From positions 28,532 through 92,531 of the forward strand of contig JAQSWS010000007.1 in assembly GCA_029266495.1 (NCBI GenBank): a stretch of DNA of 64,000 bases. The letters run 5' to 3'. The DNA is from Rariglobus sp. (GTDB lineage Bacteria; Verrucomicrobiota; Verrucomicrobiia; Opitutales; Opitutaceae). Positions within the stretch are counted from its first letter, which is position 1. Each line of letters starts with the position of its first letter. A program made the translations under genes and the position numbers. The notes beneath the pieces are model-generated. The model did no database searches and was not told the DNA's origin. It saw only the letters and a program-made list of their open reading frames with translations. Below, one piece after another: positions 1 to 64,000 of this stretch.

Positions 1-2557
1 CGGCCAGCTGGCGCGCCAACCGTGACTGGATGCAATACGCGTCGGCAAACGACTCCAGGGCCAGTTCGTATTCCTTGATCGCCCGGTCGATGAGTCCGGC
101 CGCCGCGATATCATCGGCGTCCTCCGAACGACGGATGGCCGCAAGCACCCCGGCGAGAAATTCCGCCTGCTTCGCGTCGCCCTTCGCCAGCGCCACGTCG
201 CGAAACACTGCATATGCGCGCATACGATCGCCCTTCGGCTGCTCGCCGTCAGACGGGTCGATCGCGATCGCCCGCTTCACCGTCGTCTCCGCGTCGGCCA
301 GCTTGCCTCCGGCCAGTTGCACCGAAGCCAGCCAGATGAGCGGACGCTCTTCATATGGATCAGCCGCCGCGAGTTTCTCCAGGAACGGAACCGCCTTGGC
401 TCCCTTCAACCGGATGTAGAGCGCGTAGGCCGGATCGTAACCGGAACTCTCGATCAGGACTCCCTCAGCAATCGCCACGGCCTCGTCGCCACGGCCCATT
501 GCAAACAACGTCTCCGCGACCACCAGCGGCAGCGGACGCCAGACACCGGCATCGCAATTTCTTAAAAACTGCGCCACGTCCGTCCGCCCCCAGTTCGGCG
601 ACTCGGCGAGCAATGCGATCACCTCGGCATGACGGCCCTGGCGCGCCATCACATCGGCCAGTTGCTGCGTCACCGACTGCAAGTCCACGCGAATCTCGTC
701 CTGCGAAGCGTCCTCTTCGGCAGGCATATTCATCACTCCGCCGGCACGGGACTTCGGCTTCACCGCCAGCCGCGCACGGAGGATCTCCTCGACCACCGCA
801 AAATTGCCCGCCTCCAGCTGCCCGGCCGCATACGTGTCGAATACATCGCCGCCCCCCACCCAGACCGGGCCCGACGCGTCTTTGAAGTCCGTGGTCAATT
901 TTTCGCTCCAGTTTTTCGCAAGCTGCGGACGCGAGACCGCCTCCGCCAGCTTGAGCAGACGGCCGGCGGATTCCTGCCATTCGGCCAGCCAGATCTTTTC
1001 CACAACCGTCGGGCGCGCTTCCAGGCAGGGCTCGAGCAACGCCAAGCCCTCGTCGATTTTTTCCTCGCCGATCAAGGCCCACCCATGACGCGCCTGCCAG
1101 ACCCTGGCCTCCTGCGAATCCTTCGGCGCGGCCGCCGCCTGCTTCGCCGCGAAGGCCGTGAGATCCGCTCCCCGACCCGCCAGCCCGGCCAGGTTCGTCA
1201 ACCCGCGCCATCCTCCGGTGCCCTGGTCGCGTGAAGCGATCCGGATCACAAGATCCCACGCCGCACCCGCGGCCGCCTGGGTCATGCGTGCATGATATGG
1301 CAGACCCGAGTCGTTGGGACCGTCTCCCAGTAACTCCGCCGCCTCGTCGATTCGTCCCGTGATCGCCAGTGCATACGCCAGCGCGCCCAGCGCGCGCTTT
1401 TGTTCCCAATCGTTTTCGCCGGGTTTTTTCGCCGTGAGTTCCGGGAACTGCTTTTTCAAAACGTCAAAAAGCGCAACCAACTCGCCGGCCGACTCCGCGT
1501 CCACCGACGAACTCCGCCAGCCGATCAGCGACCAAGGCACGCGTTTCGGTGAAAGTCGGCCCTCGACAATCATGCGGCGCGCCAGCCCGCCCGTCCGATT
1601 GCCGGGCTCAAGCTGCACGTCAACCGGCAACGCATAAACCTCCCGCAATAGTTTTTCCGCTTCCGCCTCGCCCGCCCACGTGACCAGGTCAGGCACATTG
1701 ATGCTACGATGATCATCTCGGCCTTCGGCGTTGAACTCGACCGCCAGATCGGGGTCCTGCATCGCCGTTTGCCACGCACGGTCCTCGCCGTTGAACCCAT
1801 AGAAATAGCCCAGCGCGCCCCCGGCTTTGCGGACCGCCAGCTCGCGCTCCTTCTCGGGCAGCATCGTGTTCTGCTGCGCCGCCTGATACGCCGCGTTGAG
1901 CCGGGTCAACTCCTGCCCGAGCTTGATCAGCTCCGCCAGCTTCTCCTCCCCGCCATAGCGCGCCGCGATCTGCGCACGATCCGGTGGACGATACGCATCC
2001 ATCTCCTCGCGAAACGCCTGCACTCGCTCCGCCGGCGAGTCCGCCAGCCACTGGCCCAGTGCTTTCTCCAATTGCTGCAACTGCTCGGACGCACCCCGCG
2101 CCTGCCAGTTCGAATCGTCACCTGCTTTCATCGCGCGCAGTTTCTTCGCGGTTGCCCCGAGTTCCTTGCGCTCCTTGCGCAACGCCTCGGCGGCGTCCGG
2201 TGCCGTCGCGTTCAAGACCAACGCCTCGATGAGCGCCAGCTTGCGCATCAGGTGCTCCACCGGATTTTCCTCCAACGCCGGCGTAGTCCCCACCCACGCG
2301 ACCGCCTGCGCGCGCGCCGCCGGCCACTCCACAGGTTCGCTCCCCACCGCAAAAATTGATCCGGCCCGGTAAGGCTCGTAACGGCCTTCCGGCACCGGCT
2401 TCCAGCCAAGCGCAGTGCTCAACGCCTCAGGCGTGGGCGCATTGTCCGGTTCCGCCGAACACACCGGCCCAGCCAGAACGGCCATGGATATAATGGAAGA
2501 AATCCAAAAACGGCGGATCCACGATCCGTCCAAAACCATCGAGCAATAATTGTTCAT
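1..2557 (-). CDS. Large secreted TPR-like protein, C-terminus beyond left edge (absent from the ORF track because it has no stop inside the window)
   Basis: Reverse-strand frame from ATG at 2557 (MNNYCSMVLDGSWIRRFWISSIISMAVLAGPVCSAEPDN...) stayed open wherever I translated it, down to position 1 (...AYALYIRLKGAKAVPFLEKLAAADPYEERPLIWLASVQLAGGKLADAETTVKRAIAIDPSDGEQ...). Signal peptide plus Ala-rich helical-repeat pattern. Confidence 0.8.
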   Translation of the reverse strand, partial: MNNYCSMVLDGSWIRRFWISSIISMAVLAGPVCSAEPDNAPTPEALSTALGWKPVPEGRYEPYRAGSIFAVGSEPVEWPAARAQAVAWVGTTPALEENPVEHLMRKLALIEALVLNATAPDAAEALRKERKELGATAKKLRAMKAGDDSNWQARGASEQLQQLEKALGQWLADSPAERVQAFREEMDAYRPPDRAQIAARYGGEEKLAELIKLGQELTRLNAAYQAAQQNTMLPEKERELAVRKAGGALGYFYGFNGEDRAWQTAMQDPDLAVEFNAEGRDDHRSINVPDLVTWAGEAEAEKLLREVYALPVDVQLEPGNRTGGLARRMIVEGRLSPKRVPWSLIGWRSSSVDAESAGELVALFDVLKKQFPELTAKKPGENDWEQKRALGALAYALAITGRIDEAAELLGDGPNDSGLPYHARMTQAAAGAAWDLVIRIASRDQGTGGWRGLTNLAGLAGRGADLTAFAAKQAAAAPKDSQEARVWQARHGWALIGEEKIDEGLALLEPCLEARPTVVEKIWLAEWQESAGRLLKLAEAVSRPQLAKNWSEKLTTDFKDASGPVWVGGGDVFDTYAAGQLEAGNFAVVEEILRARLAVKPKSRAGGVMNMPAEEDASQDEIRVDLQSVTQQLADVMARQGRHAEVIALLAESPNWGRTDVAQFLRNCDAGVWRPLPLVVAETLFAMGRGDEAVAIAEGVLIESSGYDPAYALYIRLKGAKAVPFLEKLAAADPYEERPLIWLASVQLAGGKLADAETTVKRAIAIDPSDGEQPKGDRMRAYAVFRDVALAKGDAKQAEFLAGVLAAIRRSEDADDIAAAGLIDRAIKEYELALESFADAYCIQSRLARQLA

Positions 2558-2639
2558 AAGCAGGTGGGGTTAAAAAGACGCACGACACCACACCAGCCGG
2601 CACAATGAATTGACAACCCTGCAATCGCCGCGCCCTCGC

Positions 2640-3764
2640 TTATTTCGTCACCGCCGCCAGAAACCACTCCAGCGCATACCATGACAACTGACCCGACGGA
2701 CCGCGCGGATTAAAGTCGCACGCATGCGTCGCCCACGGCAGCGACACCAGCGCATTCGGCACGTCCAGCTCATCGAGCTTCACCTGAAGCCGCTCGCTCT
2801 GCTTGTGCCACACCATCGGGTCCATCGCGCCGTGCACCAGGAGCGTCGGCACGGCGTTTTCCTTCGTCACGAACAGATACCCCGACGCCGTTCGATACAT
2901 CTCCGCCGCCTCTTCCGGCGAACCACCGAGATACTGCCGCAGCAGCTTCACCGCGTTCAAAATATCATCCTCGCGCGAGAATCCCCAGGCGAACACCTGG
3001 TCGTGCGGACCATAAAACGAAACCGCGCCGCGCACCGCAGTATCCGGAAATCCATACGTCACCGCCGTCGCGATCTGACCGCCCGCCGAACGCCCCATCA
3101 ACACCAGACGCGCCGGATCAATCCCCAGTTCCGCCGCATTCGCCTTCAAATACGCGATCGCCGCCCTCACATCCTCCGCCTGCCCCGGCCACCGCGTCGC
3201 CGGCGCCAGCCGGTAGCTCACCGCCGCCACCGCATACCCGAGCCGGGCGAGATGATGATTCACCTCCGGCAACTGCCCTCGGTCCCCGTTATCCCAACCG
3301 CCGCCATGGATCATCACCACGCACGGCGCCGGAGTCGTGCGCCCGGCCGCCCGATAAAAATCCATTGGCAGTCCGCCGCCCGCCACCCGCGTTTCCACCG
3401 GCACCTTGTCCGCCTCTCGTGCAAACAACCCGCCCACCGAAAACGCCGGCCGCGCCAGCTCCACCTTGCCAAACGCCGATCCCAGTTTCGCCGGCAATGT
3501 CTCCGCAATCCCCATCGCCTGCACCACCGGCCTCAGCAATCCCGCCATCGCCATCGCGCACACCGCGACGATCACTCCGCGCAACCCGCCGCCCCATCCC
3601 CACGCAACCGCTCCGATGACCACCGGGAGCACGATCAGCAGATGCCCGAACTCGCCGGCCAAAATCGATGCCTTCCACAGCCCCGTCGTCGGAGCACGCC
3701 ACCACGTGAGCGACGCCGCCCCCGCACACCCGACCGCCAGCAACAGCAATGTCCAACGCACCAT
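2640..3764 (-). CDS. Membrane-anchored alpha/beta hydrolase (esterase/lipase, HGGG family)
   Basis: MIHGGGWDNGD oxyanion motif, GRSAGG nucleophile elbow, C-terminal D/H; N-terminal TM helices. Confidence 0.87.
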   Translation of the reverse strand: MVRWTLLLLAVGCAGAASLTWWRAPTTGLWKASILAGEFGHLLIVLPVVIGAVAWGWGGGLRGVIVAVCAMAMAGLLRPVVQAMGIAETLPAKLGSAFGKVELARPAFSVGGLFAREADKVPVETRVAGGGLPMDFYRAAGRTTPAPCVVMIHGGGWDNGDRGQLPEVNHHLARLGYAVAAVSYRLAPATRWPGQAEDVRAAIAYLKANAAELGIDPARLVLMGRSAGGQIATAVTYGFPDTAVRGAVSFYGPHDQVFAWGFSREDDILNAVKLLRQYLGGSPEEAAEMYRTASGYLFVTKENAVPTLLVHGAMDPMVWHKQSERLQVKLDELDVPNALVSLPWATHACDFNPRGPSGQLSWYALEWFLAAVTK

Positions 3765-3984
3765 ATCCTCTCACTACGCCCGTAAACTCCCCGCAGGCGC
3801 AAAATATTTTGCGTATCGCTCATTCCCGTAACGGAACGGCGGAGCCGTTTCGTCCGATTCCTCTCCGACTTCTGTGCCTTTTTGTGCTTTTTGTGGCAAA
3901 AAATTCCGATTCCGAACCTTTCATGTCTTTCGTGTTTTTCGTGGTTAAAAACTCCGATTCCCCGCATCCCTTTTCCCATTTCCC

Positions 3985-4680
3985 ATGCGCCGTCTCGACC
4001 AGCTCCTCGCCAACCTCGGTTACTGCTCCCGCCGCGAAGCGCGCGACTTCCTCAAGAAAAACGCCGTAACCGTTAAGGGCAAAGCCGTCCGCGACCCTTC
4101 CGATAAAGCCTGCGCCACCGATGTCCTCATCAACGGCGAACCGCTCGACCACCCCGATGGCCTGCTGCTTCTGCTCAACAAACCCCTCGGCCTCGTCTGC
4201 TCCCATGACGAACGCGAAGGCCCGCGCGTCTACGACCTCCTCCCGGAGCGCTGGCGCGCCCGCAATCCCCAGGTCACGTCCATCGGCCGCCTCGACAAGG
4301 ACACCTCCGGCCTGATCCTCCTCACCGATCAGACCGAGCTCGTTCACAAATACACCTCGCCCAAGCACAAGGTCCCCAAACTCTACCGCGCCACCACCGA
4401 CCGCGACCTCACGCCCGGTCTCATTCCGCTCTTCGCCGCCGGCACGCTCGTCCTCGACGGCGAAGACGATCCCTGCGCCCCCGCCGAACTCCGCCTCTTT
4501 CCCGAGTCGCCGCGCACCGCCGAACTGATTCTCACCGAGGGCAAATACCACCAGGTCCGCCGCATGTTCGCCGCCGCCGGCGCAACCGTGCTCACCCTCC
4601 ACCGCGTCCAATTCGGCAATCTCACCCTCGGCAATCTCGCCCCAGGCGAATTCCGGCCCGTGACCGTCGATGAGATTTAA
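3985..4680 (+). CDS. Pseudouridine synthase, RsuA/RluB/E/F family
   Basis: S4-like N-terminus (MRRLDQLLANLGYCSRREARDFLKK) and GRLDKDTSGLILLTD catalytic motif. Confidence 0.92.
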   Translation: MRRLDQLLANLGYCSRREARDFLKKNAVTVKGKAVRDPSDKACATDVLINGEPLDHPDGLLLLLNKPLGLVCSHDEREGPRVYDLLPERWRARNPQVTSIGRLDKDTSGLILLTDQTELVHKYTSPKHKVPKLYRATTDRDLTPGLIPLFAAGTLVLDGEDDPCAPAELRLFPESPRTAELILTEGKYHQVRRMFAAAGATVLTLHRVQFGNLTLGNLAPGEFRPVTVDEI

Positions 4681-6688
4681 GCCCCTGCTTTTTCTGCCGG
4701 TCACCGCCTGCGCGCTCTTCGCCGGGGATCCGCCCGTTGCCCTGTCTCCCGTCGTCGTCTCCGCCACCCGCAGCGAACAACCCGCCCAAGCCCTGCCGGT
4801 CGCCGTCACCGTCTTCACCGTCGAGGACCTGCGCGCGTCGCCTTCGCTCGCGATCGACGACACGCTCCGCTCCGACCCGTCCTTCAGTCTCTTCCGTCGC
4901 ACCGGCAGCCTCACCGCCAATCCCACCGCCCAGGGCGTCTCCCTCCGCGGACTCGGCCCCAGTGGCGCCAGCCGTTCCCTCGTCCTTCTGGACGGGATCC
5001 CCCTCAACGACCCCTTCGGCGGCTGGGTCGCCTGGACCAAGCTCCCCAAGCTCTCCCTCTCCTCCGCCGAGATCGTGCGCGGCGGCGGTTCCGGCGCCTG
5101 GGGCAACGCCGCCCTCGGCGGCACGGTGCAACTCCTCACCGCACCGCCCGATGGCAACCACGCCGCCGCCGAGGCTTACATCGGCGACTTCGACACACGC
5201 GGCGGGGAAGTCGCCATCACCCGCTCCACCGCCGGCAACCGCACCAGCGTCACCGTGGACGCCGCCGCCTTCGCCACCGATGGCGTTTATCTGATCCGCA
5301 ATCCCGGCTCCATCGATCGCCCGGCCAGCCTCGATTACCAACGCGCCCAAGCATCCATCTGTAGTGCGATCACCGATACGCTCACGCTCACCGTCACCGG
5401 CCGTCTCTACGCCGAGGAACGCGGCAACGGCACTCCGCTCCAGCGCAACTCCTCCGATGAGGCCTTCTTCTCTGTCGTGCTCTCCGGTTACGACACCCAA
5501 GACTTCACCTGGGCCGCCGTCTTCTACGCCCAGGACCAGTCATTCGCGTCCTTCTTCTCCTCCGTTGATCCGACGCGCACCACCGAGACACCCGCCAATG
5601 ACCAATACGACGTTCCCGCCACCGCGCTGGGCGCCACCTTCACCGCCACGTGGACCTCCGGCTCCGGCGCCATCACCACGCTCGGCACCGACTTCCGCCG
5701 TGTCGAAGGCGAGACCCGCGAACGCTTCAACTTCGCCCTCGGACCCTTCGACCGCCGTGCCGGTGGCGAACAAACCTTCCTCGGGCTCTTCGCCCGCCAC
5801 GACCGCTCCGTCTTGACCGCCCTGCACGTCTCCGCCGGCGCCCGCATCGACACCTGGCAAAACACCGGCGGCTTCCGTCGAGAAACCGGTCCCGTTCCCC
5901 TCGACCAAACGTTCCCCGATCAGGAGGGCGTCGAGTTCAGCCCCCATCTTGGGCTCGTCTGGCAACCCGCACCCGACGTCCGCGCCCGCGCCTCCGCCTA
6001 TCAGGCATTCCGCGTCCCCACGCTCAACGAATACTACCGCCCCTTCCGTGTCGGTGCCGTCACCACCAACGCCAATCCCGACCTCGTCCCCGAAACCCTC
6101 ACCGGTTTCGAAACCGGCCTCGACCTCGGACGCCCCGGTGCGCCGCTCGGCGCTTCCCTCACCGCCTTTGTCAATGAACTCCAGGACGCCGTGGCAAACG
6201 TCACCATCGCCCCCGACACCCGTGAACGCCGAAACCTCGACCACGTCCGCGTGCAAGGCCTCGAGGCCTCTCTCCGCGCCCGCCCTCACCGCACGCTCAC
6301 GCTTGAAGCCGCCTATCTTTTCACCGACGCCCGCGTGACCGATCCCGGCGCCAATGCCCCCGCGTCCCTCGACGGCAACCGCCTCGCCCAAGTCCCCCGC
6401 CACACCCTCACCACGTCGGCGACATGGAACGCCCCGTTCGCGCTGCAACTCACCGCCCGCGCCCGCTGGTTCTCCGCGCAATATGAGGACGACGAAAACA
6501 CCCTCCGCCTCGCCCCTGCCGCCACCGTCGATCTCGGTGTCTCGCGTCGTTTCCGCAAACACTGGGAAGTCTTCGTCGCCGTCGAAAACCTCTTCGACGC
6601 CGAGGTCGAAACCGGCCGCACCACCGCCGGCATCGTCAGCATCGCCCCGCCCCGCTGGTCCCGCGCCGGCCTCCGCTACGATTGGTGA
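4670..6688 (+). CDS. TonB-dependent outer-membrane receptor
   Basis: Plug domain (LDGIPLNDPFGGWVAW, IVRGGGSGAWGNAALGGTVQLLT), C-terminal beta-barrel ending LRYDW; overlaps the upstream gene by 11 nt. Confidence 0.93.
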   Translation: MRFKPLLFLPVTACALFAGDPPVALSPVVVSATRSEQPAQALPVAVTVFTVEDLRASPSLAIDDTLRSDPSFSLFRRTGSLTANPTAQGVSLRGLGPSGASRSLVLLDGIPLNDPFGGWVAWTKLPKLSLSSAEIVRGGGSGAWGNAALGGTVQLLTAPPDGNHAAAEAYIGDFDTRGGEVAITRSTAGNRTSVTVDAAAFATDGVYLIRNPGSIDRPASLDYQRAQASICSAITDTLTLTVTGRLYAEERGNGTPLQRNSSDEAFFSVVLSGYDTQDFTWAAVFYAQDQSFASFFSSVDPTRTTETPANDQYDVPATALGATFTATWTSGSGAITTLGTDFRRVEGETRERFNFALGPFDRRAGGEQTFLGLFARHDRSVLTALHVSAGARIDTWQNTGGFRRETGPVPLDQTFPDQEGVEFSPHLGLVWQPAPDVRARASAYQAFRVPTLNEYYRPFRVGAVTTNANPDLVPETLTGFETGLDLGRPGAPLGASLTAFVNELQDAVANVTIAPDTRERRNLDHVRVQGLEASLRARPHRTLTLEAAYLFTDARVTDPGANAPASLDGNRLAQVPRHTLTTSATWNAPFALQLTARARWFSAQYEDDENTLRLAPAATVDLGVSRRFRKHWEVFVAVENLFDAEVETGRTTAGIVSIAPPRWSRAGLRYDW

Positions 6689-6734
6689 CACTCCCCTTTG
6701 TAAACCACCCCTCAATCTTTTCTCTCTCAACAAC

Positions 6735-6777
6735 GCCCAACCTATTTGTCACTTAATAAGTGACAAATAGGTTGGGC
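6735..6777. repeat. 43-bp perfect palindrome, core TTTGTCACTTAATAAGTGACAAA
   Basis: 21-bp arms around one central base; same 23-bp core recurs at 9303-9325. Confidence 0.95.
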
Positions 6778-6790
6778 CCGCTTTCACGAA

Positions 6791-7573
6791 ATGCCCGTCC
6801 CGTCCACCCGATCCTTCGCCCGCTATGTCGCCCTCGGCGACAGTTCGACCGAAGGCCTTGACGATCCCGATGAAGCCGGCGGCTACCGCGGCTGGTCCCA
6901 ACGCCTCGCCGAACGCCTTCACGCGACCACGTCCCCCGACCTTCTCTACGCCAATCTCGCCGTGCGCGGACTCACCACCGCACAGGTCCGCGCCGGTCAA
7001 CTTGACGCCGCCCTCGCGATGCGTCCCGACCTCGCCACCGTCTTCTGCGGCACCAACGACGTCACCGCCTTCCGCTTCGACGCCGGTCGCGTCGCCGCCG
7101 ACATCGAATACATGCAGCGTGCGCTCGTCTCCTCCGGCGCGACCGTCCTCAGCTTCACCTTGCCCGATCTCACCCCGCTCATGCCGCTCGCGCGCCTGAT
7201 CGCCCCCCGCATCGCCGCGCTCAACCGTGCCCTCGCCGACGCCTCGCGCGCCACCGGCGCGATCCTCGTGGATTTCGCCGCCCGGCCCGTGGCCACCGAC
7301 CGCCGGCTCTGGAGCGAAGATCGCATCCACGCCAACTCCGCCGGCCACGCCCGCATCGCCGACGCGCTCGCCCACGCATTGAACCTTCCGGGCAGCGACG
7401 ATGCCTGGTGCCACTCCTTTTCCTCCCCGCTTCCACAAAGCCGTCTCGAAGGATGCCACGCCGAGGCCCGCTGGATCCGGCGGCATCTCTTGCCCTGGAT
7501 AGTTCAGGGGCTCACCGGCCAGTCCTCCTCACAAGGACGCGGCCCCAAACGTCCGGAGCTGACCGCACTCTGA
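6791..7573 (+). CDS. SGNH/GDSL hydrolase
   Basis: ALGDSSTEG block I, GTNDV block III, DRIHANSAGH block V. Confidence 0.88.
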   Translation: MPVPSTRSFARYVALGDSSTEGLDDPDEAGGYRGWSQRLAERLHATTSPDLLYANLAVRGLTTAQVRAGQLDAALAMRPDLATVFCGTNDVTAFRFDAGRVAADIEYMQRALVSSGATVLSFTLPDLTPLMPLARLIAPRIAALNRALADASRATGAILVDFAARPVATDRRLWSEDRIHANSAGHARIADALAHALNLPGSDDAWCHSFSSPLPQSRLEGCHAEARWIRRHLLPWIVQGLTGQSSSQGRGPKRPELTAL

Positions 7574-7593
7574 ATCTCCGGGAAAGCCGGCGG

Positions 7594-8379
7594 TTATCCG
7601 GGCCGCAACCACATCACCGCGGCCATGGCCGCCATCCCGAGATCCTCCGTCAACGCGACGGTGGAGAGCGGCACCTTGAGCACCGTGCCCATGCACGCAC
7701 AGTTCAAATCCAGTCCCTTTCGCAAAGCCCGGATGACTCCCATTGCCCCAAAAATCATGACGGCAACCGTCACTCCATAAAGGACGGGCAGCCGCGCCTG
7801 CGTCAAATAACCGAGCCCCAGGCCCAGCTCGATAAACGGATAAACCCAGGCATAGCCCCGCGCCCGCCTGGCGAGCAGATCATACATCTGGAAACCGTCG
7901 GCAAAGCCGGGGAGATCGAAAAACTTGAACATCGCGAAGATCACGAGAAAGAGCCCCATGAAATCGTGCATCCAAGCCATGCCCGACCAAGGTCCGGCAG
8001 CCCCCGCCTGCCGCGCCGTGGCCGCGGCGATCGCGGATCCGATCACGATCAACAAAGGCAGGTAATCCCTCCCGCGCGTCCCGCGGCCGGGCTCGCGACG
8101 ATGGATCTTTTTCCCCTCATCCCTGGCGGCGTCCTCGCCGGGTCGATTGATCCTGCGGCGGCCCTCTTCATCCACAAAACGCACCGGGTCCTGCTGAAAG
8201 CGCCCCCGGCAGGTCTCACTGCAAAAATAATAGGTATGCCCATGGTGCTCGCTGCTCAACGCATCGTTCGCATCAATCGACATGCCGCAGACCGGGTCCA
8301 CGACCTCGCGCCTGCCGGCCTTCCTGATTGCCATGGAATCCATCGGAATGCCCTTTCTTGGCCCTGCCCGGAAAATCAC
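7594..8379 (-). CDS. YHS-domain / MauE-like membrane fusion protein
   Basis: DPVCGMSIDA...HTYYFCSETC YHS motif, followed by several TM helices with a CACMG motif; ATGA overlap with the upstream PRC-barrel gene. Confidence 0.72.
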   Translation of the reverse strand: MIFRAGPRKGIPMDSMAIRKAGRREVVDPVCGMSIDANDALSSEHHGHTYYFCSETCRGRFQQDPVRFVDEEGRRRINRPGEDAARDEGKKIHRREPGRGTRGRDYLPLLIVIGSAIAAATARQAGAAGPWSGMAWMHDFMGLFLVIFAMFKFFDLPGFADGFQMYDLLARRARGYAWVYPFIELGLGLGYLTQARLPVLYGVTVAVMIFGAMGVIRALRKGLDLNCACMGTVLKVPLSTVALTEDLGMAAMAAVMWLRPG

Positions 8380-9137
8380 CCGGCGTGCAGCGAGGCGGCC
8401 TCGGGCGATTGCTTTAATTCATCGCGGGAAATATTCACCGACACCTCCCGGTCCGACCAGCGGACGTCCCGTATCAAATAGGTAGATACGGCCACCTTCC
8501 GGCCCGGCCACCAGTTCTTCGTGTCCACCACCAGTTGGTGAACAGCCCAATGTCCGTCCTCCACCAGCAGGTCCTCCACATGGCCGATTTCCCCGTCCAT
8601 GGCCTCGATGCCATAGCCCCGGATCTCGCGAGTGCTGTGCAAGTGGGGATCGCCGGGAGGCTCCGATTCACGGGCGGGAGGCGGCGGCACTTCCGCGCCG
8701 TCGGCCCGGTCGGACGCGCGCAGAGTCCACACCGCCGCGGCGGACGGCAGAACTGCCGGCGAAATGGCCCCGCCGAGCCCGTCGCCCAACCCGGTTCCAC
8801 CCCAATACACCGGCCAGGCGTAATAGCTGCGCAACCGCTCCTCCTCCTGCCGTGACACGGGCAGATCGGATGACACGTCGGGGCTGTCCTTCACCTGCTG
8901 CCGCTTCAGCGCCACCACCAGGCTGCGGCCATCCCGGTCGATCTCCGAGACGCTCTCGGGGGAAAGCAGCACCTGCCCGCGGTTGAACCAGCTGCCGGTA
9001 TTCACCACGAAGTAGCGGACCGTCCATTCCACATCGTCGAACAGAATATCGTGCACCTCGCCGATGGCCCCATCGGTCGCCTGAATTTTAAAGCCCTCGA
9101 TTGTTTTGGCGTCTATTAACATGGGTGGTTCCTCCAT
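8376..9137 (-). CDS. Tandem PRC-barrel domain protein
   Basis: Two related blocks: IEGFKIQATDGAIGEVHDILFDDVEWTVRYFVVNTG and IRGYGIEAMDGEIGHVEDLLVEDGHWAVHQLVVDT. Start may be 9122. Confidence 0.87.
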   Translation of the reverse strand: MEEPPMLIDAKTIEGFKIQATDGAIGEVHDILFDDVEWTVRYFVVNTGSWFNRGQVLLSPESVSEIDRDGRSLVVALKRQQVKDSPDVSSDLPVSRQEEERLRSYYAWPVYWGGTGLGDGLGGAISPAVLPSAAAVWTLRASDRADGAEVPPPPARESEPPGDPHLHSTREIRGYGIEAMDGEIGHVEDLLVEDGHWAVHQLVVDTKNWWPGRKVAVSTYLIRDVRWSDREVSVNISRDELKQSPEAASLHAG

Positions 9138-9292
9138 TGACGGGGTTAAGTAGGTGCCCTCGCCGGCCGGCCGGGATGACTGCTACCGTCGCCCAACTTC
9201 GCCCATGACCGCCCCCTCCGCCATCGGGTCGATTACCTTGCCCAAGATAAGGCCGCGCACCCTCGTCAACGCACTCCGCGCCCACGACCCGT

Positions 9293-9335
9293 CCAATCCC
9301 AATTTGTCACTTAATAAGTGACAAATTGGGATTGG
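9293..9335. repeat. 43-bp perfect palindrome, second copy of the TTTGTCACTTAATAAGTGACAAA core with different, still complementary flanks
   Basis: ccaatcccaatttgtcactta-a-taagtgacaaattgggattgg. Confidence 0.95.
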
Positions 9336-9422
9336 GTCATTGGGTCATTGGTCATTGGTCATTGGTCATTGGTCATTGGTCATTGGTCATTGGTCATTGG
9401 TCATTCCGCGCCTGCGGCGCGG
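9336..9422 (+). repeat. Heptanucleotide array (GGTCATT)x10 followed directly by tri-loop hairpin CCGCGCC-TGC-GGCGCGG
   Basis: Ten GTCATT units, 8-nt then 7-nt spacing, 9336-9405; hairpin 9406-9422. Confidence 0.95.
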
Positions 9423-9469
9423 CGTTTCCCTTTGCCAGTCTTCAGCCGGTCGCTTTGCGTGGCGGACAC

Positions 9470-9778
9470 ATGTATGACTTCCCCCTCACCGGCGCGCAGA
9501 AGACGTTTCTCCGCGGCCTCGGCCAAACCCTCGATGCCTCCGTCAAAGTGGGCAAAGGCGGCCTCACGCCCGAGTTTTTCACCGAACTGCAAAAACATCT
9601 CAACGCGCGCGAGTTGATCAAAGTCCGCTTCGTCGCCGCCGACCGCGACGAACGCGCCGCCCTCGCCCCCCAGATCGCCGACAAAGGCCGTTGCATCTGG
9701 ATCAGCTCCGTCGGCGCCACCGCCCTCTTCTTCCGCCAAAACCCCGACCCTGCTCGCCGGGTGATCGAACTGACCTGA
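9470..9778 (+). CDS. yhbY: YhbY/CRM-domain RNA-binding protein
   Basis: LTGAQKTFLRGLGQTLDASVKVGKGGLTPEFFTELQKHLNARELIKVRF; start at 9470, not 9326 (upstream part is repeat-derived). Confidence 0.85.
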   Translation: MYDFPLTGAQKTFLRGLGQTLDASVKVGKGGLTPEFFTELQKHLNARELIKVRFVAADRDERAALAPQIADKGRCIWISSVGATALFFRQNPDPARRVIELT

Positions 9779-9965
9779 TTCAACTTCCGGAATTTATGGC
9801 CACAAAAAGTCACAAAAATTCCTCGCCGCCTTCGACACCCACCCGCGCGCCTATAGGCGCACGCAAGGCTCCATTCGCAGACCATATTTTCGCGTTTTTT
9901 GTGGCCAATTCCTCCGACGCCTCGCGGCCTTAGCGCCTTCGCGTCTTTGCGTTAAACTTCCGTCC

Positions 9966-11087
9966 ATGTCCGCTGACCGCGCTAACGCCACCGTCCTCCG
10001 CTCCTACGGCTGGGATGACGCGTGGGCCGCCGCCTTCGCCCCGCACGCCGCCGCCGGCTACGAGCCGGCCCGCGTCGTGGTCGAGCTGCGCCGGCATTAC
10101 TACGCCGTTCAAACCGAATCCGGCGAAGTCCTCGGCGAACTCACCGGCAAGTTCCACCACGCCGCCGCCCGCGACGCGCAATCCTACCCCGCCGTCGGCG
10201 ACTGGGTCGCCGTGCAAATCGCCTCCGACCGCAGTCGCGCGCAAATCCATGCCCTGCTTCCGCGCCGCTCCCGCTTCTCCCGCCAGGCCGCCGGCGAACG
10301 CCAGGTCGAACAGATCGTCGCCGCCAATATCGACACCGTGTTCCTCGTGAGCGGCCTCGATGCCAACTACAACGCCAAGCGCATCCAGCGCTTCTTCGTG
10401 GCCGCCCGCGACAGCGGCGCGCAGCCCGTCATCATTCTCAACAAATCCGACCTCTGCGACGACCCCGAAGCCGTGCGCTCCGAAATCGAATCAATCGTCC
10501 CCGGCATCCCCGTGTGCATCACGAGCACCTACACGCGCAAGGGGCTCAAATCCCTCGCCGAAACCTACGCCCTCCCCGGCCGCACGCTCACTTTCGTCGG
10601 CTCCTCCGGCGCCGGCAAATCCACCCTCATCAACCGCCTGCTGAAAGACCCCGACGCCATGCCGACGGCCGAGGTCCGCGAGAAGGACAGCCGCGGCCGC
10701 CATACCACCACGCGGCGCGAACTCACGCAAACGCCGACCGGCGCCCTCGTGATCGACACGCCCGGCATGCGCGAATTCCAGCTCTGGGACGCGAAAGAGG
10801 CCGTCGAGGACGCCTATCCCGACATCATCAACCTCGCCGCGCAGTGCCGCTTCAGCCGGTGCACGCACCTCACCGAACCGGGTTGCGCGATCCGCGCCGC
10901 CCTCGAGGCCGGCACGATTCCCCCCGAGCGTCTCGACAGCTATTTCAAACTCAAGGCCGAGCAGGCGGCCAAGATCCCGAAGCTCCGCAAACCGGGCGCC
11001 CATGCCAGCGGCCCCGGCTGGCGCAAACGCGCCGACGAGAAAACCTCCCGTCCCTTCCACCATCGTCAGCACCGCGATGATGAATAA
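9966..11087 (+). CDS. rsgA: Ribosome small-subunit-dependent GTPase A
   Basis: Circularly permuted GTPase: NKSDLCDD (G4) precedes GSSGAGKSTLINRL (G1), then DTPGMREF (G3); zinc-binding-like CRFSRCTHLTEPGC. Confidence 0.95.
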   Translation: MSADRANATVLRSYGWDDAWAAAFAPHAAAGYEPARVVVELRRHYYAVQTESGEVLGELTGKFHHAAARDAQSYPAVGDWVAVQIASDRSRAQIHALLPRRSRFSRQAAGERQVEQIVAANIDTVFLVSGLDANYNAKRIQRFFVAARDSGAQPVIILNKSDLCDDPEAVRSEIESIVPGIPVCITSTYTRKGLKSLAETYALPGRTLTFVGSSGAGKSTLINRLLKDPDAMPTAEVREKDSRGRHTTTRRELTQTPTGALVIDTPGMREFQLWDAKEAVEDAYPDIINLAAQCRFSRCTHLTEPGCAIRAALEAGTIPPERLDSYFKLKAEQAAKIPKLRKPGAHASGPGWRKRADEKTSRPFHHRQHRDDE

Positions 11088-11566
11088 CACTGTTGGTCCG
11101 CCACACCTCTTCACGCGGTAAAAAGAATGCGATTTTGACGGAGGCTCCTTGAGAGGAATCTCCACTTTCCGGAGCCCCCGAAGCATTTAATAAATGCACA
11201 GCCGTTATCTGCGGCTTGAAAGTAGGGCGGGACCGCTGGGACCGCCGTGAATTCCAGAGGGGAAACGCATCCAACCCGGCGCACCCGGCAATCACGCCTA
11301 CCCTGGGTGGCTGTCGGTTCATTTGAACCGCACAGTCATGTAGTGGCTAGTGGATACTAGGCCTGAATTCTTCCACGTCCCGGTAAAAGCGAACCTACCG
11401 CTGGTGGGGTTGCCTCGGAGTCGCATTGGGCGGAGACCCACTCATGCCGCTCCCTCCGGCCTGCTACGCTGGAACCGAATTCCGCTTCGCTTGTCGAGCA
11501 GCCACCCCGCCGCCGTCCCCAGCGGCCGGCACCTGAGCATATCAAAGCGGCCACCCCACCGCATTC

Positions 11567-12160
11567 ATGAAAACCCTCCCCACCCTGCTAGCGATCTCTG
11601 CCCTTGTATTGTTCATCGTCAGCACCACCGCGGCCTGCCGCAGTGCCAAGTCCCTGCTTCCACCCCGTTATGTGGTGAACTCCGAACAGGAGGCCCACAC
11701 GCTCGGCGGCTGGCCACAGACCGTTCCCGTCGCGGGAACGGGCAGCATGAAGCCCTATATTCCCGGGAGCACCGATCCCAACGACGTCGTCGCCGTCGCC
11801 GCGGTCGAAAGCCCGCCCTACGAAGCCCTGAAAAAAGGCGACCTCGTAATCTACCGCTGGAAAAACAAACTCGTGATCCACCAGATCGTGGCACGCCAGG
11901 GAAAGAACTGGATCGCTGCGGGCCTCAACAACTCGTATTACGACGGGCCCGTCGTCAGTCGTGAAACCTTTTTGAACCGGGTAAAACAAGTCTACGTTCT
12001 CGCACAGGCTTCTAAACGTCTAGGCTCCGATGCAATCAGGGCACAGTCCCAGGCCTCCCCCTTCGCGACTCGATCCTATCGCGAATCAGGCCGGGAAACC
12101 CGAATGGCTTCACTCCACGTAAAACCCCGGCTGAAATCCCGGCCCGGATCACATCCTTGA
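11567..12160 (+). CDS. Putative lipoprotein with S26/S24 signal-peptidase-like fold
   Basis: Lipobox-like STTAAC; GTGSMKPYIPG (Ser box) and KKGDLVIYRWKNKLVIHQIVARQGKNWIAAGLNN. Confidence 0.6.
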   Translation: MKTLPTLLAISALVLFIVSTTAACRSAKSLLPPRYVVNSEQEAHTLGGWPQTVPVAGTGSMKPYIPGSTDPNDVVAVAAVESPPYEALKKGDLVIYRWKNKLVIHQIVARQGKNWIAAGLNNSYYDGPVVSRETFLNRVKQVYVLAQASKRLGSDAIRAQSQASPFATRSYRESGRETRMASLHVKPRLKSRPGSHP

Positions 12161-12307
12161 GCGCACCGTGCGTCCGCAGGGACGCCCGCTCATCAACCCG
12201 CCGGAATGGACGGGCCCAAGGCGGGCGCCTGCGGGCTCAGGCGCAGGCGCGTGGCTTGCCCACATCCGGTTCGGCTGCCGTTTTATCTTAATAGCCCGAC
12301 TCCCGGC

Positions 12308-14401
12308 TCATGCCCGCGTCACATCCTTGATCGGGTATTGCGTCACGGTGACGCCCTTCGCCCCGCGGCTGCCGATCGTGAGCTCCTTCAGGTCGAATTC
12401 GAAGTCCTTTACGCGCGCCGAGCAGCGTCCGCTCAACTGCACGCGGATCTTCGCCGGCATGCTTTCCTTGTTCTTCGTCTCGTCGAAAAACACCAGCTTC
12501 GAGCCTTCGCTCGCCGCGAGGTTGTAGACCTTCTCGCGCGTGGTGCCTCCCAGCTGGAAACGCTTGGCGAAAGCCTTGCCGCTTTCCTTGTCCTGGTAAA
12601 CCACCGTGTAGAAGCGGTCGTCGCCGTCCTTCGGGATGACATGCAGGTGGCGGATGTCTTTTCCGACAAAGACCTTGTCGGCGACCTTCACGACCTTGCA
12701 CGTTGCGTCGCCCATGAAGCACACCACGTCGTCCAGGATCGTGCACTCGGTGATGAATTCGTGCTGGCGCCAGTTGAGCCCGACGAAACCTTCCTCGCGA
12801 TTGACGTAGAGCTTCTGGTTGGCGACCACGACCTGCGCGGCGCTGATCTGCTCGATCTCGTCGTAGGTCGTGCGGCGCTTGCGGCCCTTGCCATATTTTT
12901 CCTGCAGGGTCTCGAACCACTTGATCGCGAACTCGGTGAGGTGCGCGAGGTCGTGCTTCGTCTGCTTGATGTCGGCCTCGATCGCCTTGATGGCCTCGTC
13001 GGCCTTGAAACGGTTGTAGGCGGAGATGCGCTTGATGCGGATCTCGGTCAGGCGGGTGACATCCTCGTCGGTGATCGCACGGCGCAGTTTTTTAACGAAG
13101 GGCTTCAAGCCTTCATGAATCTCGGCCAGGACGCTTTCCCACGTCTTCGACTGCTCGATGCGGCGGTAGATGCGCTCCTCGATGAAGATGCGCTCGAGGG
13201 AATCCCAGTGCCACTGCTGCTCGAGCTCGCCGAGCTTGATTTCGAGTTCCTGCTTGAGGAGCTGGACGGTCTTGTCGACCGAGCGTCGCAGAATTTCGGA
13301 TACACCGAGGAACACGGGCTTGTCCTGGCCGTCGATCGTGTCGATCACGCAGGCCGCGGGGGAGAGGGACACCTGGCAGTCGGTGAACACGTAGAGCTGG
13401 TTGATCAGCTTGTCGGCCTCGGCGCCCTGCGGGAGGTGGACGAGGATCTCGACCGACTCGGAGGTGTTGTCGTCGACATGCTTGATCTTGATCTTGCCCT
13501 TGGCGTTGGCGGCGAGGATCGACTCGATGAGCGAGGTGGTGGTGGTGCCGTAGGGCAGCTCGGTGATGGCGATCTGATATTTGCCGCGGGCCTCCATCTT
13601 GGCGCGGATCTTCACCTTCGCCCCGCGCTCACCGTCGTTGTAGTCGGCGAAATCGGCGATGCCGCCGGAGGGGAAGTCGGGAACCAGCTTGAAGCGTTTG
13701 CCCTGGAGGTGGTTGATCGCGCAGCGGCAGATGTCGTTGAAATTGTGCGGCAGGATCTTGGTCGAGAGGCCGACCGCGATGCCCTCGGCACCGTCGAGGA
13801 GCACGATGGGGAACTTGGCGGGCAGCGTGACGGGCTCCTTGGCGCGGCCGTCGTAGCTGGACTGCCAGACGGTGGTCTTCGGGTTGAAAAGAACCTCGCG
13901 GGCGAACGGAGTGAGGCGGGCCTCGATGTAACGGGGCGCGGCCGCGTCATCGCCGGTGAGGAGGTTGCCGAAGTTGCCCTGCGGCTCGACCAAGTAGCCG
14001 CGCTGGCCCATGCCAACGAGGGCCGCGCCGATGGAGGCGTCGCCGTGCGGATGGTAGCGCATGCAGGCGCCGACGATATTGGCGACCTTGTGGAAACGGC
14101 CGTCGTCCTGCTCCCAAAACGTGTGGAGGATCCGGCGCTGCACGGGCTTCAAGCCGTCGTCGATATGCGGAACGGCGCGGTCGAGAATGACGTAGCTCGC
14201 GTATTCAAGGAACCACGACTTGTAGGATGCGGCGAGCGGGGCGTGGTCGTTGGTCTTCGGTGCCTCGGGCTCGGCGGCGACCAGTTCGGTCGCCTCGGCG
14301 GAGTCCGATGGGCCGGCAGGCGGAATGACCCCGCCGGCATCGGCATTGGAATTCAGCGGAAGTTGCGGCTGGTCGTCTTTGGGATCGTTGCGTTTGGGCA
14401 T
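12308..14401 (-). CDS. parC: DNA topoisomerase IV subunit A (GyrA/ParC family)
   Basis: YASYVILDRAVPHIDDGLKPVQRRILH, RYHPHGDASIG, PRYIEARLT. Confidence 0.9.
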   Translation of the reverse strand: MPKRNDPKDDQPQLPLNSNADAGGVIPPAGPSDSAEATELVAAEPEAPKTNDHAPLAASYKSWFLEYASYVILDRAVPHIDDGLKPVQRRILHTFWEQDDGRFHKVANIVGACMRYHPHGDASIGAALVGMGQRGYLVEPQGNFGNLLTGDDAAAPRYIEARLTPFAREVLFNPKTTVWQSSYDGRAKEPVTLPAKFPIVLLDGAEGIAVGLSTKILPHNFNDICRCAINHLQGKRFKLVPDFPSGGIADFADYNDGERGAKVKIRAKMEARGKYQIAITELPYGTTTTSLIESILAANAKGKIKIKHVDDNTSESVEILVHLPQGAEADKLINQLYVFTDCQVSLSPAACVIDTIDGQDKPVFLGVSEILRRSVDKTVQLLKQELEIKLGELEQQWHWDSLERIFIEERIYRRIEQSKTWESVLAEIHEGLKPFVKKLRRAITDEDVTRLTEIRIKRISAYNRFKADEAIKAIEADIKQTKHDLAHLTEFAIKWFETLQEKYGKGRKRRTTYDEIEQISAAQVVVANQKLYVNREEGFVGLNWRQHEFITECTILDDVVCFMGDATCKVVKVADKVFVGKDIRHLHVIPKDGDDRFYTVVYQDKESGKAFAKRFQLGGTTREKVYNLAASEGSKLVFFDETKNKESMPAKIRVQLSGRCSARVKDFEFDLKELTIGSRGAKGVTVTQYPIKDVTRA

Positions 14402-14480
14402 CTACGGGAAAATTAAGTGGCCGTTGGCGGGTCGATAAAATGTGAGGGAGAAATCGTCCGGTGGTGAACCTTCAAGCTCA

Positions 14481-16325
14481 TTACCCAACGTCCACCAGGT
14501 CCTTCTCCACCCTGAGGTTTCCGATGATGAAGTCCTGCCGGTCGGGAGTGTTCTTGCCCATGTAGAACGTGAGCAGGCCTTCGACGTCATGAAGGCGGTC
14601 GAGGGTGACCTTTTCGGCGCGCATGTTTTCGCCGATGAAGTCCTTGAACTCGGCCGGACTGACTTCGCCCAAGCCTTTGAAGCGGGTGATCTCGGCACTC
14701 TGCCCGAGCTTGTGGAGCGCGGCCTGTTTCTCGGCTTCGCTGTAGCAGTAGCGCGTCTCCTTCTTGTTGCGCACCCGGAAGAGCGGCGTCTCCAGGATGA
14801 AGAGATGGCCCTGCGTGATCAGCTCGGGGAAAAACTGGAGGATGAAGGAGAGCAGCAGGAGGCGAATGTGCATGCCGTCCACATCGGCATCGGTCGCGAT
14901 GATGACCTTGTTGTAGCGCAGGCCGTCCATGCCTTCCTCGATGTTGAGCGCGCTTTGAAGGAGGTGAAATTCCTCGTTCTCGTAGATGACCTTTTTGGTG
15001 AGGCCAAAGGTGTTGAGCGGTTTGCCCTTCAACGCGAAGACCGCCTGGGTCTGCACGTCGCGGCACGAGGTGAGCGAACCGGCGGCGGAGTCGCCCTCAA
15101 CGATGAAGAGGGAGCTGTCCTCGGCGCGTTTGTCCTTGGAATCGAGGTGAACGCGGCAATCACGGAGCTTGCGGTTGTGAAGCGAGGCTTTTTTGGCCCG
15201 TTCGCGGGCGAGGTTGCGAATGCCGGAGAGCTCCTTGCGCTCACGTTCGCTCTCTTCGATTTTGCGCTTGAGGGCGTCGGCCGCCTCGGGGTTGCGGTGA
15301 AGCCAGTTATCGAGGTGTTGCTGGAGAAAGCCGCCGATGAACTGGCGGATGGTCGGACCTTTGGGACCGAGATCGGTCGAGCCGAGCTTGGTCTTGGTCT
15401 GCGACTCGAAGACGGGCTCCTGCACGCGCACGGAGACGGCCGCGATGATCGACTGGCGGATGTCGGCGGCGTCGTATTCCTTTTTGAAAAAATTGCGGAT
15501 GGTCGCGACAAAGGCCTCGCGGAAGGCGGCGAGATGCGTGCCGCCCATGGTGGTGTGCTGGCCGTTGACGAAGGAGTAGTATTCCTCGCCGTAGTGGGCG
15601 CCGTGGGTGATCGCGACCTCGATATCCTCGGCCTCGAGGTGAGCCATCGCGTAGAGCGGCTCGCCGGTGAGTTTTTTGGTGAGGAGGTCCTTGAGACCGT
15701 TTTCGGATTTATAGGCCTTGCCGTTGAACGTGAGCGTAAGGCCACGGTTCAGGTAGGCGTAGTTCCAGAGCATCTCCTCGATGAACTCCGTGCGAAATTT
15801 GAAATCCTTGCCAAAGAGCGCCTCGTCGGGCGTGAAGGCGATGATCGTGCCGTTCTTCTCGGTGGTCTTGTGGGTTTTGTGATCCTTGCGGAGCTTGCCC
15901 TGCTCGAACTCGACGATGCGGGTTTCGCCTTCGCGGATCGCCTGGGCCGAGAAATAAATGGAGAGGGCGTTGACGGCCTTCTGGCCGACGCCGTTCAGGC
16001 CGACGGACTTCTGGAAGGTCTCGCTGTCGTATTTCGCGCCGGTGTTGATGATCGAAACGCAATCGACCAGCTTCCCAAGCGGGATGCCGCGTCCGTAATC
16101 ACGCACGCGCAAGGTGCGGTCGGTGAGTTCGATCTCGATCTTCTTGCCGTAGCCCATCGTGAACTCGTCGATGGAGTTATCGATGGTTTCCTTGAGGAGG
16201 ACGTAGATGCCGTCCTCGGCATTGGAGCCGCTGCCGAGGCGCCCGATATACATGCCGGGGCGCAGGCGGATGTGTTCGAGCGGTGAAAGGGTCTTGATCG
16301 AGTCTTCGGTGTAAGCGTTGGCCAT
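14481..16325 (-). CDS. parE: DNA topoisomerase IV subunit B (GyrB/ParE family)
   Basis: [51 protein letters not shown], Toprim VEGDSAAGS and DADVDGMHI. Confidence 0.95.
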
Positions 16326-16443
16326 GAGGGAGCGCGGAAAAGTTAACGACTGCGGCCAAGGCAGGGCCGCGCCTCCGTGCTGACAAGGTAAAACTTAACC
16401 GTTTCCTCAATCCAAGGGTCGGACGCCCCTGCACATCACCCGC

Positions 16444-17934
16444 TTACACCATTGCAGCGTCACGCATGTCGCCGGTGAGCAGGAACTGCTCGTGCAGGGC
16501 GAAGGCGCGGCTGAGCGTCTGCGGCGTCTGCCCGTGCTTCGCCATCTCGAAATAGTGCATGAGCGGGTCGTGGAACTGGGGATGGGCGCACTTTTCGATG
16601 ATCAGGCGGGCACGCTCGTTAGGGTTCTTGCCGCGAAGGTCGGCCACGCCGTTTTCGGTGACCACCACCTGCACGGAGTGTTCGCTGTGATCCATGTGCG
16701 AAACCAAGGGAACGATCGTGCTGATCTTGCCCCCCTTGGCGGAGGACGGGCACGTGAAGATGGAAATATGGGCGTTGCGCGTGAAATCGCCCGAACCACC
16801 GATGCCGTTCATGAGGTTGGTGCCCATGATGTGCGTCGAGTTGATGTTGCCGAAAATGTCCACCTCGATGGCGGTATTCACCGTGATGATACCGAGGCGG
16901 CGCACGATCTCGGGATTATTGGTGATCTCCTGCGGACGCAGCAGGATGCGAGATCGGAAAAACTCCAGGTCGTCGTAAAACTTGCGCAACACATCCTGGG
17001 CGATGGTCAGCGAGGTGCCGGTGGCGAACCTGACCTTGCCGGCGCGCACCAAGTCGATGACGGAATCCTGGATCACCTCGGAATACATCTCGAACGGGGG
17101 TATGTCGGGATGTGCGCCCAGACCGCCGAGGACGGCATTGGCGATGTTGCCCACGCCGGACTGAATGGGAAGAAACTCCCTGGGGATGCGGCCGGCGTGG
17201 AGTTCGCCGGCGATGAACCCGGCGACGTTGCGCCCGATGCGCTCGGTCGTGTCGTCGGCGGGCTCGAAGCCGCCGGTTTCGTCAGGCATGTTGTTCTCGA
17301 CGATCCCGACGATCTTCCGCGGATCGACCTTCACCGTCTGGGTGCCGATGCGGTCGGACGGGCGTAAAATCGGAATCGGCTGACGAAACGGCGGATCAAG
17401 CGGTTCATAGATGTCGTGAAACCCGCGCAGCTTCGGGGAATGGAAACGGTTTACCTCGATGATGATTTTCTGCGCGCAACGCAGGAACGTGGGCGAAGCA
17501 CCGACCGAGGTGGAGAGCACGATCTCGCCGTCGGCGGTCACATCGCAGGCCTCGACGATGGCCCAGTCGAACGGACCGAGAAAACCGCTGCGCACCTGCT
17601 GCGGCAGGTGGGAGAGGTGCATGTCGAAAAACCGGGTGCGGCCGGCATTGATGCTTTCGCGCAGCGACTTGTTGCTCTGGTAAGGCGTGCGCCAGGAGAT
17701 GGCGTCGGCGCGGGCCAGTTCGCCATCGAGCGAATCCCCGGTGGAGGCGCCGGACACGATCGCGACCTTGAAAGGGCGGCCGGCGGCGTGCTCGGCGCGG
17801 GCGCGGACCGCGAGGGCGCGCGGCACGACCTTGGCCGCCCCGGCCGGGGTGAATCCACTTACTCCGAGCGTCTGCCCGTTTTGAATAAGAGCGGCCGCTT
17901 CATCGGCCGTGAGGGTGGGAAAAGGAAAGCTCAT
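16444..17934 (-). CDS. Acetyl-CoA hydrolase/transferase (succinate CoA-transferase-like)
   Basis: LGVSGFTPAGAAKVVP, IQSGVGNIANAVLGGL, NGIGGSGDFTRNA; start placed at MSFPFPTL (17934). Confidence 0.88.
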   Translation of the reverse strand: MSFPFPTLTADEAAALIQNGQTLGVSGFTPAGAAKVVPRALAVRARAEHAAGRPFKVAIVSGASTGDSLDGELARADAISWRTPYQSNKSLRESINAGRTRFFDMHLSHLPQQVRSGFLGPFDWAIVEACDVTADGEIVLSTSVGASPTFLRCAQKIIIEVNRFHSPKLRGFHDIYEPLDPPFRQPIPILRPSDRIGTQTVKVDPRKIVGIVENNMPDETGGFEPADDTTERIGRNVAGFIAGELHAGRIPREFLPIQSGVGNIANAVLGGLGAHPDIPPFEMYSEVIQDSVIDLVRAGKVRFATGTSLTIAQDVLRKFYDDLEFFRSRILLRPQEITNNPEIVRRLGIITVNTAIEVDIFGNINSTHIMGTNLMNGIGGSGDFTRNAHISIFTCPSSAKGGKISTIVPLVSHMDHSEHSVQVVVTENGVADLRGKNPNERARLIIEKCAHPQFHDPLMHYFEMAKHGQTPQTLSRAFALHEQFLLTGDMRDAAMV

Positions 17935-18084
17935 GGGATCTGAGAGTATGCGCGCTTGCTCCCGCAGACACCAATCGCGTTTTGCCAATGGCTGCGCATT
18001 CCTTGCGTGGCCCTCTCCGCTGGCTTCCGAGGGTGAGCTTGCCGTGGGCATCCGGGTCGATAGGTTTGGCCTTCATCCCCATCT

Positions 18085-18849
18085 ATGAAAAAACTCCTGA
18101 TCATCCTCGGCAGCCTCCTCGCACTGGTGGTCATTGGCCTCGTCGTGGCCTCGTTTTTTCTGGGATCAATCGTCACCAAAGGCGTGAACGACTTCGCCCC
18201 CGGCATCACCGGCACGAAAGTCACCCTCGACAGCGCCGCCATTTCCCCGCTCTCCGGTGCCGGCACGCTCAAAGGCCTGTTCGTTGGCAATCCCCCGGGC
18301 TGGAAAAGCGACAAGGCCTTCTCCTTCGGCAAGGTTCATGTGAGCATCGAACCCCGCTCGCTTCTCGGCGATCACATCATCATCAACGAGGTGCTCATCG
18401 AGGCGCCCGAATTCGTCTACGAAACCAAGGTGTTTAGCAGCAACATCAAGGACATCCTCAACAACATTGAAAAGAACCTCGGCGGCGGCACGGAAAAGCC
18501 CGCCGGCGAACCCACCACGAAGGAGGGCAAGCCGCTCAAGTTCGAGGTGAAGAGCTTCCGTCTGGAAAAAGCCCGGGCCACCCTCGGCGTCGGCCCCAGC
18601 GCGATCACCGTGCCGATGCCGCCGCTCGTCCTCACCGACCTCGGCACCAAGGAGGGAGGCATCACCGCGAACCAGCTCGCCACCAAGGTGGTCGCCAACA
18701 TCCTCACCAATATCACGAAGGCCGTCGCCGATTCCGCGTTGAACATCGGCTCCGCCTCCGGTGCCGCCGGCGCCGATGCCGTCTCCGGCGCCGCCAAAAA
18801 AGCCGGCGCCGGCCTCAAGAAAATTTTCGGCGGCGACAAAGACGAGTAA
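18085..18849 (+). CDS. AsmA/DUF748-like membrane-anchored protein
   Basis: Single N-terminal TM helix, AsmA-like pattern (VTLDSAAISPLSGAGTLKGLFVGNPPGW). Confidence 0.5.
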   Translation: MKKLLIILGSLLALVVIGLVVASFFLGSIVTKGVNDFAPGITGTKVTLDSAAISPLSGAGTLKGLFVGNPPGWKSDKAFSFGKVHVSIEPRSLLGDHIIINEVLIEAPEFVYETKVFSSNIKDILNNIEKNLGGGTEKPAGEPTTKEGKPLKFEVKSFRLEKARATLGVGPSAITVPMPPLVLTDLGTKEGGITANQLATKVVANILTNITKAVADSALNIGSASGAAGADAVSGAAKKAGAGLKKIFGGDKDE

Positions 18850-18989
18850 CCCGCCCCGCCGCCTGTCCGCTCCCGGCCACCCGCCCGCCCGACGCATATC
18901 GCTTGCGCCGGCGATTACGCTAGTCGGCCCGCTCGTTTGCTGATGAAGTCTCCCCTTTAACCGAATCGCCAACCCTCACCACGTTCATC

Positions 18990-19892
18990 ATGTCTGACCA
19001 TTCCCACGGGGGTAAGCACGAGGAGAAATTCTCCCCGTGGCTCTTTATCGCCACGATCCTCCTTTCACTCGTCGCTCTTTTTGCGGCCATGGCCTTTCTC
19101 TTCCCCGGAACCTGGCAGGTCCAGCGGGCCGCTCCGTGGTGGTCGCTCGCGCTCTGCTTTGCCGCCGTGCATGTGATCGCCGGCGTCTTCGAGTATTTCT
19201 TCCACCGCTACATCTTGCATGCGCCGCTGCTTCCCTTCCTCAGCTACTTTTACAAGCAGCATACCCTCCACCACGCCCTCACCCACATCGGTTATCATCG
19301 CTCGAAAATCAGCAACACCGACGTGCCCGGCCTGATCGACAACGACCTCGCCGCCCAAAACGAACACATCGCCCGCAATAACTTCCCCATCGAGGAGGAA
19401 AAACAACACGAGGCCTCCTACTTTCCGTGGTATTCGATGCTGGTGTTTTCCCTGGTCGTCACGCCTCTCCTGGCCCTCGGCCAATGGCTGCTTCCCTCCG
19501 CGCCCGTGTTCCTCGGCGGTTACCTCGCCGTCGCGTTCTCGATGTCGCTCTACGAACTCATCCACGCCGTCGAACACTGGCCGCAGGACACGTGGGACCG
19601 CCTCATCGAGCACCCGCGCTACGGCCGCATCTGGCGCAAGGCCTATGCCTTCCACCTGCGCCACCATGCCGACATCCGTTGCAACGAGGGCATCTCGGGC
19701 ATCTTCGGCCTGCCTCTCGTCGACTTCATCCTCGGCACCTACGTCGATCCCGAGACGCTCTACACCCACGGCGAAAAGGTCCATGCCGACGAATTCGCGA
19801 GCCCGCAGCCGCGCTTCGCGTTCATCCGCTGGCTCGACCGTCGCGCAGACGAAGCCGTGAAAAACCGCCGAGCCGCCCGCGCCGCGCGTTGA
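18990..19892 (+). CDS. Fatty-acid hydroxylase / sterol desaturase-like membrane protein
   Basis: His clusters HRYILH, HTLHH, HAVEH, HLRHH with TM helices. Confidence 0.75.
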   Translation: MSDHSHGGKHEEKFSPWLFIATILLSLVALFAAMAFLFPGTWQVQRAAPWWSLALCFAAVHVIAGVFEYFFHRYILHAPLLPFLSYFYKQHTLHHALTHIGYHRSKISNTDVPGLIDNDLAAQNEHIARNNFPIEEEKQHEASYFPWYSMLVFSLVVTPLLALGQWLLPSAPVFLGGYLAVAFSMSLYELIHAVEHWPQDTWDRLIEHPRYGRIWRKAYAFHLRHHADIRCNEGISGIFGLPLVDFILGTYVDPETLYTHGEKVHADEFASPQPRFAFIRWLDRRADEAVKNRRAARAAR

Positions 19893-19944
19893 AAAACCGA
19901 AACTTGACCTGCACGCGCTTCCCCGCCTCTTTCGCTTCGTCTCA

Positions 19945-20043
19945 ATGAACCTCCGCCACACGACGCTTTCCGCCAAAGCCTCCGCCTACGCCTCCGTAGT
20001 CGCAGTCGTCGTGTCCGTTACCCGCGCGCCGAGAGGGGCCTGA
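19945..20043 (+). CDS. Candidate 32-aa leader peptide MNLRHTTLSAKASAYASVVAVVVSVTRAPRGA
   Basis: Short ORF with six Val in eight codons, ending 14 nt before a strong intrinsic terminator upstream of an aminotransferase gene. Confidence 0.6.
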   Translation: MNLRHTTLSAKASAYASVVAVVVSVTRAPRGA

Positions 20044-20057
20044 GCGAATACACTTTC

Positions 20058-20092
20058 GCCCCCTCCGGTGCCACACCGGAGGGGGCTTTTTT
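20058..20092 (+). terminator. Intrinsic terminator, probable attenuator
   Basis: GCCCCCTCCGGTG-CCA-CACCGGAGGGGGC + TTTTTT: perfect 13-bp stem and T6 tract. Confidence 0.92.
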
Positions 20093-20148
20093 GTGCCCTG
20101 TCCGGTCGGGCACAGGGAGCGGGGCCTAAAAACCAAACCACACCCGCC

Positions 20149-20367
20149 ATGAAAAAGACCGACCTCACCGCCACGTTGCGTTTCACGCAACCGCTCAACC
20201 TCACGCCCCCGCAACCCCGCCCAGGGATCACGCGTCCGTTCTTCGAAACGCCGCGCCGCCCCGCCGCCCACGACATGCTCATGCTCACCACGCATCCCGA
20301 TCTCCTCCCGAATCCCGAACCCGCCCCCCTCCGCGACCTCACATTTTTCAATCTCGACCGCCCGTGA
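20149..20367 (+). CDS. Small Pro-rich protein of unknown function (72 aa), coupled to the aminotransferase
   Basis: ATG at 20149, stop at 20365-20367 overlapping the GTG start at 20364 (GTGA). Confidence 0.5.
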   Translation: MKKTDLTATLRFTQPLNLTPPQPRPGITRPFFETPRRPAAHDMLMLTTHPDLLPNPEPAPLRDLTFFNLDRP

Positions 20368-21602
20368 ATGCGCCCGCCGCCGGGTCCCCGTCTCCCGTGA
20401 CCCCTTCCCTCCAGCCGGTTTACCGCTTCGCCGCGCGCACCGTCGCGCTCAAACCGAGCGCCATCCGCGAAATCCTCAAGGTCACCGCCGCGCCCGACGT
20501 CATCTCTTTTGCCGGCGGACTTCCCGCGCCCGAGCTCTTCCCGGTCGACGCGGTCGCGCGTTCCGCCCAGGCCGTGCTCTCCGCCGACGGACCGGCCGCG
20601 CTCCAATACGGCGTCACCGAAGGCCACCTCCCGCTGCGCGAATGGGTATGCGCCCACCTGGCCGCCACCGTCGGGCTCTCCGCCTCCCCCGACGCGGTCG
20701 TGATCACCTCCGGCTCCCAGCAGGCACTCGATCTCACCGCCAGGGTCCTGCTCGATCCGGGCGACCTCGTCGTCACCGAAAATCCCGCCTACCTCGGCGC
20801 GCTCCAGGCGTTTCAAGCCTACGAAGCCCGCATCGCCGGCATCGCTTCCGACGAACACGGCCTGCGGCCCGGCGCCCTCCTCGCGTTCCTCGAGGCCAGC
20901 CCGGTGCGCCCGAAACTGCTGTATTTGATTCCCAACTACCAAAACCCCACCGGGGTTTCGCTCGCCTCCGCCCGCCGCGCGGAAATCGTGCGCATCGCCG
21001 CCCGCTTCGGCGTGCCGGTCCTCGAAGACGATCCCTACGGCGCCCTGCGTTTCTCCGGCGAAGCCCTGCCCGCGCTCGGCACGTTCCCCGGCGCCCGCGA
21101 CTGCCTCTACCTCGGCACCTCCAGCAAGATTCTCGCCCCCGGCCTCCGCGTGGCCTGGCTCGTCGTGCCCGACCGCGCGCTGCGCGAAAAAATCACCACC
21201 GCCAAGCAGGCCGCCGACCTGCACACCTCCTCGTTCACCCAGCGCATCGTGCTCCACTACGTCAGCCAGCCGGGCGTGCTCGACACCCATGTCGCAAGAT
21301 TATGCGGCGTTTATCGGCGCCGCCGCGATGTGATGCTCGCCGCTCTCGCCCGCGAATTGCCCGCCGGTTGCACATGGACGCGCCCCGACGGCGGACTTTT
21401 TCTCTGGGCCACGTTGCCCGCAGGCAGCGATACCACGGATCTGCTCTCCATCGCCGCCCGCGAAAAAATCGCCTTTGTCCCCGGCGCGCCGTTCTGGGTC
21501 GGTGAACCGGTGCACAACACCCTGCGCCTCAATTTCAGCAATGCGAACGAAGCCCGGATCGAAGAGGGCATCGCACGCCTCGGCCGGGTCTTGCGCGGCT
21601 GA
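20364..21602 (+). CDS. PLP-dependent class I/II aminotransferase (LysN / 2-aminoadipate / MocR-type clade)
   Basis: FAGGLPAPELFP, TSGSQQALDL, NYQNPTG, LEDDPYG, GTSSKILAPGLRVAW (PLP Lys). Confidence 0.93.
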   Translation: MNAPAAGSPSPVTPSLQPVYRFAARTVALKPSAIREILKVTAAPDVISFAGGLPAPELFPVDAVARSAQAVLSADGPAALQYGVTEGHLPLREWVCAHLAATVGLSASPDAVVITSGSQQALDLTARVLLDPGDLVVTENPAYLGALQAFQAYEARIAGIASDEHGLRPGALLAFLEASPVRPKLLYLIPNYQNPTGVSLASARRAEIVRIAARFGVPVLEDDPYGALRFSGEALPALGTFPGARDCLYLGTSSKILAPGLRVAWLVVPDRALREKITTAKQAADLHTSSFTQRIVLHYVSQPGVLDTHVARLCGVYRRRRDVMLAALARELPAGCTWTRPDGGLFLWATLPAGSDTTDLLSIAAREKIAFVPGAPFWVGEPVHNTLRLNFSNANEARIEEGIARLGRVLRG

Positions 21603-21852
21603 TCGCACCGGGTTTCCCTGACGCGCCGCTTGCTTCGCCGCGCGACATGCCTTTGATTTTCCGCGTTCGAGATCGTTCGGCCCGCGTCGTGCTTTATCAG
21701 GCGCAGGCTCAGCCAAAAACTGACTACCTCAGCTTTTGGCTAAGTTGACAGTCAGCCGCTCCACCGGCGTGTCGCTCACGGACATGCGGGCTGAAGCGGG
21801 TTCTTCCTCACCTCAACCCGGTGCACGGGCACCCAGACGGAAAGTCATTACC

Positions 21853-22266
21853 ATGAAGCTCTCTGCCTTGCTTGCCTCCCGTCCCACGATCCTCCGCCAG
21901 GCCGCGCTTGCGCACACCGCCGCCGCCTGGCTCACGTTGCAACACGCGTCCACGCGCATCGCCGCCGCCGGCCTGCGCGGGATGGTCCGCCTTCATCAAA
22001 GTGATCCCGCCGAGAACGACCTCCCTTGGGCCACGCTCACCTCGGACGAGATCCGCGCCTCCGTCCTGGAGGAGCATTTCTCCGAGGACGATTTGATCGA
22101 GCTCGCCGAGGCGCTCGCCCATGCCACCGATACGAGCCGCGTCACCTTGGAGTTCCCCATCGAGGCTCTGGGTGAAGCCTTCGCGGCACCCTTGCTCAAC
22201 GAGCTGGAAAAAGCCGGCGTCACGGTCGACGTCGACGGCAGGCCCGCCGGCGGACGGCGGAACTAA
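21853..22266 (+). CDS. Hypothetical protein
   Basis: ORF with typical codon pattern from MKLSALLASRPTILRQAALAHTA. Confidence 0.5.
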   Translation: MKLSALLASRPTILRQAALAHTAAAWLTLQHASTRIAAAGLRGMVRLHQSDPAENDLPWATLTSDEIRASVLEEHFSEDDLIELAEALAHATDTSRVTLEFPIEALGEAFAAPLLNELEKAGVTVDVDGRPAGGRRN

Positions 22267-22337
22267 AACAGCCGCCGCCCGGGCACCCTGCCGGTTCGCC
22301 GCTTGCCGGCGGGGTGCAGCCGGGCAAGCTGGCCGGC

Positions 22338-22895
22338 ATGCGTTGGACTGCACCTCTCCGCCCTCTCTTCCGCGCAAGCGAAGGATTTCTCGACCGCGTG
22401 CTCTGCCTGCTCGGCGCGGTGGCGTTCTGCCAGTTGCCCGAGTTCATCCAGCAATATCTCCAGCGCCTCGGCGGCCATCTCGACGAGGCCCGGCATCAGC
22501 TCGCCGTGTTCGAAACCACCGCTGCATCGCCACCTTTCAACCTCACCCTACCCCAATACATCGAGCGAACCTCCGCCAACAGTGATCGCGCCGTCGCACA
22601 GCTCGGTCCTATCATGCAAAACTCCCTCGACCGCGTCAACGAACTCGCCTCCGCCGAGTCCGCCCTGCGCAACGCCTCGATCTGGGAACGGCCGTTCGTC
22701 TTCTTCGCCAATCTCGATCGTTCCATCGCCTCCGCGACGCTCGACGTTTACAAACCCGCCGTGCCCACCACGACCGAGGGCCTGCTCTACGCCGCCGCCG
22801 GCATGATTGTGATTTTATGCGTGTATCACGGCTGCGTTCGCTACCCGATTTCCGCGGCGCTCCGCAGACGCGCCGCCCGCCGCCTTGCGGCCTGA
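22338..22895 (+). CDS. DUF2937-like membrane protein
   Basis: FLDRVLCLLGAVAFCQLPEFIQQYLQRLGGHLDEA, C-terminal TM. Confidence 0.72.
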   Translation: MRWTAPLRPLFRASEGFLDRVLCLLGAVAFCQLPEFIQQYLQRLGGHLDEARHQLAVFETTAASPPFNLTLPQYIERTSANSDRAVAQLGPIMQNSLDRVNELASAESALRNASIWERPFVFFANLDRSIASATLDVYKPAVPTTTEGLLYAAAGMIVILCVYHGCVRYPISAALRRRAARRLAA

Positions 22896-22903
22896 TCCAC
22901 CGC

Positions 22904-23212
22904 CTATACCCCTTCGCGCGAGGTCCGCATCCACTTCACGTCGGCATAAAACGTCCCGAACGGCACCAGACTCGCCGCGATCACGAGCGCCGCGCGTTGC
23001 CACGGCCACTCGTGTTCAAGCCACACCTGCAGCGCCGCCGCGAGATAGGCGAGGAATAGAACGCCATGCGCCATGCCCACGACACGCACCGCCTGCGGCT
23101 CTCCCCAGTAATATTTCAGCGGCATCGCCACGCCGAGCAGCACCAGGAAGGAAATGCCTTCAAGAAAACCGATGACGCGCAAACGTCCGAGTGAAGTGGT
23201 GAGCAGGTTCAT
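22904..23212 (-). CDS. DUF3817-like small membrane protein
   Basis: LRVIGFLEGISFLVLLGVAMPLKYYWGEPQAVRVVGMAHGVLFLAY. Confidence 0.8.
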   Translation of the reverse strand: MNLLTTSLGRLRVIGFLEGISFLVLLGVAMPLKYYWGEPQAVRVVGMAHGVLFLAYLAAALQVWLEHEWPWQRAALVIAASLVPFGTFYADVKWMRTSREGV

Positions 23213-23343
23213 GGAGAGAGCGGATGCCGGTGGATGAAAAACCGCATCAGACCACGGATGCGCCGAAGCACAAGATTTCCTCCTCGCCTCCGCCGCAGCG
23301 TTGACCCCCGCCTTCGCCCCCGTTCACTCTCCCGCCTCGCGAT

Positions 23344-23429
23344 GCCCTTGTGGTGGAATGGTAGACACCAGAGACTTAAAATCTCTTGGCCGTAAGGCCG
23401 TGCCGGTTCGAGTCCGGCCAAGGGCACCA
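23344..23429 (+). tRNA. tRNA-Leu (anticodon TAA), CCA encoded
   Basis: Acceptor GCCCTTG/CAAGGGC, anticodon arm AGAGA-CTTAAAA-TCTCT, long variable arm, GGTTCGAGTCC T-arm, CCA. Confidence 0.96.
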
Positions 23430-23495
23430 GCTCCGCTCGCAAAACCAACACCCCTCACCCGCACTGCGCGATATCCCATAAATTGGGAATAGCAT

Positions 23496-23513
23496 TGATC
23501 GCACCTGTGATCA
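23496..23513. promoter_or_regulatory. Putative LacI-family operator 1 (TGATCGCACCTGTGATCA), about 50 nt upstream of the regulator gene start
   Basis: 18-bp imperfect palindrome matching three further sites in the window. Confidence 0.6.
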
Positions 23514-23563
23514 CGGGTTGTTTGCCAATTGTGCCCAACGGGAAATCATCAGCCAGCCCACCC

Positions 23564-24610
23564 ATGCCTCCCCGAGAACGCGCCACTTCGCTCAAAGACA
23601 TCGCCCAAGCCCTCGACGTATCCTACTCCCTCGTTTCCAAGGTCATGGGAGGCAACATGGGCAACACCCGCGCCCGCCCGGAAGTGGTTCAGGCGATTCA
23701 GGCCAAGGCCCGGGAGATGAACTATCAACCTCACCCGCTGGCGGGGGCGCTCAAACGCGGACGAAAGGGCGCCGTAGGCGTGCTCATCCACGCGATGGGC
23801 GAAGAGGGCACCGAAATCGCGAGCAATCTTCTGCGCGGCATCTCCGCCGGTTTCGACGAGCACCGCCTGCGCCTCTGGTTGCGCTTTTTCGAATCCGACG
23901 ACGAGTTCCTCGAACACTTCGACAAACGCGCCCGCTACGACATGGACGGCGTGATCGTCGCCGGCATCGCCCACCCGGCCACCTTCGAGCTGATCAAAAA
24001 ACTTCACGCCTCCGGCCTGCCGGTCGTCAGCGTGCTCGAAGGCTCCGTCATCCCCGAGGTCGCCAACGTCATGCCGGACGTCCAGCACCAAGGGTATCTC
24101 GCCACCGACCACCTGCTCGCGAGCGGCTGCAAACGCATCGCCCATCTGGTGACCACGTCGGCCGCCGATCCTGAAACCAGCCGCCGCTACCGCGGTTTTC
24201 TGGCGGCGCACACCCGCCACGGCATCTCCCCCGATCCCGACCTGATATTTCGAGCCCCCAATTATAAACTCAGTTCCGGCGAAGAAGCCGTGCGTCAGTG
24301 GCTGGCGCAAGGACTCCAATTCGACGGCATCGTCGCCCAGTCCGACCACCAGGCGATCGGGGCCATTCACGAATTGCTCCGCCGCGGCATCCGCGTGCCC
24401 GATGCCGTGCGCGTGGTCGGCGTGGACGACTCCCCCCTCTGCCTCGCCAGCCCCGTGCCGCTCACCTCGGTGACCGCCGAATGGGTCACGGTGGGCCGCC
24501 ACGCGGCCGACATGATTACCGCCGAAATCGACGGCGAACGCCCCGCCTCCTTGATGATCGCCCCCCATCTGGTCGTTCGCCGCTCCAGCACCCTGCAGCC
24601 GCAGCCCTAA
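23564..24610 (+). CDS. LacI-family transcriptional regulator
   Basis: HTH SLKDIAQALDVSYSLVSKVMGG, periplasmic-binding-like sensor domain, C-terminal VVRRSS. Confidence 0.93.
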   Translation: MPPRERATSLKDIAQALDVSYSLVSKVMGGNMGNTRARPEVVQAIQAKAREMNYQPHPLAGALKRGRKGAVGVLIHAMGEEGTEIASNLLRGISAGFDEHRLRLWLRFFESDDEFLEHFDKRARYDMDGVIVAGIAHPATFELIKKLHASGLPVVSVLEGSVIPEVANVMPDVQHQGYLATDHLLASGCKRIAHLVTTSAADPETSRRYRGFLAAHTRHGISPDPDLIFRAPNYKLSSGEEAVRQWLAQGLQFDGIVAQSDHQAIGAIHELLRRGIRVPDAVRVVGVDDSPLCLASPVPLTSVTAEWVTVGRHAADMITAEIDGERPASLMIAPHLVVRRSSTLQPQP

Positions 24611-24678
24611 GTGACCACCCGCAGGAACTGCTTGGAACCCAACAAACTGACCGGCCTCGAAATCTAGCACTTGATTAT

Positions 24679-24696
24679 TGATCACACGAATGATCT
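24679..24696. promoter_or_regulatory. Putative LacI-family operator 2 (TGATCACACGAATGATCT)
   Basis: Identical 18-mer (19-mer with preceding T) at 36552-36569. Confidence 0.7.
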
Positions 24697-24806
24697 AGTG
24701 TCGCTCAACCCCCTTTTCCAACCGGCCATCCCGGTCGCCCTCCCCTCGGAATTTTCGCTTTCCCGCCCTCTTGCTCCCGCCCCGTCCGAGTCGTCCCTTT
24801 CGCCCC

Positions 24807-27800
24807 ATGAACGCCCCCCGTGCGTCATCCTTGCTTTCACCCTCCCCGCTCCCGGCTGCCCGTCGCGCAGATAACCGGCGCTCCGGCTTCGCGCTCCTGA
24901 TCACCATCACGCTGCTGGCGTTCCTCGTCCTGCTGCTGGTGTCCCTGGCCTCCCTCACCCGGGTCGAAACCCAGGTCGCCGCCAACAACCAGCAGATCTC
25001 CCAAGCCCGTCAAAACGCGCTCATGGCGCTCAACGTCGCGATCGGCCAGCTTCAGAAATACGCCGGCGCCGACCAACGCACCACCGCCCGCGCCGACCTC
25101 GACGGCAACCTCGCCAATGTCACGAACCAGAACGGACGCTGGCTCGGCGTCTACGGCAGCGCGGTCGCCGCCAGCTATGCCGACACGCCTCTGCAGGTTT
25201 CCGACAAGCTCGCGGCCGCTTACGACGCCGCCGACCCTCTTCTCAAAAAGGGCTCCCAGGCGCGATTGCTCAACTGGCTCGTCAGCGGAAACGAAAACAC
25301 CGCGTTCAATCCCGCCACCGACGTGGCCGCCGACGGACATATCACCGCCGCGCCCGCTTCATTTGCGTTCACCCCCGCCAGCACGGTTGATCTCACCACG
25401 GTTTCAACCAGCCCCGCCGCGAGCGCAACCCAGGCCCTCCTCGTCGGGCCCAATTCCGTCACCGCCCCGAGCGACTACGTCGCCGCCCCGCTCCGTTCCA
25501 TCGCGGTGGCTCCTTCACAAATTCCCGGAGCGGCCCCGGCCGGCGGCGACATCAACATCGGTCGTTACGCCTGGTGGGTGGGTGACGAAGGCGCCAAGGC
25601 CCGCATCAACCTCTCGGCTTCCACCGTCACCCAACCCGCGCACGCGTTCGTCGCCGCCCAGCGCACCGCGGTCGAACTCGTCGATGGCGTCAACGCGGTG
25701 GGCAGCACCGCGGCGTTCGCCACCGGTCAGTTGATCGGACCCGCCGCGTATGATCCGTCCTCTTCGACGATCCCCCGCCTGCTGAGCGGCGCTCAACTGC
25801 CGATGTTGTCGTCGGCCCACGCCACCGCGCTGGAGACCGCCCGCAAATTCCGCTTCCACGACCTCACCGCCGCGTCCCAATCCGTCCTGAGCGACACCTA
25901 CGCCGGAGGCCTGAAAAAAGACCTCTCCGCCGTGCTCGCCACGGGCGCCCCGGCTCCGGCCGATACGGACTACCTGTTCACCCCGGCGTCCACCGCCGCC
26001 CGGGATATCTACGGCGTGCCCACGTGGGGAAAACTTCGCTCCTTCGTCCGCCCGCCATCGACCGGCACCGCCCTCATCGAACCCCGCCTGCCGTCCACCA
26101 CCGACGTCGGCGTGTATCCAATTATAACCTACGTAGCCGCGGGTTTCCAATACGTTAATCAGGGCGGCTCCCTCCGCCTCGCGATGTTCCCCGTCGTCGT
26201 GTTGTGGAATCCCTACACCGCCCCGATCAAGGGCGGCACCTATGAGGTCGGCATCAATTCCCTAGGCGGACGGTTTCAACTGCAAAGCCGCATCGGAACC
26301 GGCCCCTGGGTGGCGAAGGAAACCCGCAACCTCTCGAACGGCCTCCAGCTCCAGGGCACCGGCACGGCCAAGAGCTACCTCAGGTTTCAAATCGACGCGA
26401 CCGCCACCAGCCTCCTTCCCGGCGAAAGCCGCATCTTTGCCCTGCAAGGATCCCAAAGCGGTGGAAACTACACCCTCGCCGGCGGCGCCCCCGCCAACGT
26501 CCTCACCCCCGGCCTGAATATTCTGGGCCACGTGTTCGCTTCCGACGAAGGTGCCGCCGTGGCCCCCGGCGAGACGGATTTCCGCGTGGCCGGCGACGGC
26601 TCCCAGCACGTGCCCACGTATGGCGGCAACTTCCGCAACGAAATGTGCGCCTACCTCGGACAAGTCAGCACCGTGCCTCCCGTCGGCCCGGAAATGCCCC
26701 AGGCCGGCAAACCGTGGTATCAAGCGGCCGCGCTCGTCGCCATGTCGGGCACGCCCGCCAGCCCCCTGCTGCAAGAAAGCGTCCCCAATGGCGTCACCGG
26801 CGCAGGCCTCTGGGGCGTTTCACTCCAGATGTCGTTCGGCAACCGCGTGCGCTGGATCGCAAACAACAACGTGCGCGCCCCGTTCATGAGCAAGACGGGC
26901 ATGCCCGGAACACGGGCGATGATTTCAAAGCAGGGCAAGGACACCTGGTTTCAACTCTTCAGCTTCGATCCCAGCCCCGACGGCCGCGCCTCCTCCTCCA
27001 CCGCCTCGTCGACCACCAGCGGACTCGACGTAAATCCCACCACCGACGAACCGATCGACAGCATTCTCTTCGAGCTGCGCCCTTCCGACCAACCCCTCCT
27101 TTCACTCGGCCAGCTGCAACACGCCAACCTCTCGTGGCACCAGGACATCCCCGCCTACCCGCTCGGCAACAGCCTCGCCGACATGTTTCATCTCAACCCC
27201 AACAAAACCGATCGCGATCGCCTCTACCGGACCGCCGGCTCCTCGGGTTCCTCCCCGCCCATCAACCTGATCGGCGGACAATACGACATCTCCTACCTCC
27301 TCAACCGCGCTCTGTGGGACCGCTACTTTGTCTCCACCGTGCCCCACGCCGGCACCGGCACCAGCAGCGACACCAACACGACCGGCATCCCCGACCTCCT
27401 GCCCAACTCCCGGCTCATCCACGACCGCTCCGCCGACCTCCGTGACACCGACAAAGCCGCCGCCCACCTCCTCCTGAACGGAGGCTTCAACATCAACTCC
27501 ACCTCCGAACAAGCCTGGCGCGCCGTCCTCGGCGGCATCAACCGCCTCGAATACGATCCCGAAGACGCCGCCGCCGCCCCGGGCACACCCCTCAACGCGG
27601 CCCTGCCCCGATTTGCCAGACCTCCCGTCGCTCCCGCCTACGACTCATCGAAGACCGACTGGGCCTTCAAAGGTTATCGCCAGCTCACCGAGGAACAGAT
27701 CGCACAGCTCGCCCGGGAGATCGTCCGCGAAGTGCGCAATCGAGGCCCGTTCATCTCACTCGCGGATTTCGTGAACCGCCGCCTGAAGGACAATCCCGCG

Positions 27801-28355
27801 TCGACCACGCACGGAACCTCGCCGCTGCTGAGATCGGACGAAACGCTGAAAGGCCCGCTGCAAGCCGCCATCGATGCCACCACCAGCGGCAGCGCCTCGA
27901 TCAACAACCATCACGGCACCGCGCCTTTCAATTCAGCCATGAACTCCGACGCCACCGACGACGATCAACTCGACGCCGATGGCCTGGTCGGCGGCCGCGT
28001 CGCGAACTCCACCACCCTTTCCGTGCCGCCCATCGGATCCAAGTCCGCCTTCGCCCCGCAATTCCTCACCCAGGCCGACGTGCTCTCCAGCATCGGCAGC
28101 GGCCTCTCGGCACGCTCCGACACCTTCACCATCCGCACCTACGGCGATGTGCTGAACCCCGTCACCGGCGACATCAGCGGCCGCGCCTGGTGCGAAGCCG
28201 TCGTCCAACGCGTCGTCGAACCCGTGCGCCGCAAGAACAACACGGCAACCGATCCCGACTACAACGAACCGGCCGCCGGCACCGCTGCTCAACCCGACTT
28301 CGGCCGGCGCTTTCAAATCATTTCCTTCCGATGGCTTTCCTCCAACGATATCTAG
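24807..28355 (+). CDS. Giant prepilin-like protein (type IV pilin N-terminal motif; resembles Verru_Chthon-type large pilin-like proteins)
   Basis: RRSGFALLITITLLAFLVLLLVSLASLTRVETQVAANNQQISQARQNALMALNVAIGQLQKYAG. Confidence 0.75.
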   Translation: MNAPRASSLLSPSPLPAARRADNRRSGFALLITITLLAFLVLLLVSLASLTRVETQVAANNQQISQARQNALMALNVAIGQLQKYAGADQRTTARADLDGNLANVTNQNGRWLGVYGSAVAASYADTPLQVSDKLAAAYDAADPLLKKGSQARLLNWLVSGNENTAFNPATDVAADGHITAAPASFAFTPASTVDLTTVSTSPAASATQALLVGPNSVTAPSDYVAAPLRSIAVAPSQIPGAAPAGGDINIGRYAWWVGDEGAKARINLSASTVTQPAHAFVAAQRTAVELVDGVNAVGSTAAFATGQLIGPAAYDPSSSTIPRLLSGAQLPMLSSAHATALETARKFRFHDLTAASQSVLSDTYAGGLKKDLSAVLATGAPAPADTDYLFTPASTAARDIYGVPTWGKLRSFVRPPSTGTALIEPRLPSTTDVGVYPIITYVAAGFQYVNQGGSLRLAMFPVVVLWNPYTAPIKGGTYEVGINSLGGRFQLQSRIGTGPWVAKETRNLSNGLQLQGTGTAKSYLRFQIDATATSLLPGESRIFALQGSQSGGNYTLAGGAPANVLTPGLNILGHVFASDEGAAVAPGETDFRVAGDGSQHVPTYGGNFRNEMCAYLGQVSTVPPVGPEMPQAGKPWYQAAALVAMSGTPASPLLQESVPNGVTGAGLWGVSLQMSFGNRVRWIANNNVRAPFMSKTGMPGTRAMISKQGKDTWFQLFSFDPSPDGRASSSTASSTTSGLDVNPTTDEPIDSILFELRPSDQPLLSLGQLQHANLSWHQDIPAYPLGNSLADMFHLNPNKTDRDRLYRTAGSSGSSPPINLIGGQYDISYLLNRALWDRYFVSTVPHAGTGTSSDTNTTGIPDLLPNSRLIHDRSADLRDTDKAAAHLLLNGGFNINSTSEQAWRAVLGGINRLEYDPEDAAAAPGTPLNAALPRFARPPVAPAYDSSKTDWAFKGYRQLTEEQIAQLAREIVREVRNRGPFISLADFVNRRLKDNPASTTHGTSPLLRSDETLKGPLQAAIDATTSGSASINNHHGTAPFNSAMNSDATDDDQLDADGLVGGRVANSTTLSVPPIGSKSAFAPQFLTQADVLSSIGSGLSARSDTFTIRTYGDVLNPVTGDISGRAWCEAVVQRVVEPVRRKNNTATDPDYNEPAAGTAAQPDFGRRFQIISFRWLSSNDI

Positions 28356-28402
28356 ACCGGGCCCTCGCCTCCCTGTGTAGCGCCATGCCTTCCGCCCGTT
28401 GT

Positions 28403-28461
28403 AGGGCCGTCGCTCGCGACGTGCCTTCCGTGATGCGAGGCACGTCGCATGCAACGGCCCT
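28403..28461. repeat. 59-bp inverted repeat, 24-bp arms (22/24 paired), 11-nt loop
   Basis: AGGGCCGTCGCTCGCGACGTGCCT - tccgtgatgcg - AGGCACGTCGCATGCAACGGCCCT. Confidence 0.95.
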
Positions 28462-29173
28462 CAACCTCTCCGCGCTGATCCTCGCCTGCTGCCTTCCCGT
28501 CACCGCTCAAATCACTGCGCCCTCCGAAAAACCACAGGTCACGTTCCGCACGCTCTCGGTGGACCAAGGCGTGTCCGGCCTGTTCTACGACGATCACGGC
28601 AAACAAATCGCCCTCTCGGCCGGCGACCTGGGATTTTCCTCGCCCTATCCCTGCCCCGCCAGCGGCCTCGTCGCGCTCTACCGTGAAGTGCCTCCCGTTC
28701 CGCCCGAAGAAAAACCACGCCGTGTCCCCGTCACCGAATTCCGCCTCACCGGCGCAGGCCCTCACCTGGTTTTCTTTTCCAGCACGCGCAACCCATCCGA
28801 TCCCGCCCAGCCCCGGATCAACGCCCTGGTGGTGGATGATTCGTGGACCGTCCATCCAACCGAAACCGTGCGCATCTTCAACTTCTGCAAGACCCCCGCC
28901 GGCGTAAAATTCGCCAACCACGTCCTCGAAATCGCCCCCACCCAATCGGAAACCCGCCCCTACCCCGGCGGCCAGCAAGCGTGGTTGAAAGCCGCCGTTC
29001 CCGCCGAGGGCAAGTGGCAGGTCCGCATCAGCGGCCCGCAAGCCATCGTTCCCAACACCCGCTCAACGTGGGTCCTGCTCGATCTCCCACCCACCGCGGA
29101 CCAGCCCGACCGCTACCGCATCCTCGTCCGCAACCTCATCGATTTCTCGCCGGCCCCTGTCGCGAAACCATGA
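28433..29173 (+). CDS. Secreted protein of unknown function
   Basis: MRGTSHATALNLSALILACCLPVTAQ signal-peptide-like; start uncertain (28332, 28385 or 28433 are in frame). Confidence 0.6.
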   Translation: MRGTSHATALNLSALILACCLPVTAQITAPSEKPQVTFRTLSVDQGVSGLFYDDHGKQIALSAGDLGFSSPYPCPASGLVALYREVPPVPPEEKPRRVPVTEFRLTGAGPHLVFFSSTRNPSDPAQPRINALVVDDSWTVHPTETVRIFNFCKTPAGVKFANHVLEIAPTQSETRPYPGGQQAWLKAAVPAEGKWQVRISGPQAIVPNTRSTWVLLDLPPTADQPDRYRILVRNLIDFSPAPVAKP

Positions 29174-30369
29174 CGGTCCTCCTCTGCCGCCCGGCTGCGT
29201 TGCTCGCCCTCGCGCTCGTTCCCTGCCTCGCGGCCACGGAGCCCGATTCTCCTCCTCCCGCTTGGACGCCGTCCGGCGTATGGGCCGACCCCGCCTTCTT
29301 CCCCCTCGCCGTCTGGGTCCAAAGCCCTTCGCGCGCGCAGGCCTATCGCGCCGCCGGCATCAACACCTACGCCGGCCTGTGGGATGGTCCCACCGAGGAA
29401 CAACTCACCACCCTCAAACAGGCCGGGCTCTTCGCCATCTGCGACCAAAACGCCGTCGGCCTCCGGCACCTCGCCGACCCGGCCATCATTGCCTGGATGC
29501 ACGGCGACGAACCCAACAACGCCCAATCGTTGCCGGACAACAAAGGCTACGGCCCACCGATCCCGCCCGCGACGATCGTCGCCAGCTACGCCCGCCTCCG
29601 TCGCGCCGATCCGTCGCGTCCCGTCCTGCTCAACCTCGGGCAGGGCGTCGCCTGGGACAACTGGCACGGCCGCGGCGTGCGCACCCGCCACCCCGAGGAT
29701 TATCCCGGCTACCTCAAGGGCTGCGACATCGCCTCCTTCGACATCTACCCGGCCAACGCCACGCACCCCGAGGTCGCCGGCAAACTCCACCTCGTCGCCG
29801 ACGGCGTCACTCGCCTCGCGCGCTGGACCGACGAACAAAAACCCGTGTGGACCTGCATCGAAACCACCCGCTTCAACAACGAAGGCCAAAAGCCCACGCC
29901 CGTCCAGGTGCGCGCCGAAGTCTGGCAGGCGCTCATCGCCGGCGCGCGCGGACTCATCTACTTCGTCCACCAATTCAAACCGGTCTTCCGCGAAGCCGCC
30001 CTGCTCGACGACGCCGAAATGACCGCCACCGTCACCGCGCTGAACCAGCAGATCACCGCGCTCGCGCCCGTGCTCAACAGCCCCGCGCTCCGCGACGCCG
30101 CCACCGTGCGCGTCGTCAACCCCTCCGTTCCCATGGCGTTCACCGCGCGACGCCACGACCAGGCGATCCACCTCTTCGCCGCCGCCTCTCGCGACGGCGA
30201 AACCGCGGCGACATTCACGGTGCACGGCCTCACCGGCGAGCACCGCGTCGAGGTCCTCGGCGAAAACCGCACCCTCACCGCCCGCGACGGCGTCTTCACC
30301 GACCGCTTCACCTCTTGGGATGTGCACCTCTACCGGATCTCCACGGCGACCGTGGCCGCGACCCGGTGA
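29170..30369 (+). CDS. Secreted TIM-barrel glycoside-hydrolase-like protein
   Basis: Signal peptide then FFPLAVWVQSPSRAQAYRAAGINTYAGLWDGPTEEQLTTLKQAGLFAICD...IIAWMHGDEPNN...KPVWTCIETTRF; ATGA overlap with the upstream gene. Confidence 0.7.
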   Translation: MTVLLCRPAALLALALVPCLAATEPDSPPPAWTPSGVWADPAFFPLAVWVQSPSRAQAYRAAGINTYAGLWDGPTEEQLTTLKQAGLFAICDQNAVGLRHLADPAIIAWMHGDEPNNAQSLPDNKGYGPPIPPATIVASYARLRRADPSRPVLLNLGQGVAWDNWHGRGVRTRHPEDYPGYLKGCDIASFDIYPANATHPEVAGKLHLVADGVTRLARWTDEQKPVWTCIETTRFNNEGQKPTPVQVRAEVWQALIAGARGLIYFVHQFKPVFREAALLDDAEMTATVTALNQQITALAPVLNSPALRDAATVRVVNPSVPMAFTARRHDQAIHLFAAASRDGETAATFTVHGLTGEHRVEVLGENRTLTARDGVFTDRFTSWDVHLYRISTATVAATR

Positions 30370-30460
30370 GGTCCTGCGGGCAAGAACGGGATTTATATTC
30401 AGTGAGATGCGGGTCGCAGGTTGTGCGAAGCGATTCCGATTCGACCGGCGTTTCCAGACA

Positions 30461-30560
30461 TAGCCGAGCTGAATCAGGTGGAACGCGTTGCGGCAAAGCT
30501 CCGCCCAAACCAGCGCGTTGAGGTCAACGCGCTCCACCTGTGAAGCGTTCAGTTCGGCTA
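30461..30560. repeat. About 100-bp composite inverted repeat between convergent genes, with an alternative internal hairpin
   Basis: tagccgagctgaa-t-caggtggaacgcgttg ... caacgcgctccacctg-tgaagcg-ttcagttcggcta; internal AGCGCGTTGA-GG-TCAACGCGCT. Confidence 0.93.
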
Positions 30561-30588
30561 CAGTTTTTATCTAAACGGCTCTAACGCC

Positions 30589-31935
30589 CTATCGGTGCTG
30601 GCGGCGCGTGGCCACACGTCCGCCGCCATATTCGAATGCTCCGATGTCGGGGTGCGCATCACGGGGCACCTCATCGATATCGAGCACCGGCGCGAGCGTC
30701 GCCGATCCGGCATCACGCGCCTTGCTGCCCGCGATCAGCATAAAATTGAAGCCGGCGTAATTCACGAAATGCTCCTCCGGATTCGTGCTCACCAGATTGT
30801 GATCCTCCGTGCCGATGTCCTTCGCGTTGGTCATCGCCCACACGAGATTGTTGCGCACGGTGTTTCCGGTCGAAGGACTCTTGTTCTTGTGCGCGGTCAC
30901 CTTCAGCCATGGGGCGATATCATGGCCGTTGATGGGATTTTTGATGACCGTGTTATTCACGATGCGACAATTGCGCGCCCCATAAAAAGCGATGCCCTGA
31001 TATTGGTCGGTCACCACGAGGTTGTTTTCGACCGTCCAATTTTCAAAGAAGCCATCGAAACACCCGATCCCTTGCATCCGGCTCTTCAGCGGCTGGTCCG
31101 GATCGGTGTAACTGATGAACGTGTTGCCGCGCAGCGTGACGTTTTTGACGACGCCCGAGCCCACCTTCTCGCCGCCGCGTCCGCCGCTCCAGCTCTGAAA
31201 GCCATCGTCGTGATTGGCGTCCACCGCAAAGGCGTTCTTCACGAGGTTGTAGTCGTAGACGGTGTCGTCCGACAGTCCGCGAATGCCGTCCGCTGAAAAG
31301 TTCGCGATCGTGTTGCGCGAGACGCGCGAACCGACGCACTCGCGATTTAAAACAATCCCGTGATTGATCGCCGAAATCCGGTTGTTCCGGAGCGTCGTCG
31401 CCGGAGCAAAGGACGTGATCCCTCCGCATGCGCGCGCCAGCCAGTCCTCTTTCGTCCACCCGGCAATGCTGCCCGCCGAATAAAGATCGCAGTCTTCGAG
31501 GGTGATCGCGCGGCTGCTGGCGTTGATTTTGACGAGGATGACTTTCCCCGGTGCGCCGGAGATCTCGGGACTGATCCTGAGGCCGGATGCGATCCAGTGG
31601 GCCGCGTTGTCAAACGTGAGCGAACGGAGTCCCGGTTTGTGCCCAGGCTGCGCCGTGATTGTCACCGCGCCATCCGCCTTGCCCTTGACCACCGGCTCCC
31701 CGTGATAGCCATCGCGTAAATAAATCACATCGCCGGCGGCGAACGTTTTGCCGGCGGTGAAAACCGCCTCCAGCGTGCTCCACGGCCGGGCGGATGTGCC
31801 CGGATTGGCCATGTCGCCGGACGCAGGGTCGACGTAATAACCGGCCGCCGAAACGACCGGGACGACCCACCGGATCGCGAGGGCCACCAGGCAAGCCAGG
31901 CGCATCAATTGGAGAGAGCGAAGGGGAATGTGCAT
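30589..31935 (-). CDS. Secreted right-handed beta-helix protein (polysaccharide-lyase-like)
   Basis: YYVDPASGDMANPGTSARPWSTLEAVFTAGKTFAAGDVIYLRDGYHG, repeated N-x(n)-N beta-helix coils. Confidence 0.82.
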   Translation of the reverse strand: MHIPLRSLQLMRLACLVALAIRWVVPVVSAAGYYVDPASGDMANPGTSARPWSTLEAVFTAGKTFAAGDVIYLRDGYHGEPVVKGKADGAVTITAQPGHKPGLRSLTFDNAAHWIASGLRISPEISGAPGKVILVKINASSRAITLEDCDLYSAGSIAGWTKEDWLARACGGITSFAPATTLRNNRISAINHGIVLNRECVGSRVSRNTIANFSADGIRGLSDDTVYDYNLVKNAFAVDANHDDGFQSWSGGRGGEKVGSGVVKNVTLRGNTFISYTDPDQPLKSRMQGIGCFDGFFENWTVENNLVVTDQYQGIAFYGARNCRIVNNTVIKNPINGHDIAPWLKVTAHKNKSPSTGNTVRNNLVWAMTNAKDIGTEDHNLVSTNPEEHFVNYAGFNFMLIAGSKARDAGSATLAPVLDIDEVPRDAHPDIGAFEYGGGRVATRRQHR

Positions 31936-31991
31936 AAAATGGATATGGCAACGAAGACCGCCACGGAAAAAGTCGCCATGGCGTCCGCTGC

Positions 31992-32783
31992 CTAACGCCC
32001 GATCGCGCCGGCCCAGCTGGTGGCGACCATGAACTCATCGCCGGACATCAACCGGCTGCCCTTGAACTCCACGCGGTCGAACGTGCCGACGTCGATGTTG
32101 CGCAACAGGGCGGATGGCGTGGCGGGCGGATTCGGACCCGGCTCGGGGTTCACAAACAGATCCACCTCGTCGTTGTTTGCACCGGAGGTGAATTGGATGC
32201 GCACGACGAGCAGGGTCGTCTGGTTCTGGGTGATCGCCGTGTCGCTCGCCGCGACCATTGTCCCCTTCGCCACCGCCCATTGCGGCGCCGGGCCCGTGTC
32301 GCCGATCGTCAGCTTGATGCCGCCCCCCGCGCTCGCTCCCGCCAGGTTGACCGCACCGATCAACGCCCCCGTCGCATCCGCCCCGTCGGCGCGCAGCAGC
32401 ACGCCGACCCACAGCGTCGTGCCGGCTTTGCCCAGACGGTAAACGTCGTCACCGTCGAGCACCCGGTAGTCCGGCGGCATCGCACTGGGATTGATCGACC
32501 GGGCGGCCACCCGATTACTCGTGAACCGCAGGGCATTTCCCAGCCCGCGGATCGCCTCCGTGGAGAGACCGGGGGCGATCACGTCGTTGCTGCTGCTCCA
32601 CGTCGCGCCCGTCCAGCCGAAGTCCGAGGCGGAATCGGGGGCCGACTTGATCGTGGCGGCAGGCGCATAATCGAACGGCTCACAGGCAATCGGCCCGCTG
32701 TAGTCGAAGGTGTCGCCGCTTTCCTCGTTGGCGTTCAGCGAAAAGGCGGCCGATGCGAATAAAAGAGCCGTGATAGTTTTCAT
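31992..32783 (-). CDS. Secreted stand-alone C-terminal domain, paralogous to the C-terminal third of the next gene
   Basis: CEPFDYAPAATIKSAPDSASDFGWTGATWSSSNDV...FKGSRLMSGDEF. Confidence 0.75.
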   Translation of the reverse strand: MKTITALLFASAAFSLNANEESGDTFDYSGPIACEPFDYAPAATIKSAPDSASDFGWTGATWSSSNDVIAPGLSTEAIRGLGNALRFTSNRVAARSINPSAMPPDYRVLDGDDVYRLGKAGTTLWVGVLLRADGADATGALIGAVNLAGASAGGGIKLTIGDTGPAPQWAVAKGTMVAASDTAITQNQTTLLVVRIQFTSGANNDEVDLFVNPEPGPNPPATPSALLRNIDVGTFDRVEFKGSRLMSGDEFMVATSWAGAIGR

Positions 32784-34795
32784 CGCCCGATGGCCGTCGC
32801 CCAGTGGGTCGCGAGGGTGAACTCGTCACCCGACATCAACCGGCTGCCCTTGAACTCCACGCGATCGAACGTGCCGATATCGACGTTGCGCAACATGGCC
32901 GACGGCGTGCCGGGCGGATTAATGCCCAGGGACGGGTTGACGAAAAGGTCTACCTCGTCGTTCATCGAGCCGGCGACGAATGTGATGCGGACGACGAGCA
33001 GGGTCGTCTGGTTTTGCGTGATCGTCGTGCCGCTCGCCGCGACCGTCGTGGCCTTCGCCACCGCCCACTGCGCGGCCGTGCCCACGTCACCGACCGTCAG
33101 CTTGACGCCGCCGCCGGTGCTCGAACCCGACAGGTTGATCCCGCCCAGCAAAGCACCCGTCGCATCGGCTCCGTCCGCACGCAGCAGCACGCTGAGCCAC
33201 AGCGTCGTGCCGGTCTTTCCCAGGCGATAAACGCCGTCGCCATCGAGCACCCGGTAATCCAGCGGCATGGCATTCGGATCGAGCGAACGGACCGCTGCGA
33301 TGTTGCTGGTGAACTGGAGTGTGTTTCCGGTTACAGGAAGCGCGCCCTGCGAAAGTCCGGGGGTGATCACGTCGTTGCTGCTGCTCCAGGTCGTTCCGGT
33401 CCAGCCAAAGTCCGAGGCGGAGTCGGCCGCCGAGCTGACGGTGGTCGTCGCCGCATAGTCGAACGGCTCGTAGGCGATCAACCCGGCATATTCGAACGCA
33501 CCGATGTCAGGCGCGGCGTCGCGGGCCATCTCGTTGAGATCGAGGGCGGGCGCGAGCGTGGCCGAGCCGGTGTCGTGCGCCGTGCTGGTGGACAGCAGAT
33601 TGAAGTCGAGCCCCGCATAATTGACGAAGTGGGCGGTCGGGCTGGTGCTGATGAGGTTGGTGTCGACGGTGCCGACAGTTCCCTGGTTGGACATGCTCCA
33701 GAGCAAATTATTGCGCACGGTGTTGCCGCTGGAGGCGGTGCCGTTTTTGTGCGGCGCGACCCGCAGCCACGGGGTCATCGTGAAGGCGTTGATCGGATTC
33801 TTCATCACGGTGTTGTTGATCAAGCGGCAGTTGGTCGCCCCGTAGAAGGAAATGCCCTCGTATTGGTTCGTGACGACGAGGTTGTTCTCGACCGTCCAGT
33901 TGTCGAAAAATCCGTCGAAGCAACCAATCCCTTGCATGCGGCCTTTGAAGGGCTGCGCGGGGTCGGTGTAGCTGATGAACGTATTGCCGCGCAACACCAC
34001 GTTGCTCACCGTGGCGCCGCCCACGGGGACGCCATTGCGACCGCCGCTCCAGCTCTGGAAGCCGTCGTCGTGGTTGTCGTCGATCGCGAAAGAATTTTGA
34101 ACGAGGTTGTATTCGTAGACCGAGTTGCTGGAGAGGCCGCGAATGCCGTCGTAGGCGAAGTTCGTGATCGTGTTGCGCGACACCAGGGAGCCGGTCGCCT
34201 CCTGATTCACGATGACTCCGTAATTGATGTTGGAGATCCGGTTGTCGCGAATCGTCGTGGTCGGCGCGAACGTCGTGATGGCGCTGCCTGAACGCGTGAG
34301 CCAGTCCGCCTCGGTCCAGCCGGCGATGCTGCTTTCCGAATAGAGATCGCAGTCTTCGAGGGTGATCAACTGGCAGCTGTTGTTGATCGTCACCAACATG
34401 ATCTTCGCCGGCGTGCCGGAGGTCTCGGGGCTGATTTTCAGACGCGAGACAACCCAGCGCGAGGCGTTGCTGAACGTGAGCGAACGCACGCCGGGGGCAT
34501 GTCCCGACTGCGCGGTGATCGTCACGGTGGCGGTCGGGTTGCCCTTGACCGTGGGGTTCCCGTGATAGCCATTGCGCAGGTAAATCACATCGCCGGCGAC
34601 AAAGCTTTTGTTGGCCGTGAAAACCGCTTCAAGCGTGCTCCACGGGCTGGCCGAGGTGCCGGGATTGGTCATGCTGCCGGTGGCGGGATCGACATAGTAA
34701 CTGGTCGCCGAGGCGACCGGGACGAACAGGAGAACAAAAACAGGGGCGATGAGGCGGCGCACCGAAGCGCCGGCGGACAGGGTAACGAAGTGCAT
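32780..34795 (-). CDS. Secreted beta-helix + C-terminal domain fusion protein
   Basis: N-terminal part near-identical in pattern to 30589-31935, C-terminal part to 31992-32783. Confidence 0.83.
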   Translation of the reverse strand: MHFVTLSAGASVRRLIAPVFVLLFVPVASATSYYVDPATGSMTNPGTSASPWSTLEAVFTANKSFVAGDVIYLRNGYHGNPTVKGNPTATVTITAQSGHAPGVRSLTFSNASRWVVSRLKISPETSGTPAKIMLVTINNSCQLITLEDCDLYSESSIAGWTEADWLTRSGSAITTFAPTTTIRDNRISNINYGVIVNQEATGSLVSRNTITNFAYDGIRGLSSNSVYEYNLVQNSFAIDDNHDDGFQSWSGGRNGVPVGGATVSNVVLRGNTFISYTDPAQPFKGRMQGIGCFDGFFDNWTVENNLVVTNQYEGISFYGATNCRLINNTVMKNPINAFTMTPWLRVAPHKNGTASSGNTVRNNLLWSMSNQGTVGTVDTNLISTSPTAHFVNYAGLDFNLLSTSTAHDTGSATLAPALDLNEMARDAAPDIGAFEYAGLIAYEPFDYAATTTVSSAADSASDFGWTGTTWSSSNDVITPGLSQGALPVTGNTLQFTSNIAAVRSLDPNAMPLDYRVLDGDGVYRLGKTGTTLWLSVLLRADGADATGALLGGINLSGSSTGGGVKLTVGDVGTAAQWAVAKATTVAASGTTITQNQTTLLVVRITFVAGSMNDEVDLFVNPSLGINPPGTPSAMLRNVDIGTFDRVEFKGSRLMSGDEFTLATHWATAIGR

Positions 34796-34958
34796 GGGGG
34801 ATGTGCATTCAGGTTGGGGTAAACCACGGCGAAAGCTGCCGTGGCGAAAGCTTAAGGGGAAAACTCCCCGGAGATCGGAAAGGCGGGGGCGGACCTCCGG
34901 GCCGCCTGGCTTGCGACCGGCGGACGCGAGGGTCCCGTCCCGCCCGGGCGGGCGAAAC

Positions 34959-36440
34959 TCAGCAACGACGACGGCGGATCATCACGCCGGCCAGGGCCAG
35001 CCCGCCGAGCATCACCGCATATGTGGACGGCTCGGGAATGGCGGCGAACGACAGATAACCCTGCGAGTCGATCAATGCCTCGAAGCCATTGATCGTGATT
35101 TGGGAAAGCTGCGTTTCCGTGAGGCCGGCGGCGCTCGTTCCGATGCGCACGCTGTCCGTGCCCGTGTTGAAATTGACGATGTTGAGCGTGGTCAGGCTCG
35201 TCCAAGCGATGCCGTTGCTGGCGGAGAACACCAGGGCGGACGCGCCCGAGCCGAGGTCGATCGTCGAGTTGGCCGTAAGCGAAAGCGTTCCCAGTGTTTC
35301 GCCAAAGCCGCCGGTCGCAAACGTGCCGCCGGAGAGCACCAGATTGCTGGCGTCGGCAATGCGATTGGCCGCGCCCAGAGCCAAGGTGCCTTCGCTCACG
35401 GTGGTGGTGCCCGTGTAAGTGTTGTTGCCCGAGAGCGTCCAGGTGCCCGCGCCGGCTTTGATGAGTGCAACCTTGCCTGCACCGGCGCCGTTGCCGATCA
35501 CGCCGGTGACCTCGTCGCCGAGCGTGCCGCTGCCGCTCAGTTGAACGTTCGCGGTCTCGGTGCTGAGCGAGGTGTCGTTGGCCACGAGGGAACCGCTGAG
35601 TTTGAGCGCGCCGGTCGCGCCGGTCGTGTCGATGACCCGGCGATTCGCGGCGTTGGAGGACGCCCGCAGGGTGATCGTCTTGTTGGAGGTTTCACCCGCA
35701 CCGGTGTAGTTGAGCGTTTGAACGGTGGACGAGGCGCCCGTTTCGCCGATGATGATCGAACCGGTGCCAAGGCTGCCGGCCGCACCCGTGTTGCCCAGGC
35801 TCTTGATGGACACCTTCACGTTTCTTCCCGAGGTGCCGATCACCGCCCCGCCGCTAAAATCGTTCGCCGTATTGTTGATCTGAAACTCCGCCGTCGTTCC
35901 GGCCGGCGACGTGGTGCTGTTGAGAAAATTAATGCCCGCGGTGGTCGCCGAGCTGATTTTCCCGTTCACGATCAACGTTCCACCCGCCGCTTGGGAAAAG
36001 TTCTGAAACGATCCGTTTCTGCCAAGGATGATCGCCGAACTGATCGTATTGGTGCCGCTCGTGTTTTGGGCGACGATCGCGGAGGTGGAGTTATTCAACC
36101 GCAGCGAAAAACCACCGGTGCTGGTGATATCGTAACCGCTGGCGGTGGTATTGAAGAGCAGTTGGGCCAAGGTCCAGTTGGCGCTCACGTTGGGATTGGC
36201 AACCGACGTGCCTCCGAACGTGGCAATATCGGCGTTGCTGGTATTGGAAGTCCCCGTCACGCCCGGCACGCCGGCCGACCAGTTCCCGGCGGTTTGAAAA
36301 TCGGTGCCGCCCGAGTTGCTCCACGTGCTGCTGGCCGCATGCAACCCGGCGGGAATGGCGAGCACACTCGATAACGACGCAAGGAGATAAAAACGACGCA
36401 GAGGCGCGTTGGCGACAGGACGGATGAAACCAGGGTTCAT
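34959..36440 (-). CDS. PEP-CTERM sorting-domain protein with autotransporter-type PATR repeats
   Basis: GAGTWTLSGNNTYTGTTTVSEGTLALG; C-terminus AAIPEPSTYAVMLGGLALAGVMIRRRRC. Confidence 0.92.
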   Translation of the reverse strand: MNPGFIRPVANAPLRRFYLLASLSSVLAIPAGLHAASSTWSNSGGTDFQTAGNWSAGVPGVTGTSNTSNADIATFGGTSVANPNVSANWTLAQLLFNTTASGYDITSTGGFSLRLNNSTSAIVAQNTSGTNTISSAIILGRNGSFQNFSQAAGGTLIVNGKISSATTAGINFLNSTTSPAGTTAEFQINNTANDFSGGAVIGTSGRNVKVSIKSLGNTGAAGSLGTGSIIIGETGASSTVQTLNYTGAGETSNKTITLRASSNAANRRVIDTTGATGALKLSGSLVANDTSLSTETANVQLSGSGTLGDEVTGVIGNGAGAGKVALIKAGAGTWTLSGNNTYTGTTTVSEGTLALGAANRIADASNLVLSGGTFATGGFGETLGTLSLTANSTIDLGSGASALVFSASNGIAWTSLTTLNIVNFNTGTDSVRIGTSAAGLTETQLSQITINGFEALIDSQGYLSFAAIPEPSTYAVMLGGLALAGVMIRRRRC

Positions 36441-36551
36441 GGGGACGAGGGGGTGGGTTGGAGGTTCATTAAACCAGCGCCCGGACTGGGGAGCGCTGAT
36501 TCAAAAGGGGAGGAACGGAGAGGTGCCGACGAAACGAACGAAATTAAAGCT

Positions 36552-36569
36552 TGATCACACGAATGATCT
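36552..36569. promoter_or_regulatory. Putative LacI-family operator 3 (TGATCACACGAATGATCT)
   Basis: Exact copy of operator 2, in a divergent intergenic region. Confidence 0.72.
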
Positions 36570-36614
36570 TACGCTTTTTTGAAGTCAAGCGCGCTTTTTA
36601 TCGCCCCTAGAATT

Positions 36615-36632
36615 TGATCATTCCTGTGATCA
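36615..36632. promoter_or_regulatory. Putative LacI-family operator 4 (TGATCATTCCTGTGATCA)
   Basis: Same TGATC-N8-TGATC architecture; centre is 63 bp from operator 3 centre. Confidence 0.68.
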
Positions 36633-36715
36633 TGTTCCGCGTATTCCCGCCCCGCCGCTATCACCGGCTTTCCTCTGATATTTTCGTGTAATTTTTTATT
36701 CTTAAGCCTCTTACG

Positions 36716-39550
36716 ATGGATACCCCCCGGCTTTCACTACTCCTTTGCCTCAGTTGCTCGTTTTTACCTTTTCGAGTCTGCGCCCAGAAACCTGACTCCG
36801 CCGAAGGGCTCCTCAACGCCGCCCTGCCCGCGTATGGAGCGCAGCTTTCGTTCGAGGCCTCCGCCACGGCATTCAAGGACCGCAAATCCTCCGTCTCCGA
36901 GCTGGTCGATGGCACCTCGAACACGCGTTTCGTCGTCACCGGCGCACCTTACACCGTCACGATTTCGCTGCCGTTCCCGGTCAACGTAAACCGCCTCGCC
37001 CTGCTCCAGTCCACCAAGGTCACCGAAGCCGCCCCCAAGGACCTCGAGGTCTCCTTCGACGCCACGCCTCCCGTCCCTTTTACCCTCCACCCCACCCGCC
37101 CGGCCCGCAACAAACCCGCCTGGCAGGAATTTCCCGTCGGGCGCCCGGTTCAACAGGTCAAAATCACCGTGCTTTCCCACCATGCGGGAACAGTTGCGTG
37201 GGGCGGCTTGGGCGAAATCGCCCTCCTCACCGACGAGCCCCTCGACAAAAAATTCGCCATTCCCGGCTACGAGGCCGGCTCCCCCGCTTTCGTCCACGTC
37301 GCCAATCCGGCCTCGGTCGCCACCGCGCCCCGCGTCGCCCTTCCTCCTCGCGCGCAACCCGGCGAATTTCCCCGCTTGCTCTTCACCCCCAAGGAACTGG
37401 CCGCCTTCCGCACCGAGCTCAACGCCTCCGAACGAGGCCGCACCACCCTCCAGCAACTCCTCAATCTCGCCAGGGGCCAGCTCGCCCATCCCGAGTTCCC
37501 CAGCCCCGAAGACACCGCCGCCAACCGGGCCGATGCCCGGCACATCGCCCTCGCCCACCGCGCCCAAACCCTCGGCCTCGCCTTTGCCCTCACCGGCGAT
37601 GCCGCCTGCGCCCGGCACGCCCGCGACATCCTCCTCGGTTATGCCAAACGCTACGAAAGCTATCCGCGCCATTCCGGTCGCAACAAAAACGACAGCGCCA
37701 AAGTGATGTTCCAGCGCCTCTCCGAGGCCATGTGGTTGATTCCCCTGCTGCAAAGCTACGACTACCTCCGCGCCAGCGATGTCCTCACCCCCGCCGACAT
37801 CCACACGATCGAAACCGCTCTCATCCGCCCCGCCCTCCTCGAAATCCGCCGCCGCGACCCCGCCGCCGAAGTCGCCGACCGCGCCCGCAAAGACGCCGGC
37901 TGGCGCACCTCCGTCCCCCCGCCCTCGCGCCAGGGCAAGTTCCCCAACTGGATCAACTTTTACAGCACCGCCACCCTCATGGCCGGCTCCCTCATGGACG
38001 ACCGCGACTTGATGGACCTCGCCGCCGCCGACTTCCGCGCCGCCATCGCCACGGGTATCGGCGATGATGGCATGTGGGGCGAAGGCGCGATCGGCTACCA
38101 ACTCTTCGCCATGAGCGTGATGGTTCCCGGCTTCGAAGCCGCCGCCCGCCAGGGCATCGACCTCTGGAACGTCCTCGACGGGCGGTTCAAGCGGCTCTTC
38201 GACACGCCGCTCCGCTACGCCTACCCCGACGGCACCCTTCCCGGCATCAACGACTCCGGCCGCGGACGCCTCGGCACCTGGCAATCGATGGTCTATGACT
38301 ACGGTTACCTCCGCTACGGCGACCCCGCCTACGCCTTCGTCGTCAACGCCAGCCCCCGCCAGCTCCAGACCTCCGAGGGCGTCTACGCACCCACCCGCGT
38401 TTACGAGCTTCTCCCCGAACCGTCCGCCCTGCCCGGCGGCAGCACGCTCTTCGACAGCCTCGGCTACGCCGTCCTCCGCGATAAAAACAAGTATTCGCTT
38501 CTCAAATACGGTCCGCACGGCGGCGTTCACGGCCACTACGATCGCCTCAACCTGATCCTTTTCGGCGAAGGCAAAAACGGCGCCCGCGACGAACTCGGCG
38601 GCGAACCCCGGTTTCATCCCTACACCGACCCGCTCCATGACGAATGGACGATCCACACCGTCGCCCACAACACCGTCACCGTCGACGAACGCACCCAGGC
38701 CGCCGGCGAGGGCCGCCTGCTGCTCTACGAGGACACCCCCGCGCTCAAGGTCATGCGCGCCCAATCCACCTCGTCCTACCCCGGCGTGCTCCTCGATCGC
38801 ACCGTGATCGTCACCCCCGGCGCGATCATCGATCTTTTCCACGGACGCAGCGCCCTCCCGCACACCTGGGATCGCACCCTGCGCTTCAACGGACCCCAGG
38901 AAAACTTCCCGCCCGCCTCCGCCGCTCCTGCCCCGCTCGGTCCGACCGACGGCTATGAACACCTCCAGGTCGTCGCCCGCCGGGCCGCCCCCGGCGATTG
39001 GTCCGCCTCTTGGGCCACAAAAGCCGGCCGCCTCTCCGTCATCGCCCCCGCCGTGCCCGGCCGCGAACTCATCCAGGCCACCGGCCCCGTCGACGTGCAG
39101 GCCAACCTCCTCCGCCTCACCGGCACCTCCGCCGACTTCCCGCTCATCCACACGCTCGACGGCTGGCCCGGCCGCGTGAAATCCGCCCGCTGGTCCGCCA
39201 CGCCCGAAACCGGCGTCCTCGAAGCCGTCCTTGAAGACGACGCCAACTCCCGCCTCACCGTCATCGTCGCCCAACGCACCAGTGCCTGGAAAGCCGCCGG
39301 CTGGTCCAGCGACGCCCGCGTGCTCGTTGCCCAACGCACTGGCGGCGACACGCGCCTCTTCATCGGCGGCGGCACCTTCGCCGAAAACGACTCGGTCACT
39401 GTCCGCCAGCCCGCCATTGGCAACCACCTCGCCCAGGTCACCGCCGGCGAAGTGCGCATTCTCTCCACCTGGACGGCGCCACCCACCCGTGGCCCTGAGC
39501 GTGAGCCCAAGGATCGATTACCCCCGGATCCCACCCCCCTCAAACCATGA
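36716..39550 (+). CDS. Heparinase II/III-like polysaccharide lyase with N-terminal discoidin-like domain
   Basis: PRLLFTPKELAAFR, NWINFYSTATLMAGSLM, YGPHGGVHGHYDRLNLILFGEG, HNTVTVDERTQ. Confidence 0.8.
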   Translation: MDTPRLSLLLCLSCSFLPFRVCAQKPDSAEGLLNAALPAYGAQLSFEASATAFKDRKSSVSELVDGTSNTRFVVTGAPYTVTISLPFPVNVNRLALLQSTKVTEAAPKDLEVSFDATPPVPFTLHPTRPARNKPAWQEFPVGRPVQQVKITVLSHHAGTVAWGGLGEIALLTDEPLDKKFAIPGYEAGSPAFVHVANPASVATAPRVALPPRAQPGEFPRLLFTPKELAAFRTELNASERGRTTLQQLLNLARGQLAHPEFPSPEDTAANRADARHIALAHRAQTLGLAFALTGDAACARHARDILLGYAKRYESYPRHSGRNKNDSAKVMFQRLSEAMWLIPLLQSYDYLRASDVLTPADIHTIETALIRPALLEIRRRDPAAEVADRARKDAGWRTSVPPPSRQGKFPNWINFYSTATLMAGSLMDDRDLMDLAAADFRAAIATGIGDDGMWGEGAIGYQLFAMSVMVPGFEAAARQGIDLWNVLDGRFKRLFDTPLRYAYPDGTLPGINDSGRGRLGTWQSMVYDYGYLRYGDPAYAFVVNASPRQLQTSEGVYAPTRVYELLPEPSALPGGSTLFDSLGYAVLRDKNKYSLLKYGPHGGVHGHYDRLNLILFGEGKNGARDELGGEPRFHPYTDPLHDEWTIHTVAHNTVTVDERTQAAGEGRLLLYEDTPALKVMRAQSTSSYPGVLLDRTVIVTPGAIIDLFHGRSALPHTWDRTLRFNGPQENFPPASAAPAPLGPTDGYEHLQVVARRAAPGDWSASWATKAGRLSVIAPAVPGRELIQATGPVDVQANLLRLTGTSADFPLIHTLDGWPGRVKSARWSATPETGVLEAVLEDDANSRLTVIVAQRTSAWKAAGWSSDARVLVAQRTGGDTRLFIGGGTFAENDSVTVRQPAIGNHLAQVTAGEVRILSTWTAPPTRGPEREPKDRLPPDPTPLKP

Positions 39551-40947
39551 ACGCCACGCCCTTGGCCGCCATGATCCTATCAAGCCTCGCCCTCGCCCCG
39601 TTGCCAGCTCCGGCCGCGATGCCGCTCGTCCCCACGTCACCTCCGTCGCTCGCCCTCCACGCGGGCGACGTCCTCCTGCATTTCGATCCGCCCGAAACCC
39701 ACGAGTTCCAATCCCTCTCCAAAGACGGCGCGCCCCCACCGGCCATCGCGGACTACCAGCCCTCCTTCGCGTCGCAGGACACCTGGCCCGGCGCGCTGCG
39801 GCTCACCCCGGATTACGACACGACCCGCACTCACATCCTCGGGAATTTCTTCCGCAGCTTCCGCCCGGAGACCCTTCACGTCACCTCCCTCGACGGCGCC
39901 CGCGTTTACCAACGCGATGTCGATTTCGTTTACCACGAAGACGCCGGCCTCATTGCCAACAAAGACGGCCGCATGAAAGGTCGCGTCGTCGCCCGCGCCA
40001 AGGCCGCCCTCCAGCGCCTCGATCTCGTGCAACGCGACACCGCCGGCCGCCCTTCCGTCAAAAAAGGCGCCTCCGCCTGGCTCTGCCCCGTTTTGCCCGA
40101 GCCCGACCCCGGCTGCACCGCCGTGGCGGGCATCTATCTCGCGCCCTGGCGCGCGGCTCGAAATCCGCATTATGATCAAGACCCCGGCCTTCTCGCCGGC
40201 GCCTCCGGCTACGCAATCACCGCCCGCGAGATTTTTCTCATTCAGCCCGCCGCACCCGCCGCCACGCTCTTTCCCGAAAACCTCGCCACCACGCGCGCCA
40301 AACTCCACTCCGGCCACCCCCTGAAAATCGCCTTCCTCGGCGACAGCATCACCCTCGGCGCCGAAGCCACCCGATGGTGGGAAGACCGCTACGACGAACA
40401 CTCCACGCCGTGGAAAGGCCGCCTCGTTCATGCCCTGCGCACCCGCTTCCCCGCCTCGACCCTCTCCGTGATCGAGGCCTGGCGCGGCGGCACCCCCGTC
40501 GCCTACGGCCTTGAAAAACTGCCGTGGGTCCTCGCCCAACAACCCGATCTCGTGATCGTCGCGTTCGGCGCCAACGACGCCGACGGCCCGGCTGGCGGTG
40601 CTCCCCGCACGTCCGTCGCCGCATTTGGCGAAGCCCTCGCCACGCTCGCCGCCCGCTCGCGCGCCGCCGGCGCCGAGGTTCTCTTCGTCACGCCTTTCCC
40701 CCTGCATCCCTGGTTGCGCAACGGCGCGGCCCAACGCCTCGCCGACGACTACATTCCCGTCCTGAAACGCACCGCCGCGCGCGAGGGCGCCGCTGTCGCC
40801 GACGTCCACACCGACTACGTGAACCTCAACACCCGGGGCATTCCCTACTGGAGTCAGAACCACAACTGGACGAACCATCCCGGAGACTTCGGCCATCGCG
40901 TCTACGCGGACACCCTCCTCCGCTGCCTGGCCCCCGACCCGCAATAA
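39547..40947 (+). CDS. Secreted SGNH/GDSL hydrolase
   Basis: IAFLGDSITLGAE, VIVAFGANDADG, C-terminal NHPGDFGHRVYAD; ATGA overlap with upstream gene. Confidence 0.83.
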   Translation: MNATPLAAMILSSLALAPLPAPAAMPLVPTSPPSLALHAGDVLLHFDPPETHEFQSLSKDGAPPPAIADYQPSFASQDTWPGALRLTPDYDTTRTHILGNFFRSFRPETLHVTSLDGARVYQRDVDFVYHEDAGLIANKDGRMKGRVVARAKAALQRLDLVQRDTAGRPSVKKGASAWLCPVLPEPDPGCTAVAGIYLAPWRAARNPHYDQDPGLLAGASGYAITAREIFLIQPAAPAATLFPENLATTRAKLHSGHPLKIAFLGDSITLGAEATRWWEDRYDEHSTPWKGRLVHALRTRFPASTLSVIEAWRGGTPVAYGLEKLPWVLAQQPDLVIVAFGANDADGPAGGAPRTSVAAFGEALATLAARSRAAGAEVLFVTPFPLHPWLRNGAAQRLADDYIPVLKRTAAREGAAVADVHTDYVNLNTRGIPYWSQNHNWTNHPGDFGHRVYADTLLRCLAPDPQ

Positions 40948-41453
40948 TCCCGCACCACGGATCCCGTCGTGGTCCCGAGCCCGAGCTCAGGAGCGCCCGT
41001 CATCCGCGTGATGGGTTATTGAATACAGTTCGCAACGGCAGGAGGCAGGCCGCTCCACCGTCCGGCATTGTTTTAACAATCCGTCCGTCCCGGCGAACGC
41101 CTTGTCATGCCGTTTGCCCTACACCGCCCTGCCGCAGATTTACCTCGGAGAACCCTCCCGTCCGCTGAATGCGGAGCACAGGTCCTGACACCGCCCGTGT
41201 ATAGCACTTTAGACGAGAGAAGTTTGAGATTCATCTCTCAACCGAGGACTCCTCTGGACAACCGCGGAATATATCTTTCGCATACAGCTTCCGCGTCGCC
41301 CCACCCGTCCCCCGCAACACGGCCACTCCCCTTCGCCCCCTGCCCTGAACCTCGCCCACACTTTCTCTTCCGCGCCCCCGACCCACGATCATCCCCGCCC
41401 TCAGGCCGCTCACCGCATTCCTCTCCCGCCCACCAACACCCTCGCTTTCCATC

Positions 41454-42527
41454 ATGTCCGACTCCACCGAAGAACCCCTCCCCCCTGCAGCGCCCGAGCC
41501 TGAGGCTTCCGCCGCCGTCGAATCCATCTCTCCCGTCGGCCCCGAACAAATCGAATACTGCCGCCAGGTTTACGCCGCCATTCAGAACGAACTGGCCAAG
41601 GTCATCGTCGGCCAGCAGCAGGTCGTCGAAGAAATCCTCATCGCGATCTTCACCCGCTCGCACGCCCTCCTCGTCGGCGTTCCGGGCCTGGCGAAAACGC
41701 TCCTCATCTCGACCCTCGCCGACACCCTGCACATGAGCTTCAAGCGCGTGCAGTTCACGCCCGACTTGATGCCCTCCGACATCACCGGCACCGAGGTCAT
41801 CTACTCCGACCCCGCCACCGGCGAACGCAGCTTCCGCTTCATCAACGGCCCCCTCTTCGCCAACATCGTCCTCGCCGACGAAATCAACCGCACGCCCCCC
41901 AAGACCCAGGCCGCCCTCCTCGAGGCCATGCAGGAGCGCCGCGTCACCGTCGGTGGCAAGACCCACAAGCTTCCCGCCCCATTCTTCGTGCTCGCGACGC
42001 AAAATCCGCTGGAGCAGGAAGGCACCTACCCGCTCCCCGAGGCGCAGCTCGACCGTTTTATGTTCCTCATCCGCGTCGGCTATCCGTCCGACGCCGAGGA
42101 GCTGGAAATCATGAAGCGCGCCTCCGCCAAGGGCGAACAACCGCAGGTCGTCATCGACGCCGAGCAGGTCATCGCCCTCCAGGAAATCGTGAAGTCGATG
42201 CCCGTCGCCGATCACGTTTACCACTATGCCAAGCGCCTCGTCCGCGCCACCCGCACCGGCGAACCTGATGCCATGGAGCCCGCAACCAAGTGGCTCAGCG
42301 TCGGCGCCGGCCCGCGCGCCAGCCTCTCGATGATCACCGCCGCCAAGGCCCACGCCGTCATTCACGGCCAGAACCACACCGGTTGTGAAAACGTCGCCGC
42401 CGTCGCCCACGCGATCCTCCGGCACCGCATCGCCGTCAACTTCACCGCCCAGAGCGAAGGCGTCACCACCGACGCCGTCATCACCGAACTCCTCCAGTTG
42501 ATCCCCGCCAACCAGCCGCTGGCCTGA
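41454..42527 (+). CDS. MoxR-family AAA+ ATPase
   Basis: Walker-A-like LLVGVPGLAKTLL, DEINRTPPKTQAALLEAMQE, ATQNPLEQEGTYPLPEAQLDRF. Confidence 0.95.
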   Translation: MSDSTEEPLPPAAPEPEASAAVESISPVGPEQIEYCRQVYAAIQNELAKVIVGQQQVVEEILIAIFTRSHALLVGVPGLAKTLLISTLADTLHMSFKRVQFTPDLMPSDITGTEVIYSDPATGERSFRFINGPLFANIVLADEINRTPPKTQAALLEAMQERRVTVGGKTHKLPAPFFVLATQNPLEQEGTYPLPEAQLDRFMFLIRVGYPSDAEELEIMKRASAKGEQPQVVIDAEQVIALQEIVKSMPVADHVYHYAKRLVRATRTGEPDAMEPATKWLSVGAGPRASLSMITAAKAHAVIHGQNHTGCENVAAVAHAILRHRIAVNFTAQSEGVTTDAVITELLQLIPANQPLA

Positions 42528-42583
42528 GTCCGCCCAACCCGTGGCCCTGAGCGTGAGCTCAGGGATCCGTCCCCCGTCCCCCC

Positions 42584-43477
42584 ATGGCCGCCACCCATAC
42601 CCTCCTCGATCCCGACACGCTTTCGCGCGCCGAACCGCTCGGCCTCTTTGCGCGCCGGGTCGTCGAGGGCTATCGCGTCGGCGAACACCGCTCTCCGTTC
42701 AACGGCTTCGCCATCGAGTTCTCCCAGCACCGCGAATACGCCCCGGGCGACGATCCACGCCACCTCGACTGGAAGATCCTCGGCCGCTCCGACAAGTATT
42801 ACATCAAGCAATACGAGCAGGACACCAACTTCGTCGCCCACCTCCTCCTCGACGGCTCCGCCTCGATGTCGTTCGGCTCCGGCAGTGTCACCAAAATCCA
42901 CTACGCCCGCGGACTGGTCGCCTGCCTCGGCTTCCTGATCCTCCAGCAGCGCGACGCCGTCACCGCCACGATCTTCGACGACCGCCCGCGCGAGACCTTC
43001 CCGCGCACCGACAGCCTCGGCAAGATCCACAACCTCTGCACCCGCCTCACCGGCTTCACCCCCGGCCGCCCCGGCAACATCCGCGCCTGCCTTCAGGACT
43101 ACGCCGCGCGGCTCAGCGCCCGCGGCATCGTCGTGGTCATCAGCGACCTCCTCGACGACCCCGCCGACCTGCTGCAAGGCCTCCGCCGCCTCAGCCTCAC
43201 CCGCAGCGAGGTCATCGTTTTCCAGGTGCTCGACCACGAGGAGATCACCTTTCCGCTCGAGGGGAACATCCGCTTCATCGGCCTGGAGGACGACTCGCGT
43301 CTCCAGACCAATCCCGCCGATCTCCGCAAAAGCTATCTCGCCGCCTTCAACGAACATCAAAAAGCCGTCCGTCGCGTCTGTGAACAATGCGGCGTGCACT
43401 ACACGTTGTGCGACACCAGCCGCCCCCTCGCCGAGGCCCTGACCGGCTACCTCGCCTTCCGCTCCAAAGCCGGCTGA
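42584..43477 (+). CDS. DUF58 domain protein
   Basis: FNGFAIEFSQHREYAPGDDPRHLDWKILGRSDKYYIKQYEQDTNF. Confidence 0.93.
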   Translation: MAATHTLLDPDTLSRAEPLGLFARRVVEGYRVGEHRSPFNGFAIEFSQHREYAPGDDPRHLDWKILGRSDKYYIKQYEQDTNFVAHLLLDGSASMSFGSGSVTKIHYARGLVACLGFLILQQRDAVTATIFDDRPRETFPRTDSLGKIHNLCTRLTGFTPGRPGNIRACLQDYAARLSARGIVVVISDLLDDPADLLQGLRRLSLTRSEVIVFQVLDHEEITFPLEGNIRFIGLEDDSRLQTNPADLRKSYLAAFNEHQKAVRRVCEQCGVHYTLCDTSRPLAEALTGYLAFRSKAG

Positions 43478-43500
43478 CCCGCCCCATGCCCGCCCCATTC

Positions 43501-43544
43501 GTCATTCGTCATTGGTCATTCGTCATTGCGGGGGCGGCCCCCGC
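43501..43544 (+). repeat. Heptamer array (GTCATTS)x4 + abutting tri-loop hairpin GCGGGGG-CGG-CCCCCGC
   Basis: Units at 43501, 43508, 43515, 43522; hairpin 43528-43544. Confidence 0.93.
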
Positions 43545-43553
43545 CACCGCCTG

Positions 43554-45704
43554 ATGCAATTCCTCGCCCCCGCCGCCCTCGCCGGACTCGCCGCGCTCTC
43601 CCTGCCGGTGATCATCCACCTGCTCAACAAACTCCGCATCCGCGAAGTGCGTTGGGCCGCGATGCGCTTTCTCCTCGCCGCCGCCCAGAAGAACCAGCGA
43701 CGCGTCAAGATGCAGGATCTTCTCCTGCTCATCCTCCGCTGCCTCGTCCTCGCGCTGATCGTCTTCGCCTTCGCCCGTCCCACGTTCGAAAAAATCGCCA
43801 AATCCAGCCTCGTCGCCGGCGATCCGCTCACCGTCATGGTCCTCCTCGACCAGTCCGCCAGCATGGGCGTGAGCGACGGCGTCGAGACGCGCTTCGCCGC
43901 CGCCCGCACCGCCACGCTCAATTTTCTTGAGGAACTTCCCTCCGGTTCCGCCGCCGGTTTGCTGCTCGTCAACGACAGCTACGCCAGCCCCGTCTCCCGC
44001 CCGTCCCGCGACCTCTCGCTCGTCCGCCGCAGCGTCGAACTCGCCAGACTCACCGACCGCGGCACCGACTTCCAACCCGCGATCCGCGCCGCCGTCGAAG
44101 CCCTGCGCAATCTCCCCGGCCGCCGCGAGGTTCATCTCTTCACCGACAACCAGCTCACCGGCTGGCGCGCCCTTGAACCCGTCCGTGAATTCCTGAAGAC
44201 CGCACCCGACATCAAGGTCGTCATCACCACCCCCGCCGCCTCCCCGGCCTCCGCCGCGAACTCCGCCCGCAACCTCGCCGTCACCCACCTCAAGCTCGAC
44301 ACCGCCATCCCCGTCGCCGGCCAGCCCCTCCGCGTCCTCGTCGAAGTCACCAACACCGGCGAGATCCCCGCCGACGGCGTCCGCCTCGCCATCGCCGTCG
44401 ACGACGACGCCCCGTCCGCCGATGCCGTCATCAGCAACCTCGCCCCGGGAGGCACCCGCTACGTGCCCCTCCTCGTCCGCCTCCCCGGCACCGGCTTCCA
44501 CACCCTCACCGCCTCGCTCCCGCCCGACCGCCTCGCCTTCGACAACCGCCGCACCCTCGCCCTCGAAATCGCCCCCGCCCGCGACGTGCTCATCGTGGAA
44601 TCCCGCCGCGGACCCGCCCCCTGGCAGGGCACCGGCCACTTCCTCGCCACCGCCCTCGCGCCCGTCGACGAGGAATCCGCCTCGCGCCACTACCTCCACG
44701 TCACCCGCACCACCGCGGCCGACCTCGATCCGTCCAAGCTTTCCGGATACGCCGTCATCTTCCTCGCCGCCGCCGACGCCCTCCCCCCGCCGGTAATGAC
44801 CGCCCTTGCCTCCTTCGTGAACGACGGCGGCGGCCTCGTCGTCATGCCCGGCGACGCCACGCCCGCCGGCGTCTTCCTCGACGCACCCTGGCCCGACCTC
44901 CTCCCCGCCGCCATCAACCTCCCCGTCGAACCTTCGCAAGGCGCGATCGAGCCCGCCCCCTACAATCACCCGCTCCTCACGCTCTGGAACGACCCCGCCG
45001 CCGGCAACCTCGCCGCCCTTCGTTTCGCGAAAATCTTCTCCCTCGACCCCCTCAAACTCCCCGAAGTCTCCACCGCGCTCCGTCTCGCCGACACCTCCCC
45101 GGTCATCATGGAACGCACCGTCGGCAAGGGCCGGGTCGTCCTGTTCGCCGCCCCGCCCGTGCCCACCTGGACCAATCTTCCGCTGCACCCCGCCTTCGTC
45201 CCGCTCATGCACCGGCTCTACGCCGCGACTGCGCGCGCCTCCTCCCTCAAGCTCAACCTCGCCCCCGGCGACACCTTCCAGGCACCCGTCCCCATCGAGC
45301 AGCTCAACCGTGATGTTTACGTTCGCGGCCCCGCCGAGGATGCAAAACCCGTTGCCACCGGTCGCACCGAACTTGTCGGCACGCAGGCCATGCTCCGCGT
45401 CCGCACCGCCTCCTCCGCCGGCCGCCACACCGTCTACGTCGGCCAGAACGAACGCCCCGACTTCTACTTCGCCGTGCAACCCCCCGCCGACGAATCCGAC
45501 CTCAAGTCCGCCCCCGCCGACATCCTTACCTCCACCGGCATTCCGACCTCCAGCTCGCCGTCCTCCGCCGCTCCGTCCTCCGTCCCTCCGCCCTCGACCC
45601 CGCTCCTCACCGCGCAACAGCTCTGGATGATCGCCCTCGCCGCCGCCGCCTTCCTCTCCTGCACCGAGCTTCTGCTCGCGCTGCGTTCCAGCCGCTCCCG
45701 CTAA
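43554..45704 (+). CDS. BatA-like membrane protein with vWA domain
   Basis: MQFLAPAALAGLAALSLPVIIHLLNKLRIREVRWAAMRFL; vWA VLLDQSASMGVSDG. Confidence 0.88.
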   Translation: MQFLAPAALAGLAALSLPVIIHLLNKLRIREVRWAAMRFLLAAAQKNQRRVKMQDLLLLILRCLVLALIVFAFARPTFEKIAKSSLVAGDPLTVMVLLDQSASMGVSDGVETRFAAARTATLNFLEELPSGSAAGLLLVNDSYASPVSRPSRDLSLVRRSVELARLTDRGTDFQPAIRAAVEALRNLPGRREVHLFTDNQLTGWRALEPVREFLKTAPDIKVVITTPAASPASAANSARNLAVTHLKLDTAIPVAGQPLRVLVEVTNTGEIPADGVRLAIAVDDDAPSADAVISNLAPGGTRYVPLLVRLPGTGFHTLTASLPPDRLAFDNRRTLALEIAPARDVLIVESRRGPAPWQGTGHFLATALAPVDEESASRHYLHVTRTTAADLDPSKLSGYAVIFLAAADALPPPVMTALASFVNDGGGLVVMPGDATPAGVFLDAPWPDLLPAAINLPVEPSQGAIEPAPYNHPLLTLWNDPAAGNLAALRFAKIFSLDPLKLPEVSTALRLADTSPVIMERTVGKGRVVLFAAPPVPTWTNLPLHPAFVPLMHRLYAATARASSLKLNLAPGDTFQAPVPIEQLNRDVYVRGPAEDAKPVATGRTELVGTQAMLRVRTASSAGRHTVYVGQNERPDFYFAVQPPADESDLKSAPADILTSTGIPTSSSPSSAAPSSVPPPSTPLLTAQQLWMIALAAAAFLSCTELLLALRSSRSR

Positions 45705-45712
45705 AACGACCC

Positions 45713-48139
45713 ATGGACTGGCTTCGCACCCTCTTCTATCCCGGTTCCGCCAGCGGCGGCGGCTCCACCACCACGATCTCCTTCGAAGGACTCGACCCCG
45801 GCTGGGCGCTCCTGTCGTGGATTGTTTTCGCCCTCCTGCTCTGGTGGCTCCACGCCCGCCTCCTCACGACCACCTCCCGCGGCAAACGCGTTGTCATCAC
45901 CGGCCTGCGCCTGCTCTTCGCCGCCGGCCTGCTCTTCGCCGCCACCCGGCCCGTCCTCATCACCACCCTCGTCGAAAAAGTCCGCCAAAAGCTGATCGTC
46001 CTCGTCGACGCGTCCGCGAGCATGGACCTCGCCGACCTCCGCTCCTCCCCCGAGGACCGCGCCCGCGCCCTCATCGCCTCCGGAAAACTTTCCCCCGACG
46101 GCGGTCTCTCCCAGACCGTCCCCGCCGACGCCGGCCGCCCCACCCGCCGCGAGGTCCTCAAATCCCTCGCCGCCAACTCGCGGCTCAACCTCTGGTCGCA
46201 GCTCAACGACCGCGCCGAACTCGTCTTCTATTCCTTCGGTCACGACGCCACCGAAAATCCCCCGCCCGCCGCCGGCACCGACGGAGTCGCCGTGGCCAAG
46301 GCCTTCTTCGAAACGCTCCCCGCCGCCGACCAGACCACCGCCCTCGGCGAAAGCCTCCGCCAGGTCCTCGACCGCCACCGCGGCGAACCCCTCGCCGGCG
46401 TCTTCGTGATGACCGACGGCGCCAGCAATCGCGGACTCGCCCCCGCCGAGGCCGCCTCCGGCGCCCGCGCCGACGGCGTGCCGCTCTTCCTCTACGGCGT
46501 TGGCGTCACCGAGCCCAGGGACGTCGCCCTCGCCTCCGCCGACGCCCCGCGCATCGCCTTCTTGAAGGAACGCGTCACCGTTCGCGTCCGCCTCACCGCC
46601 AACGGCTATGAAAACCAGCCCGTCATCGTGTCGCTGCGCGATCCCTCGGCCAAAGGCGCCGCGCTCGCCGAGACCACCGTGACCCTCCCCGCCCGCGGAT
46701 CCGTCGACACCGACCTCTCCTTCATCCCCGAAAAACACGGCGAACAATCCCTCGAGGTCGCCGCCAGACCGCTCGAAGGCGAGGCCAGCACCGGCAACAA
46801 CGTATCCACGGTTCGCATACGGGTGATCGACAACCGCGTCCGCGTGTTCATGATCGACCAGGAACCCCGCTGGGACTGGCGCTACCTGCTCGACTTCCTC
46901 CAGGACGACCGGCGCCTCGCGCTCAAATGCGTGCTCCTCGACGGCGACCCCAGCCTCCTGAAGCTGCCCAACACCCCGTTCATCGCAAAACTCCCCGACG
47001 ACCGCGCCGCGCTCTACGACAGCGATATCATTCTCCTCGGCGACGTCGACCCCGTCCGCCTCGGCCGCGAACGCATGCAGCTCATCCGCGAATGGGTGGA
47101 CCAGGCCGGCGGCGGCCTCGTCTTCCTCGCGGGCCCCAACCACAACCCGCGCTCCTACGCCGGCACCCCGCTCGAACCGCTCCTCCCCGTGGTTCCCTTC
47201 TCCGGCCCCGCCGACCAGTTCGCCGCCCGCCATCCCGAGCCGGTCAAGCTCGCCCTCACCTCCGCCGGCGCCCGCTCCCCGCTTCTCCGCCTCGCCGAAG
47301 GCGAACGGGAAAACTCCGCCGCCTGGAAAAAATTCCTCGGCGTCCGCTGGACCGCCAAGGTCTCCCGCGCCCGCCCCGGCGCCGAGGTGCTCCTCGTCGA
47401 CCCCTCCCCCGCCCGCGCCACGCCTTCCGGCCCCGGCCCCGTTCTCGCCCGCCAGCGCTTCGGCCGCGGCGAGGTCATGTATTTCGGCTTCAACGAAACC
47501 TACCGCTGGCGCAGCGAACTCGGCGGAAAACACTACGCCAAAATCTGGAGCCAGGTCTTCCAGGCCCTCTCGCTCGAACGCCTCTCCGGCGCCTCCAAGC
47601 AGGTCCAGCTCCGCGTCGACCGCCCCGAATACCAGCTCGGCGAACGCGTCGTGATCTCCGGCCGCCTCTACCAGGCCGACTTCAAGCCGCTCGTCGCCGA
47701 CGTGGTGCCCGCCCGCGCATCGTTCACGTCGCCCGCCTCCACCGCCGACTCCCCCCCGCAGGAGGTCATGCTCCGCCCCGTGCCCGAGGAAGCCGGCGGC
47801 TACCGCGCCGAGTTCTCCCCCGCCGTCCCCGGACATTATAAGTTCTTCACGCTCCTCGACCCCTCCGCCGTCGTGGAATTCGACGTCGTCGAACCGCGCC
47901 TCGAACAAGCCGACGCCGCCATGAACCTCGCGCTGCTCGACGCCACCGCCTCGGCCGCCGGCAGCCGTCTCCTCCGCGAGGAAAACCTCTTTGAACTGCC
48001 CAAGCTTCTCGAAACGAAGGGCGGCAGCGTCACCTCGCTCAAGCGCCTCGAACTCGCTTATTCGCCCATCCTCCTCTCGCTCCTCATCCTCTTCGCCTGC
48101 GCCGAATGGCTGGTGCGCCGCCTCAACCGCCTGAAATGA
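45713..48139 (+). CDS. Membrane protein with vWA and glutamine-amidotransferase-like domains
   Basis: VLVDASASMDLADL; IRVIDNRVRVFMIDQEPRWDWRYL; TM at both ends. Confidence 0.8.
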   Translation: MDWLRTLFYPGSASGGGSTTTISFEGLDPGWALLSWIVFALLLWWLHARLLTTTSRGKRVVITGLRLLFAAGLLFAATRPVLITTLVEKVRQKLIVLVDASASMDLADLRSSPEDRARALIASGKLSPDGGLSQTVPADAGRPTRREVLKSLAANSRLNLWSQLNDRAELVFYSFGHDATENPPPAAGTDGVAVAKAFFETLPAADQTTALGESLRQVLDRHRGEPLAGVFVMTDGASNRGLAPAEAASGARADGVPLFLYGVGVTEPRDVALASADAPRIAFLKERVTVRVRLTANGYENQPVIVSLRDPSAKGAALAETTVTLPARGSVDTDLSFIPEKHGEQSLEVAARPLEGEASTGNNVSTVRIRVIDNRVRVFMIDQEPRWDWRYLLDFLQDDRRLALKCVLLDGDPSLLKLPNTPFIAKLPDDRAALYDSDIILLGDVDPVRLGRERMQLIREWVDQAGGGLVFLAGPNHNPRSYAGTPLEPLLPVVPFSGPADQFAARHPEPVKLALTSAGARSPLLRLAEGERENSAAWKKFLGVRWTAKVSRARPGAEVLLVDPSPARATPSGPGPVLARQRFGRGEVMYFGFNETYRWRSELGGKHYAKIWSQVFQALSLERLSGASKQVQLRVDRPEYQLGERVVISGRLYQADFKPLVADVVPARASFTSPASTADSPPQEVMLRPVPEEAGGYRAEFSPAVPGHYKFFTLLDPSAVVEFDVVEPRLEQADAAMNLALLDATASAAGSRLLREENLFELPKLLETKGGSVTSLKRLELAYSPILLSLLILFACAEWLVRRLNRLK

Positions 48140-49872
48140 TGAAGACCTCCAAAATTCATTCTAAAGGCAGGGCGGCACCGTTGGACCCGCCGCGCTCCGC
48201 CCGCCCTCGTTCGTCATTGGTCATTTCCTCCCTCCCCGCCCCGCTCCGGCACGCCCTCCTCCGGGTCGCCGGCAAACACCTGTCCATGCAGGTGTTCACC
48301 GGCCTCGCCTGGCTCGTCATCGCCGCCGTGCTCCTGCTCGTCGCGCAGACCCTCCTCGACCGCCTGATGGACTTCCCGCGCTCCGTGCGCCTCGCCTTCC
48401 TGGTGCTCGACGCCGGCGTGCTCGGCACCCTCGCCTGGCGCAAGCTCATCCGCCCCTGGCGCCGCCGCTGGCACGCACCCGAAGCCGCCTTTGCCATCCA
48501 GCGCCACTGGCCCGAACTGGGCAGTCGCGTCATCTCCGCCGTCGAACTCGCCGGCGGCGCCGCCGATGATCGCGGCGCCGGCTCGCCCCTGCTCGTGCAG
48601 GCGCTCGTGCAGGAAGTGGCCGTCGCGGTCCCCGCACTCCCGCTCGGCCGGGTCGTCCCCGGCAAACCCGCCGCCCGCCGCGTCCTCACCGCCGTCCTCC
48701 TCGCCACCGTCGTCGCCGGCCTCGCCTTCTGGCAATGGCCGCTCGCCTCCGTCCTCCTGCGCCGCGCCGCCCTGGCCGACATCCCGCTTCCGACCAACAC
48801 CATCGTCGACCCCGAGACCCGCGACCTCAACGCCGCCGCCGGCTCCCACGTCACCCTCGCCGCCTCCGCGCGCGGCGTGCTCCCGCCCCAAGGCCGCATC
48901 GAACTCGCCCTCGCCGGCGGCGAACGTCGCACGATTCTCGTCCGGCCCGATGCCGACAACCCCGCCCGCTTCGCCTTCGCCTTCGAAAACATCCAGCAGT
49001 CCTTCACCTACCGCTTCTACCTCGGCGACGGACGCAGCCCCGTTTTCAAGGTCACCGCCCTGCCCGCCCCGCTGCTCGAACAAGCCGAGTTTCTCCAGGA
49101 ATTCCCCGCCTACACCGGCCGGCCTCCCCTCCGCCAGCCCGCCGGCGCCCTCACGTTCTTCCCCGGCGCCAAGGTCACCGTCGTCGCCCAGGCCAGCCAG
49201 CCGCTCGGCCTGATCGAGCTCCGTTTCGCCGGCGAAAACGTTCCCGCCAACGTCCTGCTCGCCATCGACACCGGCGCCCCCCGCATCGCCCGCGGCACGT
49301 TCACCGTCCCCGCCGCCGGCATCACCAGCCTCAGCCTCCCGCTCACCAGCGCCGACGGCATCGCCGCGACCGACACCACCGCCTACCCCGTGCGCATGGA
49401 AATTGACCGCGCCCCCGTCGTCCGTATCGAGGAACCCACCACGACCTCCGATACGATTGTCCCCACCGCCCGCCTCGCCGTGCGCGCCCGCGTGCGCGAC
49501 GACTTCGCCCTCGCCCGGGTCGAACTCGTCACCGAGCGCACCGGCGGCGCCCAGTCCCGCCGCCCGCTCACCGTCGGCGACAACGGCATCGTCACCCATA
49601 CCTTCGTCCCCGTCTCCGAGTCCCCCCCGCTCGCCGAAGGCACCCAGCTCACCTGGTGGATCGAGGCCAGGGACAACAACACCGCCACCGGCCCCGGCAT
49701 CGGCTCCAGCGAGCCCCGTCAGCTCGCCATCGTGAGCTTCGCCCAGAAACAGGAGGAGATGCTGAAGCGTCTTGAAGAAACCTCCTTGCGGATGGAAGAT
49801 GTCGCCCGCCGCCAGGGTGAAGTTCGCGACACCCTCGGCGAAGCCCTTCGCCGCACCCAAGAGCAGCCCTGA
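48136..49872 (+). CDS. DUF4175-like membrane protein
   Basis: Two N-terminal TMs, FAIQRHWPELGSRVISAVELAG, Ig-like region; ATGA overlap with upstream gene. Confidence 0.65.
   Translation: MMKTSKIHSKGRAAPLDPPRSARPRSSLVISSLPAPLRHALLRVAGKHLSMQVFTGLAWLVIAAVLLLVAQTLLDRLMDFPRSVRLAFLVLDAGVLGTLAWRKLIRPWRRRWHAPEAAFAIQRHWPELGSRVISAVELAGGAADDRGAGSPLLVQALVQEVAVAVPALPLGRVVPGKPAARRVLTAVLLATVVAGLAFWQWPLASVLLRRAALADIPLPTNTIVDPETRDLNAAAGSHVTLAASARGVLPPQGRIELALAGGERRTILVRPDADNPARFAFAFENIQQSFTYRFYLGDGRSPVFKVTALPAPLLEQAEFLQEFPAYTGRPPLRQPAGALTFFPGAKVTVVAQASQPLGLIELRFAGENVPANVLLAIDTGAPRIARGTFTVPAAGITSLSLPLTSADGIAATDTTAYPVRMEIDRAPVVRIEEPTTTSDTIVPTARLAVRARVRDDFALARVELVTERTGGAQSRRPLTVGDNGIVTHTFVPVSESPPLAEGTQLTWWIEARDNNTATGPGIGSSEPRQLAIVSFAQKQEEMLKRLEETSLRMEDVARRQGEVRDTLGEALRRTQEQP
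48213..48225 (+). repeat. Two heptamer units (GTCATTGGTCATT) inside the N-terminal coding region, preceded by a GGCGG...CCGCC hairpin
   Basis: ttcgtcattggtcatttcc in frame as RSSLVISS. Confidence 0.8.
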
Positions 49873-49886
49873 GTCCCCCCGCCCCC

Positions 49887-51596
49887 ATGAAAACCACCCG
49901 TCGCCGCCTTGCATTGGTCATTGGTCATTCGTCATTGGTCATTTCATCGGCGGCGATCCTCGCCGCCGATGACGCCTCCCTCCGCCCCATCGCCTTTCAA
50001 AACGGCGTCAACCAGCAGTCGCTCGGCGCCGAGACCGCCGAACTCGCCCGCGCCATCGACGCCCTCATCGACGAACTCCAGCGCAACGGCTTCCCCGTCC
50101 AAAGCCTCGCGGGACTCTCCGAACTCGCCGCCCAGTTGAACGCCCTCGGCGGCACCGAGATGAGCGCGATCGCCAGCCGCCTCCGCAAGCTCGGCGAAAA
50201 CGCCCAGGCCGACCCGCGCGCCACCGCCACCGAAGCCTACCTCGCCCAGCAGGCGATCGAGACACGCCTCAAAAGCCTCGCCCGCCAGATCTCCATCCAG
50301 CGGTTGCGCGAAGAGGCCGCCCGCCGGCTCGAAACGCTCATCGCCCGCCAGCTTGCCACCCAGCGCGAGACCCGCGCCATCGCCGCCGCCAAAGCCGACG
50401 CCGAACGCCAGCGCATCCTCGAAAGCGACCAGACCGGCATCGGTGAAGACCTCTCCACCTTCTTCCAGACCGGCGAAAACCTCCTCGCCCGCCTCCGCGA
50501 AAACCCCGCGGCGCCCGCTCCCGCCGCCGGAGCCCCCGCAGCGCCCGCCGGCCCCACGTTTGCCGAACGCATCAACGGCGCCTACCTGACCACGCTCTCC
50601 ACCGAAGCCGTCGACCACCTGAAGGGCAAACGCTACCCGGACGCCTACGGCCGCCAGGAAGCCCTCCTGGCCGAACTCCGCAAAATCCTCCAAGGCATCC
50701 TCTCCAGCCTCCCCAAGGAACAGCGCCTCGCCAACGCCCTTCAACAGGTCTCCGCCCTCCGCCAGCAGGAGGAGGCCCGTGCGAAAACCGATACCGCCAC
50801 CCCCGAAAGCAAACAGGCCACCGCCGACCAGGCAAAAACCCTCGCCGACCAGGTCGCCGCCCTCAGCCCGGAAGCCGCCGCCGCCCTCAAGAAAGCCGCC
50901 GAGGAAGCCCTCAAGAAGGAGGAAACCACCGAAACGCCTCCCGAAGTCGCCAAAACCGACCCCAAGTCGGGCGACCCGTCAAAGGATCCCGGCAAATCGG
51001 AGTCCGACGACACCGCCAAAAAGGAGGATCCCAAGGGCGAGGATTCCAAGGCGGAGGACGCCGAAGCGATGGCGAAAGGTGAAGGTAAACCCGAAGCCAA
51101 GGACGAAAAGGGCCCCGAAAACAAAGACGGGACCCCGCCGCAACCCGGCCAGACGCCCGCCACCGAAGCCCTCGCCGCCGCCGAGGCCGCGCTTCAGAAG
51201 GCCCTCGCCCAGACCCAGCAGCAAAACAGCCAGGGCCAGCCCCAAAACCAGCAGGGTCAGCAGCAGGCGGGCACCCCGCCGCAGCCCGGACAGCAACAAC
51301 CCGGGCAGCAGCAGACTCCCCAGCAAGGCAAGAGTTCACCCACCTCCCAGATCGGCCAGATCGACGGAAAAGCCCCCGACCCGAACCAGAAGGACGGCAA
51401 CGTGCAAAGCGGCCTGGGCGACGCGCAGAACCAGATCGCCGGCCGCGGCCCCTCCAGCGATGATCCCGCCCAGGTCGTCGGCGCGCTCCGCCGCGAGGAA
51501 CGCGAAGCCTTCAACGCCCTGCAAGGCGAACGCTACCCCGCCGAATACTCCGCCTGGGTGCAGCAATACTGGCGCAACCTCGCCCGGGACCAATGA
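49887..51596 (+). CDS. Secreted coiled-coil / Gln-rich low-complexity protein
   Basis: Signal peptide MKTTRRRLALVIGHSSLVISSAAILAADD; long QxxQQ tract near C-terminus. Confidence 0.75.
   Translation: MKTTRRRLALVIGHSSLVISSAAILAADDASLRPIAFQNGVNQQSLGAETAELARAIDALIDELQRNGFPVQSLAGLSELAAQLNALGGTEMSAIASRLRKLGENAQADPRATATEAYLAQQAIETRLKSLARQISIQRLREEAARRLETLIARQLATQRETRAIAAAKADAERQRILESDQTGIGEDLSTFFQTGENLLARLRENPAAPAPAAGAPAAPAGPTFAERINGAYLTTLSTEAVDHLKGKRYPDAYGRQEALLAELRKILQGILSSLPKEQRLANALQQVSALRQQEEARAKTDTATPESKQATADQAKTLADQVAALSPEAAAALKKAAEEALKKEETTETPPEVAKTDPKSGDPSKDPGKSESDDTAKKEDPKGEDSKAEDAEAMAKGEGKPEAKDEKGPENKDGTPPQPGQTPATEALAAAEAALQKALAQTQQQNSQGQPQNQQGQQQAGTPPQPGQQQPGQQQTPQQGKSSPTSQIGQIDGKAPDPNQKDGNVQSGLGDAQNQIAGRGPSSDDPAQVVGALRREEREAFNALQGERYPAEYSAWVQQYWRNLARDQ
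49911..49972 (+). repeat. Heptamer array (4 full units + partial) + abutting perfect 13-bp tri-loop hairpin, within the signal-peptide coding region
   Basis: gcattggtcattggtcattcgtcattggtcatt / TCATCGGCGGCGA-TCC-TCGCCGCCGATGA. Confidence 0.95.
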
Positions 51597-52423
51597 ACCA
51601 CGTATCCGGAATCTGGCGACGCCTCCGCATCCGCGGCGCCATCATCGGCTGCGCCCTGGTCATGGGTCATTCGTCAGTGGTCATTTCGTCCGCGGCGGCC
51701 GCCGCCCCGGACGACGCCTTCGGCCGCAGCGAACGCAAGGGCGCCACCCTCATCGGCATTTTCTACGACCTCAAGCAGACCCAGCAGCGCGAACCCATCC
51801 CCGAATTCGCCCGCCGCTACTGCCCCTACCTCGACGAGTTTCTCGTGTCCGGCTTCGACGAGGCGCTGCTCAACCGCTTCTTCCGGGCCGCCACCCCCCT
51901 CTACACCACCCAGTTCGCCATCCCCAACATGAACGCCAACGGCGCCCCCAAGGCGTTCGGCGTCGAAGGCGTGGTCAAACCCAGCTACTGGGTCGTGCAC
52001 TACAAGGGACAGGTCGCCCCGCCGGTCGATGGCACCTACCGCTTCGTCGGCAATTTTGACGACCTCCTGATCGTCGCGATCAACCGCAAGGTCATCCTGG
52101 ACGGCAGCCGCCCCGACACCCGCTTTCCCCGTCTCAACTGGAAGGAACCCGCCGACAAAGGCCCCAAGGTCGCCGCCAACGAAATCGCGGAATACGGGGA
52201 CTGGATCGACCTGAAGGCCGGCCAGCCCGTCGACCTCGACATCCTGATCGGCGAGCGTCCCGGCGGCCAGTTTCACGGCGTGATTCTTTACGAAAAGAAA
52301 GGCGAGACCTACCCCCGCAACGAACGCGGCCAGGCGATCCTCCCGCTGTTCCAGATCGCCGAAAATCAAATGAACAACCCGCGCTTCCTCACCGACCGCC
52401 CCGTGTGGACGTGCGTCGAATAA
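51593..52423 (+). CDS. Secreted PA14-like domain protein
   Basis: Signal peptide ...CALVMGHSSVVISSAAAAAPDD; VVHYKGQVAPPVDGTYRFVGNFDDLLIVAINRKVILDGS. Confidence 0.72.
   Translation: MNHVSGIWRRLRIRGAIIGCALVMGHSSVVISSAAAAAPDDAFGRSERKGATLIGIFYDLKQTQQREPIPEFARRYCPYLDEFLVSGFDEALLNRFFRAATPLYTTQFAIPNMNANGAPKAFGVEGVVKPSYWVVHYKGQVAPPVDGTYRFVGNFDDLLIVAINRKVILDGSRPDTRFPRLNWKEPADKGPKVAANEIAEYGDWIDLKAGQPVDLDILIGERPGGQFHGVILYEKKGETYPRNERGQAILPLFQIAENQMNNPRFLTDRPVWTCVE
51659..51714 (+). repeat. Degenerate heptamer array + abutting 13-bp tri-loop hairpin (12/13 paired), within the signal-peptide coding region
   Basis: gtcatgggtcattcgtcagtggtcatt / TCGTCCGCGGCGG-CCG-CCGCCCCGGACGA. Confidence 0.92.
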
Positions 52424-52522
52424 CCCGTTAATTTCCGGGAATGGGGTCCTGCCGCCACCCCATTGGCTCGGCCCGACCCTCATCAGGTGCGCATTCCGCC
52501 GGTCATCCGGCCAACGACCGGA

Positions 52523-53724
52523 TTAAGAATCGTATCGGAACTGGCCGTTGACTTCGCCGGCATAGGCGAGGTGCAAGGAAAGGCCGCGGGACAGCTGGGC
52601 TTGGACCCCGCTTCCGAAGGTGAGGCTATCGCGGTTGATGGACTCGCCCTGGATCGCGAAAAGATCTCCAGCGCCGGAAGCGAAACGAGCGGAAACGGCA
52701 CCCGCGGAGCCGCCAAGCGTGGTTCGAACGGAGTGAGTGCCTTGACTCTACCGGCTCAATGGGGCCCGTGATCCCGACTCGATGTAGTCATCAACTCTCA
52801 AATGCAGATAGCTCAGGTTGACGGAAGGGGTGAGCGTCCAAGCGCGAGCCTTGGAGTCATGGCCGTAGGGTGAGCGCTGCGTCCCACTCGGCCCCATGAG
52901 TGGTGCTGAGCGCCGATCCACCGAGAGCCACCCTCTTGGCATCATAAGAGTGAAAAGCTCCCCTAGGTTGGTGGCCGACCAGTCACCGCGGTGATTCTCC
53001 CACGTGCTGTAGGAAAGAAGACGTATGGGGTCGTCGTTATCCGGGAATCGGAGTGGTCGAAACCGGTGCGCGTATGGTCAATAGCCTGCGGCGAGGCCGC
53101 ACCCGCCCCTTGGACCCCAACATCCAAATTGCCTGAATTCGTCCATGTGGACCCGGCACCGCTTACCGCCACCGACCCCGCAGAACCAAGAGCCTCTCCG
53201 ATGGAGGCGTAGAACTCATTACTCACGCGGCTGCCACCCAAAATCGTCAGTGCACCGTCCCCGCCACGTCCAATATACAAAATGCTTGAGCTCGTCCAAG
53301 CAGAGCCCTCGCCACTCACTTCCACAGTTCCCACCGAGCCGGACTGGGCCGGGCCATCGAATGCCTGCACATTCAAGTCGTGCGACGAGGTCCAAGTGGA
53401 GCCAACGCCACTCACAGTGGCGGTTTCCATTGAACCAATCAGCGCGCCTCGATCAGTTATTCTACCACCATCGACGATCATTAACGCACTGGCTACGAGA
53501 TCGCCGCCAACAACCACCGAATAAGCGTCCTGAACAACCCCGCTCGTAACGGTAGCCGTGCCGCCATTGTCGATGAACGCACTAGTGCCAGAGATGGGAA
53601 CGCCATTGTTCCAGTGAAGGTCGTTCCAATGGCCAGAAGAAACTGCCCAAGCAGTTCCAGACAGGATAGCGGCGGAGACGTGCCACGGCAGCAGGAGACC
53701 GAAGCCCATGGCAATAAGCGCCAT
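52523..53724 (-). pseudogene. Decayed autotransporter: passenger remnant (52963-53724) plus beta-barrel remnants with in-frame stop, frame change and deletion
   Basis: Passenger repeats GSTWTSS...LNVQ / GSTWTNSGNLDVG; barrel pieces KARAWTLTPSVNLSYLHLRVDDYIESGS and VSARFASGAGDLFAIQGESINRDSLTFGSGVQAQLSRGLSLHLAYAGEVNGQFRYDS*. Confidence 0.8.
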
Positions 53725-54072
53725 CGTGCGGACTCGCCGCGCAGCATTCTTCGACGTTCAAAAGTGTAGGGGCTGTCATTCATATTAAAAATGAGCTTGT
53801 TCAGGATCATCGCTGGACCGGCAGTCGCCACGCATACAAGCAACAAAACCTTATTTCCGTCACATGTTCTAGTGAGTAAGCCCCATTCAACCGAATACAG
53901 TTGAACGCTTACTTCCGAACAAACGCATCACAAGAACCATCTCGCCAGCTCCGCAGAACCGGCCGTCAGAAATAACAAAAATCCGCAGCCCCTGCTCTAT
54001 CCGCCGCTTGCTCCTCCGATAAAATCAGCAAAACTCCTTTCATCGCTAGATTCCAATGTCGATTTTCATTTT

Positions 54073-54672
54073 ATGCGTGAGCACGTGATCAGAGCAGCAT
54101 TTACCGACACAACGGTTCGAGTATATCAAGCCTACACTCCAGATATTGCTCTCCCTGCATTAAAGGCAGGTCGATTTGTGCCGCCATTCAAAATGAGCCG
54201 TATGACGTGGATAAAGCCATCCTTCAACTGGATGATGTATCGCTCGGGCTTTGCGAAAAAGCCGGGGCAAGAAGTCGTTCTTGGCATTGACATTACGAGA
54301 GCAGGATTCGATTGGGCGCTGGACCATGCAGTGCTCTGTAATTTCAATGAGCGAGTGCACGGTTCACATGAATACTGGAAGCACTCAATGGCAACGAAGT
54401 GCGTTCGTGTTCAATGGGATCCCGAACGCGATTGGCGGCTAAACCCCATTGCAGGTGCGCGAACCATTCAGATTGGGTTGTCCGGCCAGGCCATGCAGCA
54501 TTATGTGAGCGAGTGGATCGTCAACATCGAAGACATAACATGTATAACTCGAATACTGGCAGATGCAGTGGCCACTGGGATTCATCCTCAAAATACTCCT
54601 GACTCGCTCGAACGCCCGTATCCTGTTAGCTCTAGATACAGCCACATTTTGGCTGAAGATGAGCAATGCTAA
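54073..54672 (+). CDS. DUF4291 family protein
   Basis: VRVYQAYTPDIALPAL...RFVPPFKMSRMTWIKPSFNWMMYRSGFAKKPGQEVVLGIDITRAGFDWAL. Confidence 0.92.
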   Translation: MREHVIRAAFTDTTVRVYQAYTPDIALPALKAGRFVPPFKMSRMTWIKPSFNWMMYRSGFAKKPGQEVVLGIDITRAGFDWALDHAVLCNFNERVHGSHEYWKHSMATKCVRVQWDPERDWRLNPIAGARTIQIGLSGQAMQHYVSEWIVNIEDITCITRILADAVATGIHPQNTPDSLERPYPVSSRYSHILAEDEQC

Positions 54673-54750
54673 CCACATTATACAGTGCAGGGCTCCTGCG
54701 ACGCGAAGGCCAGATATAAGCGAGTTAAGTAAAAGATCTTATTTGCATGC

Positions 54751-55254
54751 CTAAGTCTTCCGCCGGCTAAGTTGTCGCTGCGCTTCGTTTCGTAGAAGGG
54801 GGATGGCGTTCGTCTCGGCCAGCTGCCGCAGCCGGCCTTCCGCTTTTATACCATCAAGATTCCCAAGCGCCCAAATGGCTTTTACCGCAAGCGCACGACT
54901 CTTGTCGAACGTGAGGTAAGGAGGTATCCATTGCGTCGCATGGAAGAGTGCATCCACGGTCTTCAAACTCCTTAAGCTGCTAAGTGCACCGACGACATCT
55001 TCGTGACGCTCGTGCCAATCCTCCGCTGCTAAACGGGAGAGAGATGGAATATGTTCATCCTTAAAACCGAATGTGAAACCGACCAGCAACGCCATCTCAA
55101 CGTCGACACCGTTTCGCGAGGCGATGGCCTCATCAAGGAGTTCGCCTGCAAGCGCAACCCCATCATTGGAGTTTCTGAAGAGATTTAGGAACTCTTCTGG
55201 CGAGATGTCTTCATGCGCGAGCCGTAAAATTAGCTCCTGTTCATAAGTTGTCAT
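54751..55254 (-). CDS. HEAT-like helical protein, candidate immunity protein for the adjacent RHS toxin
   Basis: 167 aa, alpha-helical repeat pattern; start overlaps the RHS stop (ATGA, 55251-55254). Confidence 0.6.
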   Translation of the reverse strand: MTTYEQELILRLAHEDISPEEFLNLFRNSNDGVALAGELLDEAIASRNGVDVEMALLVGFTFGFKDEHIPSLSRLAAEDWHERHEDVVGALSSLRSLKTVDALFHATQWIPPYLTFDKSRALAVKAIWALGNLDGIKAEGRLRQLAETNAIPLLRNEAQRQLSRRKT

Positions 55255-58200
55255 CGCGGCATAGCACTGAAATTTATGATATTATCATTGAATGTGTTGA
55301 GTCCAGAACCTTGACCGAGGCCGATGTTAACTTGGCCATCCTCCGCCTTAAAATAGGCATTGGTCGTTGCCCAGTTCTCGACTGACTGAACGAGCGGCAA
55401 AACACCGAGCGTCTGCCCCACAAGCCTTGAACTATCCCGAACACCAATGGTTTGTAGCGCAGCGGTCGTTCCTCCATTCACATTGAACTCCACCAGAACT
55501 CCCGTATAGCCTGCGGCAAAAGACCTCGTCGGGGAGATAAAGGTTTCATGGGTGGCAGGGAGCCTGCCCGTGGACACAAGTGCACCGTAATGCTCATCAC
55601 TCATCGTTCGATAATACTTTTCGGTCGGCGTCTCTCCCGGTTGGCGAATATTAATCCATACTGGTTCGGCCGGTCTATCACGCAAATATGGATCAACACT
55701 ATGGGTAGGTGATCCCCATTGTTTTTGTGGTTCCGCTACTAGAGGTATTTCCGCACGCGGGGTAGAAGGCCTAAGAGCGGTTTTCCCTTCCGCTAGATCA
55801 ACCATAGCAGGGGCAAGATTGACGGGCAACGATTCAACCAGTGCTTGAGTAACTTTCGTTTCTTCGTATGCACCCATTTTCTGAAATGGCGACCCATACT
55901 CTCGAACATTCGCTGCCGCCATCCGATGAATTTCCTCTGGTGTGAAAGCTCGAGGATTCGAGGGTGATAAGAATCCAGCCAACATTGCGTTAATGAAAGC
56001 ATCCGCAACCTTCGCGGTGGTCTGCCCTGCAGCTTTTCCAAAACGTCCATCCGGATCCATGAAGTTGATCGGATCATTAAACGCATAATCGTATAATGAC
56101 ATGCTCGCGGCGTGACCCGCTGGGTCCGGAGAAAGGAACCGCCCGCTGATCGGCTCGTAGTAGCGAGCACCCAGATAATACAACCCGGTCGCGTCGATTC
56201 GGTGGCCACGCCAAACCGTGGCGCTGGTCAGCTGCAGTGTCATGCCTGCAGTCTCTGCCAAACCGAGTGTCTTGCTCACCTGCCCCGGCAAAGGGCCATA
56301 GCCGCTCACTTGCGTGCTCGTCCACGTCAGCATCGCAGCGCCAGAAGCACCTGCAATGGAAGCAACGCCGTGACCCCACGTGTCGCTGATCACCGCGTTG
56401 ATCTGGTGGTCGGATTCGCGAATGGCTGCTTCCAATCCACCGATGCCCTGCAGGCTGCCATAACCCCCGTTAAGGTCGGGGCCATATATCTTCCAAAAGG
56501 TCTCTCCGGGATTAGAGGCCGAGCCGATGTTCACCGCCAGTTCCAGAAACTCGACCTGTGGATCATAGAGGGATTTCTCGGTTACCCGCGTTCCCGCGAC
56601 TACCGCACCGATCTCTGTGAGGGAGTCGCTGCGGGTTTCAATGCGGCGCCCGCCTGCATCATAGATGGCAGTCCAGAGTCGGCCTGGCTGCCCGTCGCCA
56701 AAGTCTTCGATCGAGAGCAATCGGCCCAACACATCCCAAGTCAGGCTCTGGTTGCGCCCGCTTGTCCACGCGCGTTGGCTTGCATAGCCAGATGCGTCGT
56801 AATCGGTGTAAATGCGATCAGCCGCGTCCGCGGTAACCTGAAACCGGCTTACCGCGGCGGCGCTGACCATCGAGCCGTCCCGCTTGACCGCACGCGCTTG
56901 CAGTTCGTAGGAGCCATTCGGCAGGTCCAGTGCGACTTCCCAGCGGCCATCCGCACTGTCCGGGTTAAACTGCACGCCTTGAACCGGAGCGGTCTTGCCG
57001 GTGGCAAGGTTTCGAAGATCGAGCCGCACCGTGCCCGCACCGACCGCAACCCCGTGCGCGGTGGTCGATCCCGGGACCGTCGTGTTTTCCTGAACAATGC
57101 GAGCCAGCGGATCGAGTCCACCCGAGGCCACTTGCCAACGGTTGCTCGTCGCGCCTGAAGCAATCGCCTCGGTGCGCACGCCCAACCCATCCTGATCGTA
57201 ACGATACGCGATGCTCGCGGTCTGCCCCACGGTCGGAGCATACGTTTCCTCCACCAAGTGACCGCGCACATTATAGGTGTAGGTGCTCGCCAAGTCCCAA
57301 GAACCGGAACGCACCGCATTATACGTGCTCAAGCGTCCGTCTTCCCGCCAACTGAGCGCTTCTTGAAAGAAAGGGGCCGTTAGGCTGGGTATCGCCGAGG
57401 TGGTGGTCTCCGTCGTCAGAATCCGCCCCTGCCGGTCGCGGGACTTAATCGTTTGCGTGCGCCACGGATTGACGCGCGAAGTCAACTGGCCCGAGCGATC
57501 ATAATTGAAGACGAAGCGCTGATTGGAGCCCGTCATGGCTTCCGTGACGGCGGTGAGGAGTCCATCCGCGCGCTGCTCGTAAGCGAAACGTTGAGCTGGC
57601 GTAGCCCCCATATCTCCATCCAAACGGTGTCGACGGCCGACACTGTTCCAATGCTGGTCCACCGTGCTCCGGATCACATTATCAACAAAAACCTGCTCGC
57701 GGGTGACCTGACCATAGCCGTCGAATTGACGGCTGACCTTCGTGGTGGCCAGTGAGGTGTCGGCATACGATTGAACATGCTCCATGAGGTGACCTCGGTG
57801 GTTATAACCATAGCCTAGGGTCAGGCCAAACAACGCCGGGTCACCCGATGCCATCGTAACGGACATGGGGCGACGGAAAGCGTCATAAGCCACCGTCGTG
57901 GAGGTGACCCCGCGCAGCAGATCGACGTGTTCTCGAGGCAAGCCGGTAAAATCGCCCGAATGATAATAAGTGCGACTGAACTGCCGGGACGGCACTTGAT
58001 CGGCGCCCCGAAGCTCCTCAGTGATCGGTCGGCCGCTGGAATCAAAAGTGGCGCTCCAAGTCAGGCCGGCGGGCATGGCCCTCTTGATGAGATTGCCCAA
58101 GCTATCGTAGGCAAACGTGGTCTCGGCTCCGTCAGGCAGGCGGGTGCTCTTTACGCGATTGAACCCATCGAAGGTCATCAACGTGGATTGGCGACGTGCA

Positions 58201-61200
58201 TCGATTGATTCCACCAAGTTCCCAGCCAGGTCGTATACGCTTCTCGTGACGTCGAAGGCGCTGTCGGAGCGGTAGAGATGAGTGAGAACGGGTCGCCCCA
58301 AGGTGTCCGTAAAGGTTCGGACCTTTGAATGGGCTTCGGGTGCGCTCGGATCACCCCGGGTGACGGTCACGCTCTGATGGTCGGCGCTGTAGGCGTAGGT
58401 AACGACGCTGATCGGAGTAGCTGCCGCGACAGAGGCCTTCACCTCGGCACGAACCGAACGTCCGAGCCCGTCACGCTGGGTGCGCGTAACCTCCCCGAGC
58501 GCGTTGGTCACGGTATCAGTGAGCGCGACAAGGTCATACGCATACGTGGAGACCTGCTGCTGCGACTGCGGAGTGGCGCCGGGACCGGTGACCACCAAGG
58601 GACGTCCCATGCCATCGTAGCTGGTTGTCGCCGTGTAGCCGTCCACGTCGGTTGCAGAGACAAGATTACCTCGCCGGTCGTAGGTGCGCGACTCCGTGGT
58701 GATCAGCGCGCCAGTGCTACCCGCCGGGCTGCCGGTCGCCGGAGGGCCATAAAACCTTCGTGTAACCGTCCGCGCGACATCGTCGTAGGAGGTGATCCAC
58801 TTGGATCGGTTCGGCAAAATCTCCTCTTTAATGCGACCATCGAGGGTATAGCGCCACTCCAGGACGGTTCCATCGGGGTTTTCCTGCCGTGACGGCTGCC
58901 CCATGACCGTATAATAATAGGTGGTCACCCCGCCGGCCCCATTTATAAAACGTGAAACCTTGCCACCCGGCTCGTAGAAAAACTCTTCTATCTTGAGCAG
59001 CAAATTTGTCTTCGCCTCACGATACTCCTTGCGAGTGAGCTGCCCAATCGCATCGAAGGTTTGCGCGATGTAGTTCCCGTTAGGATCGATCTGTTTGATC
59101 ACATTGTCGAAGGCATCGTATTCGTATTCGATCACGGCCTTTCCGGCTACTTCATTCTCGTCGCCCACGGCCTCAACTCCGGAGCCATCGGCTTTGGCCT
59201 GTGAACGCCAGAACACGTCGGCAATTCGGCGACCATGTGCGTCATAATGATGGAATGTATAATCCTCCGGTCCGGTGCGCGGACCGTCTTCCCAAGAAAC
59301 CTCTCCATTTGAATTGTAGTAGGTTGTCGTCGACGAAAGCAGCGCACCGGCGACGTCATACACGGCCCCACGAATTGGGCGTCCCATCGCGTCATACTCG
59401 TAGCTCTTCTTACGCCCCCCGGCATCGACCTCCTCCACAAGCTCACCTCGGTAGTTGTAGTGATAGCGAGACACTGCATCCGCGACGTTCGAGCTCATCG
59501 CAGGCGTGCCAATCAGCCCTGCTTGACTGAACTGAGTCTGCTTGGTTATGAAGCCACGTGCATCATATTCAAGCCGGGCGTGGGCGGCATCCGGAGAACC
59601 AGCGGCGTAGACTTTGGCTTGAAGCAGGCCCTTGGCCTGCTGAGCACCACTTCCCGCGTTTGTATAACTTAGGAGAGCTTGAGAGATTTCGGTGGATCCT
59701 ATCAGCTGGGAAACGCGTGCAGGCCGGTAAGAATAGGTGGAATCGTAGACGATTGCCTGAACAGAGGGAACCAATCCCGAAACAGTTTCCACCTCGCGCT
59801 CAACTGTCAGAGGCAGATTGGTCGTGTTAGTATAGGTAGAGCGCACCGTCTGAGTTTCCGCCACGCTGCCGTCACCCGTGATGTCGCCGGTTTGTTTTTG
59901 CAGGATCAGGTTACCGCGGGCATCATACCAATAATGTGTTACCAAACCGCGCTTATCTACCGTGCGTTTAAGACTGCGATCATAGCCACCCGGGGCACCA
60001 TCGGCGGGGATGGTCGTGAGCACCGGAAGCACGAAGCCGCTATAGTCAGCGGGATCTCGATTTGGATCTGGATACCCCGTGCGTCCGTCATACCACTCCT
60101 GCTCAGTCACCTGCCCAAGGGGATCAGTGATCGACGTGATTAATCCGTCAGTGTATTCGTAAAACAAGCAGTTGGTGTCGCGCGAAGGATTGTTTGATGG
60201 AGTGTTAAACGCATCATAAATACGCGTCCAGCCGGTCTTGGGTGCGGTGTCTGACTCGGGATGCGAATATACATAGGTGGCGTTTCGGATTAACTCCAAA
60301 CCTCTCCCGATCGTCGCCCGCTGTTCAACAACCCGATTCCGGGTATCGTAATCATTCTCAAGCGTGCGCCCTTCCGGCTTCAGCACGCGTGTTATCAGGT
60401 GCATCGAGTAGGTGGGCACCGGAACAGTCGATTTGGGGTTCTTTAGGTCCACAGTGCTATGCTTGTAGCTGTAGCGATAAACCGAGCCGTCCGCACGTGT
60501 TACCGAAATCAAATCACCGAAATCATCATATTGATAGACTAAGCGGCGGCCGTCGTTCGCCGAAGCTGCGATAATCTGGCCGGGCGAATTGTATTCGAAC
60601 AAAATAAAACTGCCATTACTGCTAACAATCTTCGTCAGCTGACCATAATCCCAGCGATTAACGTCCACCCCTAATTTAAACGTCAGGTAATTCCCTTGCG
60701 CGTCGGTCCACTTATATAAGTATGGACGTTTACGGGGGATCTTTTTTCCGGCAGGACCAACTGGAAACTCCCTCTCGTAATACTCACGGATCGAACCATC
60801 GGAACCATAGACAGTGTAGCGGTTCCTCTGGGGGGGGTTTACAGACTCCCACGGATCACGAGTCGTGGTATTATTAACCATCTCAACTCGCTGGGACCGC
60901 AGGTTTGCCGTAGAGCCCACACCGGCCATTGTCGAATTGGAAAAGTGTTTATTGATATCACTTCCATCCAACAAAGGCCGTGACGCACGCCACACGTTGA
61001 CGGACGGCTCTTTTACATAGCCCACGACCGTGCCGTCCATCTCCGCGGCAGAGATGATACTATTTTTACCTGACTGCACCACAAGATGAGGCACCGTGTT
61101 TAACTTCCATCCATACCCAAATACACCAAACCCGTCATTCATGCTACTATATGTCCGCCGGACTTGGATTGGAAGCGGCCCCGCCAAGCCAAGATCGACC

Positions 61201-61658
61201 TCGTCGCACACAAACGCTCCGCTGACAGAATCGACCGGATCCGCGATCATCTGGCCGAATCCAGCCGATTCCTGCCCGACAACCTGATCAAGTGGAGCGA
61301 GGTCCAAATACATTCGCACAATATCGGATTCAGTTTTTGAAATCCCGAGAACATCCGCGAATAGGGACGCATCGCGAAATATGCCAAAATCGTTATGGCT
61401 ATAAGACACTCCGGAGACAGGGTCGAATCCCGCACTTGGAGAAAAAGTTCCGAGCCCAAGTGAATATTTGGAGGAGTCACTAAACTCGGTGATCGAGCCA
61501 TCAGTCGCAAGCCAGGTGCTTGAAGCATTCGGGTCGAACGGGACTCCAGCACCGCCCTTTAAATCCAAGGCACGCGGCTCCGGTCCATCCATGGCAACCA
61601 GTGCAGCCGCGAGGACCAAGGCAATTAACGATGAAAAGATTCCACGCCTAAAATTCAT
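55251..61658 (-). CDS. RHS/YD-repeat protein with N-terminal Sec signal, DUF6531-like region and C-terminal polymorphic toxin domain
   Basis: DPVDSVSGAFVCDEVDLGLAGPLPIQVRRTYSS, many YD repeats, core boundary GLYYLGARYYEPISGRFLSPDPAG...YDYAFNDPINFMDPDGR, then unrelated C-terminus. Confidence 0.95.
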   Translation of the reverse strand: MNFRRGIFSSLIALVLAAALVAMDGPEPRALDLKGGAGVPFDPNASSTWLATDGSITEFSDSSKYSLGLGTFSPSAGFDPVSGVSYSHNDFGIFRDASLFADVLGISKTESDIVRMYLDLAPLDQVVGQESAGFGQMIADPVDSVSGAFVCDEVDLGLAGPLPIQVRRTYSSMNDGFGVFGYGWKLNTVPHLVVQSGKNSIISAAEMDGTVVGYVKEPSVNVWRASRPLLDGSDINKHFSNSTMAGVGSTANLRSQRVEMVNNTTTRDPWESVNPPQRNRYTVYGSDGSIREYYEREFPVGPAGKKIPRKRPYLYKWTDAQGNYLTFKLGVDVNRWDYGQLTKIVSSNGSFILFEYNSPGQIIAASANDGRRLVYQYDDFGDLISVTRADGSVYRYSYKHSTVDLKNPKSTVPVPTYSMHLITRVLKPEGRTLENDYDTRNRVVEQRATIGRGLELIRNATYVYSHPESDTAPKTGWTRIYDAFNTPSNNPSRDTNCLFYEYTDGLITSITDPLGQVTEQEWYDGRTGYPDPNRDPADYSGFVLPVLTTIPADGAPGGYDRSLKRTVDKRGLVTHYWYDARGNLILQKQTGDITGDGSVAETQTVRSTYTNTTNLPLTVEREVETVSGLVPSVQAIVYDSTYSYRPARVSQLIGSTEISQALLSYTNAGSGAQQAKGLLQAKVYAAGSPDAAHARLEYDARGFITKQTQFSQAGLIGTPAMSSNVADAVSRYHYNYRGELVEEVDAGGRKKSYEYDAMGRPIRGAVYDVAGALLSSTTTYYNSNGEVSWEDGPRTGPEDYTFHHYDAHGRRIADVFWRSQAKADGSGVEAVGDENEVAGKAVIEYEYDAFDNVIKQIDPNGNYIAQTFDAIGQLTRKEYREAKTNLLLKIEEFFYEPGGKVSRFINGAGGVTTYYYTVMGQPSRQENPDGTVLEWRYTLDGRIKEEILPNRSKWITSYDDVARTVTRRFYGPPATGSPAGSTGALITTESRTYDRRGNLVSATDVDGYTATTSYDGMGRPLVVTGPGATPQSQQQVSTYAYDLVALTDTVTNALGEVTRTQRDGLGRSVRAEVKASVAAATPISVVTYAYSADHQSVTVTRGDPSAPEAHSKVRTFTDTLGRPVLTHLYRSDSAFDVTRSVYDLAGNLVESIDARRQSTLMTFDGFNRVKSTRLPDGAETTFAYDSLGNLIKRAMPAGLTWSATFDSSGRPITEELRGADQVPSRQFSRTYYHSGDFTGLPREHVDLLRGVTSTTVAYDAFRRPMSVTMASGDPALFGLTLGYGYNHRGHLMEHVQSYADTSLATTKVSRQFDGYGQVTREQVFVDNVIRSTVDQHWNSVGRRHRLDGDMGATPAQRFAYEQRADGLLTAVTEAMTGSNQRFVFNYDRSGQLTSRVNPWRTQTIKSRDRQGRILTTETTTSAIPSLTAPFFQEALSWREDGRLSTYNAVRSGSWDLASTYTYNVRGHLVEETYAPTVGQTASIAYRYDQDGLGVRTEAIASGATSNRWQVASGGLDPLARIVQENTTVPGSTTAHGVAVGAGTVRLDLRNLATGKTAPVQGVQFNPDSADGRWEVALDLPNGSYELQARAVKRDGSMVSAAAVSRFQVTADAADRIYTDYDASGYASQRAWTSGRNQSLTWDVLGRLLSIEDFGDGQPGRLWTAIYDAGGRRIETRSDSLTEIGAVVAGTRVTEKSLYDPQVEFLELAVNIGSASNPGETFWKIYGPDLNGGYGSLQGIGGLEAAIRESDHQINAVISDTWGHGVASIAGASGAAMLTWTSTQVSGYGPLPGQVSKTLGLAETAGMTLQLTSATVWRGHRIDATGLYYLGARYYEPISGRFLSPDPAGHAASMSLYDYAFNDPINFMDPDGRFGKAAGQTTAKVADAFINAMLAGFLSPSNPRAFTPEEIHRMAAANVREYGSPFQKMGAYEETKVTQALVESLPVNLAPAMVDLAEGKTALRPSTPRAEIPLVAEPQKQWGSPTHSVDPYLRDRPAEPVWINIRQPGETPTEKYYRTMSDEHYGALVSTGRLPATHETFISPTRSFAAGYTGVLVEFNVNGGTTAALQTIGVRDSSRLVGQTLGVLPLVQSVENWATTNAYFKAEDGQVNIGLGQGSGLNTFNDNIINFSAMPR

Positions 61659-61664
61659 ATAAAG

Positions 61665-64000
61665 TTAAGGATTCGAATAAACACCGCTGCTTTTTCCCGT
61701 GCCGACCTCCCGAATGTCGCTCTCTCTCCAGCCATCTTTAGAAATCTTCACCTGGCGCTTCGATTGCGAACTTGTATAGCCGATGGTCTGCGTAGTCACG
61801 ATGAACTCCCATACATTTGGCATATAAGGCCGCTGCACCCATCCACCTATCGGGTAAGGGGCGCTCGTCTGATCCAAACCTGTAGAAATTGGTGAACGCA
61901 CCGAGAGCATAGCGCCGACTATGGGCGTTCTGACATATGCCGTGGTATAAGATGAGGCGGTATTGGTTCCGTAGTTATCTTCAAATTTATGCTCCGGCGT
62001 CGGCAGCTTGGGGTCATCCATTTCAACTGTGATGGTAGCCGTCGCCGCAGCGCCGAGGTTGACCTTTACGCCGCCTGCCGTGCATGAAAAATCACGGTTG
62101 AAGCGTATGGTCTTGCTCATACCACCACCAACGGGCGTGCCGTTAATTTTCCAGGTCTTCACCAACTTAACCCCGTTATTTACGACATCGAACTTGTTCG
62201 GCTGAACCGTCAATGCCAACTCCACATCCTCACCCACCTCACTCGTAGAGATTCCACCAAAGAGGTCGCCGTTCACGACATAATTTCCGTAACCAGCAGG
62301 AGTAATCGCGGCACTATAGCGGTAAAATGCCCGCTTTTGCTTCTGCTGAATCAGTCCACCCATCTGACCCTGCGCAGGGATGGGGGCCAGGCCGGCACTC
62401 TCCAATTTGAATCCGTCCTTCGAATAGAATTGATAGAATTTGGGCGCGAGAAACGCCATGTTTCCCGGGCGACGGTGAATCCGAAACCAGAGGAGTAGGC
62501 GAATTAGAGATATTCGCCCCTTGGGCTTCATGCTCCAGGACCACACTGCTCAAAACCGACTGGTAGTTGTCCGAACGGATTTCAATCAAGGAATCCCCAC
62601 GGTCTTTCGCCATATGGAAGATTCGCATCGTAGAGATCGCCCCAAGCGAACCGAAATATTTATCAATCACTCCGTGCTCATAGGCCGAACCTTGACACCC
62701 CATCAGGTTGTTGTAGCTGGCAACCTCATCAGACTCGCTATACGCACGGCGGGCCGGATCCAACGCTCCCGAAAACAAATACCCCGCAGTAACTGATCGG
62801 TAGATGTCGATCACCGGCAACTGCGGCTTACCATTCACATTGTTTGTGCCCAGTCCGGAGAATAGGTGGCCATAGTCGGACGAAATTGTTAGCTTATGCA
62901 ATCGCGCCAAGCGCTCTGAAAACTCGGTGAGATAAGACCAATAGGTCATCCCCATGAGAAAGCTTTTTGAGCCCAACGATATATCTGAATTAGACCCGGA
63001 AGAAGAGCTCCGCTCGAACTTCCAGATTTCCCGAAGGTGAGCTAATAGCATGTCTTGAGTAACCCGGCCTACATGCACACATAGCGCATGAACTCCACGA
63101 GGAAGATTATTGGAGTCGGTTTCTTGCACGCCCGGAACGGTCTCATTTTGAATGAAAAAGCTTGGAGTATAAGCCCCGCCCAAATCGCCTCCTTCACCCA
63201 GCCATGTATTACGAATCGAAAGATTGTGCCGATCACGATCATGCACGATTCGAACACGCAGAGTCGCCCCAGGATCGCTTATCTTGGTCACGTGGCGAGC
63301 CTCCCCGCCGCTGAAATTTGACGAATCCAGTTGATTTGCGACGGGCCATGCTCTCTCGGCAGAGGCAGCGCTTAGGGGATCCCAAGAACCCATCGTCAAC
63401 CGCACGTCGTCTCCGCCGGCGTCATCCACGTTGTAGCGCTCCACATAGATTTTTCGGTTGAGCACATCGCATAGTAACAAGGGAAAAGAGTCTATAAGAA
63501 CCGCCTTGTCCGCGCCGTTGGAATCAATCGAGGTGATTTGATATTGAATCGTATCAAATATCCGCGGGATCTGCTTCAGTCCTGCAAGAGCCCTGAAATC
63601 TCCCGCCACTTGAGTCGGCAAAGGAAAATCCTCCCAGCGCGAGAAAAGACGGGAGCGACCCCGTGCCCTGTAACCTACATGATCTATGGATGCATTAACC
63701 TCACGAAGTTTCCATTCGATAAATCGCGGCCACAAGACTGCAGGCTGGTCGAAGTCTTGCCGTCCGGCGACGTCCTCGTATTCGCGGGGTAGCGGCTTTG
63801 ATTGATCGTAAGGCGCAACGCCGTAAACCTGCTTGATTCGCGGGGATGATGGGCCCGGACCATCGGGGTCCCTGAGCTGAACGGGAAGGACTGACGGTTC
63901 GGCATGAAAATACTTATAAACCCAATCCCAGCCATTGCCGACGCTGGCAGGAAGCTTGCCATAAAGATCAAGTCCCTCCGTCAATTCGATATCTTTTATC
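61665..64000 (-). pseudogene. RHS-associated large protein, apparently frameshifted near 62460; N-terminus beyond right edge
   Basis: ORF 62314-63984 is open to the window edge (IKDIELTEGLDLYG...), ORF 61665-62546 continues in another frame; ISTMRIFHMAKDRGDSLIEIRSDNYQSVL resembles proteins preceding YD-repeat genes. Confidence 0.55.

What the first reader, a model, noticed from the sequence alone, without database searches (positions are those of the whole stretch)
49887..51714. Composite repeat (heptamer array + abutting tri-loop hairpin) forms the signal peptides of two adjacent genes
Seen: the 49887 and 51593 genes both start with a (GTCATTS)n array joined with no gap to a 13-bp hairpin with a 3-nt loop (13/13 and 12/13 paired). 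In frame these encode LVIGHSSLVIS + SAAILAADD and LVMGHSSVVIS + SAAAAAPDD, i.e. the h-region and Ala-rich cleavage region of Sec signal peptides. A 7-nt unit read in triplets gives the same cyclic peptide (GHWSLVI)n in all three frames with no stop. The complement (AATGACC)n hits TGA in every frame. Such a repeat landing sense-oriented at a gene 5' end is therefore always open and hydrophobic: a portable signal-peptide generator (inference).
Basis: partly seen in the sequence, partly recalled or inferred. Interest (0 to 1): 0.87.

Follow-up and report, generated by a model that had tools for sequence, protein, structure and literature searches.

The report
Heptamer-hairpin repeats rewrite signal peptides
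A bacterium of the family Opitutaceae carries dozens of copies of a 7-letter DNA repeat, often capped by a custom-made hairpin, at the edges of its genes, and at several genes the repeat has overwritten the middle of an older export signal without apparently breaking it.

Summary
Both genes carry a (GTCATTS)n array joined without a gap to a 13-bp, 3-nt-loop hairpin inside the signal peptide. The genome holds about 58 such arrays; 27 of 58 abut a hairpin, against 0.7% of random sites.

Orthologues without the array have ordinary signal peptides, so the array re-encoded the h-region of an existing signal peptide and did not create one. It is not signal-peptide specific: it also sits in 5' leaders, prepilin leaders, DnaE, CoaX and at gene 3' ends. 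The rule is polarity: 52/58 arrays are sense, and the 6 reversed ones are all at gene 3' ends. In a complete genome of another genus, 23/24 arrays lie on one replication strand although genes there favour the other.

Hairpin stems differ between loci and species but stay paired (6/6 differing stem positions compensated), and strong hairpins are nearly absent from array-free orthologues. Congeners fill the same slots with other heptamers, for example (CCGTCCT)n signal peptides.

Best reading: a polarised member of the known class of bacterial heptamer repeats, with a fold-back (template-switch) hairpin at its gene-facing end, surviving in signal peptides because they tolerate it.

The parts
49887..51596 (+). 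secreted/periplasmic protein of unknown family; signal peptide MKTTRRRLALVIGHSSLVISSAAILA-ADD partly encoded by the repeat
   Evidence: ORF; no Pfam hit; start and mature part conserved in array-free orthologues
49912..49943 (+). (GTCATTS)n array, 4.6 copies, encodes LVIGHSSLVI (h-region)
49944..49972 (+). hairpin, 13/13 paired, 3-nt loop; encodes SSAAILAADD region
   Evidence: orthologue L134 has a different, equally perfect 13-bp stem
51593..52423 (+). PA14-domain protein, signal peptide partly encoded by the repeat; start overlaps previous stop (ATGA)
51659..51685 (+). degenerate (GTCATTS)n array, 4 units, 2 perfect
51686..51714 (+). hairpin, 12/13 paired, 3-nt loop
43486..43554 (+). leader-peptide uORF MPAPFVIRHWSFVIAGAAPATA whose TGA overlaps the ATG of the BatA-like gene at 43554
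   Evidence: the same arrangement in L134, short empty gap in L135, L136, L154, L137
43501..43527 (+). (GTCATTS)4 array in the uORF
43528..43550 (+). hairpin, 10 bp with 1 mismatch, 3-nt loop
48213..48225 (+). two-unit array in the N-terminal part of the DUF4175-like gene; no hairpin
9344..9405 (+). nine perfect units, 64 nt upstream of the start at 9470
9406..9422 (+). hairpin CCGCGCC/TGC/GGCGCGG abutting the array

Best explanation
The feature is a polarised heptamer repeat that accumulates at gene edges. It belongs to the known broad class of dispersed heptameric repeats of bacteria, but its gene-facing end is often joined directly to a hairpin made for that locus. Shown: the strand leading away from the gene carries (AATGACS)n, so arrays are sense at 5' ends and reversed at 3' ends; hairpins go with arrays; stems vary by locus and species yet stay paired; array-free orthologues have normal signal peptides. 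Inferred: the array end and hairpin arise together by fold-back template switching during replication, where polymerase copies the strand back on itself with a minimal loop, which would make and repair perfect stems. The array lands with strand bias relative to the replication fork. At a 5' edge the sense strand has no stop and encodes moderately hydrophobic GHWSLVI, so it is tolerated in 5' leaders, uORFs, prepilin leaders and above all in signal-peptide h-regions, where only hydrophobicity matters. In 49887 and 51593 it overwrote the h-region of an existing Sec signal peptide, leaving start, n-region and mature protein in place. At 3' edges it supplies stops in all frames.
For: 58 arrays: 52 sense, 6 reversed, all six at gene 3' ends; 17/17 inside genes are sense. 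Hairpins: 27/58 against 0.66%. Score >=8 in 9/24 array-bearing against 1/61 array-free orthologous sites (p=3e-5), and that one site keeps a decayed array. Orthologous stems differ but pair: site C TCATCGGCGGCGA/TCGCCGCCGATGA vs TCGTCGGGGGCGG/CCGCCCCCGACGA; L071; L075; L064; 6/6 differing stem positions compensated; L100 has a matched 3-nt insertion in both arms. Array-free orthologues have ordinary signal peptides. Replicated in G016, another genus, with 23/24 arrays on the C-rich replication strand against 108:160 genes (p=5e-8). Template switching is reported to create and maintain RNA hairpins with compensatory changes (PMC8794818, abstract).
Against: About half the arrays have no hairpin, and G010 has an array without the hairpin that G000 has at L096. 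In some 5' leaders (L061, L074, L096) neither arm resembles the empty orthologue, so 'inverted copy of the gene edge' is clear only at coding and 3' sites; a simple alignment test of the two arms was uninformative. At L081 (8677) a weak hairpin is already present in the empty G001 site, which fits a target-site model. Which strand is leading was not established (the 16S search found nothing). SignalP was not available.
Confidence: 0.58

Rival explanations
1. Portable signal-peptide generator: the repeat spreads and is kept because a sense insertion at a 5' end makes a new, always open, hydrophobic signal peptide.
For: Signal peptides at 49887, 51593, L079, L085, L320, L134 and L157 contain the array; (CCGTCCT)n signal peptides at L358, L365 and the lipoprotein L427. 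Sense frame open, antisense closed.
Against: Array-free orthologues have signal peptides already. Most arrays are in untranslated leaders, and some in CoaX, DnaE and other enzymes or at 3' ends in reverse.
Confidence: 0.12
2. Cis-regulatory RNA element: array and hairpin act in the mRNA leader as a translation-initiation or coupling signal, as proposed for TAACTGA repeats in Beggiatoaceae.
For: Many arrays end 5-35 nt upstream of a start codon in sense; leader peptide with TGATG coupling at 43486-43554, shared with L134; compensatory stem changes.
Against: The same composite occurs deep inside genes and after stop codons; close relatives lack it at the same genes; hairpins decay at some sites (L069).
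Confidence: 0.14
3. REP/MITE-like mobile element in which the hairpin is either the mobile palindrome or the insertion target, moved by an HUH (Y1) transposase.
For: Hairpin abuts at offset 0; strand bias fits single-stranded targets; one empty site (L081 8677 in G001) has a partial hairpin.
Against: Stem sequence is not conserved between loci; array-free sites mostly lack hairpins; Y1 transposase counts do not follow array counts (G003 and G012 none, G002 six).
Confidence: 0.1
4. Chance low-complexity sequence in a GC-rich genome.
For: None after controls; GC-rich Ala codons do make weak hairpins (25% of 50-nt windows score >=5).
Against: Shuffles, the reversed control pattern and random positions.
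Confidence: 0.01

Closest known systems
TAACTGA heptamer direct repeats (Beggiatoaceae, Cyanobacteria, Bacteroidetes; MacGregor 2015, PMC4679880)
   Same: 7-nt tandem units, dispersed, patchy across taxa; most are immediately upstream of start codons in one orientation; one strand is closed in all frames, the other open; inserts tolerated mainly at protein ends.
   Different: Unit sequence differs; the orientation facing a start is the one with stops, opposite to here; no locus-specific abutting hairpin and no signal-peptide use found in the parts of the paper read here.
GGGAATC / GGGGAYT heptamer repeats of Xanthomonas and Nostoc (Rehm 2015, PMC4692102)
   Same: Heptamer arrays close to genes, on the non-coding strand upstream and the coding strand downstream: the same outward polarity as here.
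   Different: G-quadruplex-forming units; no leading/lagging preference was reported, whereas in G016 23/24 arrays lie on one replication strand; mostly intergenic (89-93% in Xanthomonas).
Hairpins made and maintained by template switching (PMC8794818; quasipalindrome mutations in E. coli, PMC7202029; abstracts read)
   Same: Perfect, short-loop hairpins with concerted changes in both arms.
   Different: Here they sit exactly at the end of a heptamer array and recur at dozens of loci.
REP elements with RAYT transposases
   Same: Short palindromes dispersed near genes.
   Different: No conserved stem sequence or GTAG/CGTC tag; array counts do not follow Y1 transposase counts.
Rickettsia palindromic elements (from own knowledge)
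   Same: In-frame repeat insertions inside protein-coding genes.
   Different: No heptamer array; different sequence and structure.

Membership tests
Dispersed bacterial heptamer tandem repeats (TAACTGA / GGGAATC class) | 7-nt tandem unit in many dispersed copies, above chance | tested here: met
Dispersed bacterial heptamer tandem repeats (TAACTGA / GGGAATC class) | location at gene edges with fixed polarity | tested here: met
   52/58 sense, 6 reversed at 3' ends; G016
Dispersed bacterial heptamer tandem repeats (TAACTGA / GGGAATC class) | G-quadruplex-forming G runs (GGGAATC subclass only) | tested here: not met
   unit GTCATTS has no run of three G (read from the sequence)
REP/RAYT elements | conserved palindrome with a GTAG or CGTC tag | tested here: not met
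   stems differ at every locus
REP/RAYT elements | copy number linked to a Y1 (TnpA-REP) transposase | tested here: not met
Sec signal peptide | basic n-region, hydrophobic h-region, small residues before the cleavage site, at a true N-terminus | tested here: met
   by hydropathy and orthologue starts only
Sec signal peptide | SignalP score or demonstrated export | not testable with these tools
   no SignalP; no experiment
Template-switch hairpin | perfect stem, short loop, concerted change in both arms | tested here: met
Template-switch hairpin | one arm ancestral, the other a new inverted copy | tested here: inconclusive
   clear by eye at L069, L098, L100 and site C; not at L061, L074, L096; alignment test uninformative

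The most novel reading that the evidence does not exclude
A process exists that writes heptamers: the period is always 7 while the unit changes between loci and species (GTCATTS, CCGTCCT, CTCTCAA, CTACYCG, TTCAGGT). Different units fill the same gene-edge slots in sister species. For GTCATTS the outward strand starts from a fold-back hairpin on one replication strand. This would be a telomerase-like or templated end-extension activity acting on single-stranded gaps, not slippage of a single mobile repeat.
Probability: 0.1. Interest if true: 0.9.

Novelty: new variant of a known kind. Interest (0 to 1): 0.62.

Why it matters
Heptamer repeats have been noted in several phyla with no mechanism. 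Here sister species with and without each array, plus hairpins that mark the junction, make the birth and polarity of such repeats testable. It also shows an observable route by which signal peptides are re-encoded by repeat DNA between close relatives, which may help explain why their sequences diverge so fast.

Tried and rejected
A REP/RAYT origin was tested with PF01797 across the genus: no link to array number. Pairwise alignment identity of the two hairpin arms against empty sites did not discriminate, so I used hairpin presence instead. A first strand analysis in G016 from array loci alone was confounded, because all neighbouring genes were co-oriented; 20 evenly spaced 20-kb stretches resolved it. 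16S was sought to fix the leading strand but gave no hit. Text searches for the repeat peptides and DNA found no paper. Hairpins next to other heptamer families are rare: 2/27 against 33/67 for GTCATT.

Full report
WHAT IS THERE. The window is contig C37 of a 4.89-Mb draft genome whose relatives are Opitutaceae. At 49912-49943 lies a 4.6-copy (GTCATTS) array, joined with no gap to a perfect 13-bp stem with a 3-nt loop at 49944-49972. At 51659-51685 lies a degenerate four-unit array joined to a 12/13 stem at 51686-51714. The window has three more sense arrays, at 9344, 43501 and 48213, two of them with abutting hairpins.

MORE THAN CHANCE. Shuffled windows give 2.5 matches to the two-unit pattern; the window has 23. 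The genome has 148 (overlapping) matches of the three-unit pattern with up to one mismatch and none for the reversed control pattern, and 46 perfect array ends. I parsed 58 arrays in fetched regions. A stem of score 7 or more starts within 6 nt of the array end in 27/58, against 0.66% of random positions. In nearly all of these the stem starts at the very next base.

POLARITY. Inside genes, 17/17 arrays are sense. Overall 52 are sense and 6 reversed (p=3e-10). All six reversed ones sit at the 3' end of a gene, five of them in inverted pairs with a sense array before the next gene (L069, L075, L081, L097, L098). Seen from the gene, the strand leading outward always carries AATGACS. At 3' ends the hairpin includes the last codons, as in L097 (TCGTGTGAGCGCG, with the TGA) and L098 (TCGGTCGGC-TAA-GCCGACCGA), or the array itself supplies the stop (L069, L075, L081). 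Rehm et al. describe the same outward polarity for GGGAATC heptamers (PMC4692102), and MacGregor describes heptamers just upstream of starts (PMC4679880). The open-frame argument explains arrays inside genes but not this rule.

ORTHOLOGUES. The operon was found in relatives. At gene 49887, L134 (apparently G010) and L136 (apparently G004) share the array. L154 (G001), L137 and L141 have none but have ordinary Sec signal peptides at the same place, such as MKTSHTRRLTLAATCVLLATINARA-ADE, with the same start and the same mature protein. So the start lies upstream, the repeat is translated, and it re-encoded an older h-region at almost unchanged length. The same holds for 51593. At 43486 the array makes a 22-codon leader peptide whose stop overlaps the next start; the relatives without the array have a short gap there.

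NOT ONLY SIGNAL PEPTIDES. Further signal peptides with the array are a GH5 cellulase (L079), L085, and L320 in genus g5. Other arrays sit in prepilin leaders (L065, L091), before CoaX (L070), inside what reads as DnaE (L083), and most often in 5' leaders 5-35 nt from the start (protein names for L070, L083 and the pilins come from reading the sequence). At the L079 and L085 genes G001 uses a different heptamer, (CCGTCCT)n, for the signal peptide. In an even 400-kb sample of G001, one of four heptamer arrays encodes a lipoprotein signal peptide MRPSAARPPSSVLCLLSAVLCLLSITGC. At L073 G001 has (TTCAGGT)n in frame at the same position. Signal peptides are thus recurrent hosts for heptamer arrays in general, most simply because they tolerate them (inference).

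THE HAIRPIN. At orthologous sites, stems of score 8 or more occur in 9/24 array-bearing but 1/61 array-free sequences (p=3e-5); the single exception, L069 in G004, keeps a decayed array and a perfect 15-bp stem. Relatives share ancestry, so this is association, not independent gains. Where stems differ between species they still pair: site C has three compensated changes, and L071, L075 and L064 one each, 6/6 in all. L100 has a matched 3-nt insertion in both arms. The gene-side arm is clearly gene sequence at L069, L098, L100 and site C, but not in several 5' leaders, and my alignment test could not decide. Template switching is reported to create and maintain such hairpins (PMC8794818, abstract); that it did so here is inference.

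REPLICATION STRAND. In G016, a complete genome of another genus, 25 array ends were listed. Counting each place once, 23 of 24 lie on the C-rich strand of their replichore, while genes in 20 evenly spaced 20-kb stretches are 108 co-oriented and 160 opposite (p=5e-8). The gene calls come from a simple codon-position caller. In the home genome 52/58 arrays are on the locally C-rich strand. Which strand is leading was not established.

DISTRIBUTION. Exact three-unit arrays occur in 22 of 289 Verrucomicrobiota genomes over several families, in 11 of 13 genomes of the genus with very different numbers (two-unit pattern), and in some viral contigs. In the regions at hand the only non-codon tandem period of note is 7, with several unrelated units. 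No paper with these repeat sequences or peptides was found.

CONCLUSION. The most likely account is a polarised heptamer repeat with a fold-back hairpin at its gene-facing end, replication-strand biased, tolerated in and overwriting existing signal peptides. The generator reading is possible but less likely.

Noticed in passing
window 6735-6776 and 9293-9335; L082 7869; L097 405 and 5510; L418 4391; L436 18881: A second palindrome family with constant core TTTGTCACTTA-A-TAAGTGACAAA (TTTGTAACTTA in G001) and locus-specific, perfectly paired outer arms of up to 10 more bp: again a fixed core with custom stems. The 9293 copy directly abuts the 5' end of a heptamer array.
   Followed up: partly
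L134 near 6340-6400 (orthologue of window 48106): REP-like sequence GTGGGAGCGAGCTTGCTCGCGATG inserted in frame in the N-terminal region where the window has a two-unit heptamer array.
   Followed up: no
window 3895-3984 and 9900-9965: Other repeated leader sequences just upstream of starts, such as TTTCATGTCTTTCGTGTTTTTCGTGGTTAAAA and TTAGCGCCTTCGCGTCTTTGCGTTAAAC.
   Followed up: no
L086 2850-3030 (C30 of the home genome): Four different heptamer families side by side in one stretch: (CTACYCG)n, (CTCTCAA)n, (CCGTCCT)n, (GTCATTG)n, all pyrimidine-rich on the same strand.
   Followed up: partly
L398-L417 (G016): Very strong GC skew (about -0.3 to +0.3) with the genes only weakly biased to the G-rich strand.
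   Followed up: partly
window 55251-61658: A 2135-aa ORF on the minus strand with RHS/YD-like repeats and a variable C-terminal part (read).
   Followed up: no
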